Assembly: GCF_039880525.1 (NCBI RefSeq)
Contig: NZ_CP156989.1
Location: forward strand, 1,984,001-2,048,000
Length of the DNA stretch: 64,000 bases
Direction of reading: 5' to 3'
From: Agrococcus sp. ProA11
GTDB lineage: Bacteria; Actinomycetota; Actinomycetes; Actinomycetales; Microbacteriaceae
The notes below the pieces were generated by a model. The model was not told the DNA's origin, searched no databases, and saw only the letters and a list, made by a program, of their open reading frames with translations. Below, piece after piece: positions 1-64,000 of this stretch (its first letter is position 1; every line of letters begins with the position of its first letter). A program made the translations under genes and the position numbers.

Positions 1-139
1 GAACGGAGTGCCGCGAGAGCTTGACATCGAGGGCGGTGGCGCGGGGAAGCAGCTGCGTGACCTTCGTCAGCTTGTCTTCAGCGTATGCGCGGAACCGGTC
101 TGTGATGTCTGCGCCCTTGGCGCCGAACGTGATGTCCAT
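1..139 (-). CDS. hpf: Ribosome hibernation promoting factor, N-terminal part (cut by window edge)
   Basis: The first 46 codons are present; the rest lies beyond the left edge. The protein begins MDITFGAKGADITDRFRAYA and continues EDKLTKVTQLLPRATALDVK, the first strand and helix of the HPF/YfiA fold. This family binds the 30S subunit and dimerises or silences ribosomes in stationary phase. A GGGAGG ribosome site lies six bases before the ATG at 137-139. The position downstream of comF and lpqB matches the usual actinobacterial order, in which secA normally follows. Family assignment is firm; the long or short form cannot be told. Confidence 0.9.
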   Translation of the reverse strand, partial: MDITFGAKGADITDRFRAYAEDKLTKVTQLLPRATALDVKLSRHSV

Positions 140-224
140 CGTGGCCTCCCGTAGTGATCGGCATCGGCGCCTGCGGCTGCTGCGCCGACTTGCGTGCGGT
201 CACTCTACCCCCGCGGACCCTGCG

Positions 225-893
225 TCATGCCAGCCCCACGGGAACCCTCCGCATCGTGCGCGCGACAGCCGCGATGCCGACGGGCCGGCAGCCTGCCGCG
301 CGCAGCGCTCGGATCGCCTCACGGGCGGTCGCGCCGCTCGTCACGACGTCGTCGACGATCACGACCGGGCGCCCGTCGAGCTTCCGCGCAGCGCGTGCCG
401 GCAGCAGGAGCGAGCCGTGTGCCGCCGCCTGGCGCTCGGCGGCGGTGCGCTCCTTCTGGGCTCCCGCCGAGCGGGCAGTCGGGCTGCGGCGCAGCGGCAG
501 CGCCCGAGCGCTCGCACCGCGCACCACGAGCGCCACCGGGTCGAAGCCGCGCTGCCGCAGGCCCGCGCGGCTCGACGGCACGCGCACGAGGGACGCCTGG
601 GGCAGCGCGGCGATCGCGAGCGCGAGCCCTGCGCCGAGCACGCGCGCGGTCGCGCGCCCGCCGTGCTCCTTGCAGTCGACGATGAGCGCTCTCGCGGCGC
701 CGCGGTACTCGGTCGCGGCGACCAGCGGCAGGTCGTCGAGCATCCCCCGCACCGGGCCGGCCAGCAGCAGATCCCTGCACGCGGAGCACACCGCCACGTC
801 GAGCGCACCGCAGCCGGGGCACGCGATCGGCCACAGCACGCTCGCCGCCTCCCGCATCGCCGACGCGCCTGCCATGCCCGCATGGTGCCGCAC
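225..893 (-). CDS. ComF family phosphoribosyltransferase-like protein
   Basis: The 222-residue product has the ComF layout. An N-terminal cysteine cluster (C25, C28, C36, C39 counted from the GTG at 893) probably binds zinc. A PRTase fold follows, with the PRPP-loop motif VVIVDDVVTSGATA at about residues 177-190. ComF proteins are linked to DNA uptake in naturally competent bacteria, but in actinobacteria the role is untested. Later ATG codons at 875 and 883 are also possible starts, because no strong ribosome site decides between them. The gene follows lpqB on the same strand after 58 bases and is probably transcribed with it. Confidence 0.88.
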   Translation of the reverse strand: MRHHAGMAGASAMREAASVLWPIACPGCGALDVAVCSACRDLLLAGPVRGMLDDLPLVAATEYRGAARALIVDCKEHGGRATARVLGAGLALAIAALPQASLVRVPSSRAGLRQRGFDPVALVVRGASARALPLRRSPTARSAGAQKERTAAERQAAAHGSLLLPARAARKLDGRPVVIVDDVVTSGATAREAIRALRAAGCRPVGIAAVARTMRRVPVGLA

Positions 894-951
894 GGCGAGG
901 TCGCCGGGTGCGGGCAGATGGTCTGCCTGTGGATGGCGCGACTGCGCCCGA

Positions 952-2613
952 CTACTGCTGGGTGGCGATGAGCCGGAGCGGCTCGAGGCCGGCCGCCGGG
1001 CTCCAGACCCGACCGCGGAGGGACAGCAGCTCGCCGTCCGCCCCGAGCGCGCGCAGCGTCGTCGTGCCCTCGCTGCCGCCCACGATCGCCTGCACGCCGC
1101 CGCCGGGTGAGGGCAGCTGCTCGGCGACGCCGCCGATCGCGAGCACCGTGATCTGCGGGCGGTCGTCGTCGGTCGCCAGCACCGCCACCTGGGTCGGGCT
1201 GACCCAGGTGATGTCGGCGGCCGCGCCCTCGATCGCGGGCAGCGGGTAGGGCTCGCCGAGCGTCATCGGCTGGCCGTCGGCATCGCGCACGACCGCCATC
1301 ACCCAGAGGCTGCTGGCTCCGCCACCGACGCCGCCGCCCGCGGTGGCGATCGCGAGCCTGGAGCCGTCGCGCGAGAGCTCCATCGCCGCCACCCGGTCGA
1401 AGCTCGGCGGCAGCGGGAGCTCGTTGCGCTCGCCGCCGCGCCACGCGAGCAGGCGTGCGGTGGCGCTGCGCTCCTGCAGCAGCACCCACCCGCTGTCGTC
1501 GACGGTCGGCACCGCGCCGACGTCGGTGGAGATCACCACCGGCTCCGCGTCCGGCACCACCCAGGCCGCGGTCGAGCCCGTGTGGGCCACACCGCCCGCT
1601 GCTCCGACCGTGTAGCTGGTCGCGCCGATCGCCGCGAGCGTAGCGCCGACATCGTCAAGCGCTGGCGCTCCCCCGCCGATCGGGTGCAGCGTCGAGCCCT
1701 CGAGCACGAGCGGTCGCGGGTCGACGTCGCCCTCGTCGAACGGGCCGGCCTCCGCGCTGGAGGCGACGAAGCCCGCGAGCCCCTCGACCTGCAGCCGCAC
1801 CTCGCGCACGCCGACGTCGCGCAGCGACAGCGCGAGCTGCCCGGCGAGCGGCTGCAGGCTGCCGGATCCCAGCTGCTGGATCTGCTCGATGTCGAGCGTG
1901 ACGGTCATGGTGGTGCCGTCGACGCGCGGCGCGCCCACTCGGGACGCCTCCACTGCTCCGGCGGTGGAGACGGCGGGTGAGAGCCAGGTGGACGGCCCGG
2001 CGAGCAGCGCGTCGATGATGCGCTCCGGCAGGGTGGTCGCGGAGCGCTCGAACCAGCGCAGCTCCGGCACGGTGCGAGTGCCGTCCTGCGTGAGCCAGTG
2101 CAGCGTGTGGGCACGGAAGAGCTGGTCGAAGTAGAAGGCCGAGAGCACGATGCCGTCGGGCGCCTGCGAGATGCGCCACTCGCCGTCGACCTGCGCGAGC
2201 TCGAACTCGAGCGTGCGGTTGCCGGTGGTCAGCTGCAGCGCGCCGCCCGAGCTGACCTCCGACTGCACGGTGAGCTGCGCGCCGGCCGTGGTCTCGCCCG
2301 TGAGCGACACCTCCGGCTGCGCGCCCGAGCGCACGATCACCCGCGCATCCGGGTCCCACGTGGATGCGGCCGAACCCGCGAGGTACTCGCGCGCGATCGA
2401 GAAGTCGTCATTCGGGCTGATGGCAGCGGCGAGGAAGCCCAGGATGACCTCCTCCTGCGTGGCGCCGGGCTGCGGCTCCTGCGCGAGGAAGACGAGCACG
2501 CTGCTCTGCTCGCTCGTGTCGACCTCGCCCTCCGCGACCGGGCCGGAGTCGGGGATCGCGACGCACCCGACGAGGCCGAGCAGCGCCACCACGGCGATCA
2601 GCGCGCGCTTCAT
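952..2613 (-). CDS. lpqB: Lipoprotein LpqB, extracytoplasmic partner of MtrB
   Basis: A 553-residue lipoprotein. The signal peptide ends in the lipobox L-V-G-C with the lipidated cysteine at residue 17. A GerMN-like domain and a C-terminal beta-propeller-like region follow, as in mycobacterial LpqB. LpqB modulates the MtrAB two-component system, which controls cell wall and division functions. The start codon overlaps the mtrB stop by four bases (ATGA) and is preceded by a strong GAGGAGGT site lying inside mtrB, so translation is coupled. Length, signal and operon position agree with the family. Confidence 0.93.
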   Translation of the reverse strand: MKRALIAVVALLGLVGCVAIPDSGPVAEGEVDTSEQSSVLVFLAQEPQPGATQEEVILGFLAAAISPNDDFSIAREYLAGSAASTWDPDARVIVRSGAQPEVSLTGETTAGAQLTVQSEVSSGGALQLTTGNRTLEFELAQVDGEWRISQAPDGIVLSAFYFDQLFRAHTLHWLTQDGTRTVPELRWFERSATTLPERIIDALLAGPSTWLSPAVSTAGAVEASRVGAPRVDGTTMTVTLDIEQIQQLGSGSLQPLAGQLALSLRDVGVREVRLQVEGLAGFVASSAEAGPFDEGDVDPRPLVLEGSTLHPIGGGAPALDDVGATLAAIGATSYTVGAAGGVAHTGSTAAWVVPDAEPVVISTDVGAVPTVDDSGWVLLQERSATARLLAWRGGERNELPLPPSFDRVAAMELSRDGSRLAIATAGGGVGGGASSLWVMAVVRDADGQPMTLGEPYPLPAIEGAAADITWVSPTQVAVLATDDDRPQITVLAIGGVAEQLPSPGGGVQAIVGGSEGTTTLRALGADGELLSLRGRVWSPAAGLEPLRLIATQQ

Positions 2614-4307
2614 CGCTCGACCTCCTCAGAGCTAGTGGCGATCGTCGGGTCGACGAGCGCGTTCGGGTGCAGCTCCGGCCCGGCAGGCTGCTGCGCCGCC
2701 TCCGGCGTCGTCGCCGACAGCTCCAGGGGACGCGTGTCGTCCGGCTCCAGCTCGATCGGCGAGGCGACCGCACGCGCTCCCGCGCGCGGCAGCGTGAGGC
2801 GGAACTGGGTGCCGGCGCCGGGCTTCGACCACACGTCGATCCAGCCGCCGTGCAGTGCGGCATCGTCGCGGCTGATCGAGAGGCCGAGCCCGGTGCCGCC
2901 CGTCCGTCGCTGGCGCGACGGGTCGGCGCGCCAGAAGCGGTCGAACACGCGGCTCATCTCGACCTCCGTCATCCCCACGCCGTGGTCGCGCACCGCGATG
3001 GCGGCCGCGTCGGTCGAGGAGTCGACGATCACCACCACCGGCTTGCCCTCGCCGTGATCGATGGCGTTGCCGAGCAGGTTCTGCAGGATCCTGCGGATGC
3101 GACGCGGGTCGACCTCCGCCTCGAAGTGGCCGCCCGGCGCGATGAGCCGCAGCTCGGTGCCGCGCTCGGCAGCGAGCGGCTGCACCGCCTCGATCTCGCC
3201 CTCCGCGAGCCGCACGAGGTTGGTCGGCTCGATCTCCAGCTGCGCGGCGCCGGCGTCGAAGCGGCTCAGCTCCAGCAGATCGGCGAGCAGCTGCTCGAAG
3301 CGCTGGATCTGCGTGTAGAGCAGCTCGACGGTGCGACCCGAGACCGGGTCGAACGATGCGCGCCGGTCGTGCAGCACGTCGCCCGCCAGCCTGATCGTCG
3401 TGAGCGGCGTACGCAGCTCATGGGAGACATCCGAGACGAAGCGCTGCTGCACCGTCGACAGCGTCGCGAGCTCGTTGATCTGCCGCGAGATCGAGTCGGC
3501 CATGCGGTTGAACGAGCGGCCCAGCTTCGCCATCTCGTCCTCGCCCCGCACGGGCATGCGCACGTCGAGCTCGCCCGCGGCGATCCGCGCGCTCGATTCC
3601 GCGGCGATCTGCACCGGGCCGACGATGAGCCGCGCGAGGAGATAGCTGATGAGCGCGATGAGCGCGATGAGCGCGAGGCCGCCGAGGAGCATGGTGCGGT
3701 GCATGAAGTCGAGCGTCTCCTGCGTCGACTGCAGGCTCGTCATCAGGTAGAGCTCGTACTGGCCGGTCAGCGGCACGTCGACCGTCGTGCCGACCACCAG
3801 GCCAGGCTGACCGCCGCTCATCGTCGCGATCCGCACGGACTGGTAGAAGGGGCGCTCGCTGCCGTCGGCAACCGCCGCGCGCAGCTCCTGCGTGAGCAGG
3901 TCGGCGTCGAACGCCTGCGACTGCACGTCGTTCATCGTCAGCAGCGTCTCGGTCTGGCCGTCGGTGCGGAGCATCGCGTACTCGGTCGAGGTGCGGCTGG
4001 AGATGATGTCGGAGATCGCGCCGAGCGCCGTGTCCTGCAGCGCATCCAGCTCACCGCTCGTGAGGTTCTCCGTCACGGCCTCGTTGAAGATCTGCTGCAT
4101 CTGACCGCGCGCCTGCACGGCCTCGACGAGCGCGTCGTCGCGTCGGGTCTCGAACAGGTTCTGGCCGACGGATGCCGACATGTAGCCGAGCACGGTGACG
4201 AGGGCGAGCGTCGACAGCAGCATGCTGGCAGCGACCACGCGAGCGCCCATCGAGCGCCGGAGCAGGCCGGTCGCCCACTCCCACAGCGTGCGGCGTCGTC
4301 CGGCCAC
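2610..4307 (-). CDS. mtrB: Sensor histidine kinase MtrB
   Basis: A 565-residue membrane kinase. Transmembrane segments lie near residues 23-43 and 200-222 and enclose an extracytoplasmic sensor domain. A HAMP domain follows. The H-box SHELRTPLTTIRLAG carries the phosphorylated histidine near residue 295. The N-box (LLGNAIDHGEG), G1 box (RDHGVGM) and G2 box (GGTGLGLSIS) are intact, so the kinase should be active. It phosphorylates MtrA, encoded just upstream with a seven-base gap. The C-terminal tail after the ATPase domain is acidic, proline-rich and probably disordered. Confidence 0.95.
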   Translation of the reverse strand: MAGRRRTLWEWATGLLRRSMGARVVAASMLLSTLALVTVLGYMSASVGQNLFETRRDDALVEAVQARGQMQQIFNEAVTENLTSGELDALQDTALGAISDIISSRTSTEYAMLRTDGQTETLLTMNDVQSQAFDADLLTQELRAAVADGSERPFYQSVRIATMSGGQPGLVVGTTVDVPLTGQYELYLMTSLQSTQETLDFMHRTMLLGGLALIALIALISYLLARLIVGPVQIAAESSARIAAGELDVRMPVRGEDEMAKLGRSFNRMADSISRQINELATLSTVQQRFVSDVSHELRTPLTTIRLAGDVLHDRRASFDPVSGRTVELLYTQIQRFEQLLADLLELSRFDAGAAQLEIEPTNLVRLAEGEIEAVQPLAAERGTELRLIAPGGHFEAEVDPRRIRRILQNLLGNAIDHGEGKPVVVIVDSSTDAAAIAVRDHGVGMTEVEMSRVFDRFWRADPSRQRRTGGTGLGLSISRDDAALHGGWIDVWSKPGAGTQFRLTLPRAGARAVASPIELEPDDTRPLELSATTPEAAQQPAGPELHPNALVDPTIATSSEEVER

Positions 4308-4314
4308 CGCTGGC

Positions 4315-5001
4315 TCAGCCCTGGGGTGCGCCGGCGCGGTAGCCGACCCCGCGCACGGTCGTCACGACCACGGGGTTGTCGACATCGCGCTCGACCTTGG
4401 AGCGCAGCCGCTGCACGTGCACGTTCACGAGGCGCGTGTCGGCCTTGTAGTGGTAGCCCCACACCTGCTCCAGCAGCATCTCGCGCGAGAAGACCTGGCT
4501 GGGCTTCGACGCGAGCGTGACGAGCAGCTCGAACTCGAGCGGCGTGAGCGAGATGGGCTCGCCGCCGCGGGTGACCTGGTGGCCGGCGACGTCGATGTCG
4601 AGGTCGGCGACGCGGAGCGTGCCGGTGTCGCCGCTGTGCTGCGGGCGCAGCCGCGTGCGCACGCGCGCGACGAGCTCCTTCGGGTTGAAGGGCTTCACGA
4701 CGTAGTCGTCGGCGCCGGATTCGAGTCCCACGACGATGTCGGTCGGGTCGCCCTTCGCCGTGAGCATGATGATGGGCACGCCGGATTCCGCGCGGATCTC
4801 ATTGCAGATCTGGATGCCGTCCTTGCCGGGCAGCATGAGATCGAGCAGCACCAGGTCCGGCCGCACCTCGTGGAAGCGGTCGACCGCCTCGGCGCCGTCG
4901 GCGCAGTACTCCAGGTCGTAGCCCTCGCCCGCGAGCACGATGCCGATCATCTCGGCGAGCGCCGGGTCGTCATCGACGACGAGGATCGTCTGCTCCGCCA
5001 T
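4315..5001 (-). CDS. mtrA: DNA-binding response regulator MtrA
   Basis: A 228-residue OmpR-family regulator. The receiver domain has the acidic pair in VVDDDP, the phospho-acceptor aspartate in LLDLMLPG (residue 54) and the lysine in LTAKGD. The C-terminal winged helix includes the typical RLRSKVERDVDNP stretch. The ATG at 5001 is preferred over the one at 5016 because GGGAG lies seven bases before it and the length then equals that of well-studied MtrA proteins. MtrA controls peptidoglycan hydrolases, osmotic response and the link between replication and division in actinobacteria. It heads the mtrA-mtrB-lpqB operon. Confidence 0.95.
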   Translation of the reverse strand: MAEQTILVVDDDPALAEMIGIVLAGEGYDLEYCADGAEAVDRFHEVRPDLVLLDLMLPGKDGIQICNEIRAESGVPIIMLTAKGDPTDIVVGLESGADDYVVKPFNPKELVARVRTRLRPQHSGDTGTLRVADLDIDVAGHQVTRGGEPISLTPLEFELLVTLASKPSQVFSREMLLEQVWGYHYKADTRLVNVHVQRLRSKVERDVDNPVVVTTVRGVGYRAGAPQG

Positions 5002-5103
5002 CGGCGCTCCCTTCATCCTGCAGCCGGCATCACCGGGGGCCGCGGTCGCGCGGCTCTCGTCACTGTATCCGAGCGGACCATGCGAGCGGAGCAGGCGGGC
5101 CGA

Positions 5104-6927
<1,824 letters not shown>

Positions 6928-6987
6928 ATCCCGCTATTGTCCCGCACGCCGGCGCCGGCCGCGCCCACTGCCCGCGCCCGGCCCGCC

Positions 6988-7061
6988 GACTGGTGCGGAT
7001 GCGCCCCACCGATGCGATGCGCCTCATCGGTGCGGATGCGCCCCATCGGTGCGGGCGTGCC
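6988..7061. repeat. Imperfect tandem repeat between ABC-F gene and ispE
   Basis: Two to three imperfect copies of a unit of about 26 bases with the core GTGCGGATGCGCCCCATCGG lie here. An inner pair CACCGATG/CATCGGTG can form an eight-base stem. No ORF of credible codon use covers it. It may be a simple-sequence expansion of the GGATGC motif seen elsewhere in the window. Confidence 0.5.
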
Positions 7062-7168
7062 AGCCCCGGTGGCGCGCAGGAGCACCGGTCGACGACGATG
7101 ACGGGCACTCGGCGGCGCTCGACGTTGGCGCTGGGCGCAGCGGCGCTGCGCGCTGGGCGCTGGGCGCG

Positions 7169-8101
7169 TCAGTCGATGAGGCGGGCGCCATGCACGGGGC
7201 CGGTGACCTTCACCGCGACCACCTTCGCGGTGGAGAGCGAGACCTGCAGCTCGATGGCCGATTCGAGGCTGTCGCAGAGGAAGGCGACGGTCGGCCCGGA
7301 GCCCGAGACGATGCCCGCGAGCGCGCCGGATCGCTCGCCCAACTCGAGCGTGCCCGCCAGCCGCGGCATCAGCCGCAGCGCCGGCGCCTGCAGGTCGTTC
7401 TGCAGCGCATCCGCGAGCATGTTCGCGTCGCCCGCGCGCAGCGCCTGCAGCACCCGCGCATCCACCGTCGGCACGTCATGCGCGGGTGCGATGTCGGCGG
7501 CGTGCAGCGCGCGATGCTCATCGAGCGCGCGGTAGACGTCGGGCGTCGACAGGCCGGCGTCGGCGTAGGCCAGCACCCAGTGGAACTGTCCCTTCGCGAG
7601 CGCCGGGCTCAGCTGGTCGCCGCGGCCGGTGCCCACCGCAGTGCCACCGGCGAGCGCGAACGGCACGTCGGCGCCCAGCTCGCGGGCGATCTCGTGCAGC
7701 GCCTCGCGGCCGAGGTGCAGCCCCCACAGCTCGTCGCACGCGACGAGGGTCGCTGCGGCGTCGGCAGAGCCGCCGCCCATGCCCCCGGCGATCGGCACGT
7801 GCTTGTCGATCGAGAGCGAGACACCGCTCGACACCCGGCCGCGCCGGGCGAGCGCCATGGCCGCGCGGATCGCGAGGTTGTCGGCGCCGGTGGAGAGATG
7901 CTCGTGCGGGATCGGCCCCGAGAAGCGCACCGAGAAGTCGGGGGCCTCGGTCGCTTCGACGAATTCGTAGAGGCTGACGGCCTGGTAGGCGGTCGCGACG
8001 TCGTGATAGCCGTCGTCCTGCAGGGCGCCGACGCCGAGGTGCACGTTGATCTTGCCGGGCGCTTTCGCCCGCACCGTGCTGCCCGTGCTGCCTCGTCCCA
8101 C
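7169..8101 (-). CDS. ispE: 4-diphosphocytidyl-2-C-methyl-D-erythritol kinase
   Basis: A 310-residue GHMP kinase. It phosphorylates CDP-ME in the MEP pathway for isoprenoid precursors. The N-terminal substrate region reads [20 protein letters not shown]. The ATP-binding glycine loop is [17 protein letters not shown]. The C-terminal motif [12 protein letters not shown] is also present. The start is GTG at 8101; a TAGGTT hexamer ends six bases upstream, which suggests a leaderless mRNA. In many actinobacteria ispE follows rsmA. Here the two are separated by a YjbR-like gene and a DUF4287-like gene. Confidence 0.95.
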
Positions 8102-8107
8102 GATTCC

Positions 8108-8113
8108 AACCTA
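8108..8113 (-). promoter_or_regulatory. Candidate -10 element of ispE
   Basis: TAGGTT on the minus strand, six bases before the GTG start. The spacing puts transcription start at or next to the start codon. Confidence 0.5.
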
Positions 8114-8171
8114 CTGCCACCGGGAAGTCGTCTCCTCCACGGCAATCGTCGCGCCGCCTGCGCTCCGTCGC

Positions 8172-8177
8172 TAGCCT
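8172..8177 (+). promoter_or_regulatory. Candidate -10 element of the YjbR-like gene
   Basis: TAGCCT, then six bases, then ATG at 8184. No ribosome site lies between them, consistent with a leaderless transcript. Confidence 0.5.
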
Positions 8178-8183
8178 GCCCAC

Positions 8184-8582
8184 ATGGCGCATCCGCTCAT
8201 GTTCGAGACCGCGGATCCGGTGCTGGTGCGGCTCCGCCGCATCGCGCTCGCCATGCCGGGCGCGGCCGAGAAGGTGTCGCACGGTCACCCCGCGTTCTTC
8301 ACGACCAAGGTGTTCGCCTACTACGCGGGCACGACGAAGCAGGAGCACCGCGAGGGCCTGCATCCGCCGCGCCTGAGCGTGCTGCTGGAGCCCGATGAGC
8401 GGCTGGCGATGCTCGAGGAGGGTGCGCTGGAGCCCGCCTACCTCGGCCCCTACGGATGGATCGCCATCGACCTCGCGCACGTGGACTGGGAGCGGGTGGC
8501 AGAGCTCATCGACTCCAGCTTCCGCGTCACCGCGCCGAAGCGCCTCGTCGCGGAGCTTGACGCGCGCTCCCCCTCTGCCTGA
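8184..8582 (+). CDS. MmcQ/YjbR family protein
   Basis: A 132-residue protein of the YjbR/MmcQ (CyaY-like fold) family. It has the typical opening around residues 14-35 (LRRIALAMPGAAEKVSHGHP), the FFTTKVFAYY strand, and a C-terminal stretch WERVAELIDSSFRVTAPKRL. Members are often annotated as DNA-binding, but the biochemical role is poorly defined. It is transcribed divergently from ispE, and each gene has its own hexamer close to the start codon. Length is normal and there is no sign of damage. Confidence 0.85.
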   Translation: MAHPLMFETADPVLVRLRRIALAMPGAAEKVSHGHPAFFTTKVFAYYAGTTKQEHREGLHPPRLSVLLEPDERLAMLEEGALEPAYLGPYGWIAIDLAHVDWERVAELIDSSFRVTAPKRLVAELDARSPSA

Positions 8583-8593
8583 CGACGCACAAG

Positions 8594-8646
8594 TGTCGCT
8601 ATCGGCTCGCAAGCGCCTCGAATGCGCGCCGCTAGCGACAACTCTG
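8594..8646 (+). repeat. 53-bp hairpin repeat, copy 1
   Basis: Identical to 8750-8802. It begins TGTCGCTATCGGC and ends GCCGCTAGCGACA followed by ACTCTG. The outer 13 bases are inverted repeats with one mismatch, so RNA or single-stranded DNA could fold into a long hairpin. It lies just after the YjbR-like stop codon in the 357-base gene-free stretch 8583-8939. Confidence 0.85.
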
Positions 8647-8674
8647 CGCCACGCGGACGCGGAGCATATGGCGC

Positions 8675-8738
8675 GGACGCGGCGGCGCGGATGCGGCGGC
8701 GCGGATGCGGTGGCGCGGATGCGGCGGCGCGGATGCGG
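8675..8738. repeat. 14-bp GC-rich minisatellite
   Basis: About 4.6 copies of GGATGCGGCGGCGC, with single-base variants, lie in tandem. The tract lies between the two copies of the 53-bp hairpin repeat. There are no spacers, so it is not a CRISPR array. Confidence 0.85.
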
Positions 8739-8749
8739 CCTCGGAGAAA

Positions 8750-8802
8750 TGTCGCTATCGGCTCGCAAGCGCCTCGAATGCGCGCCGCTAGCGACAACTC
8801 TG
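8750..8802 (+). repeat. 53-bp hairpin repeat, copy 2
   Basis: Exact copy of 8594-8646 in the same orientation, 156 bases downstream. Exact identity implies recent duplication or gene conversion. Confidence 0.85.
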
Positions 8803-8853
8803 TCCCCGCGCGGGCCGCGGCGCGGGCGCCGCGGCCGGCGGGCAGCCCGGGCG

Positions 8854-8911
8854 GCGCGGGCGGCCGGCAGGGCGCGGGTAGGGCGCGGGCGGCCGGCAGG
8901 GCGCGGGTAGG
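8854..8911. repeat. 29-bp tandem duplication
   Basis: Two adjacent copies of a G/C-only-like unit starting GCGCGGGCGGCCGGCAGG lie just downstream of the DUF4287-like gene's stop codon. No protein signal is seen. This completes the repeat-filled stretch 8583-8939. Confidence 0.75.
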
Positions 8912-8939
8912 GCGCGGAGAGCGCGCGGGCGGGGGCGGC

Positions 8940-9470
8940 TCAGCCGACGGCGGCGGCAAAGAGCGCAGCGATCGCGGCCTTCGCCGTCTGCATCGCCGCG
9001 GCGTCGGGCAGCTTCTCGGCCATCAGGTTGATGGGCGTGCCGGAGGGCTTCTGCGGCTGCGCGGCCGCCACCAGGCGCGTGCCGTCGCGCAGTCGCCACC
9101 GCACCACCGGTTGCGACGCGCCGAGGTTCGCGCGGTGCGCCTCGCCGTGCACCGCCTCCACCGCGGCGCGCACCGTGGCCAGCGCCTCGAGCCGCTCCCC
9201 GGGCACCGTGCGCGTCATCGACACCGCGAAGGTGCCGTCCGCCTGCTGGCCCGGCAGCCGACCCTTGCGATCCTGCTCGAAGTCGACGGTGATGCCCTGC
9301 GCCCACCAGTGGTCGACCCCGTGCTGCGCTACCAGCCACTTGACGGTCGTCGGATGTCTCCACTCGAGCGCACCCGCGGCCTCGAGCAGATCGCGCCACT
9401 CGTCGTAGTCGCGGCCGGTCGCGGCACGCGTCGCCGCCGCTCCCATGCCCCTGTCCATGCGCTCGACCAT
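8940..9470 (-). CDS. DUF4287-like protein with degenerate SRPBCC-like C-terminus
   Basis: The likely product is 176 residues from the ATG at 9470; ATG codons at 9458 and 9446 are alternatives. Residues 15-65 (GRDYDEWRDLLEAAGA, HGVDHWWAQGITVDFEQDRK) match a helical module common in actinobacteria, usually named DUF4287 and often joined to an SRPBCC domain. Here the following part (VSMTRTVPGERLEALATVRA) resembles the start of an SRPBCC domain but is short. Function is unknown. It lies 32 bases after rsmA on the same strand and may be read through from it. The family link is from recalled motif similarity and should be taken as moderate. Confidence 0.65.
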   Translation of the reverse strand: MVERMDRGMGAAATRAATGRDYDEWRDLLEAAGALEWRHPTTVKWLVAQHGVDHWWAQGITVDFEQDRKGRLPGQQADGTFAVSMTRTVPGERLEALATVRAAVEAVHGEAHRANLGASQPVVRWRLRDGTRLVAAAQPQKPSGTPINLMAEKLPDAAAMQTAKAAIAALFAAAVG

Positions 9471-9502
9471 TGCTGCCTCAGGCGGCTCGCGCGCAGCGAG
9501 GC

Positions 9503-10396
9503 CTATCCCATCCCGGCGGAGGGCTCCCCCGCCTCGGCGATGCGGATGAAGTCCGCGAGCTCGAGTGCCTCCCCGCGCAGTGTCGGGTCGACGCCGGCCC
9601 GCTCGAGCACCTCGGTGGCGGCCGCCGACGATCCGTACGCCCCTGCGAGGGCCTGCCGCAGCATCTTGCGCCGCTGCCCGAATGCGCCGTCGATCACTCG
9701 GAAGGTGCGCCGGCGCAGCTCCTCCGAGCCCATCGATGGGCCGCGCCGGAAGCCGACCAGCACGCTGTCGACGTTCGGCACCGGCCAGAAGATCTGTCGC
9801 GAGACGTCGCCCTCGAGCGCCCACGGTCCCCACCAGGCGACCTTCGCCGACGGCGAGCCGTAGGTCTTCGAGCCGGGGCGCGCGGCCAGTCGATGCCCGA
9901 CCTCCGACTGCACCATCACGAGCGCGCGGTCGATCGTGGGGAATCGCTCCAGCAGGTGGATGAGCACGGGCACCGACACGTTGTACGGCAGGTTGGCGAC
10001 GATCGCCTGCGGCGCGAACGGCAGCTCCTCGAGCGTCAGCGCGTCGTGCTGCACGACCTCGAGCCGCGCGTCCGGCTGCTTGCGCGCCGCCGTGCGGGGC
10101 AGCAGCTCCGCCAGCCGCGGGTCGATCTCGACGGCCGCCACCCGCGCGTCCACCTCGGTGAGGCCGAGCGTCAGCGACCCGAGGCCAGGCCCGACCTCCA
10201 CGACGTCGAGCCCGGCGACATCCGCCGTGCGCACGATGCGGCGCACCGTGTTCGCGTCGACGACGAAGTTCTGGCCCCAGCGCTTCGCGGGCGTGAGGTC
10301 GAGCTGCGCTGCCAGCGAGCGGATCTCCGACGCGCCCAGCAGCGTCTCGGCGCTGCGTCGCCCGCCTGCGGAGGGTCCGTCGATCGTCTCGTGCAC
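9503..10396 (-). CDS. rsmA: 16S rRNA dimethyladenosine transferase RsmA (KsgA)
   Basis: A 297-residue SAM-dependent methyltransferase that dimethylates the two adjacent adenines near the 3' end of 16S rRNA during 30S assembly. RWGQNFVVD near residue 38 is the family entry motif. VVEVGPGLGSLT binds SAM. NLPYNVSVPVLIHLLERF holds the NLPY catalytic motif. The start is GTG at 10396, with TAGGCT ending six bases upstream, so probably leaderless. It is transcribed away from the lipoprotein gene at 10483. Confidence 0.95.
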   Translation of the reverse strand: MHETIDGPSAGGRRSAETLLGASEIRSLAAQLDLTPAKRWGQNFVVDANTVRRIVRTADVAGLDVVEVGPGLGSLTLGLTEVDARVAAVEIDPRLAELLPRTAARKQPDARLEVVQHDALTLEELPFAPQAIVANLPYNVSVPVLIHLLERFPTIDRALVMVQSEVGHRLAARPGSKTYGSPSAKVAWWGPWALEGDVSRQIFWPVPNVDSVLVGFRRGPSMGSEELRRRTFRVIDGAFGQRRKMLRQALAGAYGSSAAATEVLERAGVDPTLRGEALELADFIRIAEAGEPSAGMG

Positions 10397-10402
10397 CCGT
10401 CG

Positions 10403-10408
10403 AGCCTA
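10403..10408 (-). promoter_or_regulatory. Candidate -10 element of rsmA
   Basis: TAGGCT on the minus strand, six bases before the GTG start. Confidence 0.5.
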
Positions 10409-10482
10409 TGCCGAGCGCGAGGGCACGCGGATCATAGGCTCACGCGAGACAATCGCGATCCCGACGCCAGTGAGGAGCATCC

Positions 10483-11451
10483 ATGAGCATCACGCAGCAC
10501 CCTCGGCGGTCGGCGCCCCGGCACGCTGGCCGGTCGCGGATGCTGGCCGTCGTCGCGCTCGCGGGCGTCGCCGCGCTCGTGGCCGCCTGCAGCCAGCCGA
10601 TCGGCCCCGGCAGCACGACCGCCCCGCCATCGCCCTCCACGACCATGGCCGGCGCGGCTCCGGTCGCGCTCGACGCATCGGAGCTGGCGGCGTCGGGCCT
10701 GTTCGACGAGGTCTCGGCGAACGGTGCCGCGCTCCGCTGGGTCGAGCCCGGCGCGTCGATCGCGGTCATCGTCGGGGGCTCCGGCGGTGGCGGCGAGTGC
10801 ATCCCCCAGCCGCATCCGGCCGAGCTCGACCTCGGCACGCCCTCGATCGCCGTGCACTTCGACCCGCCGAATCCGGAGGTGATGTGCACGGCCGACTTCG
10901 TGCTGCACGGCTGGCAGCTCGACCTCGCGCAGCCGATCGATGCGGGCAACGTCGTGCCGGTGCAGTTCGTGAACCTGCGGGGCACAGATGACGTCGTGGA
11001 TCTGCGGCTCGGCCCCGACGACACGCTCCTCAGCCCCGGCGCCGACCCGCAGCCGAGCGAGATCCCCGACAGCGGCACGGTGCCCGAGCCGGAGCCGATC
11101 CCGACCGAGCAGCTGCCGGAAGAGGCGCTCGCCGCGGCGAACAGCAACCTGCTCGAGGTGCGATGGGTGGAGCCGGGCCGCTCGCTCGCGGTGCTGCTCG
11201 CGGCATCCGGCACCACCGACTGCGTGCCGCAGCCGGTGGGCGCCGCACCTACCGGGCCCGGGACGATCGAGGTGACGTTCGAGCGCGCGGCGAGCGCGAG
11301 CTGTGATGGCGAGGCCACGGTCCACGGCTGGCGGGTGACCCTGCCTGCCGCCGTCACGGCGACGCTGCCGGTCGAGGTCACGGTGCGCGGCGCGCTCGAA
11401 GGGTCGGTCGAGGTCACACTCGAACCCGAGGACGTGCTCGAGCTGCCCTGA
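10483..11451 (+). CDS. Lipoprotein with two copies of an uncharacterised domain
   Basis: A 322-residue predicted lipoprotein with lipobox LVAAC near residue 36. A GAGGAG ribosome site precedes the ATG. Two repeats of about 95 residues follow (roughly 65-165 and 215-322). Both contain RWVEPG, a short strand, C-[IV]-P-Q-P, a strand ending in a second cysteine, and HGW. The linker carries ADPQPSEI, whose 24 coding bases recur exactly in the next lipoprotein. The same domain occurs once in the products at 11610 and 13266. I do not recognise the family. The paired cysteines could form a disulfide outside the cell. Confidence 0.8.
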   Translation: MSITQHPRRSAPRHAGRSRMLAVVALAGVAALVAACSQPIGPGSTTAPPSPSTTMAGAAPVALDASELAASGLFDEVSANGAALRWVEPGASIAVIVGGSGGGGECIPQPHPAELDLGTPSIAVHFDPPNPEVMCTADFVLHGWQLDLAQPIDAGNVVPVQFVNLRGTDDVVDLRLGPDDTLLSPGADPQPSEIPDSGTVPEPEPIPTEQLPEEALAAANSNLLEVRWVEPGRSLAVLLAASGTTDCVPQPVGAAPTGPGTIEVTFERAASASCDGEATVHGWRVTLPAAVTATLPVEVTVRGALEGSVEVTLEPEDVLELP

Positions 11452-11609
11452 CGCCCGCCCTCGCGCTGCCGATCTGGGGCCGCGGCGCTGGCGTCTGGCG
11501 CCAACCCGCCGCCGGTCCGCCGCCCAGCGCTCGTCCAGGCCGGTGGGCCAGCGTGGGAGGCTGGAATCTCCGTGACCCGCGCGGACCGCGAACCAAGGAG
11601 CTGCACCAC

Positions 11610-12194
11610 ATGCGACGGACCCTCCCGCTGACGATCATCGGCCTCGTCGCCCTCACCGGCTGCACGTCGGCGGGCGAGCCCGCCGAGACCGCGCCGCCCA
11701 CCGCCGAGGCCGAGACGAGCGCACCGACGCCCTTGGCCGAGCCCACCGACACAGCCCCTGCCGAGACCGCGACCGCCGACCCGCAGCCGAGCGAGATCGC
11801 CGGCGCGCCCTACCGCATCGAGGACGAGGCGATCCTCGGCGCCTACAGCATCGACGACATCCCGGTCGGCGAGCCGTTCGTGGCGTGGGGCAACACCGAC
11901 GCGACGCTCGTGCACGTCATCGGCGCTGGCAGCAGCTCGACCACGTGCCAGCCCACGGCCGAGTCGATCGAGGTCGACGACGGCATGCTCGAGATCGAGT
12001 TCGAGTGGGACGAGTCCAGCGCGACGGTCGCCTGCACCGCGGATCTGCGGATCTTCGGCTGGGCGTTCCCCGTCGCCGGGGCAGATGCGTCGATCACGCA
12101 GGCGGTCGTCGAGGACTGGAACGACGACGAGACCGATGATGACGACGATGACGACGAGATCACCGTCGAGATCCGCCCGGCGATCGCGAACTAG
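11610..12194 (+). CDS. Lipoprotein, single copy of the same uncharacterised domain
   Basis: 194 residues from the ATG at 11610, chosen because AAGGAG lies nine bases before it and a signal peptide with lipobox L-T-G-C starts there. A Thr/Glu/Pro-rich linker includes ADPQPSEI, identical at DNA level (11775-11798) to 11041-11064 in the preceding lipoprotein. The domain has the C-x-P motif (TTCQP), second cysteine (VACTADL) and FGW. A run of aspartates sits near the C-terminus. Function is unknown. It converges with tatD with 12 bases between stops. Confidence 0.78.
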   Translation: MRRTLPLTIIGLVALTGCTSAGEPAETAPPTAEAETSAPTPLAEPTDTAPAETATADPQPSEIAGAPYRIEDEAILGAYSIDDIPVGEPFVAWGNTDATLVHVIGAGSSSTTCQPTAESIEVDDGMLEIEFEWDESSATVACTADLRIFGWAFPVAGADASITQAVVEDWNDDETDDDDDDDEITVEIRPAIAN

Positions 12195-12206
12195 GCTCCG
12201 CCGCCG

Positions 12207-13145
12207 TCAGTCCCAACTGCCGTACGCGCGCACCGTGTTCGCCGCCGTCTCTGCTGCCAGCTCGTCGGCGTCGATGCCCAGCTGCTCGGCCATGAACCGC
12301 ACCGTGTACGGCGTCAGGTAGGGGCTGTTCGGCCTGCCTCGGAAGGGCGCGGGCGTGAGGAACGGCGCGTCGGTCTCCACCAGGATGCGGCTGCGGTCGG
12401 CGACCCGCAGGGCGCCGTGCAGGTTCTTGGCGTTCGAGAAGGTGACGGTGCCGGCGAACGACAGGTACCAGCCGTGCTCGGCCGCGATGCGAGCGAGGTG
12501 CTCGTCGCCGGAGAAGCAGTGGAAGACCGTTACGTCGGGGGCACCCACGCGCAACAGCGTCTCGACCACCGCGTCGTGCGCGTCGCGGTCGTGGATCTGC
12601 AGGGCGCGGCGGTGGCGCTTGGCGATCTCGATGTGCGCCTCGAACGACGCGAACTGCGCACGCCGGCCCTCGTCGCCGGTGCGGAAGAAGTCCAGCCCGG
12701 TCTCGCCGACCGCGCGCACCCGCGGCTGCTGGGCGAGCCGATCGATGACCGTGAGCGCCTCGTCGAGCGTGCCCGCGGTGGCGTAGCCCGGCGCCTCGTT
12801 GGGGTGGATCGCGACCGCGGCGAGCACGCGCGGATCCTGTGCGGCGAGCGCGGCCGACCACTCGGAGGACTCCACGTCGCCGCCCACCTGGATGACGCCC
12901 GCGACGCCCGCGGCGACCGCCGCATCCAGCGCGTCCGCGTAGGAGAAGCCCTCGCCGTCCTTGATCTCCAGGTGCGTGTGGTTGTCGTAGATCGGCGCCC
13001 CGAGCGGCTCGGGCGCGGGCGGCCGCGTCATGTCGCGCTTCCCGTCGTTGTGCCGCTCGCGGATGTATTCGCCGCCGGGCAGCTCGGTGCCGGCCGGGGT
13101 GTCGGGGAGGCGGATGGGCGTGGTTCCGTCGGGGCTCGCGGGCAT
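12207..13145 (-). CDS. TatD family metal-dependent hydrolase
   Basis: A 312-residue TIM-barrel hydrolase of the TatD type, a 3'-5' DNA/RNA exonuclease family. Metal ligands are in YDNHTHLE near residue 54, GETGLDFFR, QIHDRDAHD, FHCFSGD and VETDAPFLTP. The first 38 residues, before MTRPPAPE, are a Pro-rich extension not needed for the fold. They are kept because TAGGCT ends six bases before the ATG at 13145, as in neighbouring genes. The downstream ATG near 13031 would give a product of usual length. metG lies upstream on the same strand, but a lipoprotein gene on the other strand separates them. Confidence 0.9.
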   Translation of the reverse strand: MPASPDGTTPIRLPDTPAGTELPGGEYIRERHNDGKRDMTRPPAPEPLGAPIYDNHTHLEIKDGEGFSYADALDAAVAAGVAGVIQVGGDVESSEWSAALAAQDPRVLAAVAIHPNEAPGYATAGTLDEALTVIDRLAQQPRVRAVGETGLDFFRTGDEGRRAQFASFEAHIEIAKRHRRALQIHDRDAHDAVVETLLRVGAPDVTVFHCFSGDEHLARIAAEHGWYLSFAGTVTFSNAKNLHGALRVADRSRILVETDAPFLTPAPFRGRPNSPYLTPYTVRFMAEQLGIDADELAAETAANTVRAYGSWD

Positions 13146-13151
13146 GGCTTC

Positions 13152-13157
13152 AGCCTA
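13152..13157 (-). promoter_or_regulatory. Candidate -10 element of tatD
   Basis: TAGGCT on the minus strand, six bases before the ATG at 13145. Confidence 0.5.
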
Positions 13158-13265
13158 GAATGCTGACGCCACAGGAAATGCTGGGTGTGCGTTCAGGGCT
13201 CGTTGCGGCCCCGGTGGAAGCATCGCAGCAGCACCAGCCCGAGGAACCCGAGGAGCCTGCCCTTC

Positions 13266-13769
13266 ATGCCCACCCGCTTCGCGAGCGTCGCGGCCGTCGC
13301 CGCGGTGCTGGCGGTCAGTGCGTGCGGTTCGCTGCAGGGGTCGACATCCGCGCAGCAGGCAGCCGACGGATCCGCCCAGACCAGCGATGTGCGCGGTGGC
13401 GGCAGCGAACTGCGGATCGATGCGCCGGCGGTCGGCGACCACGGTGAGCCCGGCCTGCCTTCCGCCAGCGGCGCATCCATCGATGATGTGCTGCGACTGG
13501 GCGCCGTCGCCACGTGGGTGGACGCGCCCGATGCGCTGGCGATCTCGCTGCCCGCGTCGCAGGACTGCTCGCCGATCGCGGGGCAGCCGACGGTGGTGTC
13601 GCCGAGCCGGATCTCGGTGACGTTCGCGGCCGAGGCGGCGTGCCCGGCACCCGACGCGGCTCGCACCTACACGGTGCAGCTGCCGGCCGACGTGGATGCT
13701 CGCGCCGGTATCGAGGTCGTCGTCGAGGGCCTGCAGCACCGCTTCACGCTGACGCTGCCCGCGAACTAG
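13266..13769 (+). CDS. Lipoprotein, third member of the local paralogue family
   Basis: 167 residues from the ATG at 13266, where a signal peptide with lipobox L-A-V-S-A-C begins; AGGAG lies ten bases before. After a Ser/Gln-rich linker the domain shows TWVDAPDALAISL, C-S-P, a strand RISVTF, a second cysteine and a C-terminal strand HRFTLTL. These align with the repeats in the lipoproteins at 10483 and 11610, although the HGW motif is lost. Function is unknown. It is divergent from tatD and convergent with metG. Confidence 0.75.
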   Translation: MPTRFASVAAVAAVLAVSACGSLQGSTSAQQAADGSAQTSDVRGGGSELRIDAPAVGDHGEPGLPSASGASIDDVLRLGAVATWVDAPDALAISLPASQDCSPIAGQPTVVSPSRISVTFAAEAACPAPDAARTYTVQLPADVDARAGIEVVVEGLQHRFTLTLPAN

Positions 13770-13795
13770 CGGGGCGCGTCGGCGCGAACCGCCGC

Positions 13796-15346
13796 TCAGC
13801 CGGCCGCGGGCTCCTGCTCGACGCGCGGGAACAGCGGGGGCACGGTCGTCACCCTGCCGGTGCCGCGCCAGGTCTGCGCCTGCTGGATGCGCTGCGCCGT
13901 GACGTCGCCCTCGCCGCCGACCGCGGCCCACAGCTGCTGCGCGGTGTCGGGCATGACGGGCGCCAGCAGGATCGCTGCCGTGCCGATCCCGTGCACGTTG
14001 GTCGCGAGCACCGCCGCGAGCCGGTCGCGCTGCGCCTCGTCCTTCGCCAGCACCCACGGCGCCTGCTCGGTGATGTAGCCGTTCAGGCGCTCCACGATCG
14101 ACATCGCGGCATCCACCGCGTCGTGGATCTGGAATGTGTCGATGGCGCGGTCGGCGCGAGCCACGGCATCCGCCACCAGCTGCGCGATGTCGGCGTCGGC
14201 CTCGACGTCGGGGACGACGCCGTCGCAGTACTTGTGCACCATCGCGATCACGCGCGAGGCGAGGTTGCCGAGACCGTTGGCGAGCTCCGAGTGGTAGCGG
14301 GCGTGCAGGTCCTCCCAGGAGAAGGAGCCGTCGGAGCCGAACGCGATCGCCGACATGAAGTAGTAGCGGAACGCGTCGACACCGAAGACCTCGGTGATCT
14401 GCTTCGGCTCGATGCCGGTCGCCTTCGACTTCGACATCTTCTCGCCGCCGACCAGCAGCCAGCCGTGGGCGAACACGTGGTCGGAGTTCTCGAGTCCCGC
14501 CGCCATGAGCATGGCGGGCCAGATGACGGCGTGGAAGCGCGCGATGTCCTTGCCGACGATGTGCGTGGCGGGCCAGCGACGTGCGAAGCGCTCCTCGTCG
14601 ACGCCGTAGCCGTTGGCGGTGATGTAGTTCAGCAGCGCGTCGAACCAGACGTAGACGACATGCGTCTCATCCCACGGCACCTTGATGCCCCAGTCGAAGG
14701 TGTTGCGGCTGATCGAGAGGTCGGTGAGGCCCTGCTTGACGAACTGCCGCACCTCGTTGCGCACGTGCTCGGGCTGCACGTAGTCGGGGCGCTGGTCGTA
14801 GAGCTCGAGCAGCCGATCGCCGAACTCGCTCAGCTTGAAGAAGTAGTTGGCCTCGCGCACGACCTCCACGGGGCGCGAGTGGATCGCGCACACCTGCAGC
14901 CCCTCGAACTCCCCGGTGCCGGGCACCAGGTCGCCGGGTGTCTTGTACTCCTCGCAGCCGACGCAGTACCGGCCCTCGAACTCGCCGTGGTAGATGTACC
15001 CGGCCTCCTTGAGTCGCTCGAGGAAGATGCGCACGCCCACCTTGTGACGCTCATCCGTGGTGCGGATGAAGTCGTCGTTCTGGATGTTCAGCAGCTCGAG
15101 CTGCGGCTTCCACGCGGTCTCGACCAGCCGGTCGGTCCAGTCCTGCGGGCTCACGCCGTTGGCGGCCGCCGTGCGCATGATCTTCTGGCCGTGCTCGTCG
15201 GTGCCGGTGAGCATCCACGTGTCATCGCCGCGCTGGCGGTGCCAGCGGGCGAGCACATCGGTGGCCACCTCGTTGTAGGCGTGGCCGATGTGGGGCACGT
15301 CGTTGACGTAGTAGATCGGCGTCGTCACGGTGAAGCGCTCGGGCAT
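13796..15346 (-). CDS. metG: Methionyl-tRNA synthetase
   Basis: A 516-residue class I synthetase that charges tRNA-Met. The HIGH motif is in YYVNDVPHIGHAYNEV at residues 12-27. The knuckle region has YCVGCEEY. KMSKSKATGIEP is the KMSKS loop. The anticodon-binding helical domain follows, without a C-terminal EMAP domain, so this is the shorter form common in actinobacteria. The ATG at 15346 is chosen over longer in-frame readings because family homology begins there and TAGGAT ends seven bases upstream. rsmI starts just beyond on the same strand. Confidence 0.95.
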   Translation of the reverse strand: MPERFTVTTPIYYVNDVPHIGHAYNEVATDVLARWHRQRGDDTWMLTGTDEHGQKIMRTAAANGVSPQDWTDRLVETAWKPQLELLNIQNDDFIRTTDERHKVGVRIFLERLKEAGYIYHGEFEGRYCVGCEEYKTPGDLVPGTGEFEGLQVCAIHSRPVEVVREANYFFKLSEFGDRLLELYDQRPDYVQPEHVRNEVRQFVKQGLTDLSISRNTFDWGIKVPWDETHVVYVWFDALLNYITANGYGVDEERFARRWPATHIVGKDIARFHAVIWPAMLMAAGLENSDHVFAHGWLLVGGEKMSKSKATGIEPKQITEVFGVDAFRYYFMSAIAFGSDGSFSWEDLHARYHSELANGLGNLASRVIAMVHKYCDGVVPDVEADADIAQLVADAVARADRAIDTFQIHDAVDAAMSIVERLNGYITEQAPWVLAKDEAQRDRLAAVLATNVHGIGTAAILLAPVMPDTAQQLWAAVGGEGDVTAQRIQQAQTWRGTGRVTTVPPLFPRVEQEPAAG

Positions 15347-15353
15347 GGGGTCA

Positions 15354-15359
15354 ATCCTA
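15354..15359 (-). promoter_or_regulatory. Candidate -10 element of metG
   Basis: TAGGAT on the minus strand, seven bases before the ATG at 15346. Confidence 0.45.
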
Positions 15360-15378
15360 CGAGGCCTCCACGGCCCGA

Positions 15379-16197
15379 CTACGACGGCGGATGCGCGAGG
15401 GCGGCCTGGTAGAGCGCGTTGCGGGCGTGCCCAGTCGCCTCCGCCACCTCGGCCGCGGCCTCCTTGAGGCGCATACCGTCCCGCTTGAGGCGCAGCACCT
15501 GCGCGATCGCGGCGTCGAGATCGGTCAGCGCGGGCGTCGCGCCCTCGATCACGAGCACGATCTCGCCGCGCACGCCCTCGCGGGCCCACGGCAGCAGCTC
15601 GCCGGCCGTGCCGCGGCGCACCTCCTCGTAGCGCTTCGTGAGCTCGCGGCAGACGGCCATCCGCCGCTCGGGCATGGCGCGCTCGATCGCCTCGAGCGAC
15701 TCCACCAGCCGGTGCGGGGCCTCGAAGAGCACGAGGGTGCGCTCCTCACGCGCGACCGCAGCGAGGGCACGGTCGCGCTCGCCGCCCTTGCGGGGCAGGA
15801 AGCCGTCGAAGGCGAAGCGGTCGGTCGGCAGGCCGCTGAGCGCGAGGGCGGTGAGCACGGCGGAGGGGCCGGGCAGGCAGGTGACGGCGACGCCCGCGGC
15901 GACCGCGGCCTGCACGAGCCGGAAGCCGGGGTCGCTGACGGCAGGCATGCCGGCGTCGGTGAGCACCAGCACATCCTCCTCGCGGGCACGCTCGACGAGC
16001 GCGGGCGACGCCGCCTGCTCGTTGTGCTCATGCAGGGCGACGAAGTGCGCCTGCGTCTCGACGCCGAGCGCCCGCAGCAGCTGCTTCGTGGTGCGAGTGT
16101 CCTCCGCGGCGATCACCGGCACGACCTGGAGCGCCTCGCGCAGCCGCGCACTGGCATCGCCGAGGTTGCCGATGGGGGTCGCGCCGAGGATGATCAC
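15379..16197 (-). CDS. rsmI: 16S rRNA (cytidine-1402-2'-O) methyltransferase RsmI
   Basis: About 272 residues from the GTG at 16197. The first strand VIILGATPIGNLGDASARL is the tetrapyrrole-methylase-fold SAM loop. EDTR, LTDAGMPAVSDPG and LPGPSAVLTALALSGLP are family signatures. The enzyme methylates C1402 of 16S rRNA in the P site. TAGCCT ends seven bases before the GTG, so leaderless initiation is likely; no ribosome site is seen. Divergence from the PMT gene is a common actinobacterial arrangement. Confidence 0.93.
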   Translation of the reverse strand: MIILGATPIGNLGDASARLREALQVVPVIAAEDTRTTKQLLRALGVETQAHFVALHEHNEQAASPALVERAREEDVLVLTDAGMPAVSDPGFRLVQAAVAAGVAVTCLPGPSAVLTALALSGLPTDRFAFDGFLPRKGGERDRALAAVAREERTLVLFEAPHRLVESLEAIERAMPERRMAVCRELTKRYEEVRRGTAGELLPWAREGVRGEIVLVIEGATPALTDLDAAIAQVLRLKRDGMRLKEAAAEVAEATGHARNALYQAALAHPPS

Positions 16198-16204
16198 GCG
16201 GCCC

Positions 16205-16210
16205 AGGCTA
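16205..16210 (-). promoter_or_regulatory. Candidate -10 element of rsmI
   Basis: TAGCCT on the minus strand, seven bases before the GTG at 16197. Confidence 0.45.
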
Positions 16211-16314
16211 TCGACGCGGCAGCTGACGGCGAGCGGCGACGACGCCGGGCGGGATCGGGCGCTCGCCTGTGACGCATGCGGCCGAGCCTGCGACGGCGAC
16301 GCTCGCCCAGGTGC

Positions 16315-16320
16315 CAGAAT
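16315..16320 (+). promoter_or_regulatory. Candidate -10 element of the PMT gene
   Basis: CAGAAT, seven bases before the GTG at 16328. Confidence 0.4.
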
Positions 16321-16327
16321 CGCCCGT

Positions 16328-18091
16328 GTGACCGAATCGAGCGCCGACCCCGCTGCGCGCGGCGCCGTCGCCACCTCGGGCGCTCCGGAAGTCGCCGCCC
16401 GGTCTCGCCGGGAGCGTGCCACGGGCGCCTACGCGGCCGTGGAGCAGCGCCTGCGCGAGCCGCGCGTGCGCCGCACGCTCGAGATCGCGGCACCGCTCGC
16501 GATCGTCACGGTCGCCGCCGTCGCGCGGCTGACCGCCCTCGGGCATCCTCCGCTGCTGGTCTTCGACGAGACCTACTACGTCAAAGAGGGCTGGTCGATG
16601 TGGCAACTCGGCTACGAGGGCGACTGGGCCGAGGGGTCGAACGAGCGCTTCGAGCAGGGCGACCCCGGAGGGCTGACGTCGGACGCCGACTACGTGGTGC
16701 ACCCGCCGCTCGGCAAGTGGATCATCGGCATGGCGATGGCGGCGTTCGGCATGGCCGACCCGTTCTGGTGGCGGCTGCCGAGCGCGATCGCCGGCATCGC
16801 CCTGGTGGCGCTGACGTATGCGGTCGCGCGCGGCATGCTGCGATCGGTCGCGTTCGCGACGCTCGCGGGCCTCTGGATGGCGATCGACGGCTTCGCGATC
16901 GTCATGAGCCGCACGGCGCTGCTCGACGGCATCCTCGCGGTGTTCGTGCTCGCGGGTGCGGGTGCGCTGCTGCTGGATCGGCGCGGCTCGCCCGCGCGCA
17001 CCGTGCGCGCCCTGGCCGAGCGGCCCCGGCGCTTCGGGGCCGCGATGCTGACTCGCCCGTGGCTCGTGGTCGCCGGCGCCCTGCTGGGGGCCGGCTGCGC
17101 GACCAAGTGGTCGGGGGCGGCGTTCCTCGCCGCGTTCGGCCTCTGGACAGTGCTGATGGATGTGCTCGACCGACGCAGGGCGGGATTCCGGCATCCGTGG
17201 CTGGGCACGCTGCTGACCCAGGCGCCCGCGAGCTTCGTGCTGCTGGTAGGCCCGGCGGTCGCGGTCTACATCGCCAGCTACGCGGGCTGGTTCGATGGCG
17301 GGTGGGGCTCGCAGCTGGCGCTCGAGCGCGTGGACCTGCGCTGGGGCGGGCTGCTCGCGTGGGTGCCGCTGGGGCTGCAGTCGCTGTGGATGTACCACGC
17401 GCAGCAGCTCGGCTTCCACGTGGGGCTCGACAAGGACCACCCCTACCAGTCCCCCGCGATCGAGTGGCTCTGGCTGGGCCGGCCCACCGGCTTCGAGATG
17501 ACGGAGACCGACGGTGGGGTCTGGTGGATCACCGCGCTGCCCAACCTCGTGCTCTGGTACGGCGGCATCGTGGCGGTGGCCTTCCTGCTCTTCCACCTCG
17601 GCCGCAGGCTCGATCGCAACGCGGGCTTCCTGCTGCTCGCGATCACTGCCGGCTACGCGCCCTGGCTGGCCTTCCCCGATCGCACGATCTTCCTCTTCTA
17701 CGCGATCGTGTTCCTGCCGTTCCTGGTGCTCGCGCTCGCGGCCGCGCTGCAGCTGCTGGTGGGGCGCTACCGGCCAGCGGGTGCGCCGCAGATTGCCCGC
17801 ACCGCGGCCGGCGCGCTCGCCGCGGCCGACGCGGCCGACGCCGACCAGGGCGCCGCGACGAGGCTCGACGCCGACATCGATGCCGCCATCGACGCCGCCA
17901 TCCCGCCGCCGGCGTCGCCGGGCGGCCAGGATGGCGACGTGGAGCGGCGCGCCGCAGGGTGGGCGGCAATCGTGGTGCTGCTGGCCGCGAGCATCGCCGT
18001 GGCGATCTGGTTCATGCCGGTTGCCTTCGGCATGACGCTGTCGGACGCCGCCATGCAGCTGCGCTTCTGGCCCCCGCGGCTGCCGCAGTAG
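16328..18091 (+). CDS. Dolichyl/polyprenyl-phosphate-mannose--protein mannosyltransferase (PMT family)
   Basis: A 587-residue polytopic GT39 enzyme that O-mannosylates proteins during Sec export, using polyprenyl-phosphate mannose. The catalytic loop after the first membrane segment has FDETYYVKEGW with the acidic pair. YVVHPPLGKWIIG follows. The C-terminal four-TM region has DKDHPYQSP and DGGVWWITALPNLVLWYGG, typical of bacterial PMT. An Ala/Asp-rich cytosolic insert of about 45 residues lies before the last membrane segment. The GTG at 16328 fits the family N-terminus. It likely acts on the many lipoproteins and secreted proteins encoded here. Confidence 0.93.
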   Translation: MTESSADPAARGAVATSGAPEVAARSRRERATGAYAAVEQRLREPRVRRTLEIAAPLAIVTVAAVARLTALGHPPLLVFDETYYVKEGWSMWQLGYEGDWAEGSNERFEQGDPGGLTSDADYVVHPPLGKWIIGMAMAAFGMADPFWWRLPSAIAGIALVALTYAVARGMLRSVAFATLAGLWMAIDGFAIVMSRTALLDGILAVFVLAGAGALLLDRRGSPARTVRALAERPRRFGAAMLTRPWLVVAGALLGAGCATKWSGAAFLAAFGLWTVLMDVLDRRRAGFRHPWLGTLLTQAPASFVLLVGPAVAVYIASYAGWFDGGWGSQLALERVDLRWGGLLAWVPLGLQSLWMYHAQQLGFHVGLDKDHPYQSPAIEWLWLGRPTGFEMTETDGGVWWITALPNLVLWYGGIVAVAFLLFHLGRRLDRNAGFLLLAITAGYAPWLAFPDRTIFLFYAIVFLPFLVLALAAALQLLVGRYRPAGAPQIARTAAGALAAADAADADQGAATRLDADIDAAIDAAIPPPASPGGQDGDVERRAAGWAAIVVLLAASIAVAIWFMPVAFGMTLSDAAMQLRFWPPRLPQ

Positions 18092-18100
18092 CGGCTGACC

Positions 18101-19909
18101 TCACCAGCGCTCGGGCAGCGCGCAGACGAAGTCCTCGCAGCGGTAGGCGCCCGGCATCGTCTTGCCCTCCAGCAGGGCGAAGCCGGCGGCGGCGAGCTCC
18201 GCGGCCTGCTCCGGCGTCGCGCGCAGCGCACCGGGCGCGCGGCGCAGCGCCTCGCTGCGCGCCGGCGGCGGATCGCCGATCAGCACGAGCGTGCGCGGCG
18301 GCGCCGAGAGCTGCAGGGCGACCCGCAGCGTGCTGGCTCCGGCGAACGGATTGCGGATCGCGACGCTCGCGTCGAGCAGCCGGATCGCGCGCTCGAGGTG
18401 CGCCGGCTCCCCCGTCAGCGCGAACAGCGACTGGAGCGCGCCCGCGAGCGCGGCCGGGCCAGACGGTGAGTCGCCGTCCGAGGCCGGTCCCAGGTGCAGC
18501 GCGGGCCCCTGCGACGCGGTCGCGGCGGGATCCGGCGCGGCCTCCAGGATGTCGCGCGCTGCGAGCGCCCAGCGGGGTGCCCCGGTGGCGGCGGTGAGCG
18601 CGAGCAGTCCGCTCGCGAGGCAGCCGGCGTCGGCTGCGGTTGCGGCAGCGCGGGAGGGCTCGTCGTCGAGACTGGCGTGCACGAGATTGGCGGGGTCGGC
18701 CGCATGGTGGGAAAGCAGCTGCGCGGCCGCGGCCTCGGCGAGGGCCAGCGCGCGGTGGTCGTCGTCGCGCAGCGCCCGGACTGCGAGTGCCTCGATCGCG
18801 AGGCCGTTGGCGCTCGTGACGACCAGCCGGTCGAGCGGCGGTCGCTCGCGGCGCGCGCCAGCGTGCGCCGGCAGGTGCCAGCCGCCCTCGACGCGCGCCC
18901 CGTCGACGAGCGACTCCGCATCCTCGGCGATCGCGAACGCGCCGCTCGGCAGCCGCAGCCCGTCCGCAAGGAAGTCGACGAGGCCGCGTGCGATGCGCTC
19001 GCGGCCCAGGATCGAGGCGGCGTGCAGCAGCTGCGCGTTGTCGACGAGCATCCGCTCGAAGTGCGGCACCGACCAGTCGCGCTGGGTGGCGTAGCGGAAG
19101 AAGCCGCCGTCTCTTCCCCGCAGGTGGGAGTACTCCCCCGCGTCGATCGTCGCGTCGTCGCCCGCGGCGGCGTCGAGCAGCCGCCCGGCCAGTGCTCGCA
19201 GCGGTGACGCGGGATCGTCCCCCGCAGCGGTCGCGAGCGTAAGCATGAGCGGGGGCTGCGGAAACTTCTGCCCCTCTCCCAGCCCGCCGAAGCGGACGTC
19301 CTCCTGCTGGCCGACTGCGGCGAGCGCGGTGCGCACGGCGTCACCGCCAGGCAGCCGCGCGCCGTCGTCGGAGTGCTCGCTCGCCGAACGCAGCGCCTCC
19401 TGCACCCGCGCGCCGGTCTCGCTCACCGCATCCGGCTGCTCGCGCCAGGCGCGACTCACGGCCGCCAGCACCTCGCTGAAGGCCGCGACGCCCTGTCGCG
19501 CCGTCGGCGGGAAGTAGGTGCCGCCGAAGAACGGCAACCCGTCTGGGGTGAGGAAGACGCTGAGCGGCCAGCCGAGGTTGCGGGTGAAGGCCGAGGCGGC
19601 ACCCATCAGCGCCGCGTCGACATCCGGGCGCTCCTCGCGATCGACCTTCACCGCGACGAAGCCCTCACGCAGCAGCTGGCCGATGGCCGGATCGGCGAAC
19701 GACTCCCGCGCCATCACGTGGCACCAGTGGCAGGTCGCGTATCCCACCGAGGCGAACACCGGCACGCCGCGCTCGCGCGCCTCCGCGAACGCCTCGTCGC
19801 CCCACTCGCGCCAGTCGAGCGGGTTGTCGGCATGCAGCCGGAGGTAGTCGCTCGTGGTGCTGCCGAGCCGGTTGTCGTGCGCGTGCTGCTCGCCGGGATC
19901 GTTCTGCAT
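18101..19909 (-). CDS. DUF255 thioredoxin-domain protein (YyaL/SPATA20 family)
   Basis: A 602-residue protein. An N-terminal thioredoxin-like domain has the family motif NPLDWREWGDEAFAEARE and the redox-type site TCHWCHVM near residues 60-66, followed by VKVDREERPDVD and FGGTYFPP. The rest is an alpha/alpha toroid like that of glycosidases. It is shorter than the usual members of about 650-690 residues. Cellular role is unknown for bacterial members. The ATG at 19909 has TAGCGT six bases upstream. It converges with the PMT gene with nine bases between stops. Confidence 0.88.
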   Translation of the reverse strand: MQNDPGEQHAHDNRLGSTTSDYLRLHADNPLDWREWGDEAFAEARERGVPVFASVGYATCHWCHVMARESFADPAIGQLLREGFVAVKVDREERPDVDAALMGAASAFTRNLGWPLSVFLTPDGLPFFGGTYFPPTARQGVAAFSEVLAAVSRAWREQPDAVSETGARVQEALRSASEHSDDGARLPGGDAVRTALAAVGQQEDVRFGGLGEGQKFPQPPLMLTLATAAGDDPASPLRALAGRLLDAAAGDDATIDAGEYSHLRGRDGGFFRYATQRDWSVPHFERMLVDNAQLLHAASILGRERIARGLVDFLADGLRLPSGAFAIAEDAESLVDGARVEGGWHLPAHAGARRERPPLDRLVVTSANGLAIEALAVRALRDDDHRALALAEAAAAQLLSHHAADPANLVHASLDDEPSRAAATAADAGCLASGLLALTAATGAPRWALAARDILEAAPDPAATASQGPALHLGPASDGDSPSGPAALAGALQSLFALTGEPAHLERAIRLLDASVAIRNPFAGASTLRVALQLSAPPRTLVLIGDPPPARSEALRRAPGALRATPEQAAELAAAGFALLEGKTMPGAYRCEDFVCALPERW

Positions 19910-19915
19910 GCCGCC

Positions 19916-19921
19916 ACGCTA
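19916..19921 (-). promoter_or_regulatory. Candidate -10 element of the DUF255 gene
   Basis: TAGCGT on the minus strand, six bases before the ATG at 19909. Confidence 0.5.
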
Positions 19922-19955
19922 CGCTCCGGCGGGCCTCGCGCGCGCCCGACCATCG

Positions 19956-20462
19956 TCAGCTCCACGCGCGCCGGAAGCGCCGGGGCGGTCGCCACCGCAG
20001 CTGCCAGTTGCCGCACGGCTGCGTCGAGCCGCGCCGCACGCCGCGGCAGGGCGGCATGGTCACCGGCGGTTCGAGCTCTGGCGCCTCGTCGTAGCGGTCG
20101 TCGTACCAGTCGGCGTCGTCGCCGAGCGTGTCGTCCTCGGCGTCCGCGTCGGGTGCGGCAGGCACGAGCGGGGGCATCCGCGGGGGCGATTCCCACAAGC
20201 GATGCGCCGGCTCGATCGCGTTCATCAGCACCTCGCAGTCGCAGAAGCCGCCGCCCGCCTCGAGCCGCCGCTCGAGCGCAGTGGCTCGAGGCGCCAGCCG
20301 ATCTCGGTAGCGCTGCGCGAGGCGCAGATCGCCGCTGCAGCCGAAGGTCGCGACGGCGCGGTCGAGGTAGCAGGCCAGGCACTCGTGCGGATGCGGTGCG
20401 AGCCAGTCGTCGATGAGGGAGCGCACGAAGGCCTCGGCCTCGGCGCTGATCGGTGCGTCCAT
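19956..20462 (-). CDS. DUF2695-containing protein
   Basis: 168 residues from the ATG at 20462. The first 75 residues have the DUF2695 pattern: HECLACYLDRAVATFGCSGDLRLA, then a helix and GGGFCDCEVLMN. Four cysteines suggest metal binding, although none is proven. The remainder is acidic and then Arg/Trp-rich and looks disordered. Function is unknown. The alternative longer reading upstream runs through repeats and the neighbouring reductase and is not credible. Confidence 0.72.
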   Translation of the reverse strand: MDAPISAEAEAFVRSLIDDWLAPHPHECLACYLDRAVATFGCSGDLRLAQRYRDRLAPRATALERRLEAGGGFCDCEVLMNAIEPAHRLWESPPRMPPLVPAAPDADAEDDTLGDDADWYDDRYDEAPELEPPVTMPPCRGVRRGSTQPCGNWQLRWRPPRRFRRAWS

Positions 20463-20540
20463 GCCGCGCACGGTGCCACAGCGGCGCCGTGCGGCGTCGC
20501 GCGCCGGCGAGCGCCTGTGCACAACTGGGGCTGGGCAGCC

Positions 20541-20583
20541 GGTCTCGTGACGCGCCGCGCTCCGCGCGGCGCTCCTCGACCTA
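20541..20583 (+). repeat. Dispersed palindrome family A, single copy
   Basis: Starts GGTCTCGTGACGCG and ends GCTCCTCGACCT, with a GC-rich inner palindrome between (GCCGCG/CGCGGC). The same end sequences recur at 40297, 40353, 42614, 42666, 42724, 46554 and, diverged, 51526. No transposase is nearby. Confidence 0.8.
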
Positions 20584-20638
20584 CGGGGGCGGGGCTCCTC
20601 GCGGGCGGGGCCCAGCGAGGTGCGGGGGCCAGCACGAA

Positions 20639-20700
20639 GCGGACCCCCTCCGCCGCACGCGACCCGGTGCACCGGGTCTCGATTGGCGGAAGGGGTCCGC
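20639..20700. repeat. Dispersed palindrome family B, best copy
   Basis: Nested palindrome. The outer arms are GCGGACCCCCTCCGCC and GGCGGAAGGGGTCCGC with one mismatch. The inner 18 bases GACCCGGTGCACCGGGTC are a perfect palindrome. It lies downstream of the aldo/keto reductase stop codon and could terminate transcription. Related copies lie at 37285, 38411 and 44488. Confidence 0.85.
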
Positions 20701-20728
20701 GGAGGCTGTGCGACAGCCGGGCGTGCGG

Positions 20729-22713
<1,985 letters not shown>

Positions 22714-22753
22714 GCTGCTCCTCGGTGTACGGGTGGGCGGGGACGCACCGTCG

Positions 22754-22803
22754 ACTCTAGGGCACCTTCCTGCACGATCTCGTTCGCCCGACGAACGATC
22801 GTG
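22754..22803. promoter_or_regulatory. prpC promoter -10 and nested palindromic operator
   Basis: On the minus strand TAGAGT (22754-22759) is a candidate -10 for prpC. Just upstream lies TCGTTCG-CCCGA-CGAACGA (22780-22798), a perfect seven-base inverted repeat. It sits inside a wider pair CACGATC (22773-22779) and GATCGTG (22797-22803) with nearly the same centre. This dyad in the 236-base gap to the divergent carrier gene is a likely repressor or activator site. The regulator is not identified. Confidence 0.5.
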
Positions 22804-22949
22804 ACGTGAGCCGACCCGGCGGGGCTGGTCACGATGGCACAACGATCCGCATCGGGCACACGCGCGGCGGGAAGGCGCGCGGTATCGTCACGACGCCCGG
22901 AAGGGCTGTGCACCGACGCTCGCAGATGAGACGAAACGAGACACTCCCT

Positions 22950-24980
22950 ATGTCCGAGAACCCGCCGAAGATGCCCGCTCGCAAGGCGCGCCCCCCGGTC
23001 AAGCAGGTGGTCCGAGAGGTCACCACACCCGGCCTCGTGCACCCCGCGCTCATTCCCGGGATCGGCGTCGAGCGCACCGGCAGGACCTTCGCAACCAACT
23101 GGGCCGTGTTCGCCATCGCCGGCGCATTCGTCGCAGCGGTCATCATCTGGGGCATCGTCGACTCGGAGAGCATCCAGTCCGTCGGCTCGGCGGCGCTCGG
23201 CTGGGTGTCGGTGAACTTCGGCTGGCTCTTCGGCGCGCTGACGATCGCCGTCACCGTCTTCATGCTCTTCATCGGCTACGGCCGCACGGGCGGCGTGCGG
23301 CTGGGCATGGACGACGAGGAGCCGGAGTTCTCGACCGTGTCCTGGATCGCGATGCTCTTCTCCGCCGGCCTCGGCATCGGCCTGCTGTTCTACGGCCCGC
23401 TCGAGCCCCTCACCTACTTCATGGATCTGCCGCACGGCTTCGAGGTCGAGAACGGCACGGTCGACGCGATGAGCGCGGCGCTCGCGCAGACCGTCCTGCA
23501 CTGGGGTCCGATGGCATGGGCCTACTACGCGCTCGTCGGCGGCGCGATCGCCTACGCCGCCTACCGGCGCGGCCGCTCCCCGCTCATCTCGGCGATCTTC
23601 ACGCCCATCTTCGGGCAGAAGACCGAGGGCTGGCTCGGCTCGATCATCGACATCTTCGCGATCATCGTGACGCTCGGCGGCACCTCGATCTCGCTCGGCA
23701 TCGGCGCGCTGCAGATCAGCCGCGGCTTCGAGATCATCACCGGCATCGGCGAGGTCGGCAACGCGTTCATCATCGGCACGATCGCGGTGCTGACGGCCCT
23801 GTTCGTGGTCTCCGCCGTCTCGGGCATCAAGCGCGGCATCCGTGCCCTGTCGAACATCAACATGGTGATCGCGGGCTCGCTCGGCATCTTCGTGCTCGTC
23901 ACCGGCCCCACGCTGCTGCTGCTCAACCTGCTGCCGACCACGATGGTCTCCTTCTTCGAGGAGCTCGGCACCATGCTCATGCGCAACGGCTCGCAGGGCG
24001 AGGACGTGCAGGCGTTCCTGTCGGGCTGGACCACCTACTACTGGGCGTGGTGGGTGTCGTGGACGCCCTTCGTCGGCATGTTCATCGCGAAGATCTCCCG
24101 CGGCCGCACGCTGCGCGAGTTCGTCACGGTCGTCATCATCGTGCCCTCGATCATCTGCCTCGTCTGGTTCACCGTCATCGGCGGCACGTCCATGGCGATG
24201 GAGATGGAGGGCCTCGGCATCAGCGAGGCCGGTTCGGCCGAGGCGCAGCTGTTCGCCCTGCTCGGCAACCTGCCGCTCGGCGTCATCACCTCGGTGCTCG
24301 CGCTCGTCTCGATCACGATCTTCTTCGTCACCTCGGCGGACTCGGCATCGATCGTCATGGGCTCGATGAGCCAGGGCGGCAAGCCGGAGCCGAGCATGTG
24401 GGTCACGATCACGTGGGGTGTGCTGCTGGGCGCGACGGCGGCGACGCTGCTGGTCGCGGGCGGTCAGACCGCGCTGGGCGGGCTGCAGTCGCTCATGGTG
24501 GTGACGGCGCTGCCATTCGCGTTCGTCGTGATGGGCATCATGGTCGCGTGGGGGAAGGAGCTGCGCACCGACCCGTTCATGATCCGTCGCAAGTACGCCA
24601 AGGCCGCCATCGCGCAGGGCGTGCGGCTCGGCATCGAGGAGCACGGCGACGACTTCGTCTTCGGCTCCAGCCAGGTCGTGGCCGACGACGGCGCGGGCGC
24701 GTGGCTCGACACCGAGGATCCGGCGCTCTCCGATTGGTACACGGATGCCACCACCGGGTCGATCAGCTCGGCCGACGTGCTGCGCAACCTCGAGCCGGGA
24801 CGCATCCAGCGGAAGGGTCCGGATCGCCCCGACCACACCGCATCCGGCGACGCCTCGCTCACCGTGGGCGAGGAGCGCTGGGAGCAGCGTGCGCGCGAGC
24901 GCGAGGCCAGGCTGCACCCGGAGGGCTCGGATGCCGCCGGCACCGACGAGCCCACCGATCGCGATCCGTCGAAGGACTGA
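22950..24980 (+). CDS. BCCT family betaine/carnitine/choline-type transporter
   Basis: A 676-residue, 12-TM secondary carrier. The family signature YYWAWWVSWTPFVGMFIAK is present. The glycine stretch in TM3 reads AGLGIGLLFYG. In BetP-type carriers GxGxG at this place goes with betaine and GxGxD with choline, so glycine betaine or a similar betaine is the better guess. The C-terminal tail of about 130 residues is hydrophilic and acidic, as in osmoregulated members. The ATG at 22950 is chosen because homology begins soon after; the ATG at 22926 is possible. It is divergent from prpC and followed by a strong terminator. Confidence 0.9.
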   Translation: MSENPPKMPARKARPPVKQVVREVTTPGLVHPALIPGIGVERTGRTFATNWAVFAIAGAFVAAVIIWGIVDSESIQSVGSAALGWVSVNFGWLFGALTIAVTVFMLFIGYGRTGGVRLGMDDEEPEFSTVSWIAMLFSAGLGIGLLFYGPLEPLTYFMDLPHGFEVENGTVDAMSAALAQTVLHWGPMAWAYYALVGGAIAYAAYRRGRSPLISAIFTPIFGQKTEGWLGSIIDIFAIIVTLGGTSISLGIGALQISRGFEIITGIGEVGNAFIIGTIAVLTALFVVSAVSGIKRGIRALSNINMVIAGSLGIFVLVTGPTLLLLNLLPTTMVSFFEELGTMLMRNGSQGEDVQAFLSGWTTYYWAWWVSWTPFVGMFIAKISRGRTLREFVTVVIIVPSIICLVWFTVIGGTSMAMEMEGLGISEAGSAEAQLFALLGNLPLGVITSVLALVSITIFFVTSADSASIVMGSMSQGGKPEPSMWVTITWGVLLGATAATLLVAGGQTALGGLQSLMVVTALPFAFVVMGIMVAWGKELRTDPFMIRRKYAKAAIAQGVRLGIEEHGDDFVFGSSQVVADDGAGAWLDTEDPALSDWYTDATTGSISSADVLRNLEPGRIQRKGPDRPDHTASGDASLTVGEERWEQRAREREARLHPEGSDAAGTDEPTDRDPSKD

Positions 24981-24982
24981 CC

Positions 24983-25027
24983 GCAACGCGAAGCGCCCCG
25001 CCGATCCGGCGGGGCGCTTCGCGTTGC
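24983..25027. terminator. Strong bidirectional terminator hairpin
   Basis: A near-perfect 20-base stem (GCAACGCGAAGCGCCCCGCC and its complement) with a loop of about five bases lies three bases after the BCCT stop codon and 17 before the convergent dehydrogenase stop. Confidence 0.92.
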
Positions 25028-25044
25028 TGCTGCGTCGAGCGCGA

Positions 25045-26208
25045 CTAGGCGATGCCGAGCGAACGCGCGATCACCAGCAGTTGCACCTCGTTCGTGCCCT
25101 CGCCGATCTCGAGGATCTTCGAGTCGCGGAAGTGGCGCGCGACCGGGTACTCGTTCATGAAGCCGTTGCCGCCGAAGATCTGCGTGGCGTCGCGCGCGTT
25201 GTCCATCGCAGCGTCGCTCGCGGTGAGCTTGGCGATCGCCGACTCGACCTTGAACGACTTGCCGGCGTCGCGCAGGCGAGCCGCGTGGTGCCACGCGAGG
25301 CGGGCGTTGTGCACGCGCAGCTGCATGCGCGCCAGCATGAACTGGATCGCCTGCCGGGTCGCGAGCGGCTCCCCGAACACCGTGCGCTGCTTGGAGTAGT
25401 CGACGGCCGCCTCGAGGCATCCCTCGGCGGCGCCGGTCGCGAGCGCCGCGATCGCGATGCGGCCCTCGTCGAGGATGTGCAGGAAGTTGCCGAATCCGCG
25501 ACCGCGCTCGCCGACCAGGTTCGATGCCGGCACGCGCGCGTCCGAGAAGGTGAGCGGATGCGTGTCGGAGGCGTTCCAGCCGACCTTGTCGTATGCGGGC
25601 TCGACCGTGAAGCCGGGTGTGCCGTTGGGCACCAGGATGGTGGAGATCTCCTTCCGGCCATCCTTCTCGCCCGTCACGGCGGTGACCGTGACGAACTTCG
25701 TGATCGACGTGCCGGAGTTGGTGATGAACTGCTTGGAGCCGTTGATGACCCACTCGTCGCCGTCGAGGCGCGCGGTGGTGCGGGTGGCGCCGGCGTCGGA
25801 GCCGGCCTCGGGCTCGGTGAGGCCGAAGCCCGCGAGCGCCTCGCCCGCGAGCAGCGACGGCAGCAGCTCTGCCTTCTGCTCGTCGGTGCCGAAGCGGAAG
25901 ATCGGCATCGCGCCGAGGCTCACCCCGGCCTCGAGCGTGATCGCGATCGACTGGTCGACACGCGCGAGCGCCTCGATCGCCAGGCAGAGCGCGAAGTAGT
26001 CGCCGCCCTGGCCGCCGTGCTCCTCCGGGAACGGAATCCCGAACAGGCCCATCTCGCCCATCTGCGCGACGACGTCCATCGGCAGCGTCTTCGTGCGGTC
26101 GGCCTCGTACGAGACCGGCGCCACGACCCGGTCCGCGAAGTCGCGCACCGCCTCGGCGAGCGCGAGCTCGTCATCGCTGAGCGCGTAGGTGTCCAGTTCC
26201 ATCGTCAT
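25045..26208 (-). CDS. Acyl-CoA dehydrogenase
   Basis: A 387-residue FAD enzyme catalysing alpha,beta-dehydrogenation of an acyl-CoA. FAD and substrate motifs are seen in GFGLTEPEAGSDAGATRTTA, WVINGSKQFITNSG, RTVFGEPLATRQAIQFMLA, ATQIFGGNGFMNEYPVARHFRDSKI and IGEGTNEVQLLVIAR. The glutamate before GTNE is at the position of the short-chain-type catalytic base. The ATG at 26208 has GGGAG five bases upstream. Nearby prp genes suggest degradation of branched or odd-chain acyl-CoA to propionyl-CoA, but that is inference. Confidence 0.92.
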   Translation of the reverse strand: MTMELDTYALSDDELALAEAVRDFADRVVAPVSYEADRTKTLPMDVVAQMGEMGLFGIPFPEEHGGQGGDYFALCLAIEALARVDQSIAITLEAGVSLGAMPIFRFGTDEQKAELLPSLLAGEALAGFGLTEPEAGSDAGATRTTARLDGDEWVINGSKQFITNSGTSITKFVTVTAVTGEKDGRKEISTILVPNGTPGFTVEPAYDKVGWNASDTHPLTFSDARVPASNLVGERGRGFGNFLHILDEGRIAIAALATGAAEGCLEAAVDYSKQRTVFGEPLATRQAIQFMLARMQLRVHNARLAWHHAARLRDAGKSFKVESAIAKLTASDAAMDNARDATQIFGGNGFMNEYPVARHFRDSKILEIGEGTNEVQLLVIARSLGIA

Positions 26209-26508
26209 CACGTCTCCCGTTGTTCGTGGAAGCGCCGGTGGTGCGCGGAGCGGAGCCGGAGGGGTCTCGTCCGGCGGCACCCCACGCTGGGCGCTGGATC
26301 AAGCATGCCGCATGGTGCGACACCGCTCCGAATCTTCGCGCGAGATCCGCCATGGCATCGTCACCAGGTGCTCGCCTGAGCGGGCAGCGCGATGTAGCCG
26401 GAGGATTCGTGCGGGAGCGGCCACACGGGTGGATTATCCAGCCGCATGGGCTGAGCGGCAGGAATCCTCCGGGGTCTTCAGCGCGGACGGGGCCGACGCC
26501 TCGCCCAA
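26209..26508. other. 300-base gene-free region with an 11-bp inverted repeat
   Basis: No credible ORF. It contains CCGGAGGATTC (26398-26408) and GAATCCTCCGG (26462-26472), perfect inverted arms 53 bases apart. The arms extend with mismatches to about 17 bases. It lies just upstream of the dehydrogenase and downstream of the OYE stop. Confidence 0.6.
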
Positions 26509-27591
26509 TCAGCGGCCCAGCCGCGCCCTCAGGTACTGCGGCGGCCAGACGGATGCGTCGGGCTGGCCGTCGAGCTCGGCCTCGGCCGCGAGCCCCCAGT
26601 GCGGGTTGCGCAGCCACGGCCGCCCCAGCATCACCGCGTCGGCGTCGCCGTCGGCGAGCACCTGCTCGGCGAGTGCGGGCGAGTCGATGAGGCCGACCGC
26701 GTTCACCTTCGCGCCGGTCGCCGCCCGCACGTCCCGCGCGAACGGCACCTGGTAGGCGGGCGCGGGCGTGATCTGCTGGCGCGCGTCGAGGCCGCCGGAG
26801 GAGAGGTCGAACCAGTCGGCGCCGGCGGCGAGCGCCACCCGCACGTGCTCGATCGTCATGGCGGTGTCGATGCCGCCCGGCACCCAGTCGCTCGCGCTCA
26901 GGCGCACCATCACGGCCGCATCCGGTGCCGCCGTGCGCACGGCCTCGACGACGCGGCGCAGCAGCGCGACGCGCAGCCCAGCCGCGTCGGCGCCCCACTC
27001 GTCGTCGCGCGTGTTCGACAGCGGCGAGAGGAACTGATGCAGCAGGTAGCCGTGGGCGGCATGCACCTCCACGGCGTCGAAGCCGGCGGCCACCGCGCGA
27101 CGGGCCGCGGCGGCGAACTGCTCCGGCACGGCGGCGACCTCTGCCGAGGTCAGCGAGCGCGGCGGCGCGAACGAACCGAAGGCCTCCGTCGTGGGTCCCA
27201 CGCTCTGCCAGCCGCCCGCATCCGTCGGCACCGAGCCGGAGCCCGACCACTGGCGGTAGGTGGAGGCCTTGCGGCCGGCGTGGGCGAGCTGCATCGCGGG
27301 CACGGCGCCGTGATCGCGGATGCGCGCCGCGATGGGCGCCCAGGCGTCGACCTGCGCATCGTTCCAGATGCCGGCGTCCTGCGGCGAGATGCGCCCCTCT
27401 GGCACGACGGCGGCGGCCTCGGTCATCACGAGTCCCGCTCCCCCGCGTGCGAAGGAGGCGAGGTGCTCGTGATGCCACGGGCCCGGCATGCCGTCCCGCT
27501 CCTCGCAGGAGTACTGGCACATGGGCGAGACCCAGACGCGGTTGCGCGCCCGAACGGGGCCGATCGCGACCGGCGAGAAGAGCAGACTCAT
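26509..27591 (-). CDS. NADH:flavin oxidoreductase, Old Yellow Enzyme family (YqjM class)
   Basis: A 360-residue FMN TIM-barrel reductase of activated alkenes. The N-terminus SPVAIGPVRARNRVWVSPMCQYS has the Cys of the YqjM class. HAGRKAS and HAAHGYLLHQFLSPLSNTRD supply substrate-binding histidines and the inter-subunit region. The C-terminus DAVMLGRPWLRNPHW contacts the FMN phosphate. The ATG overlaps the prpB stop by four bases, so it is co-translated with prpB. The physiological substrate is unknown; a link to propionate or acyl-CoA metabolism rests only on position. Confidence 0.92.
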   Translation of the reverse strand: MSLLFSPVAIGPVRARNRVWVSPMCQYSCEERDGMPGPWHHEHLASFARGGAGLVMTEAAAVVPEGRISPQDAGIWNDAQVDAWAPIAARIRDHGAVPAMQLAHAGRKASTYRQWSGSGSVPTDAGGWQSVGPTTEAFGSFAPPRSLTSAEVAAVPEQFAAAARRAVAAGFDAVEVHAAHGYLLHQFLSPLSNTRDDEWGADAAGLRVALLRRVVEAVRTAAPDAAVMVRLSASDWVPGGIDTAMTIEHVRVALAAGADWFDLSSGGLDARQQITPAPAYQVPFARDVRAATGAKVNAVGLIDSPALAEQVLADGDADAVMLGRPWLRNPHWGLAAEAELDGQPDASVWPPQYLRARLGR

Positions 27592-28502
27592 GCGGCGGTC
27601 GAGCCTCCGGGCACCTCGAAGTTGAACACGCCCTCGTCGAAGCTGTTGTAGGCCGCGTAGTCGTTCAGCTCGTACAGCCGCGACCGCGTCTGCATGCGGT
27701 CGACGGCACCGTCGAGCGTGCCCGTCTCGGCCAGCACGCCCAGCTCGCGCTCGATGGCGCCCATCGCGATGCGCAGCAGCGACACCGGGTGGATGGCGAT
27801 GTTGACGCCCACGTCCTGCAGCTGCTGGTGGGTGAAGAGCGCACTCTTGCCGAACTCGGTCATGTTGGCGAGGATCGGCACGTCCACGGCGGCGCGGATC
27901 GCCTCGAACTCCGACAGGTCCGCCATCGCCTCGGGGAAGATCGCGTCGGCACCCGCCGCCTCGAGGGCCTTCGCTCGGTCGACGGCGGCACCCAGGCCCT
28001 GCACGCCGCGGATGTCGGTGCGCGCCATGATCACCAGGTCGGGGTCGCGCCGGGCCTGCACAGCAGCGGCGATCCGCTGCGCGGCGAGCTCGGTCGAGAC
28101 GACCTCCTTGCCGTCCAGGTGCCCGCATCGCTTGGGGTTGACCTGATCCTCGAGGTGGAGGCCCGCGACGCCGGCATCCTCGAGCTCATGCACGGCGCGG
28201 GCGACGTTCATCGCCTCGCCGAAGCCGGTGTCGGCGTCGATGAGCGTCGGCAGGTCGGTCATGCGCGAGATCTGCCGGCCGCGCTCCGCGACCTCCGACA
28301 GCGTGGTGAGCCCGATGTCGGGCAGCCCGAGCTCCGCCGCCATCACGGCACCGGAGATGTAGGCGCCCTCGAAGCCGAGCTGCTGGATGAGCGGCGCGGT
28401 GAGCGGCGTGAACGCACCCGGGAAGCGCTGGATGCTGCCGGAGGCGAGGCCCGCCCGCAGCGCCTTCCGCTTCTCGTTCGGCGTGACGCGCGACGACAGC
28501 AC
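27588..28502 (-). CDS. prpB: Methylisocitrate lyase
   Basis: 304 residues from the GTG at 28502, which shares one base with the prpD stop codon (TAGTG). The enzyme splits 2-methylisocitrate into pyruvate and succinate. Family signatures are FPGAFTPLTAPLIQQLGFEG, LIDADTGFGEAMN, the catalytic loop NPKRCGHLDGKEVV with its cysteine, and IMARTDIRGVQGL. A longer reading upstream lies inside prpD in another frame and is not used. It is translationally coupled on both sides (prpD-prpB-OYE). Confidence 0.95.
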   Translation of the reverse strand: MLSSRVTPNEKRKALRAGLASGSIQRFPGAFTPLTAPLIQQLGFEGAYISGAVMAAELGLPDIGLTTLSEVAERGRQISRMTDLPTLIDADTGFGEAMNVARAVHELEDAGVAGLHLEDQVNPKRCGHLDGKEVVSTELAAQRIAAAVQARRDPDLVIMARTDIRGVQGLGAAVDRAKALEAAGADAIFPEAMADLSEFEAIRAAVDVPILANMTEFGKSALFTHQQLQDVGVNIAIHPVSLLRIAMGAIERELGVLAETGTLDGAVDRMQTRSRLYELNDYAAYNSFDEGVFNFEVPGGSTAA

Positions 28503-30007
28503 TAGAAGAGGCCCTGCGTGGTGCCGGCGTCGACCGTGCCCGCGGGCGCGAGCACGTTCAGCTGCCGCACCTCGTCGACCGTCAGCTCGGGCAGCCGTTC
28601 GACCAGGCCGAGGAAGCGCTCGATCTCCTCGTCGTCGATGATGCCCTGCGCGAGCGTGCGCAGCTTCTGCACGTACTCCGCGCGACCGAAGGGGCGCGCC
28701 CCGGCCGGGTGCGCATCCGCGACGAAGATCTCGTCCTCGACCGTCTCGCCGTCGGTGAGGGTGATGACGATGCGGCCGCCGAACGCCTTCTTGTCCGGGT
28801 CCGGGTCGTGGTAGCGCTCGGTCCAGACCGACTCCTCGACCGTGGTGATCTTGTTCCACAGCTCGACGGTGTCAGGACGCTGGGCCCGCTCGGGCGCGTA
28901 CGAGTCCACGTGGTGCCAGCCGCCATCCTGCAGCGCCACCGCGACGATGTACGGGATCGAGTGGTCGAGGGTCTCGCGCGACGCCGTCGGGTCGTACTTC
29001 TGCGGGTCGTTCGCGCCGGAGCCGATCACGTAGTGCGTGTGGTGGCTCGTGTGCAGCACGATCGACTCGACCCGCTCGGGGTCGCGCAGCTCGGGCCGCT
29101 CGGCGCCGAGCTTGCGCGCCAGGTCGATCCAGGCCTGCGCCTGGTACTCGGCGGAGTGCTCCTTCGTGTACGTGTCGAGGATGCCGCGCTTGGGCTCCCC
29201 GGCCCTCGGCAGCGGCACCGAGTAGGAGCCCTCCCAGCCGTCCAGCAGCCAGGCGATGACGCCGTCCTCGCCCTCGTAGATGGGCACGGGGCTGGTCTGG
29301 CCGCGCATCGCACGGTCGACCGACTCGACGGCCATCTTGCCCGCGAAGGCGGGCGCGTGCGCCTTCCAGGTCGAGATCTCGCCCTTGCGCGACTGGCGGG
29401 TGGCGGTCGTCGTGTGCAGCGCCTGCCCGACGGCCTGGAAGATCGTCTCGGCCTCGAGGCCGAGCATGGTCCCGATGCCGGCGGCCGCCGACGGGCCGAG
29501 GTGGGCGACGTGGTCGATCTTGTGCTTGTGGAGCGAGATCGCGCGCACGAGGTCGACCTGGATCTCGTAGCCGGTCGCGAGCCCGCGCACCAGCGCGCGA
29601 CCGTCGCAGCCGACGTGCTGGGCGACGGCGAGGATCGGCGGGATGTTGTCGGCCGGGTGGGAGTACTCGGCGGCCAGGAAGGTGTCGTGGTAGTCGAGCT
29701 CGCGCACGGCGACGCCGTTCGCCCAGGCCGCCCACTCGGGGCTCACCCGGTCGTCGACGCCGAAGACCGCGGCGCCGGGCTCGAAGGGGTGCCGCTGCGC
29801 CTGCTCGCGCGCCGAGACGACCGGCGCCCGGTTGAGGCTCGCGATGGCAACGGCGGCGTTGTCGATGATGCGGTTCCCGATCATCTCCGCGACCTCCGCC
29901 TCGACCTCGACCGGGTCGACGGCGACCTGTGCGATCTTCCACGCGAGCTGCTCGTCACGGGGTAGGTTCTCGGCGGACTTGCGGGCTCTGACATCGTGCT
30001 GCTGCAT
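28502..30007 (-). CDS. prpD: 2-methylcitrate dehydratase
   Basis: A 501-residue MmgE/PrpD protein that dehydrates 2-methylcitrate to methylaconitate. Signatures include [56 protein letters not shown] and [20 protein letters not shown]. This is the iron-sulfur-free PrpD type. The ATG at 30007 has TAGGCT seven bases upstream. It heads the prpD-prpB-OYE operon; no prpR regulator gene is adjacent. Confidence 0.95.
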
Positions 30008-30014
30008 GGTGCCG

Positions 30015-30020
30015 AGCCTA
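30015..30020 (-). promoter_or_regulatory. Candidate -10 element of prpD
   Basis: TAGGCT on the minus strand, seven bases before the ATG at 30007. Confidence 0.45.
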
Positions 30021-30052
30021 TCCGGCGAGCCTCAACGGACCCTGCTTCGCTC

Positions 30053-30072
30053 GTCGGGCTTCGCGGCCCGAC
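30053..30072 (-). terminator. Short hairpin after the sortase gene
   Basis: GTCGGGC and GCCCGAC around a six-base loop, starting three bases after the sortase stop codon. There is no clear T-run, so it is a weak candidate. Confidence 0.45.
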
Positions 30073-30075
30073 CGC

Positions 30076-30738
30076 CTACGCCGCCTCGACGAGCTTCGCG
30101 AAGACGATCAGGTTGTTCGGGAAGTCAGGGTTGGTGCCGTCGAGGTTGTCGCAGGTGATCAGCCGCAGCTCCGCGTCGGACACCGGGTAGTAGACGGCGC
30201 GGGTCGGGAACGAGCTCTTCGGGAACGACTCGACCCTATAGATCTCGAAGACCGCGACCGATCCGTCTGCGCGGGTGACGCTGACCTCGTCACCGGCCTC
30301 GAGCGCTTCGAGGTTGTAGAAGACGCCGCTCTCGTCCGAGAGCGAGTTGACGTGGCCGAGCAGCACGCTCGCGCCGCGCTCGCCGGGGGTCGGCGAGCCC
30401 GTGTACCAGCTGGCCGGGGAGCCCTCCTCGTCCGGCGGCACCTCGAGCGCACGATCCTCGCGGATGCCGGTCTCGATGAGATCCGCGGTGCGATCGATCG
30501 CCGGGATGCTGACGCTCACGGGCGTCGATGCGGCCATCTCGAGGGTCGCCTGCTCGGACGCTGGCGCGGTCTCCGGTGCGGCGGACGGGGTGGGCCCTGG
30601 CGCGGCGGAGGTGACTGCCGGCGCCGTGGCCGCCATCGGCTCCGCATCGTTCGCGGCGCCACAGGCGGTGAGGGTGAACAGGAGGGCCGCCGCCCCCGCC
30701 GTGAGGCGGAGACGACGGCCCATTCCGTGATGCATCAT
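30076..30738 (-). CDS. Class F sortase
   Basis: A 220-residue protein with an N-terminal lipoprotein-like signal (LTAC near residue 26), an Ala/Pro/Thr-rich linker, and a sortase barrel from about residue 70. The catalytic histidine is in SVLLGHVNS and the cysteine in LRLITCDN. The C-terminal NNLIVFAKL fits class F, although the usual arginine is not obvious. Sortases join surface proteins to the wall or to each other. The CHRD protein encoded 24 bases upstream on the same strand is the likely substrate. Gene order and spacing indicate one operon. Confidence 0.88.
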   Translation of the reverse strand: MMHHGMGRRLRLTAGAAALLFTLTACGAANDAEPMAATAPAVTSAAPGPTPSAAPETAPASEQATLEMAASTPVSVSIPAIDRTADLIETGIREDRALEVPPDEEGSPASWYTGSPTPGERGASVLLGHVNSLSDESGVFYNLEALEAGDEVSVTRADGSVAVFEIYRVESFPKSSFPTRAVYYPVSDAELRLITCDNLDGTNPDFPNNLIVFAKLVEAA

Positions 30739-30762
30739 CGATGCGATCCGTTACTCAGCTGT

Positions 30763-31539
30763 TCAGCTGTCGGTCGCGGTGCGGCGACGGCCGATGAAGT
30801 AGCCGGCAGCTGCGAGGGCAGCGAGGAGGCTGCCACCGAGCGCAACGGCGCCCATCTGCGACTCGGTCGCGCCGAAGCCCGCCGCGGTCACGACCCCGGT
30901 GTCAACGCCACCGGCCGGAGCCATGGCGAGCGCACCGCAGAGCGCCGGGGAGGTTGCCGCGAGCGGCAGCTCGGGAGCCAGGTCGCTCGGCTCCGTCGCA
31001 CCCTCAGGCTGGGTCGCCGGGTCGAGACCGTGCACGACGACAACCGCCGTGCCGCCCTCGAGCGAGTCCATCGTGGCCTGGCTCAGCTGGAAGGTCTCCT
31101 CGTAGGTGATGGTGTCACCGGAGGGTGCAGCCATCAGGTCGAGCGCACCAGCGGGGGTCTTGTCGGCGTCGCCGACCGAGAGGGTCTGGCCGATCTCGCC
31201 ATAGAACGGACCACCCTCGGTGGTGCTGATGATGCCGTCGCCGTTCTCGTCAGCGCTCATCGACGGGCAGGTGCCCTGTGCGCCGATGTGGATGTGCTGC
31301 ACATGCGGGTAGGCGGAGCCGTCGAACTCGGCGGCCAGGCCCGTGGCGTTCACGGTCACGGTGGCCATGTCGCCTTCGACATCCATCCACACCTCGCCGG
31401 ATGCGCCGCTGTTGTTGATCTCGTCGAGCATCGTCGAGTAGGACTCTGCGTGGTCTGCGGCCATCGCGGGCATGGCGCCCATGGTCACGAGGCCGAGCCC
31501 CAGCACGGGTGCAGCGAACAGGATTGACTTCTTCTTCAT
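30763..31539 (-). CDS. CHRD-domain surface protein with sorting-like C-terminus
   Basis: 258 residues from the ATG at 31539, with AGAGG eight bases upstream. The signal peptide is cleaved near residue 27 (AMA-A). The CHRD domain has paired strands and the histidine motifs HVQHIHIGAQG and VVVVHGLDP. The tail has P-A-G-G-V-D-T-G (208-215), a short spacer, one membrane helix (about 231-250) and RRR. No LPXTG is present. With a class F sortase next door, GGVDTG is the plausible replacement motif; this is inference. CHRD function in bacteria is unclear. Confidence 0.85.
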   Translation of the reverse strand: MKKKSILFAAPVLGLGLVTMGAMPAMAADHAESYSTMLDEINNSGASGEVWMDVEGDMATVTVNATGLAAEFDGSAYPHVQHIHIGAQGTCPSMSADENGDGIISTTEGGPFYGEIGQTLSVGDADKTPAGALDLMAAPSGDTITYEETFQLSQATMDSLEGGTAVVVVHGLDPATQPEGATEPSDLAPELPLAATSPALCGALAMAPAGGVDTGVVTAAGFGATESQMGAVALGGSLLAALAAAGYFIGRRRTATDS

Positions 31540-31698
31540 GGGAGAAACCTCTTCCGAAACAATCTCGGGCCCAAGAGTTTTGCGCCCTTCTGTGATGGTC
31601 TTCGGCACGCCGCTGCAGGCGGATTGGACGAGTTCGAGACTCTTCTCGCAAACCGTTCTCGTCCGGGCGACGAACCCCTCCCGATCGCAAGAGAACGG

Positions 31699-32373
31699 AT
31701 GACTCCCATGGCTCGCATGACCTGGATCGGCACCATCGCCATCGCCGCGATGCTCGTGACCGGCTGCGCGGCCACGGCCGCGCCCGCAGAGGAGCCGACG
31801 CCCGCGGCATCCCACACGATGCCCGACGGCACCGTGATGGATGGCGCCGAGCACGGCGAGCACTCCTCCGACGAGACCCACACGATGCCGGACGGCACCG
31901 TGATGGACGGCGCCGAGCACGGCGAGCATGCCTCGAGCGACACCGAGCCATCCGAGGCTGCCGCGATGATCTGCGGCGGCCAGGTGGCGACCGCGGTCGA
32001 GGCGACCTTCCGTCTGGACAGTGCGGTCACGCCGTCGTCCGCCTGGGACGCGCCGATGTTCACCTGCACGTACGAGATCGAGGGCGCACCGCTGGAGCTC
32101 TCGGTGCACGACACGACCGACGTCGCGGCCGGCGAGGAGCACTACGGCGAGCTGCAGCGCACGCTCGACGCCGATGACATCGAGGGGCTCCTCGGCCTCG
32201 GCCTGCCGTCGTTCTCGAACGACGAGGGCATCGTGGCGTTCCTGCGCGACGGCAAGACGCTCGTCGTCGATGCGACGGCCCTGCCGAACGGATTCGCGGG
32301 CGACATGACGCAGGGCGAAGCGGCCTACGCGATCGCGACCGCGGTGCTGGGCTGCTGGGTCGAGCACGACTAG
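31699..32373 (+). CDS. Lipoprotein with tandem His-rich repeat
   Basis: 224 residues from the ATG at 31699; ATG codons at 31708 and 31717 are alternatives. The lipobox is LVTGC (C23). Residues 39-60 and 61-82 are two near-identical 22-residue repeats beginning HTMPDGTVMDGAEHGEH, encoded by a 66-base direct duplication (31813-31878, 31879-31944). Their His, Met, Asp and Glu content suggests metal binding, perhaps copper. The C-terminal domain (about 90-224) holds three cysteines (MICGG, FTCTY, LGCWV) and is not recognised. It diverges from the CHRD/sortase operon. Confidence 0.75.
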   Translation: MTPMARMTWIGTIAIAAMLVTGCAATAAPAEEPTPAASHTMPDGTVMDGAEHGEHSSDETHTMPDGTVMDGAEHGEHASSDTEPSEAAAMICGGQVATAVEATFRLDSAVTPSSAWDAPMFTCTYEIEGAPLELSVHDTTDVAAGEEHYGELQRTLDADDIEGLLGLGLPSFSNDEGIVAFLRDGKTLVVDATALPNGFAGDMTQGEAAYAIATAVLGCWVEHD

Positions 32374-32381
32374 CGGCGCAC

Positions 32382-34226
32382 CTAGGAGCGCTTGTCGACC
32401 ACCCGCCGCAGGTAGTGGATGCGGTCGCGCAGCTGCTGCAGCGAGGCCTGCGGCACCGGCGGGCCTCCGCAGATGCGGCGTGCCTCGGCGTGCACGAGCG
32501 CGTGCGCCTCACCGCGCCGCTTCGCGACGATCGCAACCAGTGAGTTGAGCAGCTGCCGCTCCTCGCGCATGTTGCGGTAGAGCGGTTCGGGCGCCTCCTG
32601 GCTCGGCGGCCGGTCGCGGATGCGCGCGGCCTGGCGCGCATGGCGTCGCTTCAGCAGGTCGGAGACCTCCTCGGCGTCGAGCAGGCCGGGGATGCCGATG
32701 AAGTCGAGCTCCTCCTCGGTGGCGGGCTCGACCAGCTGGCCGAACTCGGCATCGCCGAACAGCACCCGGTCGAAGGTGGCGCTCGACTCGAGCGGCTCCC
32801 AGGTGAACGGCGCCGCCTCGCGGTCCTCGCGATCGCCCTGCTCGGCCGCCGCCATGAGGTCGTCGTCGAGCAGCTTGTCGTCCTCCTGCTCGCGGTCGAG
32901 CGCGTGGTCGCGCTGGCGCTCGAGCTCTGCGGCCAGCGACAGCAGCGGCGGCACCGACGGCAGGAAGACGGTGGCGACCTCGCCGCGCTTGCGGGAGCGC
33001 ACGAAGCGGCCGATCACCTGCGCGAAGAACAGCGGCGTCGACGAGCTGGTGGCGTAGACGCCGACCGCGAGCCGCGGCACGTCGACGCCCTCCGAGACCA
33101 TCCGCACCGCGACCATCCAGCGCTGCTGGCCGGTCGCGAAGGAGCCGATGCGATCCGAGGCGCCCGCATCGTCGGAGAGCACCACGGTCGGCTCCTGCCC
33201 CGTGATGGCGTGCAGCAGCTGCGCGTACTGCCTCGCCTGGGCCTGGTCGGTCGCGATCACGAGACCGCCGGCATCCGGCACCGTCTGCCGCACGTGCGTC
33301 AGCCGCACGTCGGCCGAGCGCAGCACCTGCTGGATCCACTCGCCGCCCGGATCGAGCGCGGTGCGCCAGGCCCCGTTGGTGATGTCCTTCGTGTCGCCGT
33401 GGCCGAGCGTGGCCTTCATCTCGTCGCCCATCGACGTGCGCCACTGCATGGTGCCGGCGTAGGCCATGAACAGCACCGGGCGCACGACCGAGTCGCGCAG
33501 CGCCGCGTCGTAGCCGTAGGCATAGTCGGTGCGGGAGGTGCGGATGCCGCGCTCGTCGCGCACGTACTCGACGAACGGGATGGGGGCCGTGTCGCTGCGG
33601 AACGGCGTGCCCGTGAGCGAAAGGCGGCGGGTCGCCGGGCCGAAAGCCTCCAGCACCGCCTCGCCCCAGCTGAGCGCATCGCCGGCGTGGTGCACCTCAT
33701 CGAGGATGACGAGGCTGGGTGCTGAGCGGGTGATGCGCTCGTGCACCGCGGCGCGAGCGGCGACCTGCGCGTAGGTCACGACCACGCCGTGGAACTGCCG
33801 CGGGTAGTCGCCGTCGCTGTTGGAGAAGTCGGGGTCGAGGCGGATGCCCGCCTTGTGCGCGGCATCCGCCCACTGCTGCTTCAGGTGCTCGGTGGGGGCG
33901 ACGACCGTGATGCGGTGCACGGCGCCGCGACGCAGCAGCTCGGAGGCGAGGCGGAGGGCGAAGGTGGTCTTGCCGGCTCCGGGCGTCGCCGCCGCCAGGA
34001 AGTCGCGCGGCTCGGTCTGGAAGTACTGCTCGAGCGCCTCCTGCTGCCAGGCGCGCAGCGGCTGCACGGTGCCCCAGGCGGCGCGCTCCGGGTAGGCGGG
34101 CGGCAGGTGGTCGGCCGCCCAGGAGCCGAAGCCCGGGTGACCTGCGGCCTCGCCGTGTGCGGGGTTGCCGGAGCCCGAGAGCCCGGAGGCATACGGCTGC
34201 GCGGTCTGACTGGTCACTCGCTCCAT
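32382..34226 (-). CDS. Superfamily 2 DEAD/DEAH-type helicase
   Basis: 614 residues from the ATG at 34226; a GTG three codons later at 34217 is also possible. Walker A is AATPGAGKTTFALRLA, Walker B is LVILDEVHHAGD, motif III is LSLTGTPFRSD. The C-terminal RecA domain has MVAVRMVSEGVDVPRLAVGVY and QVIGRFVRSRKRGEVA with arginine fingers. The C-terminal 130 residues are helical and charged. The layout is that of UvrB/RAD25-like stand-alone helicases found widely in actinobacteria. The nucleic acid substrate is unknown. Confidence 0.88.
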   Translation of the reverse strand: MERVTSQTAQPYASGLSGSGNPAHGEAAGHPGFGSWAADHLPPAYPERAAWGTVQPLRAWQQEALEQYFQTEPRDFLAAATPGAGKTTFALRLASELLRRGAVHRITVVAPTEHLKQQWADAAHKAGIRLDPDFSNSDGDYPRQFHGVVVTYAQVAARAAVHERITRSAPSLVILDEVHHAGDALSWGEAVLEAFGPATRRLSLTGTPFRSDTAPIPFVEYVRDERGIRTSRTDYAYGYDAALRDSVVRPVLFMAYAGTMQWRTSMGDEMKATLGHGDTKDITNGAWRTALDPGGEWIQQVLRSADVRLTHVRQTVPDAGGLVIATDQAQARQYAQLLHAITGQEPTVVLSDDAGASDRIGSFATGQQRWMVAVRMVSEGVDVPRLAVGVYATSSSTPLFFAQVIGRFVRSRKRGEVATVFLPSVPPLLSLAAELERQRDHALDREQEDDKLLDDDLMAAAEQGDREDREAAPFTWEPLESSATFDRVLFGDAEFGQLVEPATEEELDFIGIPGLLDAEEVSDLLKRRHARQAARIRDRPPSQEAPEPLYRNMREERQLLNSLVAIVAKRRGEAHALVHAEARRICGGPPVPQASLQQLRDRIHYLRRVVDKRS

Positions 34227-34390
34227 CGTAGGCGCGAGCGCCCACTCGCCGCCCCCTCGCGTGTCGGCCAAGTGCGCCCTACCAACGGCTTCGCGACGGC
34301 GGTACCGTGAGCCCACGCCCGCAGCAGACGAGTCCTCGAGCCGCACCGCGTGCCGCGCTCGACGACCGCATCGACAGATCGGATCGAGCC

Positions 34391-34783
34391 ATGGCCTACG
34401 GCATCACCGCCACCATCCCCCTCCCCTATGCCGAGACCGTGTCGGCCGTGCGAGCCGCCCTGCAGGCCGAGGGCTTCGGCGTGCTCACCGAGATCGACAT
34501 GGCGGCGACGCTGAAGGCAAAGCTCGACATCGACGTGGCTCCGCAGCTGATCCTGGGCGCCTGCAACCCGCCGCTCGCCCACCGGGCGCTCGAGGCGGAG
34601 GAGTCGATCGGCCTGCTGCTGCCCTGCAACGTCACGGTGCGGGCCGCTGACGGGGGCACGTCGATCGTCGAGGCGCTCGATCCGGATCTCATGGTGAGCG
34701 TGACCGAGAACGAGGCGCTGCGACCGATCGCCAGCGAGGCCGCGGAGCGCCTGCGGGCCGCGCTGCGCTCGTTGGAGCAATAG
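34391..34783 (+). CDS. DUF302 domain protein
   Basis: 131 residues from the ATG at 34391. The whole length fits DUF302: an N-terminal strand YGITATIPLPYAETV, the core QLILGACNPPLAHRAL with its conserved cysteine, and GLLLPCNVTVR with the second. No signal peptide or membrane segment is present. DUF302 proteins are often found with SHOCT proteins, as here, and sometimes near metal or oxidative stress genes. The role is unknown. No good ribosome site was seen. Confidence 0.85.
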   Translation: MAYGITATIPLPYAETVSAVRAALQAEGFGVLTEIDMAATLKAKLDIDVAPQLILGACNPPLAHRALEAEESIGLLLPCNVTVRAADGGTSIVEALDPDLMVSVTENEALRPIASEAAERLRAALRSLEQ

Positions 34784-34791
34784 GGGCCCCG

Positions 34792-35046
34792 ATGTTCGAC
34801 GGCCACTGGATGGGCATGCACTGGGGCTGGGTCTGGGTCGTCGTCGTCATCTCGCTCATCGTGATCGGCGCGCTCGTCGCACTCGTGCTGCGCGCAACCG
34901 GGACCATGGATCGTCGGCGCTCCGTCGGCGTCGATCCCGAGATCGGGCTCCGCGCCCGCGCGATCCTCGATGAGCGCTACGCCCGGGGCGAGATCGACAG
35001 CGCCGACTACCAGGAACGGGTCGAGCGGCTGCGGCGCGAGCGCTGA
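34792..35046 (+). CDS. SHOCT domain membrane protein
   Basis: 84 residues. The N-terminus is rich in His, Trp, Met and Gly (GHWMGMHWGW), then one membrane helix (about residues 13-35). A C-terminal SHOCT motif follows: ARAILDERYARGEIDSADYQ. SHOCT is a short oligomerisation helix pair. The gene starts eight bases after the DUF302 stop and is surely co-transcribed. Confidence 0.85.
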   Translation: MFDGHWMGMHWGWVWVVVVISLIVIGALVALVLRATGTMDRRRSVGVDPEIGLRARAILDERYARGEIDSADYQERVERLRRER

Positions 35047-35076
35047 CCTCGTCGAGCCCCCGGAGGCTTTCGCGTC

Positions 35077-35082
35077 TAGGCT
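35077..35082 (+). promoter_or_regulatory. Candidate -10 element of the membrane protein gene
   Basis: TAGGCT, six bases before the ATG at 35089. Confidence 0.5.
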
Positions 35083-35088
35083 GACCGC

Positions 35089-35949
35089 ATGCATTACCTC
35101 CTCGGTCTCGCTGCGCTGGTCATCGGCGCCATCATCGCGACTCGCCGCACGCGGCCGACCTGGTTCGTCGTCACCACGAGCGTGCTGGTCGGCGTCGGTG
35201 CGCTGCTGGCGGTGCTCAGCTACATGCGCGTCACCGACCCGCTGGGGCTGGTGGCGAACAGCGTGCTCGGCTGGGTGTTCGTCGGCGTCGCGATCATGAC
35301 GATGCTCAGCTCGATCTTCGTGCTGGAGCGACGCGGCGAGTTCGGCGAGGAGCTGCCGCCGCTGATCGGCGACAACCCGTTCGACGGCGACACCGACGAC
35401 TCCGACGACCCGGCACCCGGCATGGCACCCGGCGGGGATTCCGCCGCATCGACCGGGGCTGGCGTCGACGCGGTCTGGGAGGCGCGCGCCGAGGCCGCGG
35501 CAAGCACATCCGTCACGGGAGCGGCAGCGGTGGTCGGCGTCGCCGGTGCTGCCGCCGCCGGCTCGCCCGCCCACGCGGGTGTCGGTGCCTCGGGCACGGA
35601 GGCTCTTGCGCAGGAGTCAGCCGGCGAGCACACCGTGCCCGATCGCGGCGAGGCCGACGACGAGGGCAGTGCGGCAGATCACCATGGCAACGCCGACAGC
35701 AGCGCTGCGGCATCACCGAGGGAGGAACCGATGACCACGAACGACCACGAGCAGCGCCCTGGCGGCGCGCAGCCCGGCGACGACGGCAGCCTGCCCGGCA
35801 ACCCCGCGATGGAGGCGGGGCTGCGCGCATCGCTCGGCGCCGGCGGCGGCGATCCGGGCGCCCACACCGATGAGCGTCCCGCCGAGCGCGCGGATGCTGC
35901 GGGCGCGGCAAGCGACGCGGGCCCGACCGACGACGAGGCCTCCCGTTGA
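35089..35949 (+). CDS. Membrane protein with long acidic low-complexity tail
   Basis: 286 residues. Three membrane helices lie in the first 80 residues (near 2-17, 24-44 and 53-76). The remaining 200 residues are rich in Ala, Gly, Asp and Glu and have no recognisable fold. The N-terminal part resembles unnamed actinobacterial membrane proteins. TAGGCT ends six bases before the ATG. A small overlapping ORF follows. Function is unknown. Confidence 0.75.
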   Translation: MHYLLGLAALVIGAIIATRRTRPTWFVVTTSVLVGVGALLAVLSYMRVTDPLGLVANSVLGWVFVGVAIMTMLSSIFVLERRGEFGEELPPLIGDNPFDGDTDDSDDPAPGMAPGGDSAASTGAGVDAVWEARAEAAASTSVTGAAAVVGVAGAAAAGSPAHAGVGASGTEALAQESAGEHTVPDRGEADDEGSAADHHGNADSSAAASPREEPMTTNDHEQRPGGAQPGDDGSLPGNPAMEAGLRASLGAGGGDPGAHTDERPAERADAAGAASDAGPTDDEASR

Positions 35950-36140
35950 GCGGCGCGGAGGCGGCCGCCGAGCGTCCCGGACCGAGCGAGGCCGCGGATG
36001 ACGGCACCACGGTGATCGGCGCAGACCCCGATCTCGCCACGCCGCCGGCGGAGACCGACGTCGAGGCGGCCCCGTCGGGCGACGTCACGCACAGCGGCGA
36101 CGCCCCGCACGACGACCACGAGGGCTCCGAGCGTCACTGA
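35946..36140 (+). CDS. Possible small acidic protein, TTG start
   Basis: 64 codons starting at a TTG that overlaps the previous stop codon (TTGA). The composition (Ala, Glu, Asp, Pro, His) is like the tail of the preceding protein. It could be a coupled small protein, or a tail extension separated by a frameshift. A terminator follows 20 bases after the stop. No homology is recognised, so confidence is low. Confidence 0.35.
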   Translation: MSGAEAAAERPGPSEAADDGTTVIGADPDLATPPAETDVEAAPSGDVTHSGDAPHDDHEGSERH

Positions 36141-36159
36141 CGCATCCGCCCTCGAACGA

Positions 36160-36193
36160 CGAGACGCCCGCCGATCACTCGGCGGGCGTCTCG
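36160..36193. terminator. Intrinsic terminator between convergent genes
   Basis: CGAGACGCCCGCCGA and its complement around a four-base loop form a 15-base perfect stem between the small acidic ORF and the cupin gene. Confidence 0.9.
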
Positions 36194-36209
36194 CGTTGGC
36201 GGGTGAGGC

Positions 36210-36683
36210 TCAGGCCTTGTCCTCGCCCTTCGTATCGATCTCCTCGGCGAAGGCCGGCGGCTCGTCGCGGCCGGCCTCCTCGTCAGCCTCGGCGTCGGCG
36301 GCGGTGGGCTGGACGATGCCCTTCGCGTGGTGCGTCGGGGCGTAGACGGTGTAGAGGCGCAGCGGCTCGTCGCCGGTGTTGATGACGTCGTGCCAGCTGC
36401 CAGCGGGCACCTGGATGCTCCAGCCATCGCCGACCGCGTGCTCGAAGACCAGATCGTCCTTCGACGGTCCCATGACGACGCGGCCCTCGCCGGCGTCGAT
36501 GCGCAGGAACTGGTCGGTGCCGTAGTGCACCTCGAGGCCGATCGAGCTGCCGGGCTCGATCGACATGAGCACCACCTGCAGGTGCTCGCCGCTCCAGGCG
36601 ACCGTGCGGTAGTTGGTGTTCTCGCGCGTGGCGGTCTCGATGTCGAACGCGTTGCGCTGGGGGCCGTTGTCGATGATGTCCAT
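36210..36683 (-). CDS. Cupin domain protein
   Basis: 157 residues from the ATG at 36683; the ATG at 36692 lies in the candidate CAGGAT hexamer and is less likely. A single cupin barrel has the metal motif GLEVHYGTDQFLRIDAGEG (His, and the Glu of the typical HxHxxxxE replaced by partners in a shifted form) and the second motif VPAGSWHDVINTG. The last 40 residues are acidic and disordered. It resembles small cupins of unknown substrate. Neighbours give no functional hint. Confidence 0.85.
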   Translation of the reverse strand: MDIIDNGPQRNAFDIETATRENTNYRTVAWSGEHLQVVLMSIEPGSSIGLEVHYGTDQFLRIDAGEGRVVMGPSKDDLVFEHAVGDGWSIQVPAGSWHDVINTGDEPLRLYTVYAPTHHAKGIVQPTAADAEADEEAGRDEPPAFAEEIDTKGEDKA

Positions 36684-36782
36684 GGGCGTCATCCTGCCGC
36701 GCGGCCCTGAGAACCGCCAGGGTGCGGGTGCTGGATCAGGCGTCGGCCGCCGGGTGCTCGGGCGAGCGGGGTCGCGGTCGCG

Positions 36783-37247
36783 TCAGGCTGGGGTTTCGGT
36801 CGCCGGTGCCGCGTCGTAGGTCACCCAGCGGGTCTTCGTCGCGACGCCGTCGTAGAGCCGCTGCGCCGTGACGTTGTCATCGGCGGTGATCCACCGCACC
36901 ACCGTCGCGCCCTCTGCCGCGGCGATCTCCTGCAAGCGCACGACCAGTGCGTGGCCGACGCCCAGACCGCGCGCGGACTCGGCTGCGAACAGGTCGTCGA
37001 GGTAGATGCCAGTCTCCCCCGCCAGGGGTCGCGCGAAGCGGCGCCAATGCGCGAACCCGACGAGCGCGCCGTCGCGCTCTGCCACCAGGGCCTCGCTCTC
37101 GTGCGACGGATCGAGGAGCCAACCCCACACGCGCTCGGCGATCGCCGGGTCGTGCGCCTGCTCGTAGAAGGTGCGGTAGCCGTGGAAGAGCTCCTCCCAC
37201 CGCTGCCGATCGCCCGCCGCCACTGCACGCACCCTGATCTCCGCCAT
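36783..37247 (-). CDS. GNAT family N-acetyltransferase
   Basis: 154 residues covering one GNAT domain. It has the N-terminal IRVRAVAAGDRQRWEELFHGY, beta-4 GIYLDDLFAAESARGLGVGHALV with the acetyl-CoA pyrophosphate loop (RGLGVG), and the C-terminal RWITADDNVTAQRLYDGVA. It matches the subfamily of small amine or amino-acid acetyltransferases; the substrate is unknown. The ATG at 37247 has TAGCGT six bases upstream. Confidence 0.9.
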   Translation of the reverse strand: MAEIRVRAVAAGDRQRWEELFHGYRTFYEQAHDPAIAERVWGWLLDPSHESEALVAERDGALVGFAHWRRFARPLAGETGIYLDDLFAAESARGLGVGHALVVRLQEIAAAEGATVVRWITADDNVTAQRLYDGVATKTRWVTYDAAPATETPA

Positions 37248-37253
37248 GCGCCC

Positions 37254-37259
37254 ACGCTA
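37254..37259 (-). promoter_or_regulatory. Candidate -10 element of the GNAT gene
   Basis: TAGCGT on the minus strand, six bases before the ATG at 37247. Confidence 0.5.
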
Positions 37260-37284
37260 ACCGCTGCGCGCGCCCCGTGGCCTC

Positions 37285-37324
37285 GCGGACCCCTTCCGCC
37301 GAAGTCGACCCGGTGGACCGGGTC
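37285..37324. repeat. Dispersed palindrome family B, decayed copy
   Basis: GCGGACCCCTTCCGCC, then six bases, then the inner palindrome GACCCGGTGGACCGGGTC. The right outer arm is mostly lost. It is close to the AbiEi-like gene's 3' end. Confidence 0.75.
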
Positions 37325-37355
37325 CTGGAAGGTCGAGCGGGTCGACGAACGCGCG

Positions 37356-38297
37356 TCACGCCGCTCGGCGCAGCGCAGGCAGCGGTGGCCGCAGGCGCGG
37401 AATCCGGTATGCCGTCAGGATGCGGTCAAGGCCGACAGGGCGCAGCACATCGGCCCAGACCCAGTGGGCGGGGTCGCCGGTGAAGAGCAGATCGTCGTCG
37501 CGCGCCTTCTCACGCGCGAGCGCTTGCACGCCCGAGCGACCCGCCTCGTTCGCAAGCGCGCCGTACTTCTGCAGCCCGTCGAACTCGCCATAGACCGGGC
37601 GGCGATCCGCGAGGCGCCATCGCATGTCGACGCGATGCTCCTCGCCGCTGCTGCCCCGCACCCACTGCTGCAGCTCGGGCGCAGCGAAGCCCAGCTGAAA
37701 GATCCGCACTCGGCTCCAGGACTCCCCCACCGACTCGGATGCACCATCGGCGAAGGCGACCGCCCACTCCGCGGCCGCGCGGCCGCGCGTGCTCTGGCGA
37801 CCCAGCGCTTCCAGCACCATCGGCTTCGTCACGGTGCGGTGATGCAGCGCGTGATCGAGCGCCGAGACTGCGGTAAGCGGATCTCGCCGCCGGGCGACAT
37901 CCGCCAATGCGTACGCGGGCGAGCACACGATCAGGCCGCTGACGACCTGCACGTCACCGGGGCCGAGTGCAGCGGGCGCGTGCACGATCCCTGCTTTCCG
38001 CCCGGCCGTCCTGGCGTCGCCGGTCGTGTAGACGTCTGCGGGCACGAGGCCGAACGGGATGTCGTGGATCGCGAGCGCAGACTCCCTCGCGAAGATCGGC
38101 CGCGATCGCGCCGCATCGACGGCGCGCATGCGCACGAGGTAGCGCGCGGTCTCGTCGAGCGCCTCCCATCCCTCCTGCTCGGCGTAGACCCCGCGGCGGA
38201 GGCGCGAGAGGGCGGCGTCCCGCGACGGCCGAGTCCCCGGCTGCGCCGCTGCGAGGTCGCGGGCCCGACGGATGGGGAGAGATTCGCTGGCGCGCAT
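37356..38297 (-). CDS. AbiEi-like / DUF559-like protein
   Basis: About 313 residues from the ATG at 38297; the start is uncertain because upstream ATG codons exist. The N-terminal part (residues 15-60, RDAALSRLRRGVYAEQ) is like the winged-helix antitoxin domain of AbiEi-type proteins. The C-terminal part (RPVYGEFDGLQKYG near residue 230, LAREKARDDDLLFTG) resembles a Vsr/DUF559-type endonuclease fold with the acidic E-F-D. Such fusions are common orphans in actinobacteria. No AbiEii toxin gene is adjacent, so a toxin-antitoxin role is not supported. Confidence 0.7.
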   Translation of the reverse strand: MRASESLPIRRARDLAAAQPGTRPSRDAALSRLRRGVYAEQEGWEALDETARYLVRMRAVDAARSRPIFARESALAIHDIPFGLVPADVYTTGDARTAGRKAGIVHAPAALGPGDVQVVSGLIVCSPAYALADVARRRDPLTAVSALDHALHHRTVTKPMVLEALGRQSTRGRAAAEWAVAFADGASESVGESWSRVRIFQLGFAAPELQQWVRGSSGEEHRVDMRWRLADRRPVYGEFDGLQKYGALANEAGRSGVQALAREKARDDDLLFTGDPAHWVWADVLRPVGLDRILTAYRIPRLRPPLPALRRAA

Positions 38298-38410
38298 GGT
38301 GCACGGTGGCATGGTGCGCACGACTGGTGAGCGTTCGGATCGCGCGCCTGTGGATGCGCGAGGCTCGGTCGCGTCGTTCGCGCGAGCGCATCGCGTGCAG
38401 CCGTTCGCTC

Positions 38411-38470
38411 GTCGACCCCTTTCGCCTGCGGCGACCCGGCGCACCGGGTCGGGCTTGGTGCGCGGGGTCC
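38411..38470. repeat. Dispersed palindrome family B copy
   Basis: GTCGACCCCTTTCGCC, inner palindrome CGACCCGGCGCACCGGGTCG, then a degraded right arm GCGCGGGGTCCGGG. Confidence 0.75.
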
Positions 38471-38496
38471 GGGAAGCGGTGCGCATCGGCGGAAGC

Positions 38497-38591
38497 GGGG
38501 ATGCGGATGCGGATGCCGGATGCGGGCTGCGGGCTGCGGATGCGGATGCGGATGCGGGATACGCGGATGCGGATGCGGGCCGCGGGACGCG
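38497..38591. repeat. GGATGC hexamer microsatellite
   Basis: About ten copies of GGATGC with variants (GGCTGC, GGATAC) run almost without break up to the hrpA promoter. On the opposite strand the tract reads as repeated Arg-Ile or His-Pro, which explains spurious long ORFs there. Confidence 0.85.
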
Positions 38592-38617
38592 GGCAGGTGG
38601 CTGCCGGGCAGGTGCGA

Positions 38618-38623
38618 GAGAAT
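38618..38623 (+). promoter_or_regulatory. Candidate -10 element of hrpA
   Basis: GAGAAT, six bases before the ATG at 38630. It is a weaker match than the TAGNNT examples. Confidence 0.4.
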
Positions 38624-38629
38624 GGCGGG

Positions 38630-41600
38630 ATGCGCATCGAGTACCCGGCCGAGCTTCCGGTCAGCGAGGCGCGCGAGACGATCATGGCGGCGATCCGCGA
38701 CCATCAGGTGGTGATCGTCGCGGGCGCCACCGGCTCCGGCAAGACGACCCAGCTGCCGAAGATGCTGCTCGAGCTCGGCCGCACGAGCATCGGCCACACG
38801 CAGCCGCGCAGGCTCGCCGCCCGCACCATCGCGGAGCGGCTCGCCGAGGAGCTCGCGGTCGAGATGGGCAGCGAGGTCGGCTACAAGGTGCGCTTCACCG
38901 ACCAGGTGAGCGCATCCACGCGCATCAAGGTGATGACCGACGGCATCCTGCTCGCCGAGATGCATCGCGACCGCGATCTCAAGGGCTACGACACCATCAT
39001 CATCGACGAGGCCCACGAGCGCAGCCTCACGATCGACTTCCTCATCGGCTACCTCAAGCGGCTGCTCCCCCGCCGCCCCGACCTGAAGGTGATCGTCACG
39101 AGCGCGACGATCGATCCGGAGTCGTTCAGCCGGCACTTCGACGACGCCCCGATCATCGAGGTCTCCGGGCGCACGTTCCCGGTCGACATCCGCTACCGCC
39201 CGCTGGTGGGCGAGGAGATGGATGCGGATGACGACGGCGAAGCGGACGAGCCGGCGGTCGACCTCGACCCGATCGACGGCATCGAGGCGGCGCTCGCCGA
39301 GATCGCGCGCGACGACGCGGGCGACGTGCTGGTCTTCCTGCCGAGCGAGGCCGACATCCGCGACGCCCAGGGCGCGCTCGAGGGGAGGCTGGGCCAGACC
39401 ACCGAGATCCTGCCGCTCTACGGCCGGCTGAGCGCGGCCGATCAGCACCGGGTCTTCGAGAAGACGAATCGGGCCGGCATCCGTCGCCGCGTCGTGCTCG
39501 CCACGAACGTGGCGGAGACGAGCCTGACGGTGCCGGGCGTCCGGCACGTGATCGACACCGGCACCGCGCGCATCTCGCGCTACTCGGCGCGATCGAAGGT
39601 GCAGCGCCTGCCGATCGAGGCGATCAGCCAGGCGAGCGCCAACCAGCGCGCCGGGCGTGCGGGGCGTGTGGCGCCGGGCATCGCGATCCGCCTCTACAGC
39701 GAGGCCGACTTCGACAAACGGCCAGCATTCACCGACCCCGAGATCCTGCGCACGAACCTCGCGGCCGTCATCCTGCAGGCCGCGAGCCTGGGGCTCGGCC
39801 CGCTCGCGGAGTTCCCGTTCCTGCAGCCGCCGGCCGCTCGCGACATCAAGGACGGCAACGACCTGCTGCTCGAGCTCGGCGCCATCAGCAAGGCGGGCAC
39901 GATCACGAAGATCGGGCGCGAACTCGCGCGGCTGCCCGTCGACCCTCGGTTCGGTCGGATGGCCGTGGCCGGTCGCGACGCCGGCGTCGCCCACGAGGTG
40001 ATCGCGATCGTCGCGGGGCTCACCATCCAGGATCCTCGCGAGCGCCCGCTCGAGCGGCGCGAGGAGGCGGATCGGATGCACGCCCGCTTCACCGATCCGA
40101 CCAGCGACTTCATCACGCTGCTGGCGCTGTGGCGCTATCTGCAGGAACAGCAGGCGGCGCTGTCGGGCAATCAGTTCAGGAAGCTCTGCAAGGCGGAGCA
40201 CCTCAGCTTCCTGCGGGTGCGCGAGTGGCAGGACGTGGTGCGGCAGCTCACGAAGGCGCTGGGCATGAAGCGAGCCCCGCAGCGCCCCGGCCCGTCGGTC
40301 GAGGAGCGATCGGCCGGAGGCCGGTCGCGTCACGAGACCAGAGGCGCCAACCGGTCTCGTGACGCATCGCCGCTCCGCGCCGACGCTCCTCGACCTGCGG
40401 AAGGCGCAGGCTCGCTCGCGACATCCGTCGACGCCGTCGCCGTGCACAAGGCGCTGCTCGCAGGGCTCCTCGGGCGCATCGGCACCATCGACGAGACCAG
40501 CAAGCCGCAGCAGCCCCGCCCGGGCGAGAGCAAGCGGCGCATGCGGCAGCGCGCCGAGTACCTCGGGGCCCGCGGCGCGCGCTTCCAGATCTTCCCCGGC
40601 TCCGGCCTCGCGAAGCAGCCGCCCCGCGCCGTCATGGCGGCCGAGCTCGTCGAGACGAGCAGGCTGTTCGCGCGCAACGTCGCGGCCATCGATCTCGCCT
40701 GGGCCGAGCCGCTCGCGGGCGACCTCGTCAAGCGCCAGGTCTCCGAGCCGCATTGGGAGCGCAAGCAGGGCGCCGTCGTCGCCTACGAGAAGCTCACGCT
40801 CTTCGGCGTCACGATCGTCGAGCGCCGCCGCATCCAGTACGCGCGCATCGACGCCGAGCACGCCCGCGAGCTCTTCATCCGGCACGCGCTCGTCGAGGGG
40901 GAATGGGATTCCCCGCAGGACTTCGACCGCAAGAACCGCGAGCTGCGGCGCGAGATCGAGCGGCTCGAGGAGCGGCAGCGACGCCGCGACCTGCTGGTCG
41001 GCGACGAGGCCGTGTTCGACTTCTTCGACGCGCGCATCCCCGCCGATGTCGCATCCACGCGCAGCTTCGAGGGCTGGTGGCGCACGGCGCGCGAGCAGAC
41101 GCCCGCGCTGCTGACGATGACGCGAGCGGATCTCACCGGCGAGGAGCTCCGCGTCGACCAGGAGCAGTTCCCCACCACGTGGCAGCAGGGTGAGCAGCGC
41201 CTCCGGCTCAGCTACCGCTTCGAGCCCGGCACCGCCGACGACGGCCTCACCGTGCACGTGCCGCTCGCGGTGCTGCCGCGGCTCAGCGAGGCCGGGTTCG
41301 ACTGGCTCGTGCCCGGCATGCGCGAAGAGCTCCTGACGGCGATGATCAAGAGCCTGCCGAAGCACATCCGCAAACACGTCGTGCCCGCGGCCGACTGGGC
41401 GCGCAGCATGCTCGCCGAGCTGCCGGCGCAGCCCGGGCACGGCGACGGCGCCGCGACCACCGGACCGGGCTCCGCCCGCTCTCTCGCCGAGGTGCTGGCG
41501 ACCCGCATCAGCCGTGTCGCCTTCGTGCAGGCGGTCGCCGACGACGTCGACTGGGGACGCATCCCCGACCACCTGAAGCCGACCTTCGCGGTGGAGGATG

Positions 41601-42601
41601 CGCGCGGCAGGCGCCTCGGCCAGGGCAAGGAACTCGAGGCGCTCAAGCGCCGCTTCGCCGGGCAGGCGCGCACGCAGGTGGCGAAGGTCGCCGTGAAGGT
41701 GACGAGCGATCTGGAGCGCGACGAGGTGGCCGGCTTCGTCGAGGATCTGCCGGCGCACATCGATGTGAAGCAGGGCGGCAACACGGTGCGCGCCTACCCC
41801 GGGTATGCGATCACGGGCAAGGGCACGGTGGGCGTGCGGCTGGCCAGCACGAGCGAGGCGCAGCAGCGCGATCAGCGGGCGGCGGTGCGGCAGCTGCTGC
41901 TGCGCCAGGTGCCGAGCCCGGCGCCATACGTGCAGTCGAACCTCACCGGTGCCGAGAAGCTGGCGCTGGGAGCGAGCCCCTACGCCTCGACCGACCGGCT
42001 CTTCGACGACCTGATGCTCGCGATCATCGACGCCGAGCTGGGCCCGTTGCCGCCAGCCACCACGCAGGAGTTCGAGGCGCTGCGCGCGAAGGTCGCCGAC
42101 GGGCTCGTCGACCGCATGTTCGCCCTCGCGAGCCAGGTGGCGCGCATCCTGACGTCGGCGCGCACCGCCGATCGGGCGATCCGTGAAGGGGCGAGCCTCG
42201 CCCACATGGCGGCGCTGACCGACGCCCGCGCCAACCTCGACCAGCTGATCTTCGACGGCTTCGTCAGCCGCACCGGCCTCGACCGCCTGACGCGGCTCGA
42301 GGTCTACGTGCGGGCGATCGAGCACCGCGTGAAGCGCCTGCCAGAGACCGCCAACCGCGACCGCACCTGGATGACCGAGGTCGAGCAGGCGACCGCCCTC
42401 TTCGCCGCCGCCGGCGGCACGCTGCCGCTCGCGCCGGAGGTGGCGGATGCCGTGCCCGGCTCCGAGGCGGCCGCGAAGGCCGAGCGGCTGGTCACCGCCC
42501 GCTGGCTGCTGGAGGAGCTGCGCGTGAGCCTGTTCGCGCAGCAGCTCGGCACCGCCGGCCCCGTCTCGTCGCAGCGCATCCGCAAGGCCCTCGCGGCCTA
42601 G
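38630..42601 (+). CDS. hrpA: ATP-dependent RNA helicase HrpA
   Basis: A 1323-residue DEAH-box helicase. Walker A is GATGSGKTTQLPK near residue 32. DEAHERS, TSATIDPESF and NQRAGRAGRVAPG follow. Then come the winged-helix/ratchet (HA2) and OB regions and a C-terminal DUF3418 of about 550 residues. This is the full bacterial HrpA layout; HrpA is linked to rescue of stalled or collided ribosomes and to mRNA processing. Residues of about 545-600 are an Arg/Ser/Pro-rich insert that coincides with a palindromic family A repeat (40297-40396). The reading frame stays open. The start is set by the family N-terminus and GAGAAT six bases upstream. Confidence 0.95.
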   Translation: MRIEYPAELPVSEARETIMAAIRDHQVVIVAGATGSGKTTQLPKMLLELGRTSIGHTQPRRLAARTIAERLAEELAVEMGSEVGYKVRFTDQVSASTRIKVMTDGILLAEMHRDRDLKGYDTIIIDEAHERSLTIDFLIGYLKRLLPRRPDLKVIVTSATIDPESFSRHFDDAPIIEVSGRTFPVDIRYRPLVGEEMDADDDGEADEPAVDLDPIDGIEAALAEIARDDAGDVLVFLPSEADIRDAQGALEGRLGQTTEILPLYGRLSAADQHRVFEKTNRAGIRRRVVLATNVAETSLTVPGVRHVIDTGTARISRYSARSKVQRLPIEAISQASANQRAGRAGRVAPGIAIRLYSEADFDKRPAFTDPEILRTNLAAVILQAASLGLGPLAEFPFLQPPAARDIKDGNDLLLELGAISKAGTITKIGRELARLPVDPRFGRMAVAGRDAGVAHEVIAIVAGLTIQDPRERPLERREEADRMHARFTDPTSDFITLLALWRYLQEQQAALSGNQFRKLCKAEHLSFLRVREWQDVVRQLTKALGMKRAPQRPGPSVEERSAGGRSRHETRGANRSRDASPLRADAPRPAEGAGSLATSVDAVAVHKALLAGLLGRIGTIDETSKPQQPRPGESKRRMRQRAEYLGARGARFQIFPGSGLAKQPPRAVMAAELVETSRLFARNVAAIDLAWAEPLAGDLVKRQVSEPHWERKQGAVVAYEKLTLFGVTIVERRRIQYARIDAEHARELFIRHALVEGEWDSPQDFDRKNRELRREIERLEERQRRRDLLVGDEAVFDFFDARIPADVASTRSFEGWWRTAREQTPALLTMTRADLTGEELRVDQEQFPTTWQQGEQRLRLSYRFEPGTADDGLTVHVPLAVLPRLSEAGFDWLVPGMREELLTAMIKSLPKHIRKHVVPAADWARSMLAELPAQPGHGDGAATTGPGSARSLAEVLATRISRVAFVQAVADDVDWGRIPDHLKPTFAVEDARGRRLGQGKELEALKRRFAGQARTQVAKVAVKVTSDLERDEVAGFVEDLPAHIDVKQGGNTVRAYPGYAITGKGTVGVRLASTSEAQQRDQRAAVRQLLLRQVPSPAPYVQSNLTGAEKLALGASPYASTDRLFDDLMLAIIDAELGPLPPATTQEFEALRAKVADGLVDRMFALASQVARILTSARTADRAIREGASLAHMAALTDARANLDQLIFDGFVSRTGLDRLTRLEVYVRAIEHRVKRLPETANRDRTWMTEVEQATALFAAAGGTLPLAPEVADAVPGSEAAAKAERLVTARWLLEELRVSLFAQQLGTAGPVSSQRIRKALAA
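40297..40396. repeat. Compound family A palindrome inside hrpA
   Basis: Two family A units lie head to head. The left arm (40297-40339) runs GGTCGAGGAGCG to CGTCACGAGACC. A 13-base spacer follows. The right arm (40353-40396) runs GGTCTCGTGACGC to CGCTCCTCGACCT. Both are read as part of hrpA. Confidence 0.85.
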
Positions 42602-42613
42602 CGCGCCCCCGCC

Positions 42614-42654
42614 GGTCGAGGAGCGTGCGGCGCAGCCGCGCGCGTCACGAGACC
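42614..42654 (-). repeat. Dispersed palindrome family A copy, left orientation
   Basis: GGTCGAGGAGCG to CGTCACGAGACC, 13 bases after the hrpA stop codon. With the next unit it forms the same head-to-head pair as inside hrpA. Confidence 0.82.
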
Positions 42655-42665
42655 ACCCGGCCACC

Positions 42666-42767
42666 GGTCTCGTGACGGCGCCGGGCTCCGCCCGCCACCT
42701 CCTCGACCTACGACAGCGCCACCGGTCTCGTGACGGCGCCGGGCTCCGCCCGCCGCCTCCTCGACCT
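42666..42767 (+). repeat. Two tandem family A copies, right orientation
   Basis: Units at 42666-42709 and 42724-42767, both GGTCTCGTGACGGCGCCGGG to CCTCGACCT, differing at one base. They are a 58-base tandem duplication. The inner stem is GGCG/CGCC-like. Confidence 0.85.
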
Positions 42768-42799
42768 ACGAACGTGCCGGTCCAATACCCTGGAGCACG

Positions 42800-43147
42800 A
42801 TGGACGACAACCGCTACGGCCCCACGTTCCAGCGCAACGCGTTCGCCCCCGGCCTCCTCGCCGCGTTCGCGCTCGTCGCCGCGCAGCTCTGGCTCGCGGG
42901 CGCCTGGGATGAGGTGCTGCGCTACGTGATCGCGATCCTCGCACTCATCGTCGTCTGGTTCGCCGTGCAGGCGAAGCAGTGGTGGTGGGTGCCGGTCTTC
43001 GTGGTCATCGCCGTGATCTGGAACCCGGTCCTCCCCTTCACCTGGGAGGGCGCCACGCTCACCGCCGTCTGGTTCTGGGGCCACCTGGTCGCCGCGGCAC
43101 TGTTCGTGGTCGCGGGCCTCTCGATCAAGACGCCGCGCGCCGACTGA
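42800..43147 (+). CDS. Small multi-pass membrane protein (DUF6804-like)
   Basis: 115 residues with about four membrane helices (near 17-34, 40-56, 60-76 and 88-107) and a high Trp content (KQWWWVPVFVVIAVIWNPV, WFWGHL). This matches small actinobacterial proteins classed as DUF6804, as far as I recall. Function is unknown. A TACCCT hexamer and GGAG precede the ATG. Confidence 0.75.
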   Translation: MDDNRYGPTFQRNAFAPGLLAAFALVAAQLWLAGAWDEVLRYVIAILALIVVWFAVQAKQWWWVPVFVVIAVIWNPVLPFTWEGATLTAVWFWGHLVAAALFVVAGLSIKTPRAD

Positions 43148-43198
43148 CCCTTCGACGGCGCCACGGGGCGCCGCCCCCGCGAGGCATCCCTCGAGCCC

Positions 43199-43204
43199 TA
43201 GGAT
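43199..43204 (+). promoter_or_regulatory. Candidate -10 element of the MFS gene
   Basis: TAGGAT, six bases before the GTG at 43211. This spacing favours that GTG over the one at 43208. Confidence 0.5.
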
Positions 43205-43210
43205 CACGTG

Positions 43211-44413
43211 GTGCGCACATATGCCGAGGTGCTTCGAGTCCCAGGGCTGGCTCGCATCATCCTGGCCCAGCTGATCGCCCGCTTCCCCGCGGGCATGTAC
43301 TCGCTCGGGCTGCTCATGCACATGGAGCACCTGCACGGCACCTACACGGCCGCCGGCCTCGTGCTCGCCGCGTTCTCGATCGGCATGGCCGTCGCAGGCC
43401 CGTTCGTCACCCGGCTCATGGCGCGATTCGGCACCGTCGCGGTGCTCGTGGCCACCACCACGGTCTCCGTCTCCGCCCTCTTCTCGATGGCATCGCTCAA
43501 CCTGCCCCTGTGGGCGGATGTCGTGGCCGGCGTCATCGCCGGCGCCGCCATGCCGCCGATCACCCCGACCGTCCGCACGCTCTACCCGCGCATGGTGCCG
43601 CAGCGGCTGCTGTCCCCGCTGTTCGCGTTCGACGCCGCGCTGCAGGAGATCATCTGGGTCTTCGGCCCCGTGCTGCTGGTGGCGCTCGTCGCGCTCATCG
43701 GCACCGGCCCGACGCTGCTGGTCGTGCTCGTGATCCAGGCTGTCGGCGCCGCCTTCTTCATCGTGTCGCCGCAGGTGCGACGGCTGCGCATCCCGCCCAC
43801 CACGCGCAAGCTCGGCCGGGTGCTGCGCAAGCCCCCGGTGCTGCTCTCGGTGGTCGTCTCGGCGATGTTCATCGGCGGCTTCTCGGCCGTCGAGGCCGGC
43901 GTGGTCGCGACCTTCGGTGAGGGCGCCCTCGAGGCGGGCATCGTGCTCGCCGTCTCGGCGATCGGCTCGCTGCTGGGTGGCTTCGCGATGGGCGGCCGCG
44001 GCATCACGCCGTGGTCGCTCGGCATCCGGCTCGGGATCGTGCTGCTCGGCATGCTCATGGCGCTGCCGATGAGCGAGGTGGTCGGCCTGTCGATCGCGCT
44101 CTTCATCGCGGGCCTCGGCACGGCACCGGCGCTCGCGGCGTTCTCGGCGATCATCGCCGGCACCGTGAAGTTCGCCGACACCCCGGAGGCGTACGCCTGG
44201 ATCGGCACGGGCCAGCTGCTCGGCGCCGCGGTCGGCTCGGCGATCGCGGGCGTCGCGATCGACGCGGTCGGCGGCGTCGGTGCGGTGTGGGTGGCGGTCG
44301 TGATGGTGGCGATCGCGGCCGCCGTCGCGACGGTCTTCCGCCGCCACCAGCCCGACCTGCGACACGGCATCGGCGAGCCGCCGGACACGGCGCCGATCGA
44401 GCTGCCGCGCTGA
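43211..44413 (+). CDS. MFS transporter
   Basis: A 400-residue, 12-TM major facilitator. The N-terminus YAEVLRVPGLARIILAQLIA and first loop resemble the proteobacterial/actinobacterial group of putative sugar or drug effluxers. The cytosolic loop after TM2 has VTRLMARFG. There is a central loop with RLRIPPTTRKLGRVLRKPP. The substrate is not predictable. The GTG at 43211 is chosen from the hexamer spacing. It is followed by a family B palindrome that may act as terminator. Confidence 0.88.
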   Translation: MRTYAEVLRVPGLARIILAQLIARFPAGMYSLGLLMHMEHLHGTYTAAGLVLAAFSIGMAVAGPFVTRLMARFGTVAVLVATTTVSVSALFSMASLNLPLWADVVAGVIAGAAMPPITPTVRTLYPRMVPQRLLSPLFAFDAALQEIIWVFGPVLLVALVALIGTGPTLLVVLVIQAVGAAFFIVSPQVRRLRIPPTTRKLGRVLRKPPVLLSVVVSAMFIGGFSAVEAGVVATFGEGALEAGIVLAVSAIGSLLGGFAMGGRGITPWSLGIRLGIVLLGMLMALPMSEVVGLSIALFIAGLGTAPALAAFSAIIAGTVKFADTPEAYAWIGTGQLLGAAVGSAIAGVAIDAVGGVGAVWVAVVMVAIAAAVATVFRRHQPDLRHGIGEPPDTAPIELPR

Positions 44414-44487
44414 CGGAGGCGACGCCGCGCGCCGAGCGCGCCACGCTCCCCGCGTTCGACGCCACAGCCCGGCACCGCCCCGTTTCG

Positions 44488-44549
44488 CCGACCCCTTCCG
44501 CCTTCGTCGACCCGGCGCACCGGGTCGGCGGTGGCGGGCGAGGTCCGCG
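44488..44549. repeat. Dispersed palindrome family B copy
   Basis: CGACCCCTTCCGCC, inner palindrome CGACCCGGCGCACCGGGTCG, then GGCGGTGGCGGGCGAGGTCCGC as a decayed right arm. It lies between the MFS gene and the second aldo/keto reductase. Confidence 0.78.
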
Positions 44550-44646
44550 AGAGCCGAGCACCTGCGAGCGCGGCTGGCCGGCCGGGTCCGCGGGCGGCGG
44601 TACGACCGTCCTCCAGCCGACCGCACCCGGCACCCGGCTCGACTGA

Positions 44647-44652
44647 CACAAT
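44647..44652 (+). promoter_or_regulatory. Candidate -10 element of the second aldo/keto reductase
   Basis: CACAAT, six bases before the ATG at 44659. Confidence 0.4.
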
Positions 44653-44658
44653 CGACGC

Positions 44659-45486
44659 ATGCCCCGCACCCTCGAGCTCAACGACGGCTCCGCCATCCCC
44701 GCGCTCGGGTTCGGGCTCTACAAGGTGCCGCTCGATGCCACCGAGGAGGTCGTCGCAGCCGGACTCGAGGCGGGTTACCGCCTGATCGACGGCGCCGAGT
44801 TCTACGGCAACGAGCACGAGCTGGGCGCCGCGATCGCACACGCGACCGCGCACGGGGTCACCCGCGACGAGCTGACCGTGACGAGCAAGTTCTGGGGCGA
44901 CCCCGAGCAGACGCCCGAGGCGGCCAGGGCCGCGTTCGACGCGAGCGAGGCCGCGCTCGGCACGCGCATCGACGTCTACATGATCCATTGGCCGCGCCCT
45001 GCCAGGGAGCGGTTCGTCGAGGTCTGGCGCGCGCTCATCGCGCTGCGCGACGAGGGCCGCGTGCGCTCCATCGGCGTGAGCAACTTCACCGAGCAGCACC
45101 TGCAGCGGCTCATCGACGAGACCGGCGTCACCCCCGCCATCAACCAGATCGAGTCGCACCCTTGGCTGCCGCAGCACGAGCTGCGCGCCTTCCACGCCGA
45201 ACACGGCATCGTCACGCAGGCATGGAGCCCGCTCGGCCGGGCCCGCGTGCTCGAGGATCCGGCGATCCAGCAGATTGCCGCCGACCACGGCGTCTCGCCC
45301 GCGCAGGCGATCATCCGCTGGCACCTGCAGCTCGGTGGTGCGCTGATCCCCAAGTCGACGCATCCGCAGCGGCTGCGGGAGAACCTCGACGTCGACGCCT
45401 TCAGCCTCAGCGACGACGAGATGGCGCGCATCGCGAGCCTCGAGACCGGCGAGCGCACCGGCACCCACCCGGATGAGCGACCGTGA
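44659..45486 (+). CDS. Aldo/keto reductase (second copy)
   Basis: 275 residues, homologous along its length to the product at 20729-21556 but clearly diverged. Catalytic residues are Asp in YRLIDGAEFYGNE, Tyr in the same motif, Lys in TVTSKFWGD and His in YMIHWPRPA. IPKSTHPQRLRENLDVD binds NADPH. Here the second motif has GAEFYGNE in place of TATIYGNE. It overlaps the following TetR gene by 14 bases, which implies coupled expression and possible control by that regulator. The substrate is unknown. Confidence 0.9.
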   Translation: MPRTLELNDGSAIPALGFGLYKVPLDATEEVVAAGLEAGYRLIDGAEFYGNEHELGAAIAHATAHGVTRDELTVTSKFWGDPEQTPEAARAAFDASEAALGTRIDVYMIHWPRPARERFVEVWRALIALRDEGRVRSIGVSNFTEQHLQRLIDETGVTPAINQIESHPWLPQHELRAFHAEHGIVTQAWSPLGRARVLEDPAIQQIAADHGVSPAQAIIRWHLQLGGALIPKSTHPQRLRENLDVDAFSLSDDEMARIASLETGERTGTHPDERP

Positions 45487-46492
45487 CGGCCCGCCCCGGC
45501 CGCCGAGCAATGAGCAGCCAGTGACCACAGAGACCGACGCCGGCCACGCCGACACCCCCGACCTGCCGCACGCGCATGCGCTCACCTGGGGCGTCGCAGC
45601 CATGCCGCATCGTGGCCCCAAACGCGAGCTCTCCACCGAGCGCATCGTCGAGGCGGCCATCGAGCTCGCCGACGCCGACGGCATCGACGCGGTCAGCATG
45701 GGCAAGCTCGCCGCGCGCCTCGGCGTCGCGCCCATGAGCCTCTACCGCTACGTCACCGGCAAGGACGACCTGCTGCTGCTGATGTTCGACTCCGCGAGCG
45801 AGGTGACCGTGCCTGGCGCCGGCGGCACCTGGCGCGAGCGGCTGCGCGAATGGGCGATGTTCGTGCGCACCACCTATGACGCGCACCCGTGGCTCGGAGA
45901 CCTCCCGCCGAGCTCGATCCCCACGACACCCAACCGGCTCGCGATCATCGAGGCCGGTCTCGCCGCGCTCGAGGGCGAGCGCATCTCCGACCGCGGCAAG
46001 ATGGCGACGCTGCTACTCCTGCTCGGCTACATCGGCCTCTATGCCAAGGGGTCGAACAACGCGGCCATCGACGACACCGTGCGCCGCGCGCTGCCGGAGC
46101 TCGTCACCGACGAGCGGTTTCCGCTGCTCGCGCCGGCCGTGCGCGACGGCGTCTTCGAGACTGGTCGGCGCGACCCCGGTGCTGGCTTCAGCTTCGGCCT
46201 CAACCGGCTGCTCGACGGCATCGAGTGCTGGCTCGAGCGCGTCGAGGATGATGACCCGATCGGCGCGCTGCCCACGGCGATCTCCAACGACAAGCAGGTG
46301 CGCGAGGCGGCGAAGCTCGTCGACAAGGCGCGCGCCGAGCTGCGGCAGGTCGAGGCGAAGGCGGCGGATGCGGTGGAGAAGGCCACGGAGCGCCTGCGCG
46401 CCGCTGAGGCCAAGGCCGAAGCGCAGGCCGAGCGCGAGGCCGCGAAGGCGGCGGTGAAGGCCGCGAAGCAGGAGGCGAAGGCCCGCAAGTAG
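45473..46492 (+). CDS. TetR family regulator with C-terminal coiled-coil tail
   Basis: 339 residues from the ATG at 45473; a GTG at 45521 is an alternative. The HTH domain begins near residue 50: STERIVEAAIELADADGIDA, then AARLGVAPMSLYRYV. A TetR_C-like ligand domain follows (PWLGDLPPSS, GLYAKGSNNAA). The last 70 residues are a continuous Ala/Lys/Glu helix (AEAKAEAQAEREAAKAAVK), which is unusual for TetR proteins of 190-240 residues. It is encoded overlapping the reductase gene. Confidence 0.85.
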   Translation: MSDRDGPPRPPSNEQPVTTETDAGHADTPDLPHAHALTWGVAAMPHRGPKRELSTERIVEAAIELADADGIDAVSMGKLAARLGVAPMSLYRYVTGKDDLLLLMFDSASEVTVPGAGGTWRERLREWAMFVRTTYDAHPWLGDLPPSSIPTTPNRLAIIEAGLAALEGERISDRGKMATLLLLLGYIGLYAKGSNNAAIDDTVRRALPELVTDERFPLLAPAVRDGVFETGRRDPGAGFSFGLNRLLDGIECWLERVEDDDPIGALPTAISNDKQVREAAKLVDKARAELRQVEAKAADAVEKATERLRAAEAKAEAQAEREAAKAAVKAAKQEAKARK

Positions 46493-46553
46493 CGCCGCGC
46501 CGACTTCGCAGGTCGAGCAGCTCGTCCCCGCTGGCGGTGCGCCCGTTCCCGTC

Positions 46554-46594
46554 GGTCGAGGAGCGGGCGGCGCAGCCGCACGCGTCACGAGACC
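46554..46594 (-). repeat. Dispersed palindrome family A copy, left orientation
   Basis: GGTCGAGGAGCGGGCGGCGC to CGCGTCACGAGACC, in the 169-base gap after the TetR gene. Confidence 0.8.
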
Positions 46595-46661
46595 CGGCTG
46601 ACGCCCAAGAAGTCAAAAAGGTTGGGCTGTGCTTCTGCGGCTTCCGGAGCACGCTGGAAGC

Positions 46662-47600
46662 ATGACCCGCAGACTCCTCTCCGTGGCCGGCATCGTGATC
46701 GCCGGGACCGTGCTCCTCACCGGCTGCGGCGCGTTCGGCGTCAGCAGCAGCTCCCCTGCCGTCGACCCCGGCGTCGGCCCCGACACCGGATGGGAGATGC
46801 CGGAAGAGGGCGGCGCCGAGAGCGACGGCTCCGACGCCTCGGGTGGCGCCCCACAGGTGTCCGTCGACGAGGATCGCGCCGTGATCATCTCCGGCAGCGT
46901 CTCGATGCGCGCGGGTGATCCGCTGCGCATTGCCGACGCCGTCTCGGATGCCGCCCAGGCACGCGGCGGCACGATCGATCGTCGCGCTGAAGGCGCATCC
47001 ACCGACTTCGAGCCGGCGTGGGCGTCGCTCACCGTGCGCGTGCCCGCCGCCGAGGTCGACGGCCTGCTCGACGCGCTGCGCGGCCTGGCCGAGGTCACCA
47101 CGCTCGATCTCGGCGAGCAGGTGGTGACTAATGAGGTGCGCGACCTGGAGGTGCGGGTCGCTGCCTCTCGCGCATCGGTCGAGCGGCTCACCGAGCTGCT
47201 GGAGACCGCGGCCGACACCGAGACGCTGCTCGAGGTGGAGGCGCAGCTGACGCAGCGCACGTCCGAGCTGGAGTCACTGCTGTCGCAGCAGCGCTCGCTC
47301 GAGGAGCTCGTCGCGATGTCGACCATCGAGGTGCAGATCCGCTCCACCGGCGTCGAAGGCCCCACCGGCACGCCCAGCTTCTGGGACGGGCTGGTCGCCG
47401 GCTGGCAGGGCTTCCTCGTGTGGGGCGCGACCTTCCTGTTCGGCCTCGGCCAGGCGGTGCCGGCCCTCGTGATCCTCGCCATCGTCGGTCTGCTCGCCTG
47501 GCTGCTCATCCGCAGGATCGTGCGACGGATGCCATCCCGGGCAGCGTCGGTCCAGGCCGACCCGGTCGGCAATCCGGTGGCATCGCGCAGCACCGAGTAG
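46662..47600 (+). CDS. DUF4349 lipoprotein with coiled coil and C-terminal membrane helix
   Basis: 312 residues from the ATG at 46662, where a lipoprotein signal with lipobox LLTGC (C18) starts. A DUF4349 domain has RAVIISGSVSMRAGDPLRIA and WASLTVRVPAAEVDGLLDALR. A coiled coil (about 165-215, ERLTELLETAADTETLLEVE) follows. Then come a membrane helix near residue 260-285 and basic residues (RRIVRRMP). Members are anchored envelope proteins of unknown function. Confidence 0.88.
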   Translation: MTRRLLSVAGIVIAGTVLLTGCGAFGVSSSSPAVDPGVGPDTGWEMPEEGGAESDGSDASGGAPQVSVDEDRAVIISGSVSMRAGDPLRIADAVSDAAQARGGTIDRRAEGASTDFEPAWASLTVRVPAAEVDGLLDALRGLAEVTTLDLGEQVVTNEVRDLEVRVAASRASVERLTELLETAADTETLLEVEAQLTQRTSELESLLSQQRSLEELVAMSTIEVQIRSTGVEGPTGTPSFWDGLVAGWQGFLVWGATFLFGLGQAVPALVILAIVGLLAWLLIRRIVRRMPSRAASVQADPVGNPVASRSTE

Positions 47601-47610
47601 TGACGTCCCG

Positions 47611-48168
47611 TCATCCGTCGGCGAGCAGCTCCTCCGGCATGCGCTCGGCACTCCGCACGCGCTCGAGCAGGCTCCGCGCGATCGGCACGCCGCGCCGCAC
47701 GACGCTCAGCTCGCCGGTGGGCTCGAGGATCACGGCGGCGACCTCGTCCTGGCTGCGGATGCCCGACCGGCGCAGCTGCGAGTGGACCTCGTCGACCGTG
47801 ACGTGACAGCGCCGCAGCTCGGCGACGATGAGCTCCGAGCCCGCCATCAGCAGCACCGGGCGATTGTGCACGATCGCCTGCAGCCGGCCCTTGCGCGAGA
47901 GCATGCCGATGGCGCCCTCCAGCACGAGCAGGGTCGCCATCGCGACCAGTCCGGCGGCGAAGGTCGGCACCTGTCCGAGGATCGCCCGGCCGATGATCGC
48001 GCCGAACACGATCACCACCAGCAGGTCGAACCCCGACAGCCGTGCCAGCACGCGCTGCCCGAGCACGCGGCTGAGCACGAGGAACGTCGCGTAGAGCCCG
48101 GTGGTCGAGATGACCACGGCGACCGCGGCGAGCGGCGGGATGCCGAGGTAGTACCAGAGATCGTCCAT
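47611..48168 (-). CDS. DUF421 (YetF-like) membrane protein
   Basis: 185 residues from the ATG at 48168, which has AAGGATG seven bases upstream. Three N-terminal membrane helices contain LGQRVLARLSGFDLLVVIVF and GAIIGRAILG, the family signature. A cytosolic domain follows with RPVLLMAGSELIVAELRRCH and VTVDEVHSQLRRSGI. The family includes YetF and YdfR-like proteins; function is not settled. It converges with the DUF4349 gene. Confidence 0.88.
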   Translation of the reverse strand: MDDLWYYLGIPPLAAVAVVISTTGLYATFLVLSRVLGQRVLARLSGFDLLVVIVFGAIIGRAILGQVPTFAAGLVAMATLLVLEGAIGMLSRKGRLQAIVHNRPVLLMAGSELIVAELRRCHVTVDEVHSQLRRSGIRSQDEVAAVILEPTGELSVVRRGVPIARSLLERVRSAERMPEELLADG

Positions 48169-48302
48169 GCGGCCATCCTTTCGGATCGGCGCGACCACCA
48201 CCGGACGACGCAACTTCCGCGCCACCAGGCGCAACCGGGAGCTCGGCCAGGCCATACCGTGCTCAGTTCGCAAACTTTCCACCAAAGGTTGAGTGTTGGC
48301 GC

Positions 48303-48308
48303 TAGACT
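48303..48308 (+). promoter_or_regulatory. Candidate -10 of the secreted protease gene
   Basis: TAGACT, 45 bases before the TTG start. In contrast to many neighbours it leaves room for a leader with a ribosome site. Confidence 0.4.
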
Positions 48309-48352
48309 CCGATCGGTCCCCCAGCCCAATTCGATTCGTCACGAGGTCTCGC

Positions 48353-49675
48353 TTGCGTCGCCGCTCTTTGCTCCTTGCCGCCATGGCAACCGTTGGTCTT
48401 GGCGCCACCCTCGTGGTCGCGCCCGCGTCGCCGACCCTGGCGTCCGACGACCTGGCCGAGGTGCAGGAGGCGCACTTCGGCGTGATAGACCAGATCGCGA
48501 CCTGGGATGCGCAGACGCCGCACCCGCGCCTCGGCGCGATCGAGGGCGATCCGGCCGCCGGCACGATCGACATCGGCTGGGCCGGCTTCGTGCCCAGCGA
48601 GGTGCGCGCGATGGCCGATGCGGCCGCCGAGCAGGGCATCCGCATCTCCTTCGTGCGCCAGGAGTCCAGCGAGCAGGAGCTGCTCGAGATCGCCTACGAC
48701 CTCGCGGCCGCGATGCCGACCGAGGGCGCCTTCGCGATCGGCTTGAACGCGGATGGGCTCGCAGTCGAGGTCCCGACGCAGCAGGCCGCCGAGGCTGTCG
48801 GCACCGAGCACATCGCGCTCGAGGGCGAAGTGCTCGACGTGATCGACACGGCGGAACGCGCCGCCGCCGAGCTGGGAGCCGACGTCACGGTCGAGGAGAC
48901 CGACACCGCCCCCGTCAACGCCGCGGCGACCGGGATGCTGCGCGGCACGGCGATGCAGGCGGGCCCGACCGGCGCCGGCCTGGCAGCCGGACGCTCCGAC
49001 GACGCCAGCGTGCTCTCCGGCGGCATGCGCGTGCAGACGTACTTCTCGAGCGGCGGCTGGGTCAGCTGCACGTCCGGGTTCACGGGCTTCTACGGCCACC
49101 AGCCCCTCATCGTCACGGCGGCCCACTGCAGCGACTACGCCGACGGCCGCGCGGTGCGCAACCGCAACGGCACGCGGATCGGCACGAGCGATCTCGTGCG
49201 GGAGCTCAACGACGGCGCCCGAGCCTACGACCTCGGCGTGATCGCCGCCTCCTACGACGCCCGCACGCTGCCGCGCATCTACACGAGCGAGACGTCGACG
49301 GTGAACATCACCGGCTCGCAGAGCACCTGGCCGCCATCGGGCTACCGCCTCTGCTCCTCCGGGCAGGTCACCGGCTGGAAGTGCGACCTGACCGCGGGCG
49401 AGGCCTACGTCACCTGCTACGGCACCAGCCGGGGGCCGGAGTGCATGCACGTGCAGATCGTGCGCTCCAGCGGCAGCAGTGCCTTCTGCCTGGGCGACTC
49501 GGGCGGACCGGTCGTGAGCCTGCCCTCCTCGAGCGGCGCGATTGCGGTCGGCGTGGTGTCGGGCTTGAAGTCGGCGTACAGCGTGAGTTGCTCGAAGGAG
49601 GGCCTCATCGCCCCGGTCTCGCAGCTGCTGTCCACCGTGCACGGCCTGCAGCTGCACACGACCGAGCGCCCGTAG
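48353..49675 (+). CDS. Secreted S1 family serine protease
   Basis: 440 residues from a TTG at 48353, chosen because GAGG lies eight bases before and a clean signal peptide follows (RRRSLLLAAMATVGLG to TLA-S). The GTG at 48293 would add 20 residues with no signal logic. A pro-region of about 180 residues precedes the trypsin-like domain. The triad is His in IVTAAHCSDY (near 256), Asp in RAYDLGVIA (near 292) and Ser in CLGDSGGPV (near 383). Cysteine pairs fit a disulfide-bonded protease like streptogrisins. It is probably an exported digestive or processing enzyme. Confidence 0.9.
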   Translation: MRRRSLLLAAMATVGLGATLVVAPASPTLASDDLAEVQEAHFGVIDQIATWDAQTPHPRLGAIEGDPAAGTIDIGWAGFVPSEVRAMADAAAEQGIRISFVRQESSEQELLEIAYDLAAAMPTEGAFAIGLNADGLAVEVPTQQAAEAVGTEHIALEGEVLDVIDTAERAAAELGADVTVEETDTAPVNAAATGMLRGTAMQAGPTGAGLAAGRSDDASVLSGGMRVQTYFSSGGWVSCTSGFTGFYGHQPLIVTAAHCSDYADGRAVRNRNGTRIGTSDLVRELNDGARAYDLGVIAASYDARTLPRIYTSETSTVNITGSQSTWPPSGYRLCSSGQVTGWKCDLTAGEAYVTCYGTSRGPECMHVQIVRSSGSSAFCLGDSGGPVVSLPSSSGAIAVGVVSGLKSAYSVSCSKEGLIAPVSQLLSTVHGLQLHTTERP

Positions 49676-49732
49676 CCGAACACTCGAAGCAGGCAGGGCG
49701 TTCAGCCGACGCTCACGGAACTCCCGGCTCCC

Positions 49733-49738
49733 TATACT
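49733..49738 (+). promoter_or_regulatory. Candidate -10 (TATACT) of the small gene at 49773
   Basis: TATACT is the best -10 match in the region, followed by TTTTGGGGGA and a leader of about 28 bases. No convincing -35 is seen. Confidence 0.5.
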
Positions 49739-49772
49739 GTTTTGGGGGACAGGAACGGGGTACATTGCTGCG

Positions 49773-50021
49773 ATGCAAGAAGAGATCGAAGCCCCCGCAC
49801 TGGCCTATACCGAGAGCGATATCGCCGCTGTGCTCGCGGATCTGCAGCACGAGGTGAGCGGTTCCACGAGCCTGCACGCGTGGCAGCAGAACACCGGCGT
49901 GCCGATCCAGCGGGTCGTCTCGGGCGCCGACATCGCCTATGTGCACCTCGGGGCGCACGACCGCTTCGGCACGCAGATCGTGCTCATGCTGCGCGACGGC
50001 TCGTGGCGACGGGCGATGTGA
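49773..50021 (+). CDS. Hypothetical 82-residue protein
   Basis: A short soluble protein, acidic at the N-terminus (EEIEAPALAYTESDIAAVLA). No motif is recognised. Codon use with G/C at third positions and a good upstream -10 support a real gene. AGGAACGGGG lies about 12 bases before the ATG. The next gene, maltokinase, begins 92 bases later. Confidence 0.6.
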   Translation: MQEEIEAPALAYTESDIAAVLADLQHEVSGSTSLHAWQQNTGVPIQRVVSGADIAYVHLGAHDRFGTQIVLMLRDGSWRRAM

Positions 50022-50112
50022 GGGTCGTCGCAGCGCCAGTCCGCCCCCGCGGCAGCAGGCCGGCCGCAGATTCCTCAGCCAGCGCCCACCCATACCTGGC
50101 ATCGTGTCCAGC

Positions 50113-51462
50113 ATGAGCGCACCCACACCGACCGACGCTCGCCGCTACGACGACCCCGAGGTCCTCGGCGCCATCGCAGCCTGGATGCCCACCACCCGCT
50201 GGTACCCGCTGAAGGGCCAGCAGGTCGACGTCGTCCTCGAGCAGGTCTACGACCTCGGCGACGCGGCCATCCTGCTGCTGCGCGCCGGCGACACCCTGCT
50301 CCAGGTGCCGGTCGCCTGGCGCGACGAGCGCGGCGCGGCCGCCATCGCGCAGATCGGCGACCGTTGGCTCATCGACGCCTGCTTCGACACCGAGGCGGTG
50401 CAGGCGCTCGTCGACGTCGCTACCGGCACGCGCACCGTCGCCGGGTTCGAGGGCGACGCCACCGGCGAGCCAGCGCACGCCGCGCACATCCACGTCATCA
50501 CGGGCGAGCAATCCAACACGTCGATCATCGGCGGCACCGGCAACAGCGACGCACCGGCGTGGATCGCGAAGGTCTTCCGCGTCGTCTCCCCCGGCGATAA
50601 CCCCGACGTGCTGGTCACCGGCGCGCTCACCCGCGCCGGCTGCGCCGACGTTCCCAAGCTGCTCGCCTCGATCGCCGCCACCTGGCCTGCTGGCGACGCC
50701 ATGGTCACCGGGCACCTGCTGGCAATCTCCGAACTCGTCCCCGATGCCCAAGACGCCTGGGATCTCTACCGACTGCACGCGCTCGCGACGCTGCGCGGCG
50801 AGCCGCAGGTCGTGCCCGACGCCCGTGCGCTCGGCGCCACGGTCGCGTCGGTCCATCGCGCGCTGGCGGATGCGATGGGCACGGTCGAGGCGCAGCAGCA
50901 GGACACGCTGCGCTTCGTGACCGGCCTGGAGCAGCGGCTCGGCTGGGCGCGGCAGGAGGCCGCGGACGTGCTCGCCGAGATCGATGCCGACCTTGACGCC
51001 GCGACTGAGCGGCTGCGCGAGATCGAGTCGCTCGGCGAGCTGCAGCAGATCCACGGCGATCTGCACCTCGGTCAGGTGCTGCGCTCGGAGGGCGGCAGGT
51101 GGCGGCTGCTCGACTTCGAGGGCGAGCCGCTGCGCCCGATGCACGAGCGAATGGTGCACGAGCCGCGGATGCGCGACGTGGTCGGCATGCTGCGCTCCTT
51201 CGACTACGCCGCGGGCTCGGCGCTGCAGCAGGAGCCGAATGCCGATGGCGCGGTCGCGGCCGAGTGGGTGCGCGCCCGCCAGACCGAGTTCCTGGAGGGC
51301 TATGCGGATGCGCTGGAGCCGGTCGACCCGCAGGACCCGATCTACCGAGCGCTCCTCCTCGACAAGGCGCTCTACGAGGTCGTCTACGAGCTGCGCAACC
51401 GCCCCACCTGGGTCCCGGTCCCCCTGGCCGCCGTCCGAGCCATCGTCCGCCCCAGCAACTAG
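50113..51462 (+). CDS. mak: Maltokinase
   Basis: A 449-residue aminoglycoside-phosphotransferase-fold kinase that makes maltose 1-phosphate from maltose and ATP in the trehalose-to-glucan (TreS-Mak-GlgE) route. The N-terminal cap has MPTTRWYPLKGQ, typical of Pep2/Mak. The catalytic loop is QIHGDLHLGQVL and the metal loop is LLDFEGEP. The C-terminus KALYEVVYELRNRPTWVPVP matches the family. Here it is not fused to or next to treS or glgE. The ATG at 50113 fits the family N-terminus. Confidence 0.88.
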   Translation: MSAPTPTDARRYDDPEVLGAIAAWMPTTRWYPLKGQQVDVVLEQVYDLGDAAILLLRAGDTLLQVPVAWRDERGAAAIAQIGDRWLIDACFDTEAVQALVDVATGTRTVAGFEGDATGEPAHAAHIHVITGEQSNTSIIGGTGNSDAPAWIAKVFRVVSPGDNPDVLVTGALTRAGCADVPKLLASIAATWPAGDAMVTGHLLAISELVPDAQDAWDLYRLHALATLRGEPQVVPDARALGATVASVHRALADAMGTVEAQQQDTLRFVTGLEQRLGWARQEAADVLAEIDADLDAATERLREIESLGELQQIHGDLHLGQVLRSEGGRWRLLDFEGEPLRPMHERMVHEPRMRDVVGMLRSFDYAAGSALQQEPNADGAVAAEWVRARQTEFLEGYADALEPVDPQDPIYRALLLDKALYEVVYELRNRPTWVPVPLAAVRAIVRPSN

Positions 51463-51483
51463 TCCCGCCGGCGCTCAGCCCCG

Positions 51484-51568
51484 TTGGTTGAGAAGCAGTT
51501 CGGTTGGTTGAGGAGCAGCTCCGTTGGTTGAGGAGCGTTCGGCCACAGGCCGAACGCGTCACGAAACC
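51484..51568 (-). repeat. Diverged family A copy with truncated tandem ends
   Basis: Two short units (GGTTGAGAAGCAGTT, GGTTGAGGAGCAGCT) precede a full unit at 51526-51568 running GGTTGAGGAGCGTTCGGCC to CGTCACGAAACC. The Cs of the family ends are replaced by T and A. Confidence 0.75.
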
Positions 51569-51630
51569 AACATGCGATAGCCCTGTCGAGTGAAGAGCAT
51601 CCGCCCCCAGCCCGACAGCGCCCCCAACCC

Positions 51631-51658
51631 AAAAGGCGCCGCCCACCCGGACGGCGCC
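51631..51658 (-). terminator. Terminator of lsr2
   Basis: On the minus strand GGCGCCG-N10-CGGCGCC followed by TTTTGGG, 17 bases after the lsr2 stop codon. Confidence 0.75.
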
Positions 51659-51674
51659 CCTCAGAAAAACCGAA

Positions 51675-52010
51675 TCAACGGTTGTTGTATCGCTCCACAA
51701 TGCCTGCCGGAATCCGGCCGCGCGTCGCGACCTTCAGCCCCTGCGACTCGGCCCATTCCCGAATAGCCGCGGTCTCAGAATTGCCCCCGCTGCGCGCGGC
51801 TCCCCCGCTCGACTTGCGGCGACCAGAGACCCGACGCGATGCACGAATGTAGCGCTCGAGCGTGTCTGCGAACTCCTCCGCGTGCTCATTGGTGAGGTCG
51901 ATCTCGTACTCGGCTCCATCGAACGCGAAGCGCACCGTGCGGCCCGCGCCGTCGGAGATGCTCTCGCCCGAGAAGTCGTCAACGAGCTGAATCAAAGTCT
52001 TCTTTGCCAT
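51675..52010 (-). CDS. lsr2: Lsr2 nucleoid-associated xenogeneic silencer
   Basis: 111 residues from the ATG at 52010. The N-terminal dimerisation domain has KKTLIQLVDDFSGE and VRFAFDGAEYEIDLTNEHA. A basic linker (SGRRKSSGG) follows. The C-terminal AT-hook-like domain has IREWAESQGLKVATRGRIP with the RGR minor-groove motif. Lsr2 coats AT-rich, often foreign DNA and silences it. It lies at the boundary of the AT-richer glycopolymer island and diverges from its first gene. TATCCT ends six bases before the ATG. Other lsr2 copies may exist elsewhere in the genome. Confidence 0.95.
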   Translation of the reverse strand: MAKKTLIQLVDDFSGESISDGAGRTVRFAFDGAEYEIDLTNEHAEEFADTLERYIRASRRVSGRRKSSGGAARSGGNSETAAIREWAESQGLKVATRGRIPAGIVERYNNR

Positions 52011-52016
52011 GGCATA

Positions 52017-52022
52017 AGGATA
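52017..52022 (-). promoter_or_regulatory. Candidate -10 element of lsr2
   Basis: TATCCT on the minus strand, six bases before the ATG at 52010. Confidence 0.5.
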
Positions 52023-52180
52023 TCGCGCCATTCCGCCGCCTCGATACCAGCGTCCACATGCTTATAGAAACTCTGAGCAAACTGCCGAAGATGCTTACTT
52101 CGCAGAATTTGGATGTCCCCCAATCTCGGCGATCACGCAACTGAGCTTGCGCAACACCAGGAGTTTGATACCAGGAATGA

Positions 52181-52186
52181 GAGAAT
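52181..52186 (+). promoter_or_regulatory. Candidate -10 element of the first island glycosyltransferase
   Basis: GAGAAT, six bases before the ATG at 52193, in the AT-rich gap shared with lsr2. Confidence 0.45.
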
Positions 52187-52192
52187 CGACAC

Positions 52193-53962
52193 ATGCCCCC
52201 AAGCGCCGCCACTCGCAGCACCTCGGCGCGCACGACGAGCATTCCCCGCCTTGCCGGCAACGCGTCGATGGCCGCGTCGACAGTGATGCGCTCCGTGGTC
52301 GACGATCCACTGACGTTCGGCATTCAGTTGGCCCGGCGCTTCCCGGCCGCTCGACGGCCACTCGCGCAGATCGCGCGAGCCGCGCGAGGTGCCGACCGCG
52401 AATTGCTGCAGGCGTGGCTCACGAGCGATCTCGCGGCGACCCGTGCCCTGCTCGGCGAGATCGCCGTGCGCGGCAGCCTGAGCCGCCTCGCTGCCGAGAT
52501 CGCGCAGGCCGCGGGGCGGCCAGAGCTCGTCGTCGACGACTCACGCATCCACCCGGTGTCTCGGGCCCGCGCGGCTTGGCAGATCGGGGAGGCATCCGCT
52601 GCCGTTGCGTTGCTCGCCGAGCACGCCAGCGGATCCCGCCTGCACCGGGCGCTTCGCGCAGAGCTCGCCCTCATGACACCTGGGACTCGACTGCGCTGGA
52701 CACCCCGTGAACGGAGCGTCCCGAGCGACAGCCTCGCCGGCGTGCTGCACCTGCTGACGAACTCACTCCCCCACACGCAGTCGGGCTACACGATGCGGTC
52801 GCACGAGGTCTTGAAGGCGCAGCGCGAAGCGGGGCTTGCGCCCATCGCGATGACCCGGGTCGGCTACCCCGTTGTCGTGGGGGGCCTGGCGGCGGCCGGG
52901 GTCGATGTGGTCGATGGCATCGAGTACCACCGCGCGCTGCCCGCCAGACTTGCCGCGACTCCCGACGGCCGGCTCGCGCAGCAAGCTGACGCACTCGCGG
53001 CCCTCGCTGCGACGGCTCGTCCAGCCGCACTCCAGACCACGACGCACTATCCGAACGCGATCGTCGCCCGCGAAGTCGCGCTCGCCCTTGGGCTGCCGTG
53101 GGCGTACGAGGTGCGAGGGATGCTCGAGCAGACCTGGGTCGCGGGTCTCGGCAGCGACGCGGCGCGTGAACGCGCGCTGGCGAGCGAGCGGTACCGGCTC
53201 ACCCGCGAACGGGAGGCAGAGCTTGCCTCGGCGGCCGACGTGGTCTTCACGCTCTCCGAGAGCATGCGCGACGACCTCGCGCAGCGCGGCGTGCCGCGGG
53301 AGCGGGTGCACCTCGTCCCGAACGGCATCGATGCAGCGCTGCTCGACCGGACGCCGCCCGCCGCAGCGGACGCTCGCGAGTCGCTCGGACTGCCGCGCGA
53401 CGGATTCTGGGTCGGGTCGACGTCGTCGCTCGTGGACTACGAGGGCTTCGACGTGCTGCTGGATGCGGTATCCATCGCGCGAGCGGAGGGTCATGACGTG
53501 CGCGTGCTCCTGGTCGGCGATGGCAGTGCCCGCCAGGCGCTGCAGGCGCAGGCGATCGACCGCGGACTCGGCGATAGCGCGGTGTTCACGGGCCGCGTTG
53601 CCCGAGACACGGTCGTGACCTATCGCGACGCGCTCGACCTGTTCGTCGTGCCCCGTCACGACCGGGACGTCACTCGCACCGTGTCGCCGCTGAAACCGGT
53701 CGAGGCGATGGCAAGCGGTCGACCCGTGCTGGTCAGCGCTCTGCCCCCGTTGCTCGAGACCATCGGGCAGGAACTTGAGCGGTCTGGCATGACCACGCTG
53801 CCTGGTGATCCCTCCTCGCTGTCGGCGGGCATCATCGCTCTACTGCACGACGAGTCGGCAAGGGAGAGCGCCGTGAGCTGCGGGCGCCGACGCGCGACCG
53901 CCTTGACCTGGTCAGCGCTCGGCGGAGTGTATCGGCGTTCCTTCAGCATGACTCACTCCTGA
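52193..53962 (+). CDS. GT4-type glycosyltransferase with helical N-terminal extension
   Basis: 589 residues. Residues 1-180 are Ala/Arg-rich helices. A GT-B domain follows, starting LHLLTNSLPHTQSGYTMRSH. The donor-site motifs are HLVPNGIDAALL, VGSTSSLVDYEGFDVLLDA and VSPLKPVEAMASGRPVLVS (E-x7-E-like region). The same opening and architecture occur in the product at 61683. It probably adds a sugar to a surface glycopolymer; donor and acceptor are unknown. It starts the island and diverges from lsr2. Confidence 0.85.
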   Translation: MPPSAATRSTSARTTSIPRLAGNASMAASTVMRSVVDDPLTFGIQLARRFPAARRPLAQIARAARGADRELLQAWLTSDLAATRALLGEIAVRGSLSRLAAEIAQAAGRPELVVDDSRIHPVSRARAAWQIGEASAAVALLAEHASGSRLHRALRAELALMTPGTRLRWTPRERSVPSDSLAGVLHLLTNSLPHTQSGYTMRSHEVLKAQREAGLAPIAMTRVGYPVVVGGLAAAGVDVVDGIEYHRALPARLAATPDGRLAQQADALAALAATARPAALQTTTHYPNAIVAREVALALGLPWAYEVRGMLEQTWVAGLGSDAARERALASERYRLTREREAELASAADVVFTLSESMRDDLAQRGVPRERVHLVPNGIDAALLDRTPPAAADARESLGLPRDGFWVGSTSSLVDYEGFDVLLDAVSIARAEGHDVRVLLVGDGSARQALQAQAIDRGLGDSAVFTGRVARDTVVTYRDALDLFVVPRHDRDVTRTVSPLKPVEAMASGRPVLVSALPPLLETIGQELERSGMTTLPGDPSSLSAGIIALLHDESARESAVSCGRRRATALTWSALGGVYRRSFSMTHS

Positions 53963-53968
53963 GGCATT

Positions 53969-53985
53969 CTGTGGAAGAATCACAG
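53969..53985. promoter_or_regulatory. Short inverted repeat upstream of the exporter permease
   Basis: CTGTG-GAAGAAT-CACAG in the 77-base gap before the permease gene. It may be an operator or chance. TAGCAT at 54031 is a possible -10. Confidence 0.3.
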
Positions 53986-54039
53986 GCGGTGCGCTCGCCG
54001 CGCGACCACCTCGCCCACTCACAGATTGCCTAGCATCGG

Positions 54040-55002
54040 ATGACATCCACGTCGCAACGACCTGAGTCGCGTGGGCTCCGGACACAGTGGCGACGAGCGT
54101 GGTCGACGCGAAAGGCAGGCGCCTCGGCCCTCTCCGCTCCAATGCGTGCGCGACTCGAGCAGGAGTACGGCGACCTCACCCATCTCCGCCGAGTAGGAAC
54201 TCGTCCGCCGCTCCGCGAGTATTTCACCGAGCTCTTTGATCGCAGGCACTTCATCTGGGCGGCCGCCCGGGGTGAGGCAGTCACGCGATACTCGAACGAG
54301 CGACTTGGCGTCGCCTGGTATGTGCTGCGTCCGTTGCTCGACGCCGCGTTCTACGGCGTGATCTTCGGCGTGATCCTGCAGGTGACCCGCGGCGTGGACA
54401 ACTTCGTCGCATTCATCATCATCGGCGTCTTCATGTTCCAACTGTCATCGCGCGCAATCATCGCCGGCGTCACCCTCATACGAAGTTCGAAAGCCATGAT
54501 TCGAGCCTTCGCATTTCCGCGAGCGGCGCTTGGCATCTCTATGGTTCTCCGCGACCTGATGAGCTCGATGCCAGCCATTGTCCTGATGTTTGTTCTGATC
54601 ATGGCGATCCCGCCCCACGAGGCTCCGAACGTCGCTTGGTCTCTATTCCCGCTGATCCTCGCCCTGCAACTCACCCTGAGTCTCGGGTTCGCCTTATTCT
54701 TCGGATGGCTGGGCGCACGGATGCCGGATCTCGCCCAGGCAATGAGCTTCGTTTCCAGGTTGCTCATGTACGCATCAGCAGTCATCTTTCCCATCGAGCG
54801 CTTCGTCGATCATCCAACGATCCTCGCGATAATCCAGGCGAATCCCATCTACGTCGTGCTCAACATGTACCGCATGACGCTCATGGACGGGCGGGTTCCG
54901 CCAGTCGAGAATTGGATCCAACTGGCCGCGTGGGCCGTCGGCGCGCTGGTCGTCGGCTTCTTCCTCTTCTGGTCGGATGAGGAGCGCTATGGCCGTGAAT
55001 GA
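54040..55002 (+). CDS. ABC-2 type polysaccharide exporter permease (Wzm/TagG-like)
   Basis: 320 residues with an amphipathic N-terminus and six membrane helices from about residue 100. RYSNERLGVAWYVLRPLLDA and the downstream AFPRAALGISMVLRDLMSS are typical of O-antigen/teichoic-acid exporter permeases. NPIYVVLNMYRM lies before the last helix. It pairs with the ATPase gene, which overlaps its 3' end by 14 bases. The complex exports lipid-linked polymers across the membrane. Confidence 0.9.
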   Translation: MTSTSQRPESRGLRTQWRRAWSTRKAGASALSAPMRARLEQEYGDLTHLRRVGTRPPLREYFTELFDRRHFIWAAARGEAVTRYSNERLGVAWYVLRPLLDAAFYGVIFGVILQVTRGVDNFVAFIIIGVFMFQLSSRAIIAGVTLIRSSKAMIRAFAFPRAALGISMVLRDLMSSMPAIVLMFVLIMAIPPHEAPNVAWSLFPLILALQLTLSLGFALFFGWLGARMPDLAQAMSFVSRLLMYASAVIFPIERFVDHPTILAIIQANPIYVVLNMYRMTLMDGRVPPVENWIQLAAWAVGALVVGFFLFWSDEERYGRE

Positions 55003-55840
55003 ACTGCAGGCGGGCTGGCGTCTCAGCGGCGAGCCCAAAGTGACGATTGCAGCCGAGAACATTCGCCTGCGCTACGCCGTCGACCGTTCACGCGGGGGAG
55101 CATGGTGGCGCCGCGGCAGCAAGAAATCTGTAACGGGGCCGGTGCTTCGTGGCATCACGATGGCAGCCCGCGAAGGCGAGATGATTGGGCTCGTCGGCTT
55201 GAACGGTTCTGGCAAGAGCTCGCTGCTGCGCGTGCTGGCTGGCTTGCAGCCGGCTACTTCCGGCGCGGTCGTCGCCTCGGCACAGCCGCAACTGCTGGGC
55301 GTGAGCGCAGCGCTGGTGCCCGAGCTCTCGGGCGAGGAGAACATTTGGCTCGGCACGCTCGCTATGGGCATGACGCCCGACGACGCATACTTTGCCAAAG
55401 AGCGCATCGAGCAGCTGGCCGGCATCGGCGACGCGATCAAGCAACCCATGAACACGTATTCGTCGGGCATGGGAGCGCGGCTCCGATTCGCCATATCAGT
55501 GGCGGCCGATCCTGAGATCTTGATGATCGACGAGGCGCTCTCGACTGGTGACGCTTCGTTCGCCGAGCGTTCGAAGGAGGCCATGCACGGCTTGATCACG
55601 CGAGCTGGCACCGTTTTTCTTGTCAGCCATGCTGCGAAGACGATCGAAGACATGTGCACGCGTGCCATCTGGCTCGATGCTGGCAACCTCATCGCTGACG
55701 GACCAGCCGGCGATGTAGCGAACATGTACCGCTACTACGCGCACAGCATCGCGCTCGGCAAAGATGAAGCCGCGAAGAAGGCGCTCGTCAGCGCCACCCA
55801 ATCCCACCCCCCTGCCCTGGGCTCGCCACGCGAGCTATAA
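54989..55840 (+). CDS. ABC transporter ATPase for polysaccharide export (Wzt/TagH-like)
   Basis: 283 residues from the ATG at 54989, with GAGGAG five bases upstream inside the permease gene; an ATG at 54977 is less likely. Walker A is GLNGSGKSSLLRVL. The signature YSSGMGARLRFAISVA is the polysaccharide-exporter form. Walker B is ILMIDEALSTGDASF and the H-loop is FLVSHAAKT. There is no C-terminal carbohydrate-binding domain as in some Wzt proteins, so the polymer terminus is probably not recognised by it. Confidence 0.92.
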   Translation: MAVNELQAGWRLSGEPKVTIAAENIRLRYAVDRSRGGAWWRRGSKKSVTGPVLRGITMAAREGEMIGLVGLNGSGKSSLLRVLAGLQPATSGAVVASAQPQLLGVSAALVPELSGEENIWLGTLAMGMTPDDAYFAKERIEQLAGIGDAIKQPMNTYSSGMGARLRFAISVAADPEILMIDEALSTGDASFAERSKEAMHGLITRAGTVFLVSHAAKTIEDMCTRAIWLDAGNLIADGPAGDVANMYRYYAHSIALGKDEAAKKALVSATQSHPPALGSPREL

Positions 55841-55860
55841 AGCGTCGAAACGGAGCACAC

Positions 55861-57018
55861 ATGGCACAGCACAAGGTCATGACGATCTACGGCACCCGGC
55901 CTGAAGCGATCAAGGTCGCGACAGTCCTCGAGGCTCTCGAGCGCGATGAGCGTTTCGTGTCGATTCCGGTAGTCACGGGCCAGCACCGAGAAATGCTCGA
56001 CCAGGTCAACGCGATGTTCGGCATCACGCCGAAGCACGACCTCAACCTGATGAAGCCCGGCCAGCCGCTGAACGCGATCGTTTCCCGCGCGATCGCTGGG
56101 ATCGACGAGCTCATCGCGGAGGAGCAGCCAGACGTCGTCATTGTGCAGGGAGACACCTCGACCGCCATGGCAGCCGCCATTGCAGCCTTCAATCGCCAGG
56201 TCGCGGTCGTCCACCTCGAGGCTGGGCTCCGCACCGGTAACATCGACTCCCCTTTTCCTGAAGAGGCGAATCGCAGGCTCATTAGTCAGGTAGCCAAACT
56301 GCATCTGGCACCCACGAAAGGATCGCAAGCCAATCTTCTCCGCGAGTCCTTCGACCCGTCCACGATCGTGGTCACTGGCAACACCGTCATCGATGCGCTA
56401 GTCGAGGCTTCGAACTGGGACACTGTACCTACCGATCCTGCGGTGGCTGCCGCGCTCGCCAGTGGGCGGCCGATCATTCTGGCGACGACGCACCGTCGGG
56501 AAAATCTGGGCGACAGTATGGACGCGATCGGACGCGCACTCGCGGCCCTCGCCCAGCGACACGATGACCACATTCTCATCTTGCCCGTGCATCGCAACCC
56601 AGCGGTCAGGGAAGCCGTCCTCCCGCACTTGGAGGGCAAGCCGAACGTCATTGTCACGGAGCCGCTCCCCTACGCCGAGTTCACCAAGGTGATGGGTGCC
56701 GCGCGCATCATCCTCACCGATTCCGGGGGCGTTCAAGAAGAGGCGCCTAGCTTGGGCAAGCCCGTACTCGTCATGCGAGAGAATACCGAGCGTCCTGAGG
56801 CGGTGGATGCTGGGACAGTCAGACTGGTCGGTACTAACTACGAACGCATTGTCTTCGAAGCCAACCGGCTTCTCAACGATGCCGATGCGTACGCCACGAT
56901 GGCAAATGCGGTGAACCCCTACGGGGACGGCTACGCTTCCGCACGCGCGGTGGCTGCGATCGCCGAACTGCTCGGAGTTGGCGAGCGCGAGGTCGCCTTC
57001 GCCGAAGAGCTCGCCTAG
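55861..57018 (+). CDS. wecB: UDP-N-acetylglucosamine 2-epimerase (non-hydrolysing)
   Basis: A 385-residue GT-B-fold enzyme that interconverts UDP-GlcNAc and UDP-ManNAc. It has the N-terminal YGTRPEAIKVATVLEAL, VIVQGDTSTAMAAAIAAF, HLEAGLRTGNIDSPFPEEAN, THRRENLGDSMDAI and TDSGGVQEEAPSLGKPVLVMR. All active-site motifs are intact. UDP-ManNAc is a precursor for ManNAc- or ManNAcA-containing wall polymers, which fits the exporter genes just upstream in the same operon (20-base gap). Confidence 0.95.
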   Translation: MAQHKVMTIYGTRPEAIKVATVLEALERDERFVSIPVVTGQHREMLDQVNAMFGITPKHDLNLMKPGQPLNAIVSRAIAGIDELIAEEQPDVVIVQGDTSTAMAAAIAAFNRQVAVVHLEAGLRTGNIDSPFPEEANRRLISQVAKLHLAPTKGSQANLLRESFDPSTIVVTGNTVIDALVEASNWDTVPTDPAVAAALASGRPIILATTHRRENLGDSMDAIGRALAALAQRHDDHILILPVHRNPAVREAVLPHLEGKPNVIVTEPLPYAEFTKVMGAARIILTDSGGVQEEAPSLGKPVLVMRENTERPEAVDAGTVRLVGTNYERIVFEANRLLNDADAYATMANAVNPYGDGYASARAVAAIAELLGVGEREVAFAEELA

Positions 57019-57029
57019 ATCAAACCCGG

Positions 57030-58268
57030 TTATTCTGCCTGCTTAACGGCATCCGCGAGGACCGCGAGATAGCGATCGGCAAGCGCGCTGTACTCTGCAT
57101 TTCTTGCCACCCATGCGCGCCCCGATGCTCCAATATCGAGGCGCAATGGGTCGGCATGGAGGTCGCGCCACAGTGCAACGAGGCCATCGACGTCGCCGGG
57201 CGGCGTCACATCACCACTTTGAGCCTCTCGGACCAGATCTGCGCTCTCTCCCGCGACAATCGCTGACATATGGCGTCCAGCCGCCATGAGTTCGTAGAGT
57301 TTTGAGGGAACGGTCCAATCGAACGGCCGCCAGTCGCGCAACGAGACGATACAGGTGTCTGCCCAGCGGTAGTGGTCGACAACGGCATTGCCAGGTACTG
57401 CGTCCAGTATCTGGGCCGGCAGGCCGAGTGCGCTATTAAGTTGCCGCAACCGTGCGAGCGCCGCACCATGGCCGACGATGCGCACGTCGACCGGAACTCC
57501 TTCTCGGAGCAGCCTCGTGGCCGCGTGAAGGACTACTTCCAGCCCTTGACTGCGTCCGATCGTGCCCATGTAGAGCACCCGGAGCTCGTCATGGTCGCGC
57601 TTCCAGTACGGAACCACAGCATACCGATCCGAGTTCGTACCATTTCGGATTACGGCGGCATTCAAAATGCCTCGCTCGGCAAGGACGCTGGCGAAACTAT
57701 CGGTAGTCGTCACGACGCGCGCTGCGTCGCGCTGCAAGCCTGTCACCAACTCGTGAACATAGCGCTTCAGTGCGTTTACCGGACCGCGCGCGCTCGTCAG
57801 ACCTGGCGTGTGCGAGACAAGGTCTGGCCACGCATCCCGCATCTCCGCGACCAGCGGCAGATGAAAACGGCGCGCAATAGCTCGCCCAGCGATTAGCGTC
57901 GGGAGTCCCGGCGCTGTAGCCACAACGATGTCGGGTGCGATCGCCCCGGACTTTATGAGTCGACGCGCACGATTGATCGTCGACAGAGCAACCCAGAGGT
58001 GATCTGCGGTCCGGGTGTGGATGCGGCCATCGTGCGGCAGATACGAGACGCGAAAAACACGCGCTCCAAACTCGTCGGTGCTGACTCGACCCGGAGCGTG
58101 CTTTCTGCGCTCGCCTGCGGCCAAGCGCCCAGACGGGTAGTGCGGTGGGGGACAGACAACATCGACCGAATGCCCAGCGTCGGTGAAGCGACGGATGAGC
58201 GCAGCCCAGCGGCGCTGCGGCGCGCCGTTCTCGGGAGCATAGTAGTGCGTGAGCAGAAGAATTTTCAT
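57030..58268 (-). CDS. GT4 glycosyltransferase (WbuB-like)
   Basis: A 412-residue GT-B transferase. It opens MKILLLTHYYAPENGAPQRR, typical of WbuB-type transferases. VVATAPGLPTLIAGRAIARR and VAEMRDAWPDLVSHTPG are family-like acceptor-domain motifs. The donor domain has VIRNGTNSDRY, LYMGTIGRSQGLEVVL and FDWTVPSKLYELMAAGRHM. It converges with wecB with 11 bases between stops, so it is on a separate transcript. The sugar is unknown; ManNAc, GlcNAc or fucosamine are usual for this group. Confidence 0.87.
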   Translation of the reverse strand: MKILLLTHYYAPENGAPQRRWAALIRRFTDAGHSVDVVCPPPHYPSGRLAAGERRKHAPGRVSTDEFGARVFRVSYLPHDGRIHTRTADHLWVALSTINRARRLIKSGAIAPDIVVATAPGLPTLIAGRAIARRFHLPLVAEMRDAWPDLVSHTPGLTSARGPVNALKRYVHELVTGLQRDAARVVTTTDSFASVLAERGILNAAVIRNGTNSDRYAVVPYWKRDHDELRVLYMGTIGRSQGLEVVLHAATRLLREGVPVDVRIVGHGAALARLRQLNSALGLPAQILDAVPGNAVVDHYRWADTCIVSLRDWRPFDWTVPSKLYELMAAGRHMSAIVAGESADLVREAQSGDVTPPGDVDGLVALWRDLHADPLRLDIGASGRAWVARNAEYSALADRYLAVLADAVKQAE

Positions 58269-58435
58269 CGTGGAGGCGCATCGTCGAAATGCTTCTCCAT
58301 CCTACGGCGGATGCCAGCGAAGCCTGTCCTCAACGCTTTCACGGAAGTCCGAGTCACCCGCGCGTGAGTTGTGACCTCCACATCATTCGAGTGGGTTTGA
58401 AGTAAGCGCCGCCGAGCGCGAGCGCCGTCGATTGA

Positions 58436-58441
58436 TAGACT
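58436..58441 (+). promoter_or_regulatory. Candidate -10 element of the GT61-like gene
   Basis: TAGACT, six bases before the GTG at 58448. Confidence 0.5.
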
Positions 58442-58447
58442 GACGCA

Positions 58448-59863
58448 GTGCCCACGGCTGTCAATGAAGTCCTACCGATCGATCGCCTCTCCGTGGAACG
58501 CTTGCTCCCGTCGGAGTGGGGTATCGACGATGACTGCTTCGTTCGGCTTGAAGATCCTCGCTCAAGGGTCGTCATCCTCCTGAAGTTCGTCCCTAAGGGC
58601 ACCGAGCTTGCCTGGACGCACGACGGCAGCAACGAGAAGCTTCTACTCACCTTCCGACGCGTCGGCGGCGACGGTCGTCCCGCTGGCATGATCGGCTCCG
58701 CTCACCGCTGGGTGCCTGCCGCTCTCCGAGGCACGCCCCCTCCAGATGTCCGCGCCTCAGACGAAGGTCTGCTCTTCAGCACGCGGCATGCCGTAACGAT
58801 GGCACCCTTCTCGCGACAACTGCTCGGGTCCGGCGCGCTAACCACACGCGGCTATATAGGCGCCTGGGTCGACAGGGTTCCGGTGGTCGAGGCGCTCGAC
58901 TTCGCACTAGGGCGTCAGTATTACAACTTTCGACCCTTCGTTGAGGCGATCCACCAACGCGCAGGAACCGTCATATATCTGGGCCCGCCGCAGCAAGGAT
59001 GGGGCCACTTTCTCACCCAGGGCCTGTCTCGCATCTGGTACGCCTTGGAGCACCCCGAAATCCCGGTGCTCTGGGACGCCATTGAACTCCAGCCGTATCA
59101 GCAGCACGCGCTAGAACTGATCGGACTCCGCAACCCTCAGATTTTCCTGACAGAGCCCGTCGAGTGGGAAAGAGTCATTTTTCCGTATCCTGGGCTTTGC
59201 ATTGGGGAGTTCGCCCTGCCGGAGTTCACGCGCAAGATCGGGCAGGTCCCGCCGGCTTCACCAACCGCGGGCAAGCGCCTGTTTCTATCTCGAACTGGCC
59301 TTAGTAAAGAACTCACTCTTCTCGAGCGCGAACTCGATGACCTCGTAGTTCGCCACGGTTTCACGTTGTTTCGGCCCGAAGAGCATTCAATTAGTCAACA
59401 ACTTCGCGAGATGTCTTCGGCCGAAGTAGTACTTGGGCTCGAAGGCTCAGCACTTCACACCCCGCTGCTGCTTCAGGATCCCCTGAGGACTCGCTTCTTC
59501 GCGCTCACTCGTCATCGCAGCGGAGCAGGCGTATTCGAACACATCAGGCGCGCCAAGAATCTACGCTATGAAACGCTGAACTTCCTCACGTCAGCAAAGC
59601 GCGGAGGTCATCGAGCCCCGCTCGACCTTGACCTCTTGGCTCTCAACGACGCCCTGGAAAAAACCGCCGGCTTCACGACGAACTTGGATAGCTTGCAGGA
59701 CCGTATTGAGAAGCCTTGGCCCGGGCAGACTTCCTTCGACAACCACCTTCGCATGGCGCAGGTGCATCAGACAGACGTCGAAGCGTTGCTCACGCAAGCG
59801 CACATCGCGCTGAGCGGGACGCCTCAAAACGCTGTCGCGAACATGCTCAAGGAGGCGATCTGA
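58448..59863 (+). CDS. GT61 (DUF563)-like glycosyltransferase
   Basis: 471 residues from the GTG at 58448. A beta-rich N-terminal domain of about 130 residues precedes the transferase part. The GT61-like motifs are GWGHFLTQGLSRIWYA, RLFLSRTGLS, FTLFRPEEHSISQQLREMSS and VVLGLEGSALHTPLLL. GT61 is better known from eukaryotes and occurs in scattered bacterial polysaccharide loci. The last 90 residues are helical. Acceptor and donor are unknown. It heads a likely two-gene transcript with the asparagine-synthetase-like gene. Confidence 0.78.
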   Translation: MPTAVNEVLPIDRLSVERLLPSEWGIDDDCFVRLEDPRSRVVILLKFVPKGTELAWTHDGSNEKLLLTFRRVGGDGRPAGMIGSAHRWVPAALRGTPPPDVRASDEGLLFSTRHAVTMAPFSRQLLGSGALTTRGYIGAWVDRVPVVEALDFALGRQYYNFRPFVEAIHQRAGTVIYLGPPQQGWGHFLTQGLSRIWYALEHPEIPVLWDAIELQPYQQHALELIGLRNPQIFLTEPVEWERVIFPYPGLCIGEFALPEFTRKIGQVPPASPTAGKRLFLSRTGLSKELTLLERELDDLVVRHGFTLFRPEEHSISQQLREMSSAEVVLGLEGSALHTPLLLQDPLRTRFFALTRHRSGAGVFEHIRRAKNLRYETLNFLTSAKRGGHRAPLDLDLLALNDALEKTAGFTTNLDSLQDRIEKPWPGQTSFDNHLRMAQVHQTDVEALLTQAHIALSGTPQNAVANMLKEAI

Positions 59864-60070
59864 GTGGCTCCCTCTGTTCGATCCGCCTCCGACGGTGCTC
59901 AGCCATGGACGCGCGACCGCGATCGCGTACCATTGCCCCGATAAAGAAGACGAGGTCGACAACTTGAATGCCGCCACATCGGGCGCCCCTGAACAGGGAC
60001 AGCTGACTTACTTGTTTCAAGCTTTACGGGCGTCCCGAATTCGTTCTTCCTCGGCTATGCGTTCGCAGGC

Positions 60071-61591
60071 GTGGACCTCGTGGTGGGAAGCCCTGGCGCA
60101 GCGGCATATCGAGAGATCAGCGACCAGTTCGTGTACCCCGGAGAAGACGGTTGCTACGTCACAGTCGTGCCGGGCAACGAGGGTCCGGAGATAGGCGTAG
60201 ATCATGCTGGGCTAATGAAGCTATTCTGCTATTCCTTGGACGGGATTTGGTGCGTCTCAAATTCACTGTCACGCATGGCCCAGCACCTGCGGGCAGCGGG
60301 CATCGAGTTGCGGCCCAATCCGTCGCAACTCGTCGCCCTGCGCCTACCGACCACGTTCGTCGAGCAGCTCAGCACGCCGGATACCGTTTTCGCAGACATT
60401 CGACTCGTCCCCCTCGGACGCAAGTTGGTGCTCACTGCACGCGGCCCCCGCGAGGTAACGGTGGCTCCGCTAAACGAAGCGCTCGATTACCGGTTCGCCC
60501 TGAAACGATTCCTGGACACCTGGACAGTCCGGTTGCGTACCTTGCTGCGCGACGACCAGGTGCGATTGACTGCCGACCTCTCTGGTGGGATCGATTCTCG
60601 AGCCGTCTTCGCCTTGACCGCGAGTGCGGCCGCGGCCACACCGCTCGACACAGTGGTGCAACTCGTCTCCGGCCAATCTGTGGCGCAACGAGCGGACTTC
60701 GCGGTCGCCGAACAGATAGCAGCACGCTACGGCGCAACAGTCAATAGACCGCTCGCTCCTCTCGACGTGGTGCCGTATTCGGCGAAGGAGTCATACGAAG
60801 GGTGGCGCGATCTATGCCTGGGACTTTATCTCCCGATCTACTTGCCGAAAGTTCGACTCGCTTCCTGGAGCGTTAATCTCTCAGGATTAGGCGGGGAGGG
60901 CCACCGGCCCTTCTATCCGCAAAAAGACGCGGACGATTTTGTGCACGGCTTCAGCAGCGACGGCCCCCCGGAGATGATCGCTGGATGGCGCGAGGACATA
61001 TCCCGCTTGCTCAAGCGGTGGGAGCGCGAAGACGACAGCATCCACCCTTTGGTTCGGCACTACAGGGAGTTCAGGGGGCGCTTCCACGGCGGTTTATTCG
61101 CACAGACCAAAGTCAACGTGACCCCTCTCAGTAGCTGGCTAATGGATTCAGCGGTTCGCCATGCCGGCAGCGGGCGACGTGTGATGTTCGATGTCATGGA
61201 AAGTTCGCTGCCGGGCGTCATGGATCTGCAATACGACATGCCTGGGAAGGCTCCGAGCAATGACGATCGTTCACGAGTGACTCGGGTCCCTGTCGACGCC
61301 GCAGATGAGTTCGGCGCGGTCTACGCCTCTACAGCGCCGCAGCCGACTCCGGAATCCGGCGGCCCGAGCGCCTTCGAGATCCTGGCTCGCGACTTCGAAA
61401 CCTGCTTGACGCCCGATGTGCGCGATCTGCTTGGAGTAAAAATTGCGCAAGAAGCGTCAGACGTTGTTCAAAGCGCCGTGAATAGCCATAGTTTCGGTCA
61501 TGCTCGTCGTGCGAGCAACGTGGCCCGGGTCATGAGCGCTGCAATGGTCTTATCTCCAGCCGCCCTGCCGGATACCGATCGCGCTGGATGA
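60071..61591 (+). CDS. Asparagine-synthetase-like protein, 5' end possibly frameshifted
   Basis: 506 residues from a GTG at 60071. The PP-loop SGGIDSR in LTADLSGGIDSRAVFA (near residue 168) marks the ATP pyrophosphatase domain of AsnB-like proteins. An incomplete N-terminal amidotransferase-like part lacks the initiating cysteine. In-frame codons upstream (from 59993, reading VSSFTGVPNSFFLGYAFAG) look coding but have no start. A TTG at 59964 with GAGG eight bases before opens another frame (LNAATSGAPEQGQLTYLFQ). A one-base shift near 60020-60035 would join them. Such proteins often amidate or modify polysaccharides or peptides. Confidence 0.72.
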   Translation: MDLVVGSPGAAAYREISDQFVYPGEDGCYVTVVPGNEGPEIGVDHAGLMKLFCYSLDGIWCVSNSLSRMAQHLRAAGIELRPNPSQLVALRLPTTFVEQLSTPDTVFADIRLVPLGRKLVLTARGPREVTVAPLNEALDYRFALKRFLDTWTVRLRTLLRDDQVRLTADLSGGIDSRAVFALTASAAAATPLDTVVQLVSGQSVAQRADFAVAEQIAARYGATVNRPLAPLDVVPYSAKESYEGWRDLCLGLYLPIYLPKVRLASWSVNLSGLGGEGHRPFYPQKDADDFVHGFSSDGPPEMIAGWREDISRLLKRWEREDDSIHPLVRHYREFRGRFHGGLFAQTKVNVTPLSSWLMDSAVRHAGSGRRVMFDVMESSLPGVMDLQYDMPGKAPSNDDRSRVTRVPVDAADEFGAVYASTAPQPTPESGGPSAFEILARDFETCLTPDVRDLLGVKIAQEASDVVQSAVNSHSFGHARRASNVARVMSAAMVLSPAALPDTDRAG

Positions 61592-61682
61592 ACGACCATT
61601 CAAGACCAATGTGCAGCGACTGCACGCGAGCAGAACGGCGGTTCGCGCTAGCGCATGATGCTGCGGCTACGATTCGGGCCTT

Positions 61683-63779
61683 TCACCCGAGCAGGTCGGA
61701 GTAAGCCGCTGAGATCGTCTGCGCCAGCACACGCCAGTCGCGATGCTCAACTACCCAGCTACGCGCGCCGTCGCCTGTACGCCTTAGAAGGTCGCGATCG
61801 TCGAGCAGTCGCTCCAGCTCGGCCGCGAGGCTGGCACCGTTCCCCTTCTCGTGAAGAAGCCCATTGACGCCCGGCCGAACGAACTCTGCCAGTGCGTTGA
61901 CGTTCGAGGCGACGACGGCCTTCCCCATCGCCATCGCTTCAAAAGGCTTCAGCGGTGAGACCATCTCGCATACGGGGAGAGGAAGCCGAGGAAAAGGCGC
62001 AATGTCGATAACGGAGTAGTAGCGTTCGACCTCTTCGTGCGGAACGCGTCCAGTGAACGTCACGACACTCTCGAGGGATCGGTCGTCTACCATCGCACGG
62101 AGACGCTCCAACTCCGCGCCATCCCCGACGATTAAGAGGTGGAAATCAGAGCGCGAGCGGGCCAGTTCAGCGGCCGCCTCTATCAGCAAGTCAATGCCCT
62201 CATAGTCGAGAATGGATCCGACGTAGCCGATTACGGTTTTCCCAACGACTCCGAGTCGTGTTGCCAGTTCCTCATCTCGAGCAATCGGCGTGAATCGATC
62301 GGTGTCGACGCCGTTTGGAACGACCGAAATCTTGCGCTCGTCTACTCCCCGCTCAATCAGTTCATCTCGGAGAGCGTTGGTAATTGCGAGCACCCGAGTC
62401 GCACCCTTAGCCGCGTCAGTTTCCATCCGTGCCATAAACTGATAGCCGCTGCCGCGCATCCACTCAGGGTCGCGCGACGCGCGCGTCACTTCCCACAGCC
62501 CGCGAACCTCGTAGATCGAGGGGATTCCCAGCTCGCGCGCCGCTCGGACGGCGGCAATCCCGTTCCAATGATTTGAGGCTGCGTGGAGCAGCGCCGGTCG
62601 GTGCTCGCGCGCTAGATCATGGAGCGACTGAACGTACCGGTCAGTGTAAGGAAGCAGCGGGTTCTTTTTCTCAATCTCGCGACCTTGATTCAATCTGCGA
62701 TAGGTAACCTCGCCGATGGCCTCTGACCGATCGACATCGGGAATCGTGGACTTCCCGGGCATGTCATATGGGTAGCCCAGCCGAGTGACACCATCGACTT
62801 GCCACCCAGACCTATTGAGTTCCGAGAGCAGGCCGTGCGTGCGGGTCGCGTAGCCCGCAGAATGATGCGGCAGCGAATTGTGCAGCAGATAGAAGACGCG
62901 CTTCGGTTGAGGCTTGTACACGGGTTCATCACGCAGGAGTGGGAAGGGATAGCCCTCCCTCGCGAGGCGCGAGTTACTGTCAGCGTCTCGCTGAAAACCC
63001 GCCCGCAGTCCACGTGCCCATCCGTCATCCGGCAGAATACGCAAGTAGGCGTCGAGATACTGCAACGCTCGCTGTTCATGCCCGCCTGCTCGCGCTCTCC
63101 GAATCGCACGCCGGAGAGCGTTGACCGGCACCGCCCGCGGGTCAGCTTCAGCGAGCAACCTCGTTGCGACATCTCGATTTCCACGACCCAGAAGAGCGGT
63201 GAGATGCGCGCGCATGACGTCATTCGGTTTCAACTCAACTTCGAGCGAGCGGAGAACTCCGTCAAGCGGTTCCTTGTCAGAGTAGGCAGTATGTATGCGC
63301 ACAACCGCTCGGCTGACCGGATCAGACTCCGCCGCGATCACTTCCAGCACTGACTTCAACTTGTAGGGAATGGCATAGTCGAGTGCCGCCCTATGGGCGC
63401 CGGGATTCTGAGCGATGCTGTGCGAGAGCCGTGACAGGGCCCAGGTTACTCGACGAGACGATAGCTCAAGCTCGCGAACCAATTCAAGGTATAACTCGAG
63501 CGCATCAACTTGCGATCCGTCGCGCGCAAGCAACTGCGCCAACACTTCTTCAGCCGCCCCGCCTTTAGCATGCGCGACGAGGAACCGGGCGTACTCAAGC
63601 ACGACGCGCTGGTCTCGGTCAGTCGACTCGACCGCCTGTCGATAGGCCGCGAGCGCTTGCTCGAAACTGCCTGGCATCTCGGCGAGCGAGCGAGCTCGTA
63701 TCAGATCATCAGCGCTCGGCGTGCTCTTCAGCTCAGGCTGCGTCTCTTGCGCTCTGCGCAGCCGTTCGAATCTCGCCAT
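61683..63779 (-). CDS. GT4-type glycosyltransferase with long TPR-like helical N-terminus
   Basis: 698 residues. The first 290 are helical repeats (ALAAYRQAVESTDRDQRVVL, EVLAQLLARDGSQVDALELY) suggestive of TPR or tetratricopeptide-like packing. The GT-B part starts FYLLHNSLPHHSAGYATRTH, the counterpart of the opening in the 52193 product. Donor-site motifs are ISVVPNGVDTDRF, IGYVGSILDYEGIDLLIEA and CEMVSPLKPFEAMAMGKAVV. It closes the visible island. The helical part may bind partners or measure polymer length; that is inference. Confidence 0.85.
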   Translation of the reverse strand: MARFERLRRAQETQPELKSTPSADDLIRARSLAEMPGSFEQALAAYRQAVESTDRDQRVVLEYARFLVAHAKGGAAEEVLAQLLARDGSQVDALELYLELVRELELSSRRVTWALSRLSHSIAQNPGAHRAALDYAIPYKLKSVLEVIAAESDPVSRAVVRIHTAYSDKEPLDGVLRSLEVELKPNDVMRAHLTALLGRGNRDVATRLLAEADPRAVPVNALRRAIRRARAGGHEQRALQYLDAYLRILPDDGWARGLRAGFQRDADSNSRLAREGYPFPLLRDEPVYKPQPKRVFYLLHNSLPHHSAGYATRTHGLLSELNRSGWQVDGVTRLGYPYDMPGKSTIPDVDRSEAIGEVTYRRLNQGREIEKKNPLLPYTDRYVQSLHDLAREHRPALLHAASNHWNGIAAVRAARELGIPSIYEVRGLWEVTRASRDPEWMRGSGYQFMARMETDAAKGATRVLAITNALRDELIERGVDERKISVVPNGVDTDRFTPIARDEELATRLGVVGKTVIGYVGSILDYEGIDLLIEAAAELARSRSDFHLLIVGDGAELERLRAMVDDRSLESVVTFTGRVPHEEVERYYSVIDIAPFPRLPLPVCEMVSPLKPFEAMAMGKAVVASNVNALAEFVRPGVNGLLHEKGNGASLAAELERLLDDRDLLRRTGDGARSWVVEHRDWRVLAQTISAAYSDLLG

Positions 63780-63797
63780 GATGATATTTCCCTCGTC

Positions 63798-64000
63798 TCA
63801 GATCATCGTCCAATGCCCGGGCACCGCACGAGACGTTCCTGGCAAATCTATCGGCGTCGCGGCAACGCATGCCATCCGCGGCACCGAGCCTTCGGAATTA
63901 CAGCGGACCGCACGCCTAGCGAGGCGTACGGCCAATCCGCTCTCCTCTGCTGCCTCGCGGCACCAGTGGCTGGCATCTTCGAGCGCGTGGCGTGCGCCTT
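63798..64000 (-). CDS. 3' end of an unidentified gene cut by the right edge
   Basis: On the minus strand an open frame enters from the right edge and ends at a TGA (63798-63800). It gives about 66 residues: ARHALEDASHWCREAAEESG, then LAVRLARRAVRC and a tail ending PGHWTMI. The other two frames are stopped. Codon use is plausible for this organism. The stop lies 18 bases before the ATG of the glycosyltransferase, so the two would form an operon. No family is recognised. Confidence 0.5.
   Translation of the reverse strand, partial: GARHALEDASHWCREAAEESGLAVRLARRAVRCNSEGSVPRMACVAATPIDLPGTSRAVPGHWTMI

Follow-up and report, generated by a model that had tools for sequence, protein, structure and literature searches.

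A GVDTG-type C-terminal tail as a putative sorting signal for class F-type sortases in Agrococcus and other actinobacteria

Class F sortases have their kin among enzymes known for cutting LPXTG tags. Among the described systems, SrtE1 of Streptomyces, a class E sortase with LAXTG substrates, shares with the system reported here a non-LPXTG signal cut between Thr and Gly (in our system a putative signal with a predicted cut), a C-terminal helix and a basic tail (PMC5148588). In class E, P4 is still Leu and the enzyme has its Arg; our system has Gly at P4, Val at P3 and Asn in the enzyme. For class F itself, a 2026 paper describes the physiological roles as unknown and sets aside two neighbouring tail proteins because they show no known pentapeptide. 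In the same paper, the Actinoplanes pairs AMIS_11010/SrtF1 and AMIS_36440/SrtF4 resemble ours in combining a signal peptide, a helix, a basic tail, no standard pentapeptide and a class F neighbour, and its authors name AMIS_11010 and AMIS_36440 as possible substrates from genetic context alone, giving no name to their motif (PMC13251363).

The idea of a GVDTG sorting domain is already curated in NCBIfam, as NF058571 (GVDTG_CTERM, "GVDTG sorting domain-containing protein"). In the literature we searched, which lay largely outside subscription journals, neither a GVxTG signal for class F nor a paper on NF058571 came to light; the word GVDTG returned unrelated titles and abstracts only, and the available parts of PMC12445094 and PMC10924467 name no GVxTG-type class F signal. 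Nor could we find in that literature the breadth of the pairing, the two matched variants or the helix-less branch that are set out below.

The window analysed here is a 64,000-nt stretch (G000:C1:1984001-2048000) of the 2.67-Mb single-contig genome of Agrococcus sp. ProA11. By profile search it contains one match to the sortase family PF04203, and the whole genome contains four: a class E sortase at C1:16922, a class C sortase at C1:304378 and two of class F type. The window sortase (220 aa, 30076..30738, minus strand; PF04203 78.8 bits) has its ATG 24 nt past the stop codon of a secreted CHRD/SOD-like partner protein (258 aa, 30763..31539, minus strand). The first-pass annotation had described this pair and its sortase as the only one in the window, and the coordinates, strand and anatomy proved correct. 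A promoter and terminator scan of 29900-31750 detected nothing.

Divergent from the pair lies a Met/His-rich lipoprotein-like gene (31624..32373, plus strand) with two copies of the repeat HTMPDGTVMDGAEHGEH, which is likely metal-binding. This lipoprotein pattern recurs in six of seven related loci (absent from L112). The gene is linked in Agrococcus-type loci, with an equivalent position in the Agrococcus relatives L262 and L263, and Arthrobacter L264 has a different neighbour in its place. Elsewhere in the genome, the class C sortase is preceded by one long ORF of 1301 aa (L006:8-3913; G000:C1:300007-303912), in which two LPXTG-type tails, LPLTGG and LPVTGG, occur with no intervening stop; it would seem to be two pilin genes fused or read through.

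All features of the partner lie on the minus strand. It opens with a signal peptide (residues 1-27, 31459..31539), recognized by eye from MKKK, a hydrophobic core and AMA, followed by a folded domain (residues 31-208, 30916..31449). The putative sorting motif PAGGVDTG (residues 208-215, 30895..30918), with a predicted cut between T214 and G215, is separated by a 14-residue spacer from a C-terminal hydrophobic helix (residues 230-250 by hydropathy, 30790..30852; residues 237-257 in a low-confidence structure model). The basic tail RRRTATDS (residues 251-258, 30766..30789) closes the protein, giving the order LCGALAMAPAGGVDTG-spacer-helix-RRRTATDS. As first reported, the 258-aa sequence contains no LPXTG and has PAGGVDTG in its tail instead.

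The partner has the GVDTG_CTERM architecture of motif, hydrophobic helix and basic end, and NF058571 matches its residues 208-253 over model positions 2-44 of 44, but at 22.2 bits as a protein (E 1.3e-4) and 25.1 bits in the genome search the match stays under the cut-off of 29. Three of four genus mates match at 30.7, 29.8 and 25.6 bits, and the fourth has no match. In an alignment of the partner with five close relatives (A3, six proteins), PAGG[V/A]DTG is otherwise invariant, whereas the spacer varies in length and sequence; among 18 wider relatives the motif reads PxG[GAH][VA]xTG. Because the motif is kept in relatives while the spacer drifts, PAGGVDTG appears to be more than a chance occurrence.

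The CHRD label of the first-pass annotation is a weak one. With an E limit of 10, PF07452 (CHRD) matches every one of the six A3 members, including the window protein, the best E being 9.2e-5, but the window protein scores 18.6 bits against a cut-off of 24.1. Two GVDTG partners of other genomes pass this cut-off (L144 at 59.0 and L111 at 54.3 bits). We built an AlphaFold model of the partner from six sequences, of low confidence (pLDDT 47.5). With it, the best 50 of 444 Foldseek matches at E up to 10 are superoxide dismutases (SODs), their copper chaperone or an SOD-holding complex, with a best E of 8e-4 and one match at E under 0.001. A VIA comparison of residues 31-209 of the same model with SOD residues 2-154 gave a Z of 9.7 and 3.1 A over 116 residues.

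Across the six aligned proteins, H79, H82, H84, C91, H170 and C201 are invariant. We take H82-I-H84, C91, H170 and C201 to follow the order of the SOD copper ligands and disulphide, and the HxH, the VVVHG and the two Cys to be SOD-like. The zinc-loop histidines are missing, with a calcium-loop-like DxNxDG loop (DENGDG) in their place. Even with an E limit of 10, Pfam Sod_Cu gave no match to the six A3 proteins, including the window protein; L224, a CHRD partner of more distant kinship, reaches E 0.009, under the cut-off. PDB sequence searches with the partner returned no SOD match. At this low confidence, the predicted fold of residues 31-208 may resemble Cu,Zn SOD and CHRD, and a copper or superoxide role for the partner would be a guess.

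For the window sortase, class F is the best class model (NF033748, 161 bits, compared to 23.8 bits for class E); it falls 5 bits short of the NF033748 cut-off of 166 and is accordingly called class F-type here, not a full-score member. A lipobox, L-T-A-C, can be read by eye at residues 23-26 (30661..30672, minus strand), and the enzyme is probably lipid-anchored. A lipobox-like pattern ahead of the catalytic domain is present in 91 of the 127 class F sortases collected from the same family (L075-L201), the LTAC of the window included; many class F enzymes therefore look like lipoproteins.

The catalytic residues His129 (30352..30354, minus strand) and Cys196 (30151..30153, minus strand) are conserved in 127/127 of these sortases, and Lys174 (30217..30219, minus strand) is invariant in the same 127 Microbacteriaceae enzymes. 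Asn209 (30112..30114, minus strand) stands where other sortases have the catalytic Arg, as judged by aligning it with the class E and class C enzymes of this genome, which have Arg there; this position is Asn in 126 of the 127 and Ser in one. In an alignment of 25 class F sequences, of which 23 come from the draw across the phylum, the Asn never varies; the Lys is present in at least 90%, not in all. The window enzyme departs from most of the 127 in its Cys-to-Asn distance (13, compared to 14 in 119/127) and in having TCDNL where most have TCGGxFD. A structure model of the sortase (pLDDT 55.6) has 96 PDB matches at E under 0.001, which are sortases, and its quality is insufficient for locating Asn209 or Lys174.

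Asn for Arg in actinobacterial class F sortases is already in print, with a citation of Malik and Kim 2019 (PMC6998099), and we discarded it as a new discovery. In a class A sortase, the Arg (R216) bonds the main-chain carbonyls of Leu at P4 and Pro at P3, and activity is lost when it is replaced by Ala (PMC9520033); in class E models, the Arg bonds the P3 carbonyl (PMC5148588). We infer a connection between the loss of the Arg and the replacement of LP by GV at P4-P3.

We consider it likely that the window sortase is dedicated to one cognate substrate, the partner encoded beside it, with the GVDTG tail as a sorting signal for wall attachment. The partner would be exported and retained through its C-terminal helix, the lipid-anchored class F sortase would cut D-T|G within PAGGVDTG, and the new C-terminal Thr would be joined to an amino group, most likely that of a peptidoglycan precursor. 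GVxTG would then stand where class A has LPXTG and class E has LAXTG. This explanation and the three alternatives weighed against it are mutually exclusive.

The first alternative starts from the same Asn. The class F enzyme could be a processing peptidase, in which a T-G cut made with Asn in place of Arg would release the partner instead of joining it to the wall. The near-universal Asn (126/127) and the loss of activity on changing R216, the class A residue that binds the P4 and P3 carbonyls (PMC9520033), speak for it; against this, the His and Cys are intact in every one of the 127 enzymes, and hydrolysis alone would need no membrane-tethered pair of substrate and enzyme. We regard such a peptidase as improbable.

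Evidence for a sorting signal comes from the distribution of the tail. With class F called at E <= 1e-15, such a sortase is present in 79 of 249 same-family genomes, 36 of which exceed the curated cut-off, for 127 genes from 31 genera. A full-score GVDTG tail occurs in 20 of these genomes, and all 20 have a class F sortase. A draw of 296 genomes across the phylum yielded 60 with class F and 22 with a full-score GVDTG tail, with an overlap of 22/22. The genomes are non-independent, and the Fisher p-values of 1.7e-11 (family) and 1.5e-17 (phylum) say only that the overlap differs from random sampling. In 14 named control genomes, there was a full-score match to neither the GVDTG nor the class F model.

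A class F gene is no more than 1.2 kb away from 19 of the 20 full-score tails in the family (one best tail per genome) and from 22 of the 25 in the phylum; those beyond this distance are G232:C2 (1.39 kb), G410:C3, G524:C21 and G356:C113. Below its cut-off, NF058571 is unspecific: at E 0.01 it finds a match in 110 of the 249 genomes, and many of these lack a class F sortase. The first-pass annotation had pointed to PxGGVxTG tails near actinobacterial class F sortases and proposed their co-occurrence as a check; such tails are real and widespread, and the annotation was right on the pair and, among the genomes sampled, on class F generally. Judged from sequence, the reading of this non-canonical tail as a sorting signal appears well supported, both by co-occurrence and by linkage.

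To describe the motif beside class F genes, we took all 127 family class F loci with 3 kb flanks, and class E and phylum class F loci with 1.5 kb flanks. The strict pattern, P.{0,2}G[GS]?[VIL].[TAS]G, was set before its count yet after the tails had been inspected, its general shape alone coming from the first-pass annotation. It occurs in an upstream ORF at 108/127 loci, at 86/127 together with a membrane helix and a basic end. Among the 3562 other ORFs of the same loci, 37 carry the pattern and one has the pattern with a membrane tail. The 19 misses are mostly spelling variants (GGAQTG, GYLATG, GHADTG, GPVETG, SIPAG). At the class F loci of the 30 best-scoring genomes of the phylum draw, a helix-and-basic tail is found near 27/30 and the strict pattern with a helix at 15/30, with tails such as PRGHVNTGVGG, PAGGVATGQGG and PTGGVETGGG.

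Unlike class F, the 30 top-scoring class E loci from this family, used as a control, include none (0/30) with the pattern and a membrane tail, and four with the bare strict pattern; a looser pattern flags ORFs in 6/30, which by eye are multi-helix or CrgA-like membrane proteins. LPXTG and LAXTG were discarded as candidates for the class F signal: L[PA].TG followed by a membrane tail occurs at 4/127 loci, judged by eye to be chance LAxTG strings inside spacers or helices.

A motif score written after the tails had been seen gives 125 of 127 loci, a purely descriptive count (L086 was picked wrongly, L119 scores slightly too low and L110 runs into the end of its contig), and is also reached by 400 of 3541 other ORFs, three of them with a helix. 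Over these 125 loci, L086 included, this post hoc score finds Gly at P1′ in 125 (Gly being required there), Gly at P4 in 106, Thr at P1 in 75 (Ala in 41, Ser in 9) and Val at P3 in 85 (Ile in 26, Leu in 9, Ala in 5).

The genome itself provides a second pair (L007:3392-4962, equal to G000:C1:1969391-1970961). Its class F-type gene (L007:4204-4962, 117 bits) lies directly behind a DUF4397 protein (L007:3392-4201; PF14344 106 bits) that ends in STPSGVPSGLGG-helix-RPARERS, a PSGVPSG tail, and both class F genes of the genome thus adjoin a P-x-G-(G)-V-x-[T/S]-G tail. NF058571 does not match this DUF4397 tail, and matches some other DUF4397 tails beside class F genes, only under its cut-off. Downstream of the second pair, we noted by eye ORFs resembling an ECF sigma factor and an anti-sigma factor. 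A second weak GVDTG match of the genome, at C1:190922, was discarded, since it is CopC-like by eye and has the helix without the motif.

We placed the P1 label, Thr or Ala/Ser, on a maximum-likelihood tree that comprises 126 sortases (all but L110), with three labels corrected by hand; it changes five times. Over 100 shuffles of the labels, the mean is 38.7 changes and the minimum 31; for within-genus shuffles, the mean is 32.3 and the minimum 27. The deepest split of the tree has non-Thr in 46 of 50 rows on one side and Thr in 73 of 76 on the other. Both P1 kinds are present in 27 of the 79 genomes, and with the variant tracking the sortase tree it is the enzyme, not the host, that the pairing follows. 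Operon co-inheritance alone would equally make motif and sortase clade agree, with or without recognition of the one by the other.

At 23 of the 127 loci the motif, usually GGVQTGGG, has no hydrophobic stretch behind it (threshold 1.5) and is followed by 16-49 residues (median 26). L083 and L117 are borderline members of this set, and L085 may have been truncated, as its match to the tail model continues past a TAG stop. The helix-less state changes five times on the sortase tree. The upstream ORFs concerned, which keep PxGGVQTGGG, include L091, L092, L100, L108, L136 and L101, often with a GH8-like gene intervening; in L091, L136 and L101 a gene for a DUF4397-type protein comes first, then one for a GH8-like glycosidase and then the class F sortase (Pfam on L091: DUF4397 99.9 bits, Glyco_hydro_8 120.6 bits). 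L084 and L090 have the same order, but with the helix. NF058571 does not match the helix-less L091 tail. In L091 and L084, the next ORF resembles polyprenol-phosphate mannosyltransferases by eye.

These loci bear on the second alternative, in which the tail does no more than anchor the partner, which would remain in the membrane while the sortase acts elsewhere, for example on LAXTG substrates. The partner does have a helix and a basic tail, and the genome does have LPXTG-type stretches, beside its class C sortase. A plain anchor fits poorly with a motif that is kept while its spacer drifts, that persists at 23 loci where the helix is missing and whose variant tracks the sortase clade, and no convincing LPXTG or LAXTG tail lies upstream of the 127 class F genes. 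We give this alternative a small chance. That the window sortase is a decayed pseudo-enzyme, as its 161 bits against a cut-off of 166 could suggest, is hardly credible given its open frame, the retention of His129, Cys196, Lys174 and Asn209 in six named relatives of 56-70% identity (two Agrococcus and four Arthrobacter loci) and the partner gene upstream in five of the six, all save L266. In L266 (Arthrobacter sp. H14), a truncated second class F copy lies just upstream of the intact one, at about 4451-5693, and no partner gene was seen beside this truncated copy.

Several observations count against the tail as a sorting signal. The partner tail and the sortase each fall under their curated cut-offs, and the tail model loses specificity below its own. 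In Propionibacterium acnes, the sortase that carries the class F label cleaves LPQTGE (PMC7451113), and Actinoplanes with all four class F sortases deleted showed no phenotype (PMC13251363). The PDB chain quoted as class F is 5UUS (PMC9520033). Its match to the window sortase family is remote (19-20 bits), and it reads ...CHPQFSNAERM, with an Arg after the Cys. From its sequence, 5UUS may differ in kind, and the label "class F" may cover two kinds of enzyme.

A standard sorting signal requires a helix to hold the substrate. The helix-less partners are either no sortase substrates, or their enzyme works without the helix, and these 23 loci are a real puzzle that the standard mechanism leaves unexplained. 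We put forward a broader proposal, as a tentative one that we think more apt to fail than to hold: actinobacterial class F sortases could make up one large group in which each enzyme has a private substrate, the sequence read is [P]xG(G)[VI]x[T/A/S]|G, and both the LP of the signal and the Arg that reads it have been given up. One branch, often with a GH8 gene in between, would have lost the helix and kept the motif, so that a soluble secreted protein would be caught and maybe attached to a polysaccharide or another unusual acceptor.

For the window pair, we return to the likely reading of a dedicated sortase with one cognate substrate. The recurrence of GVDTG-type pairing in other actinobacteria makes the target of class F testable. 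A class-wide signal with two matched P1 variants (T; A/S) would indicate which peptides to test and which proteins to seek, and it might give a sortase orthogonal to the LPXTG enzymes for protein ligation.
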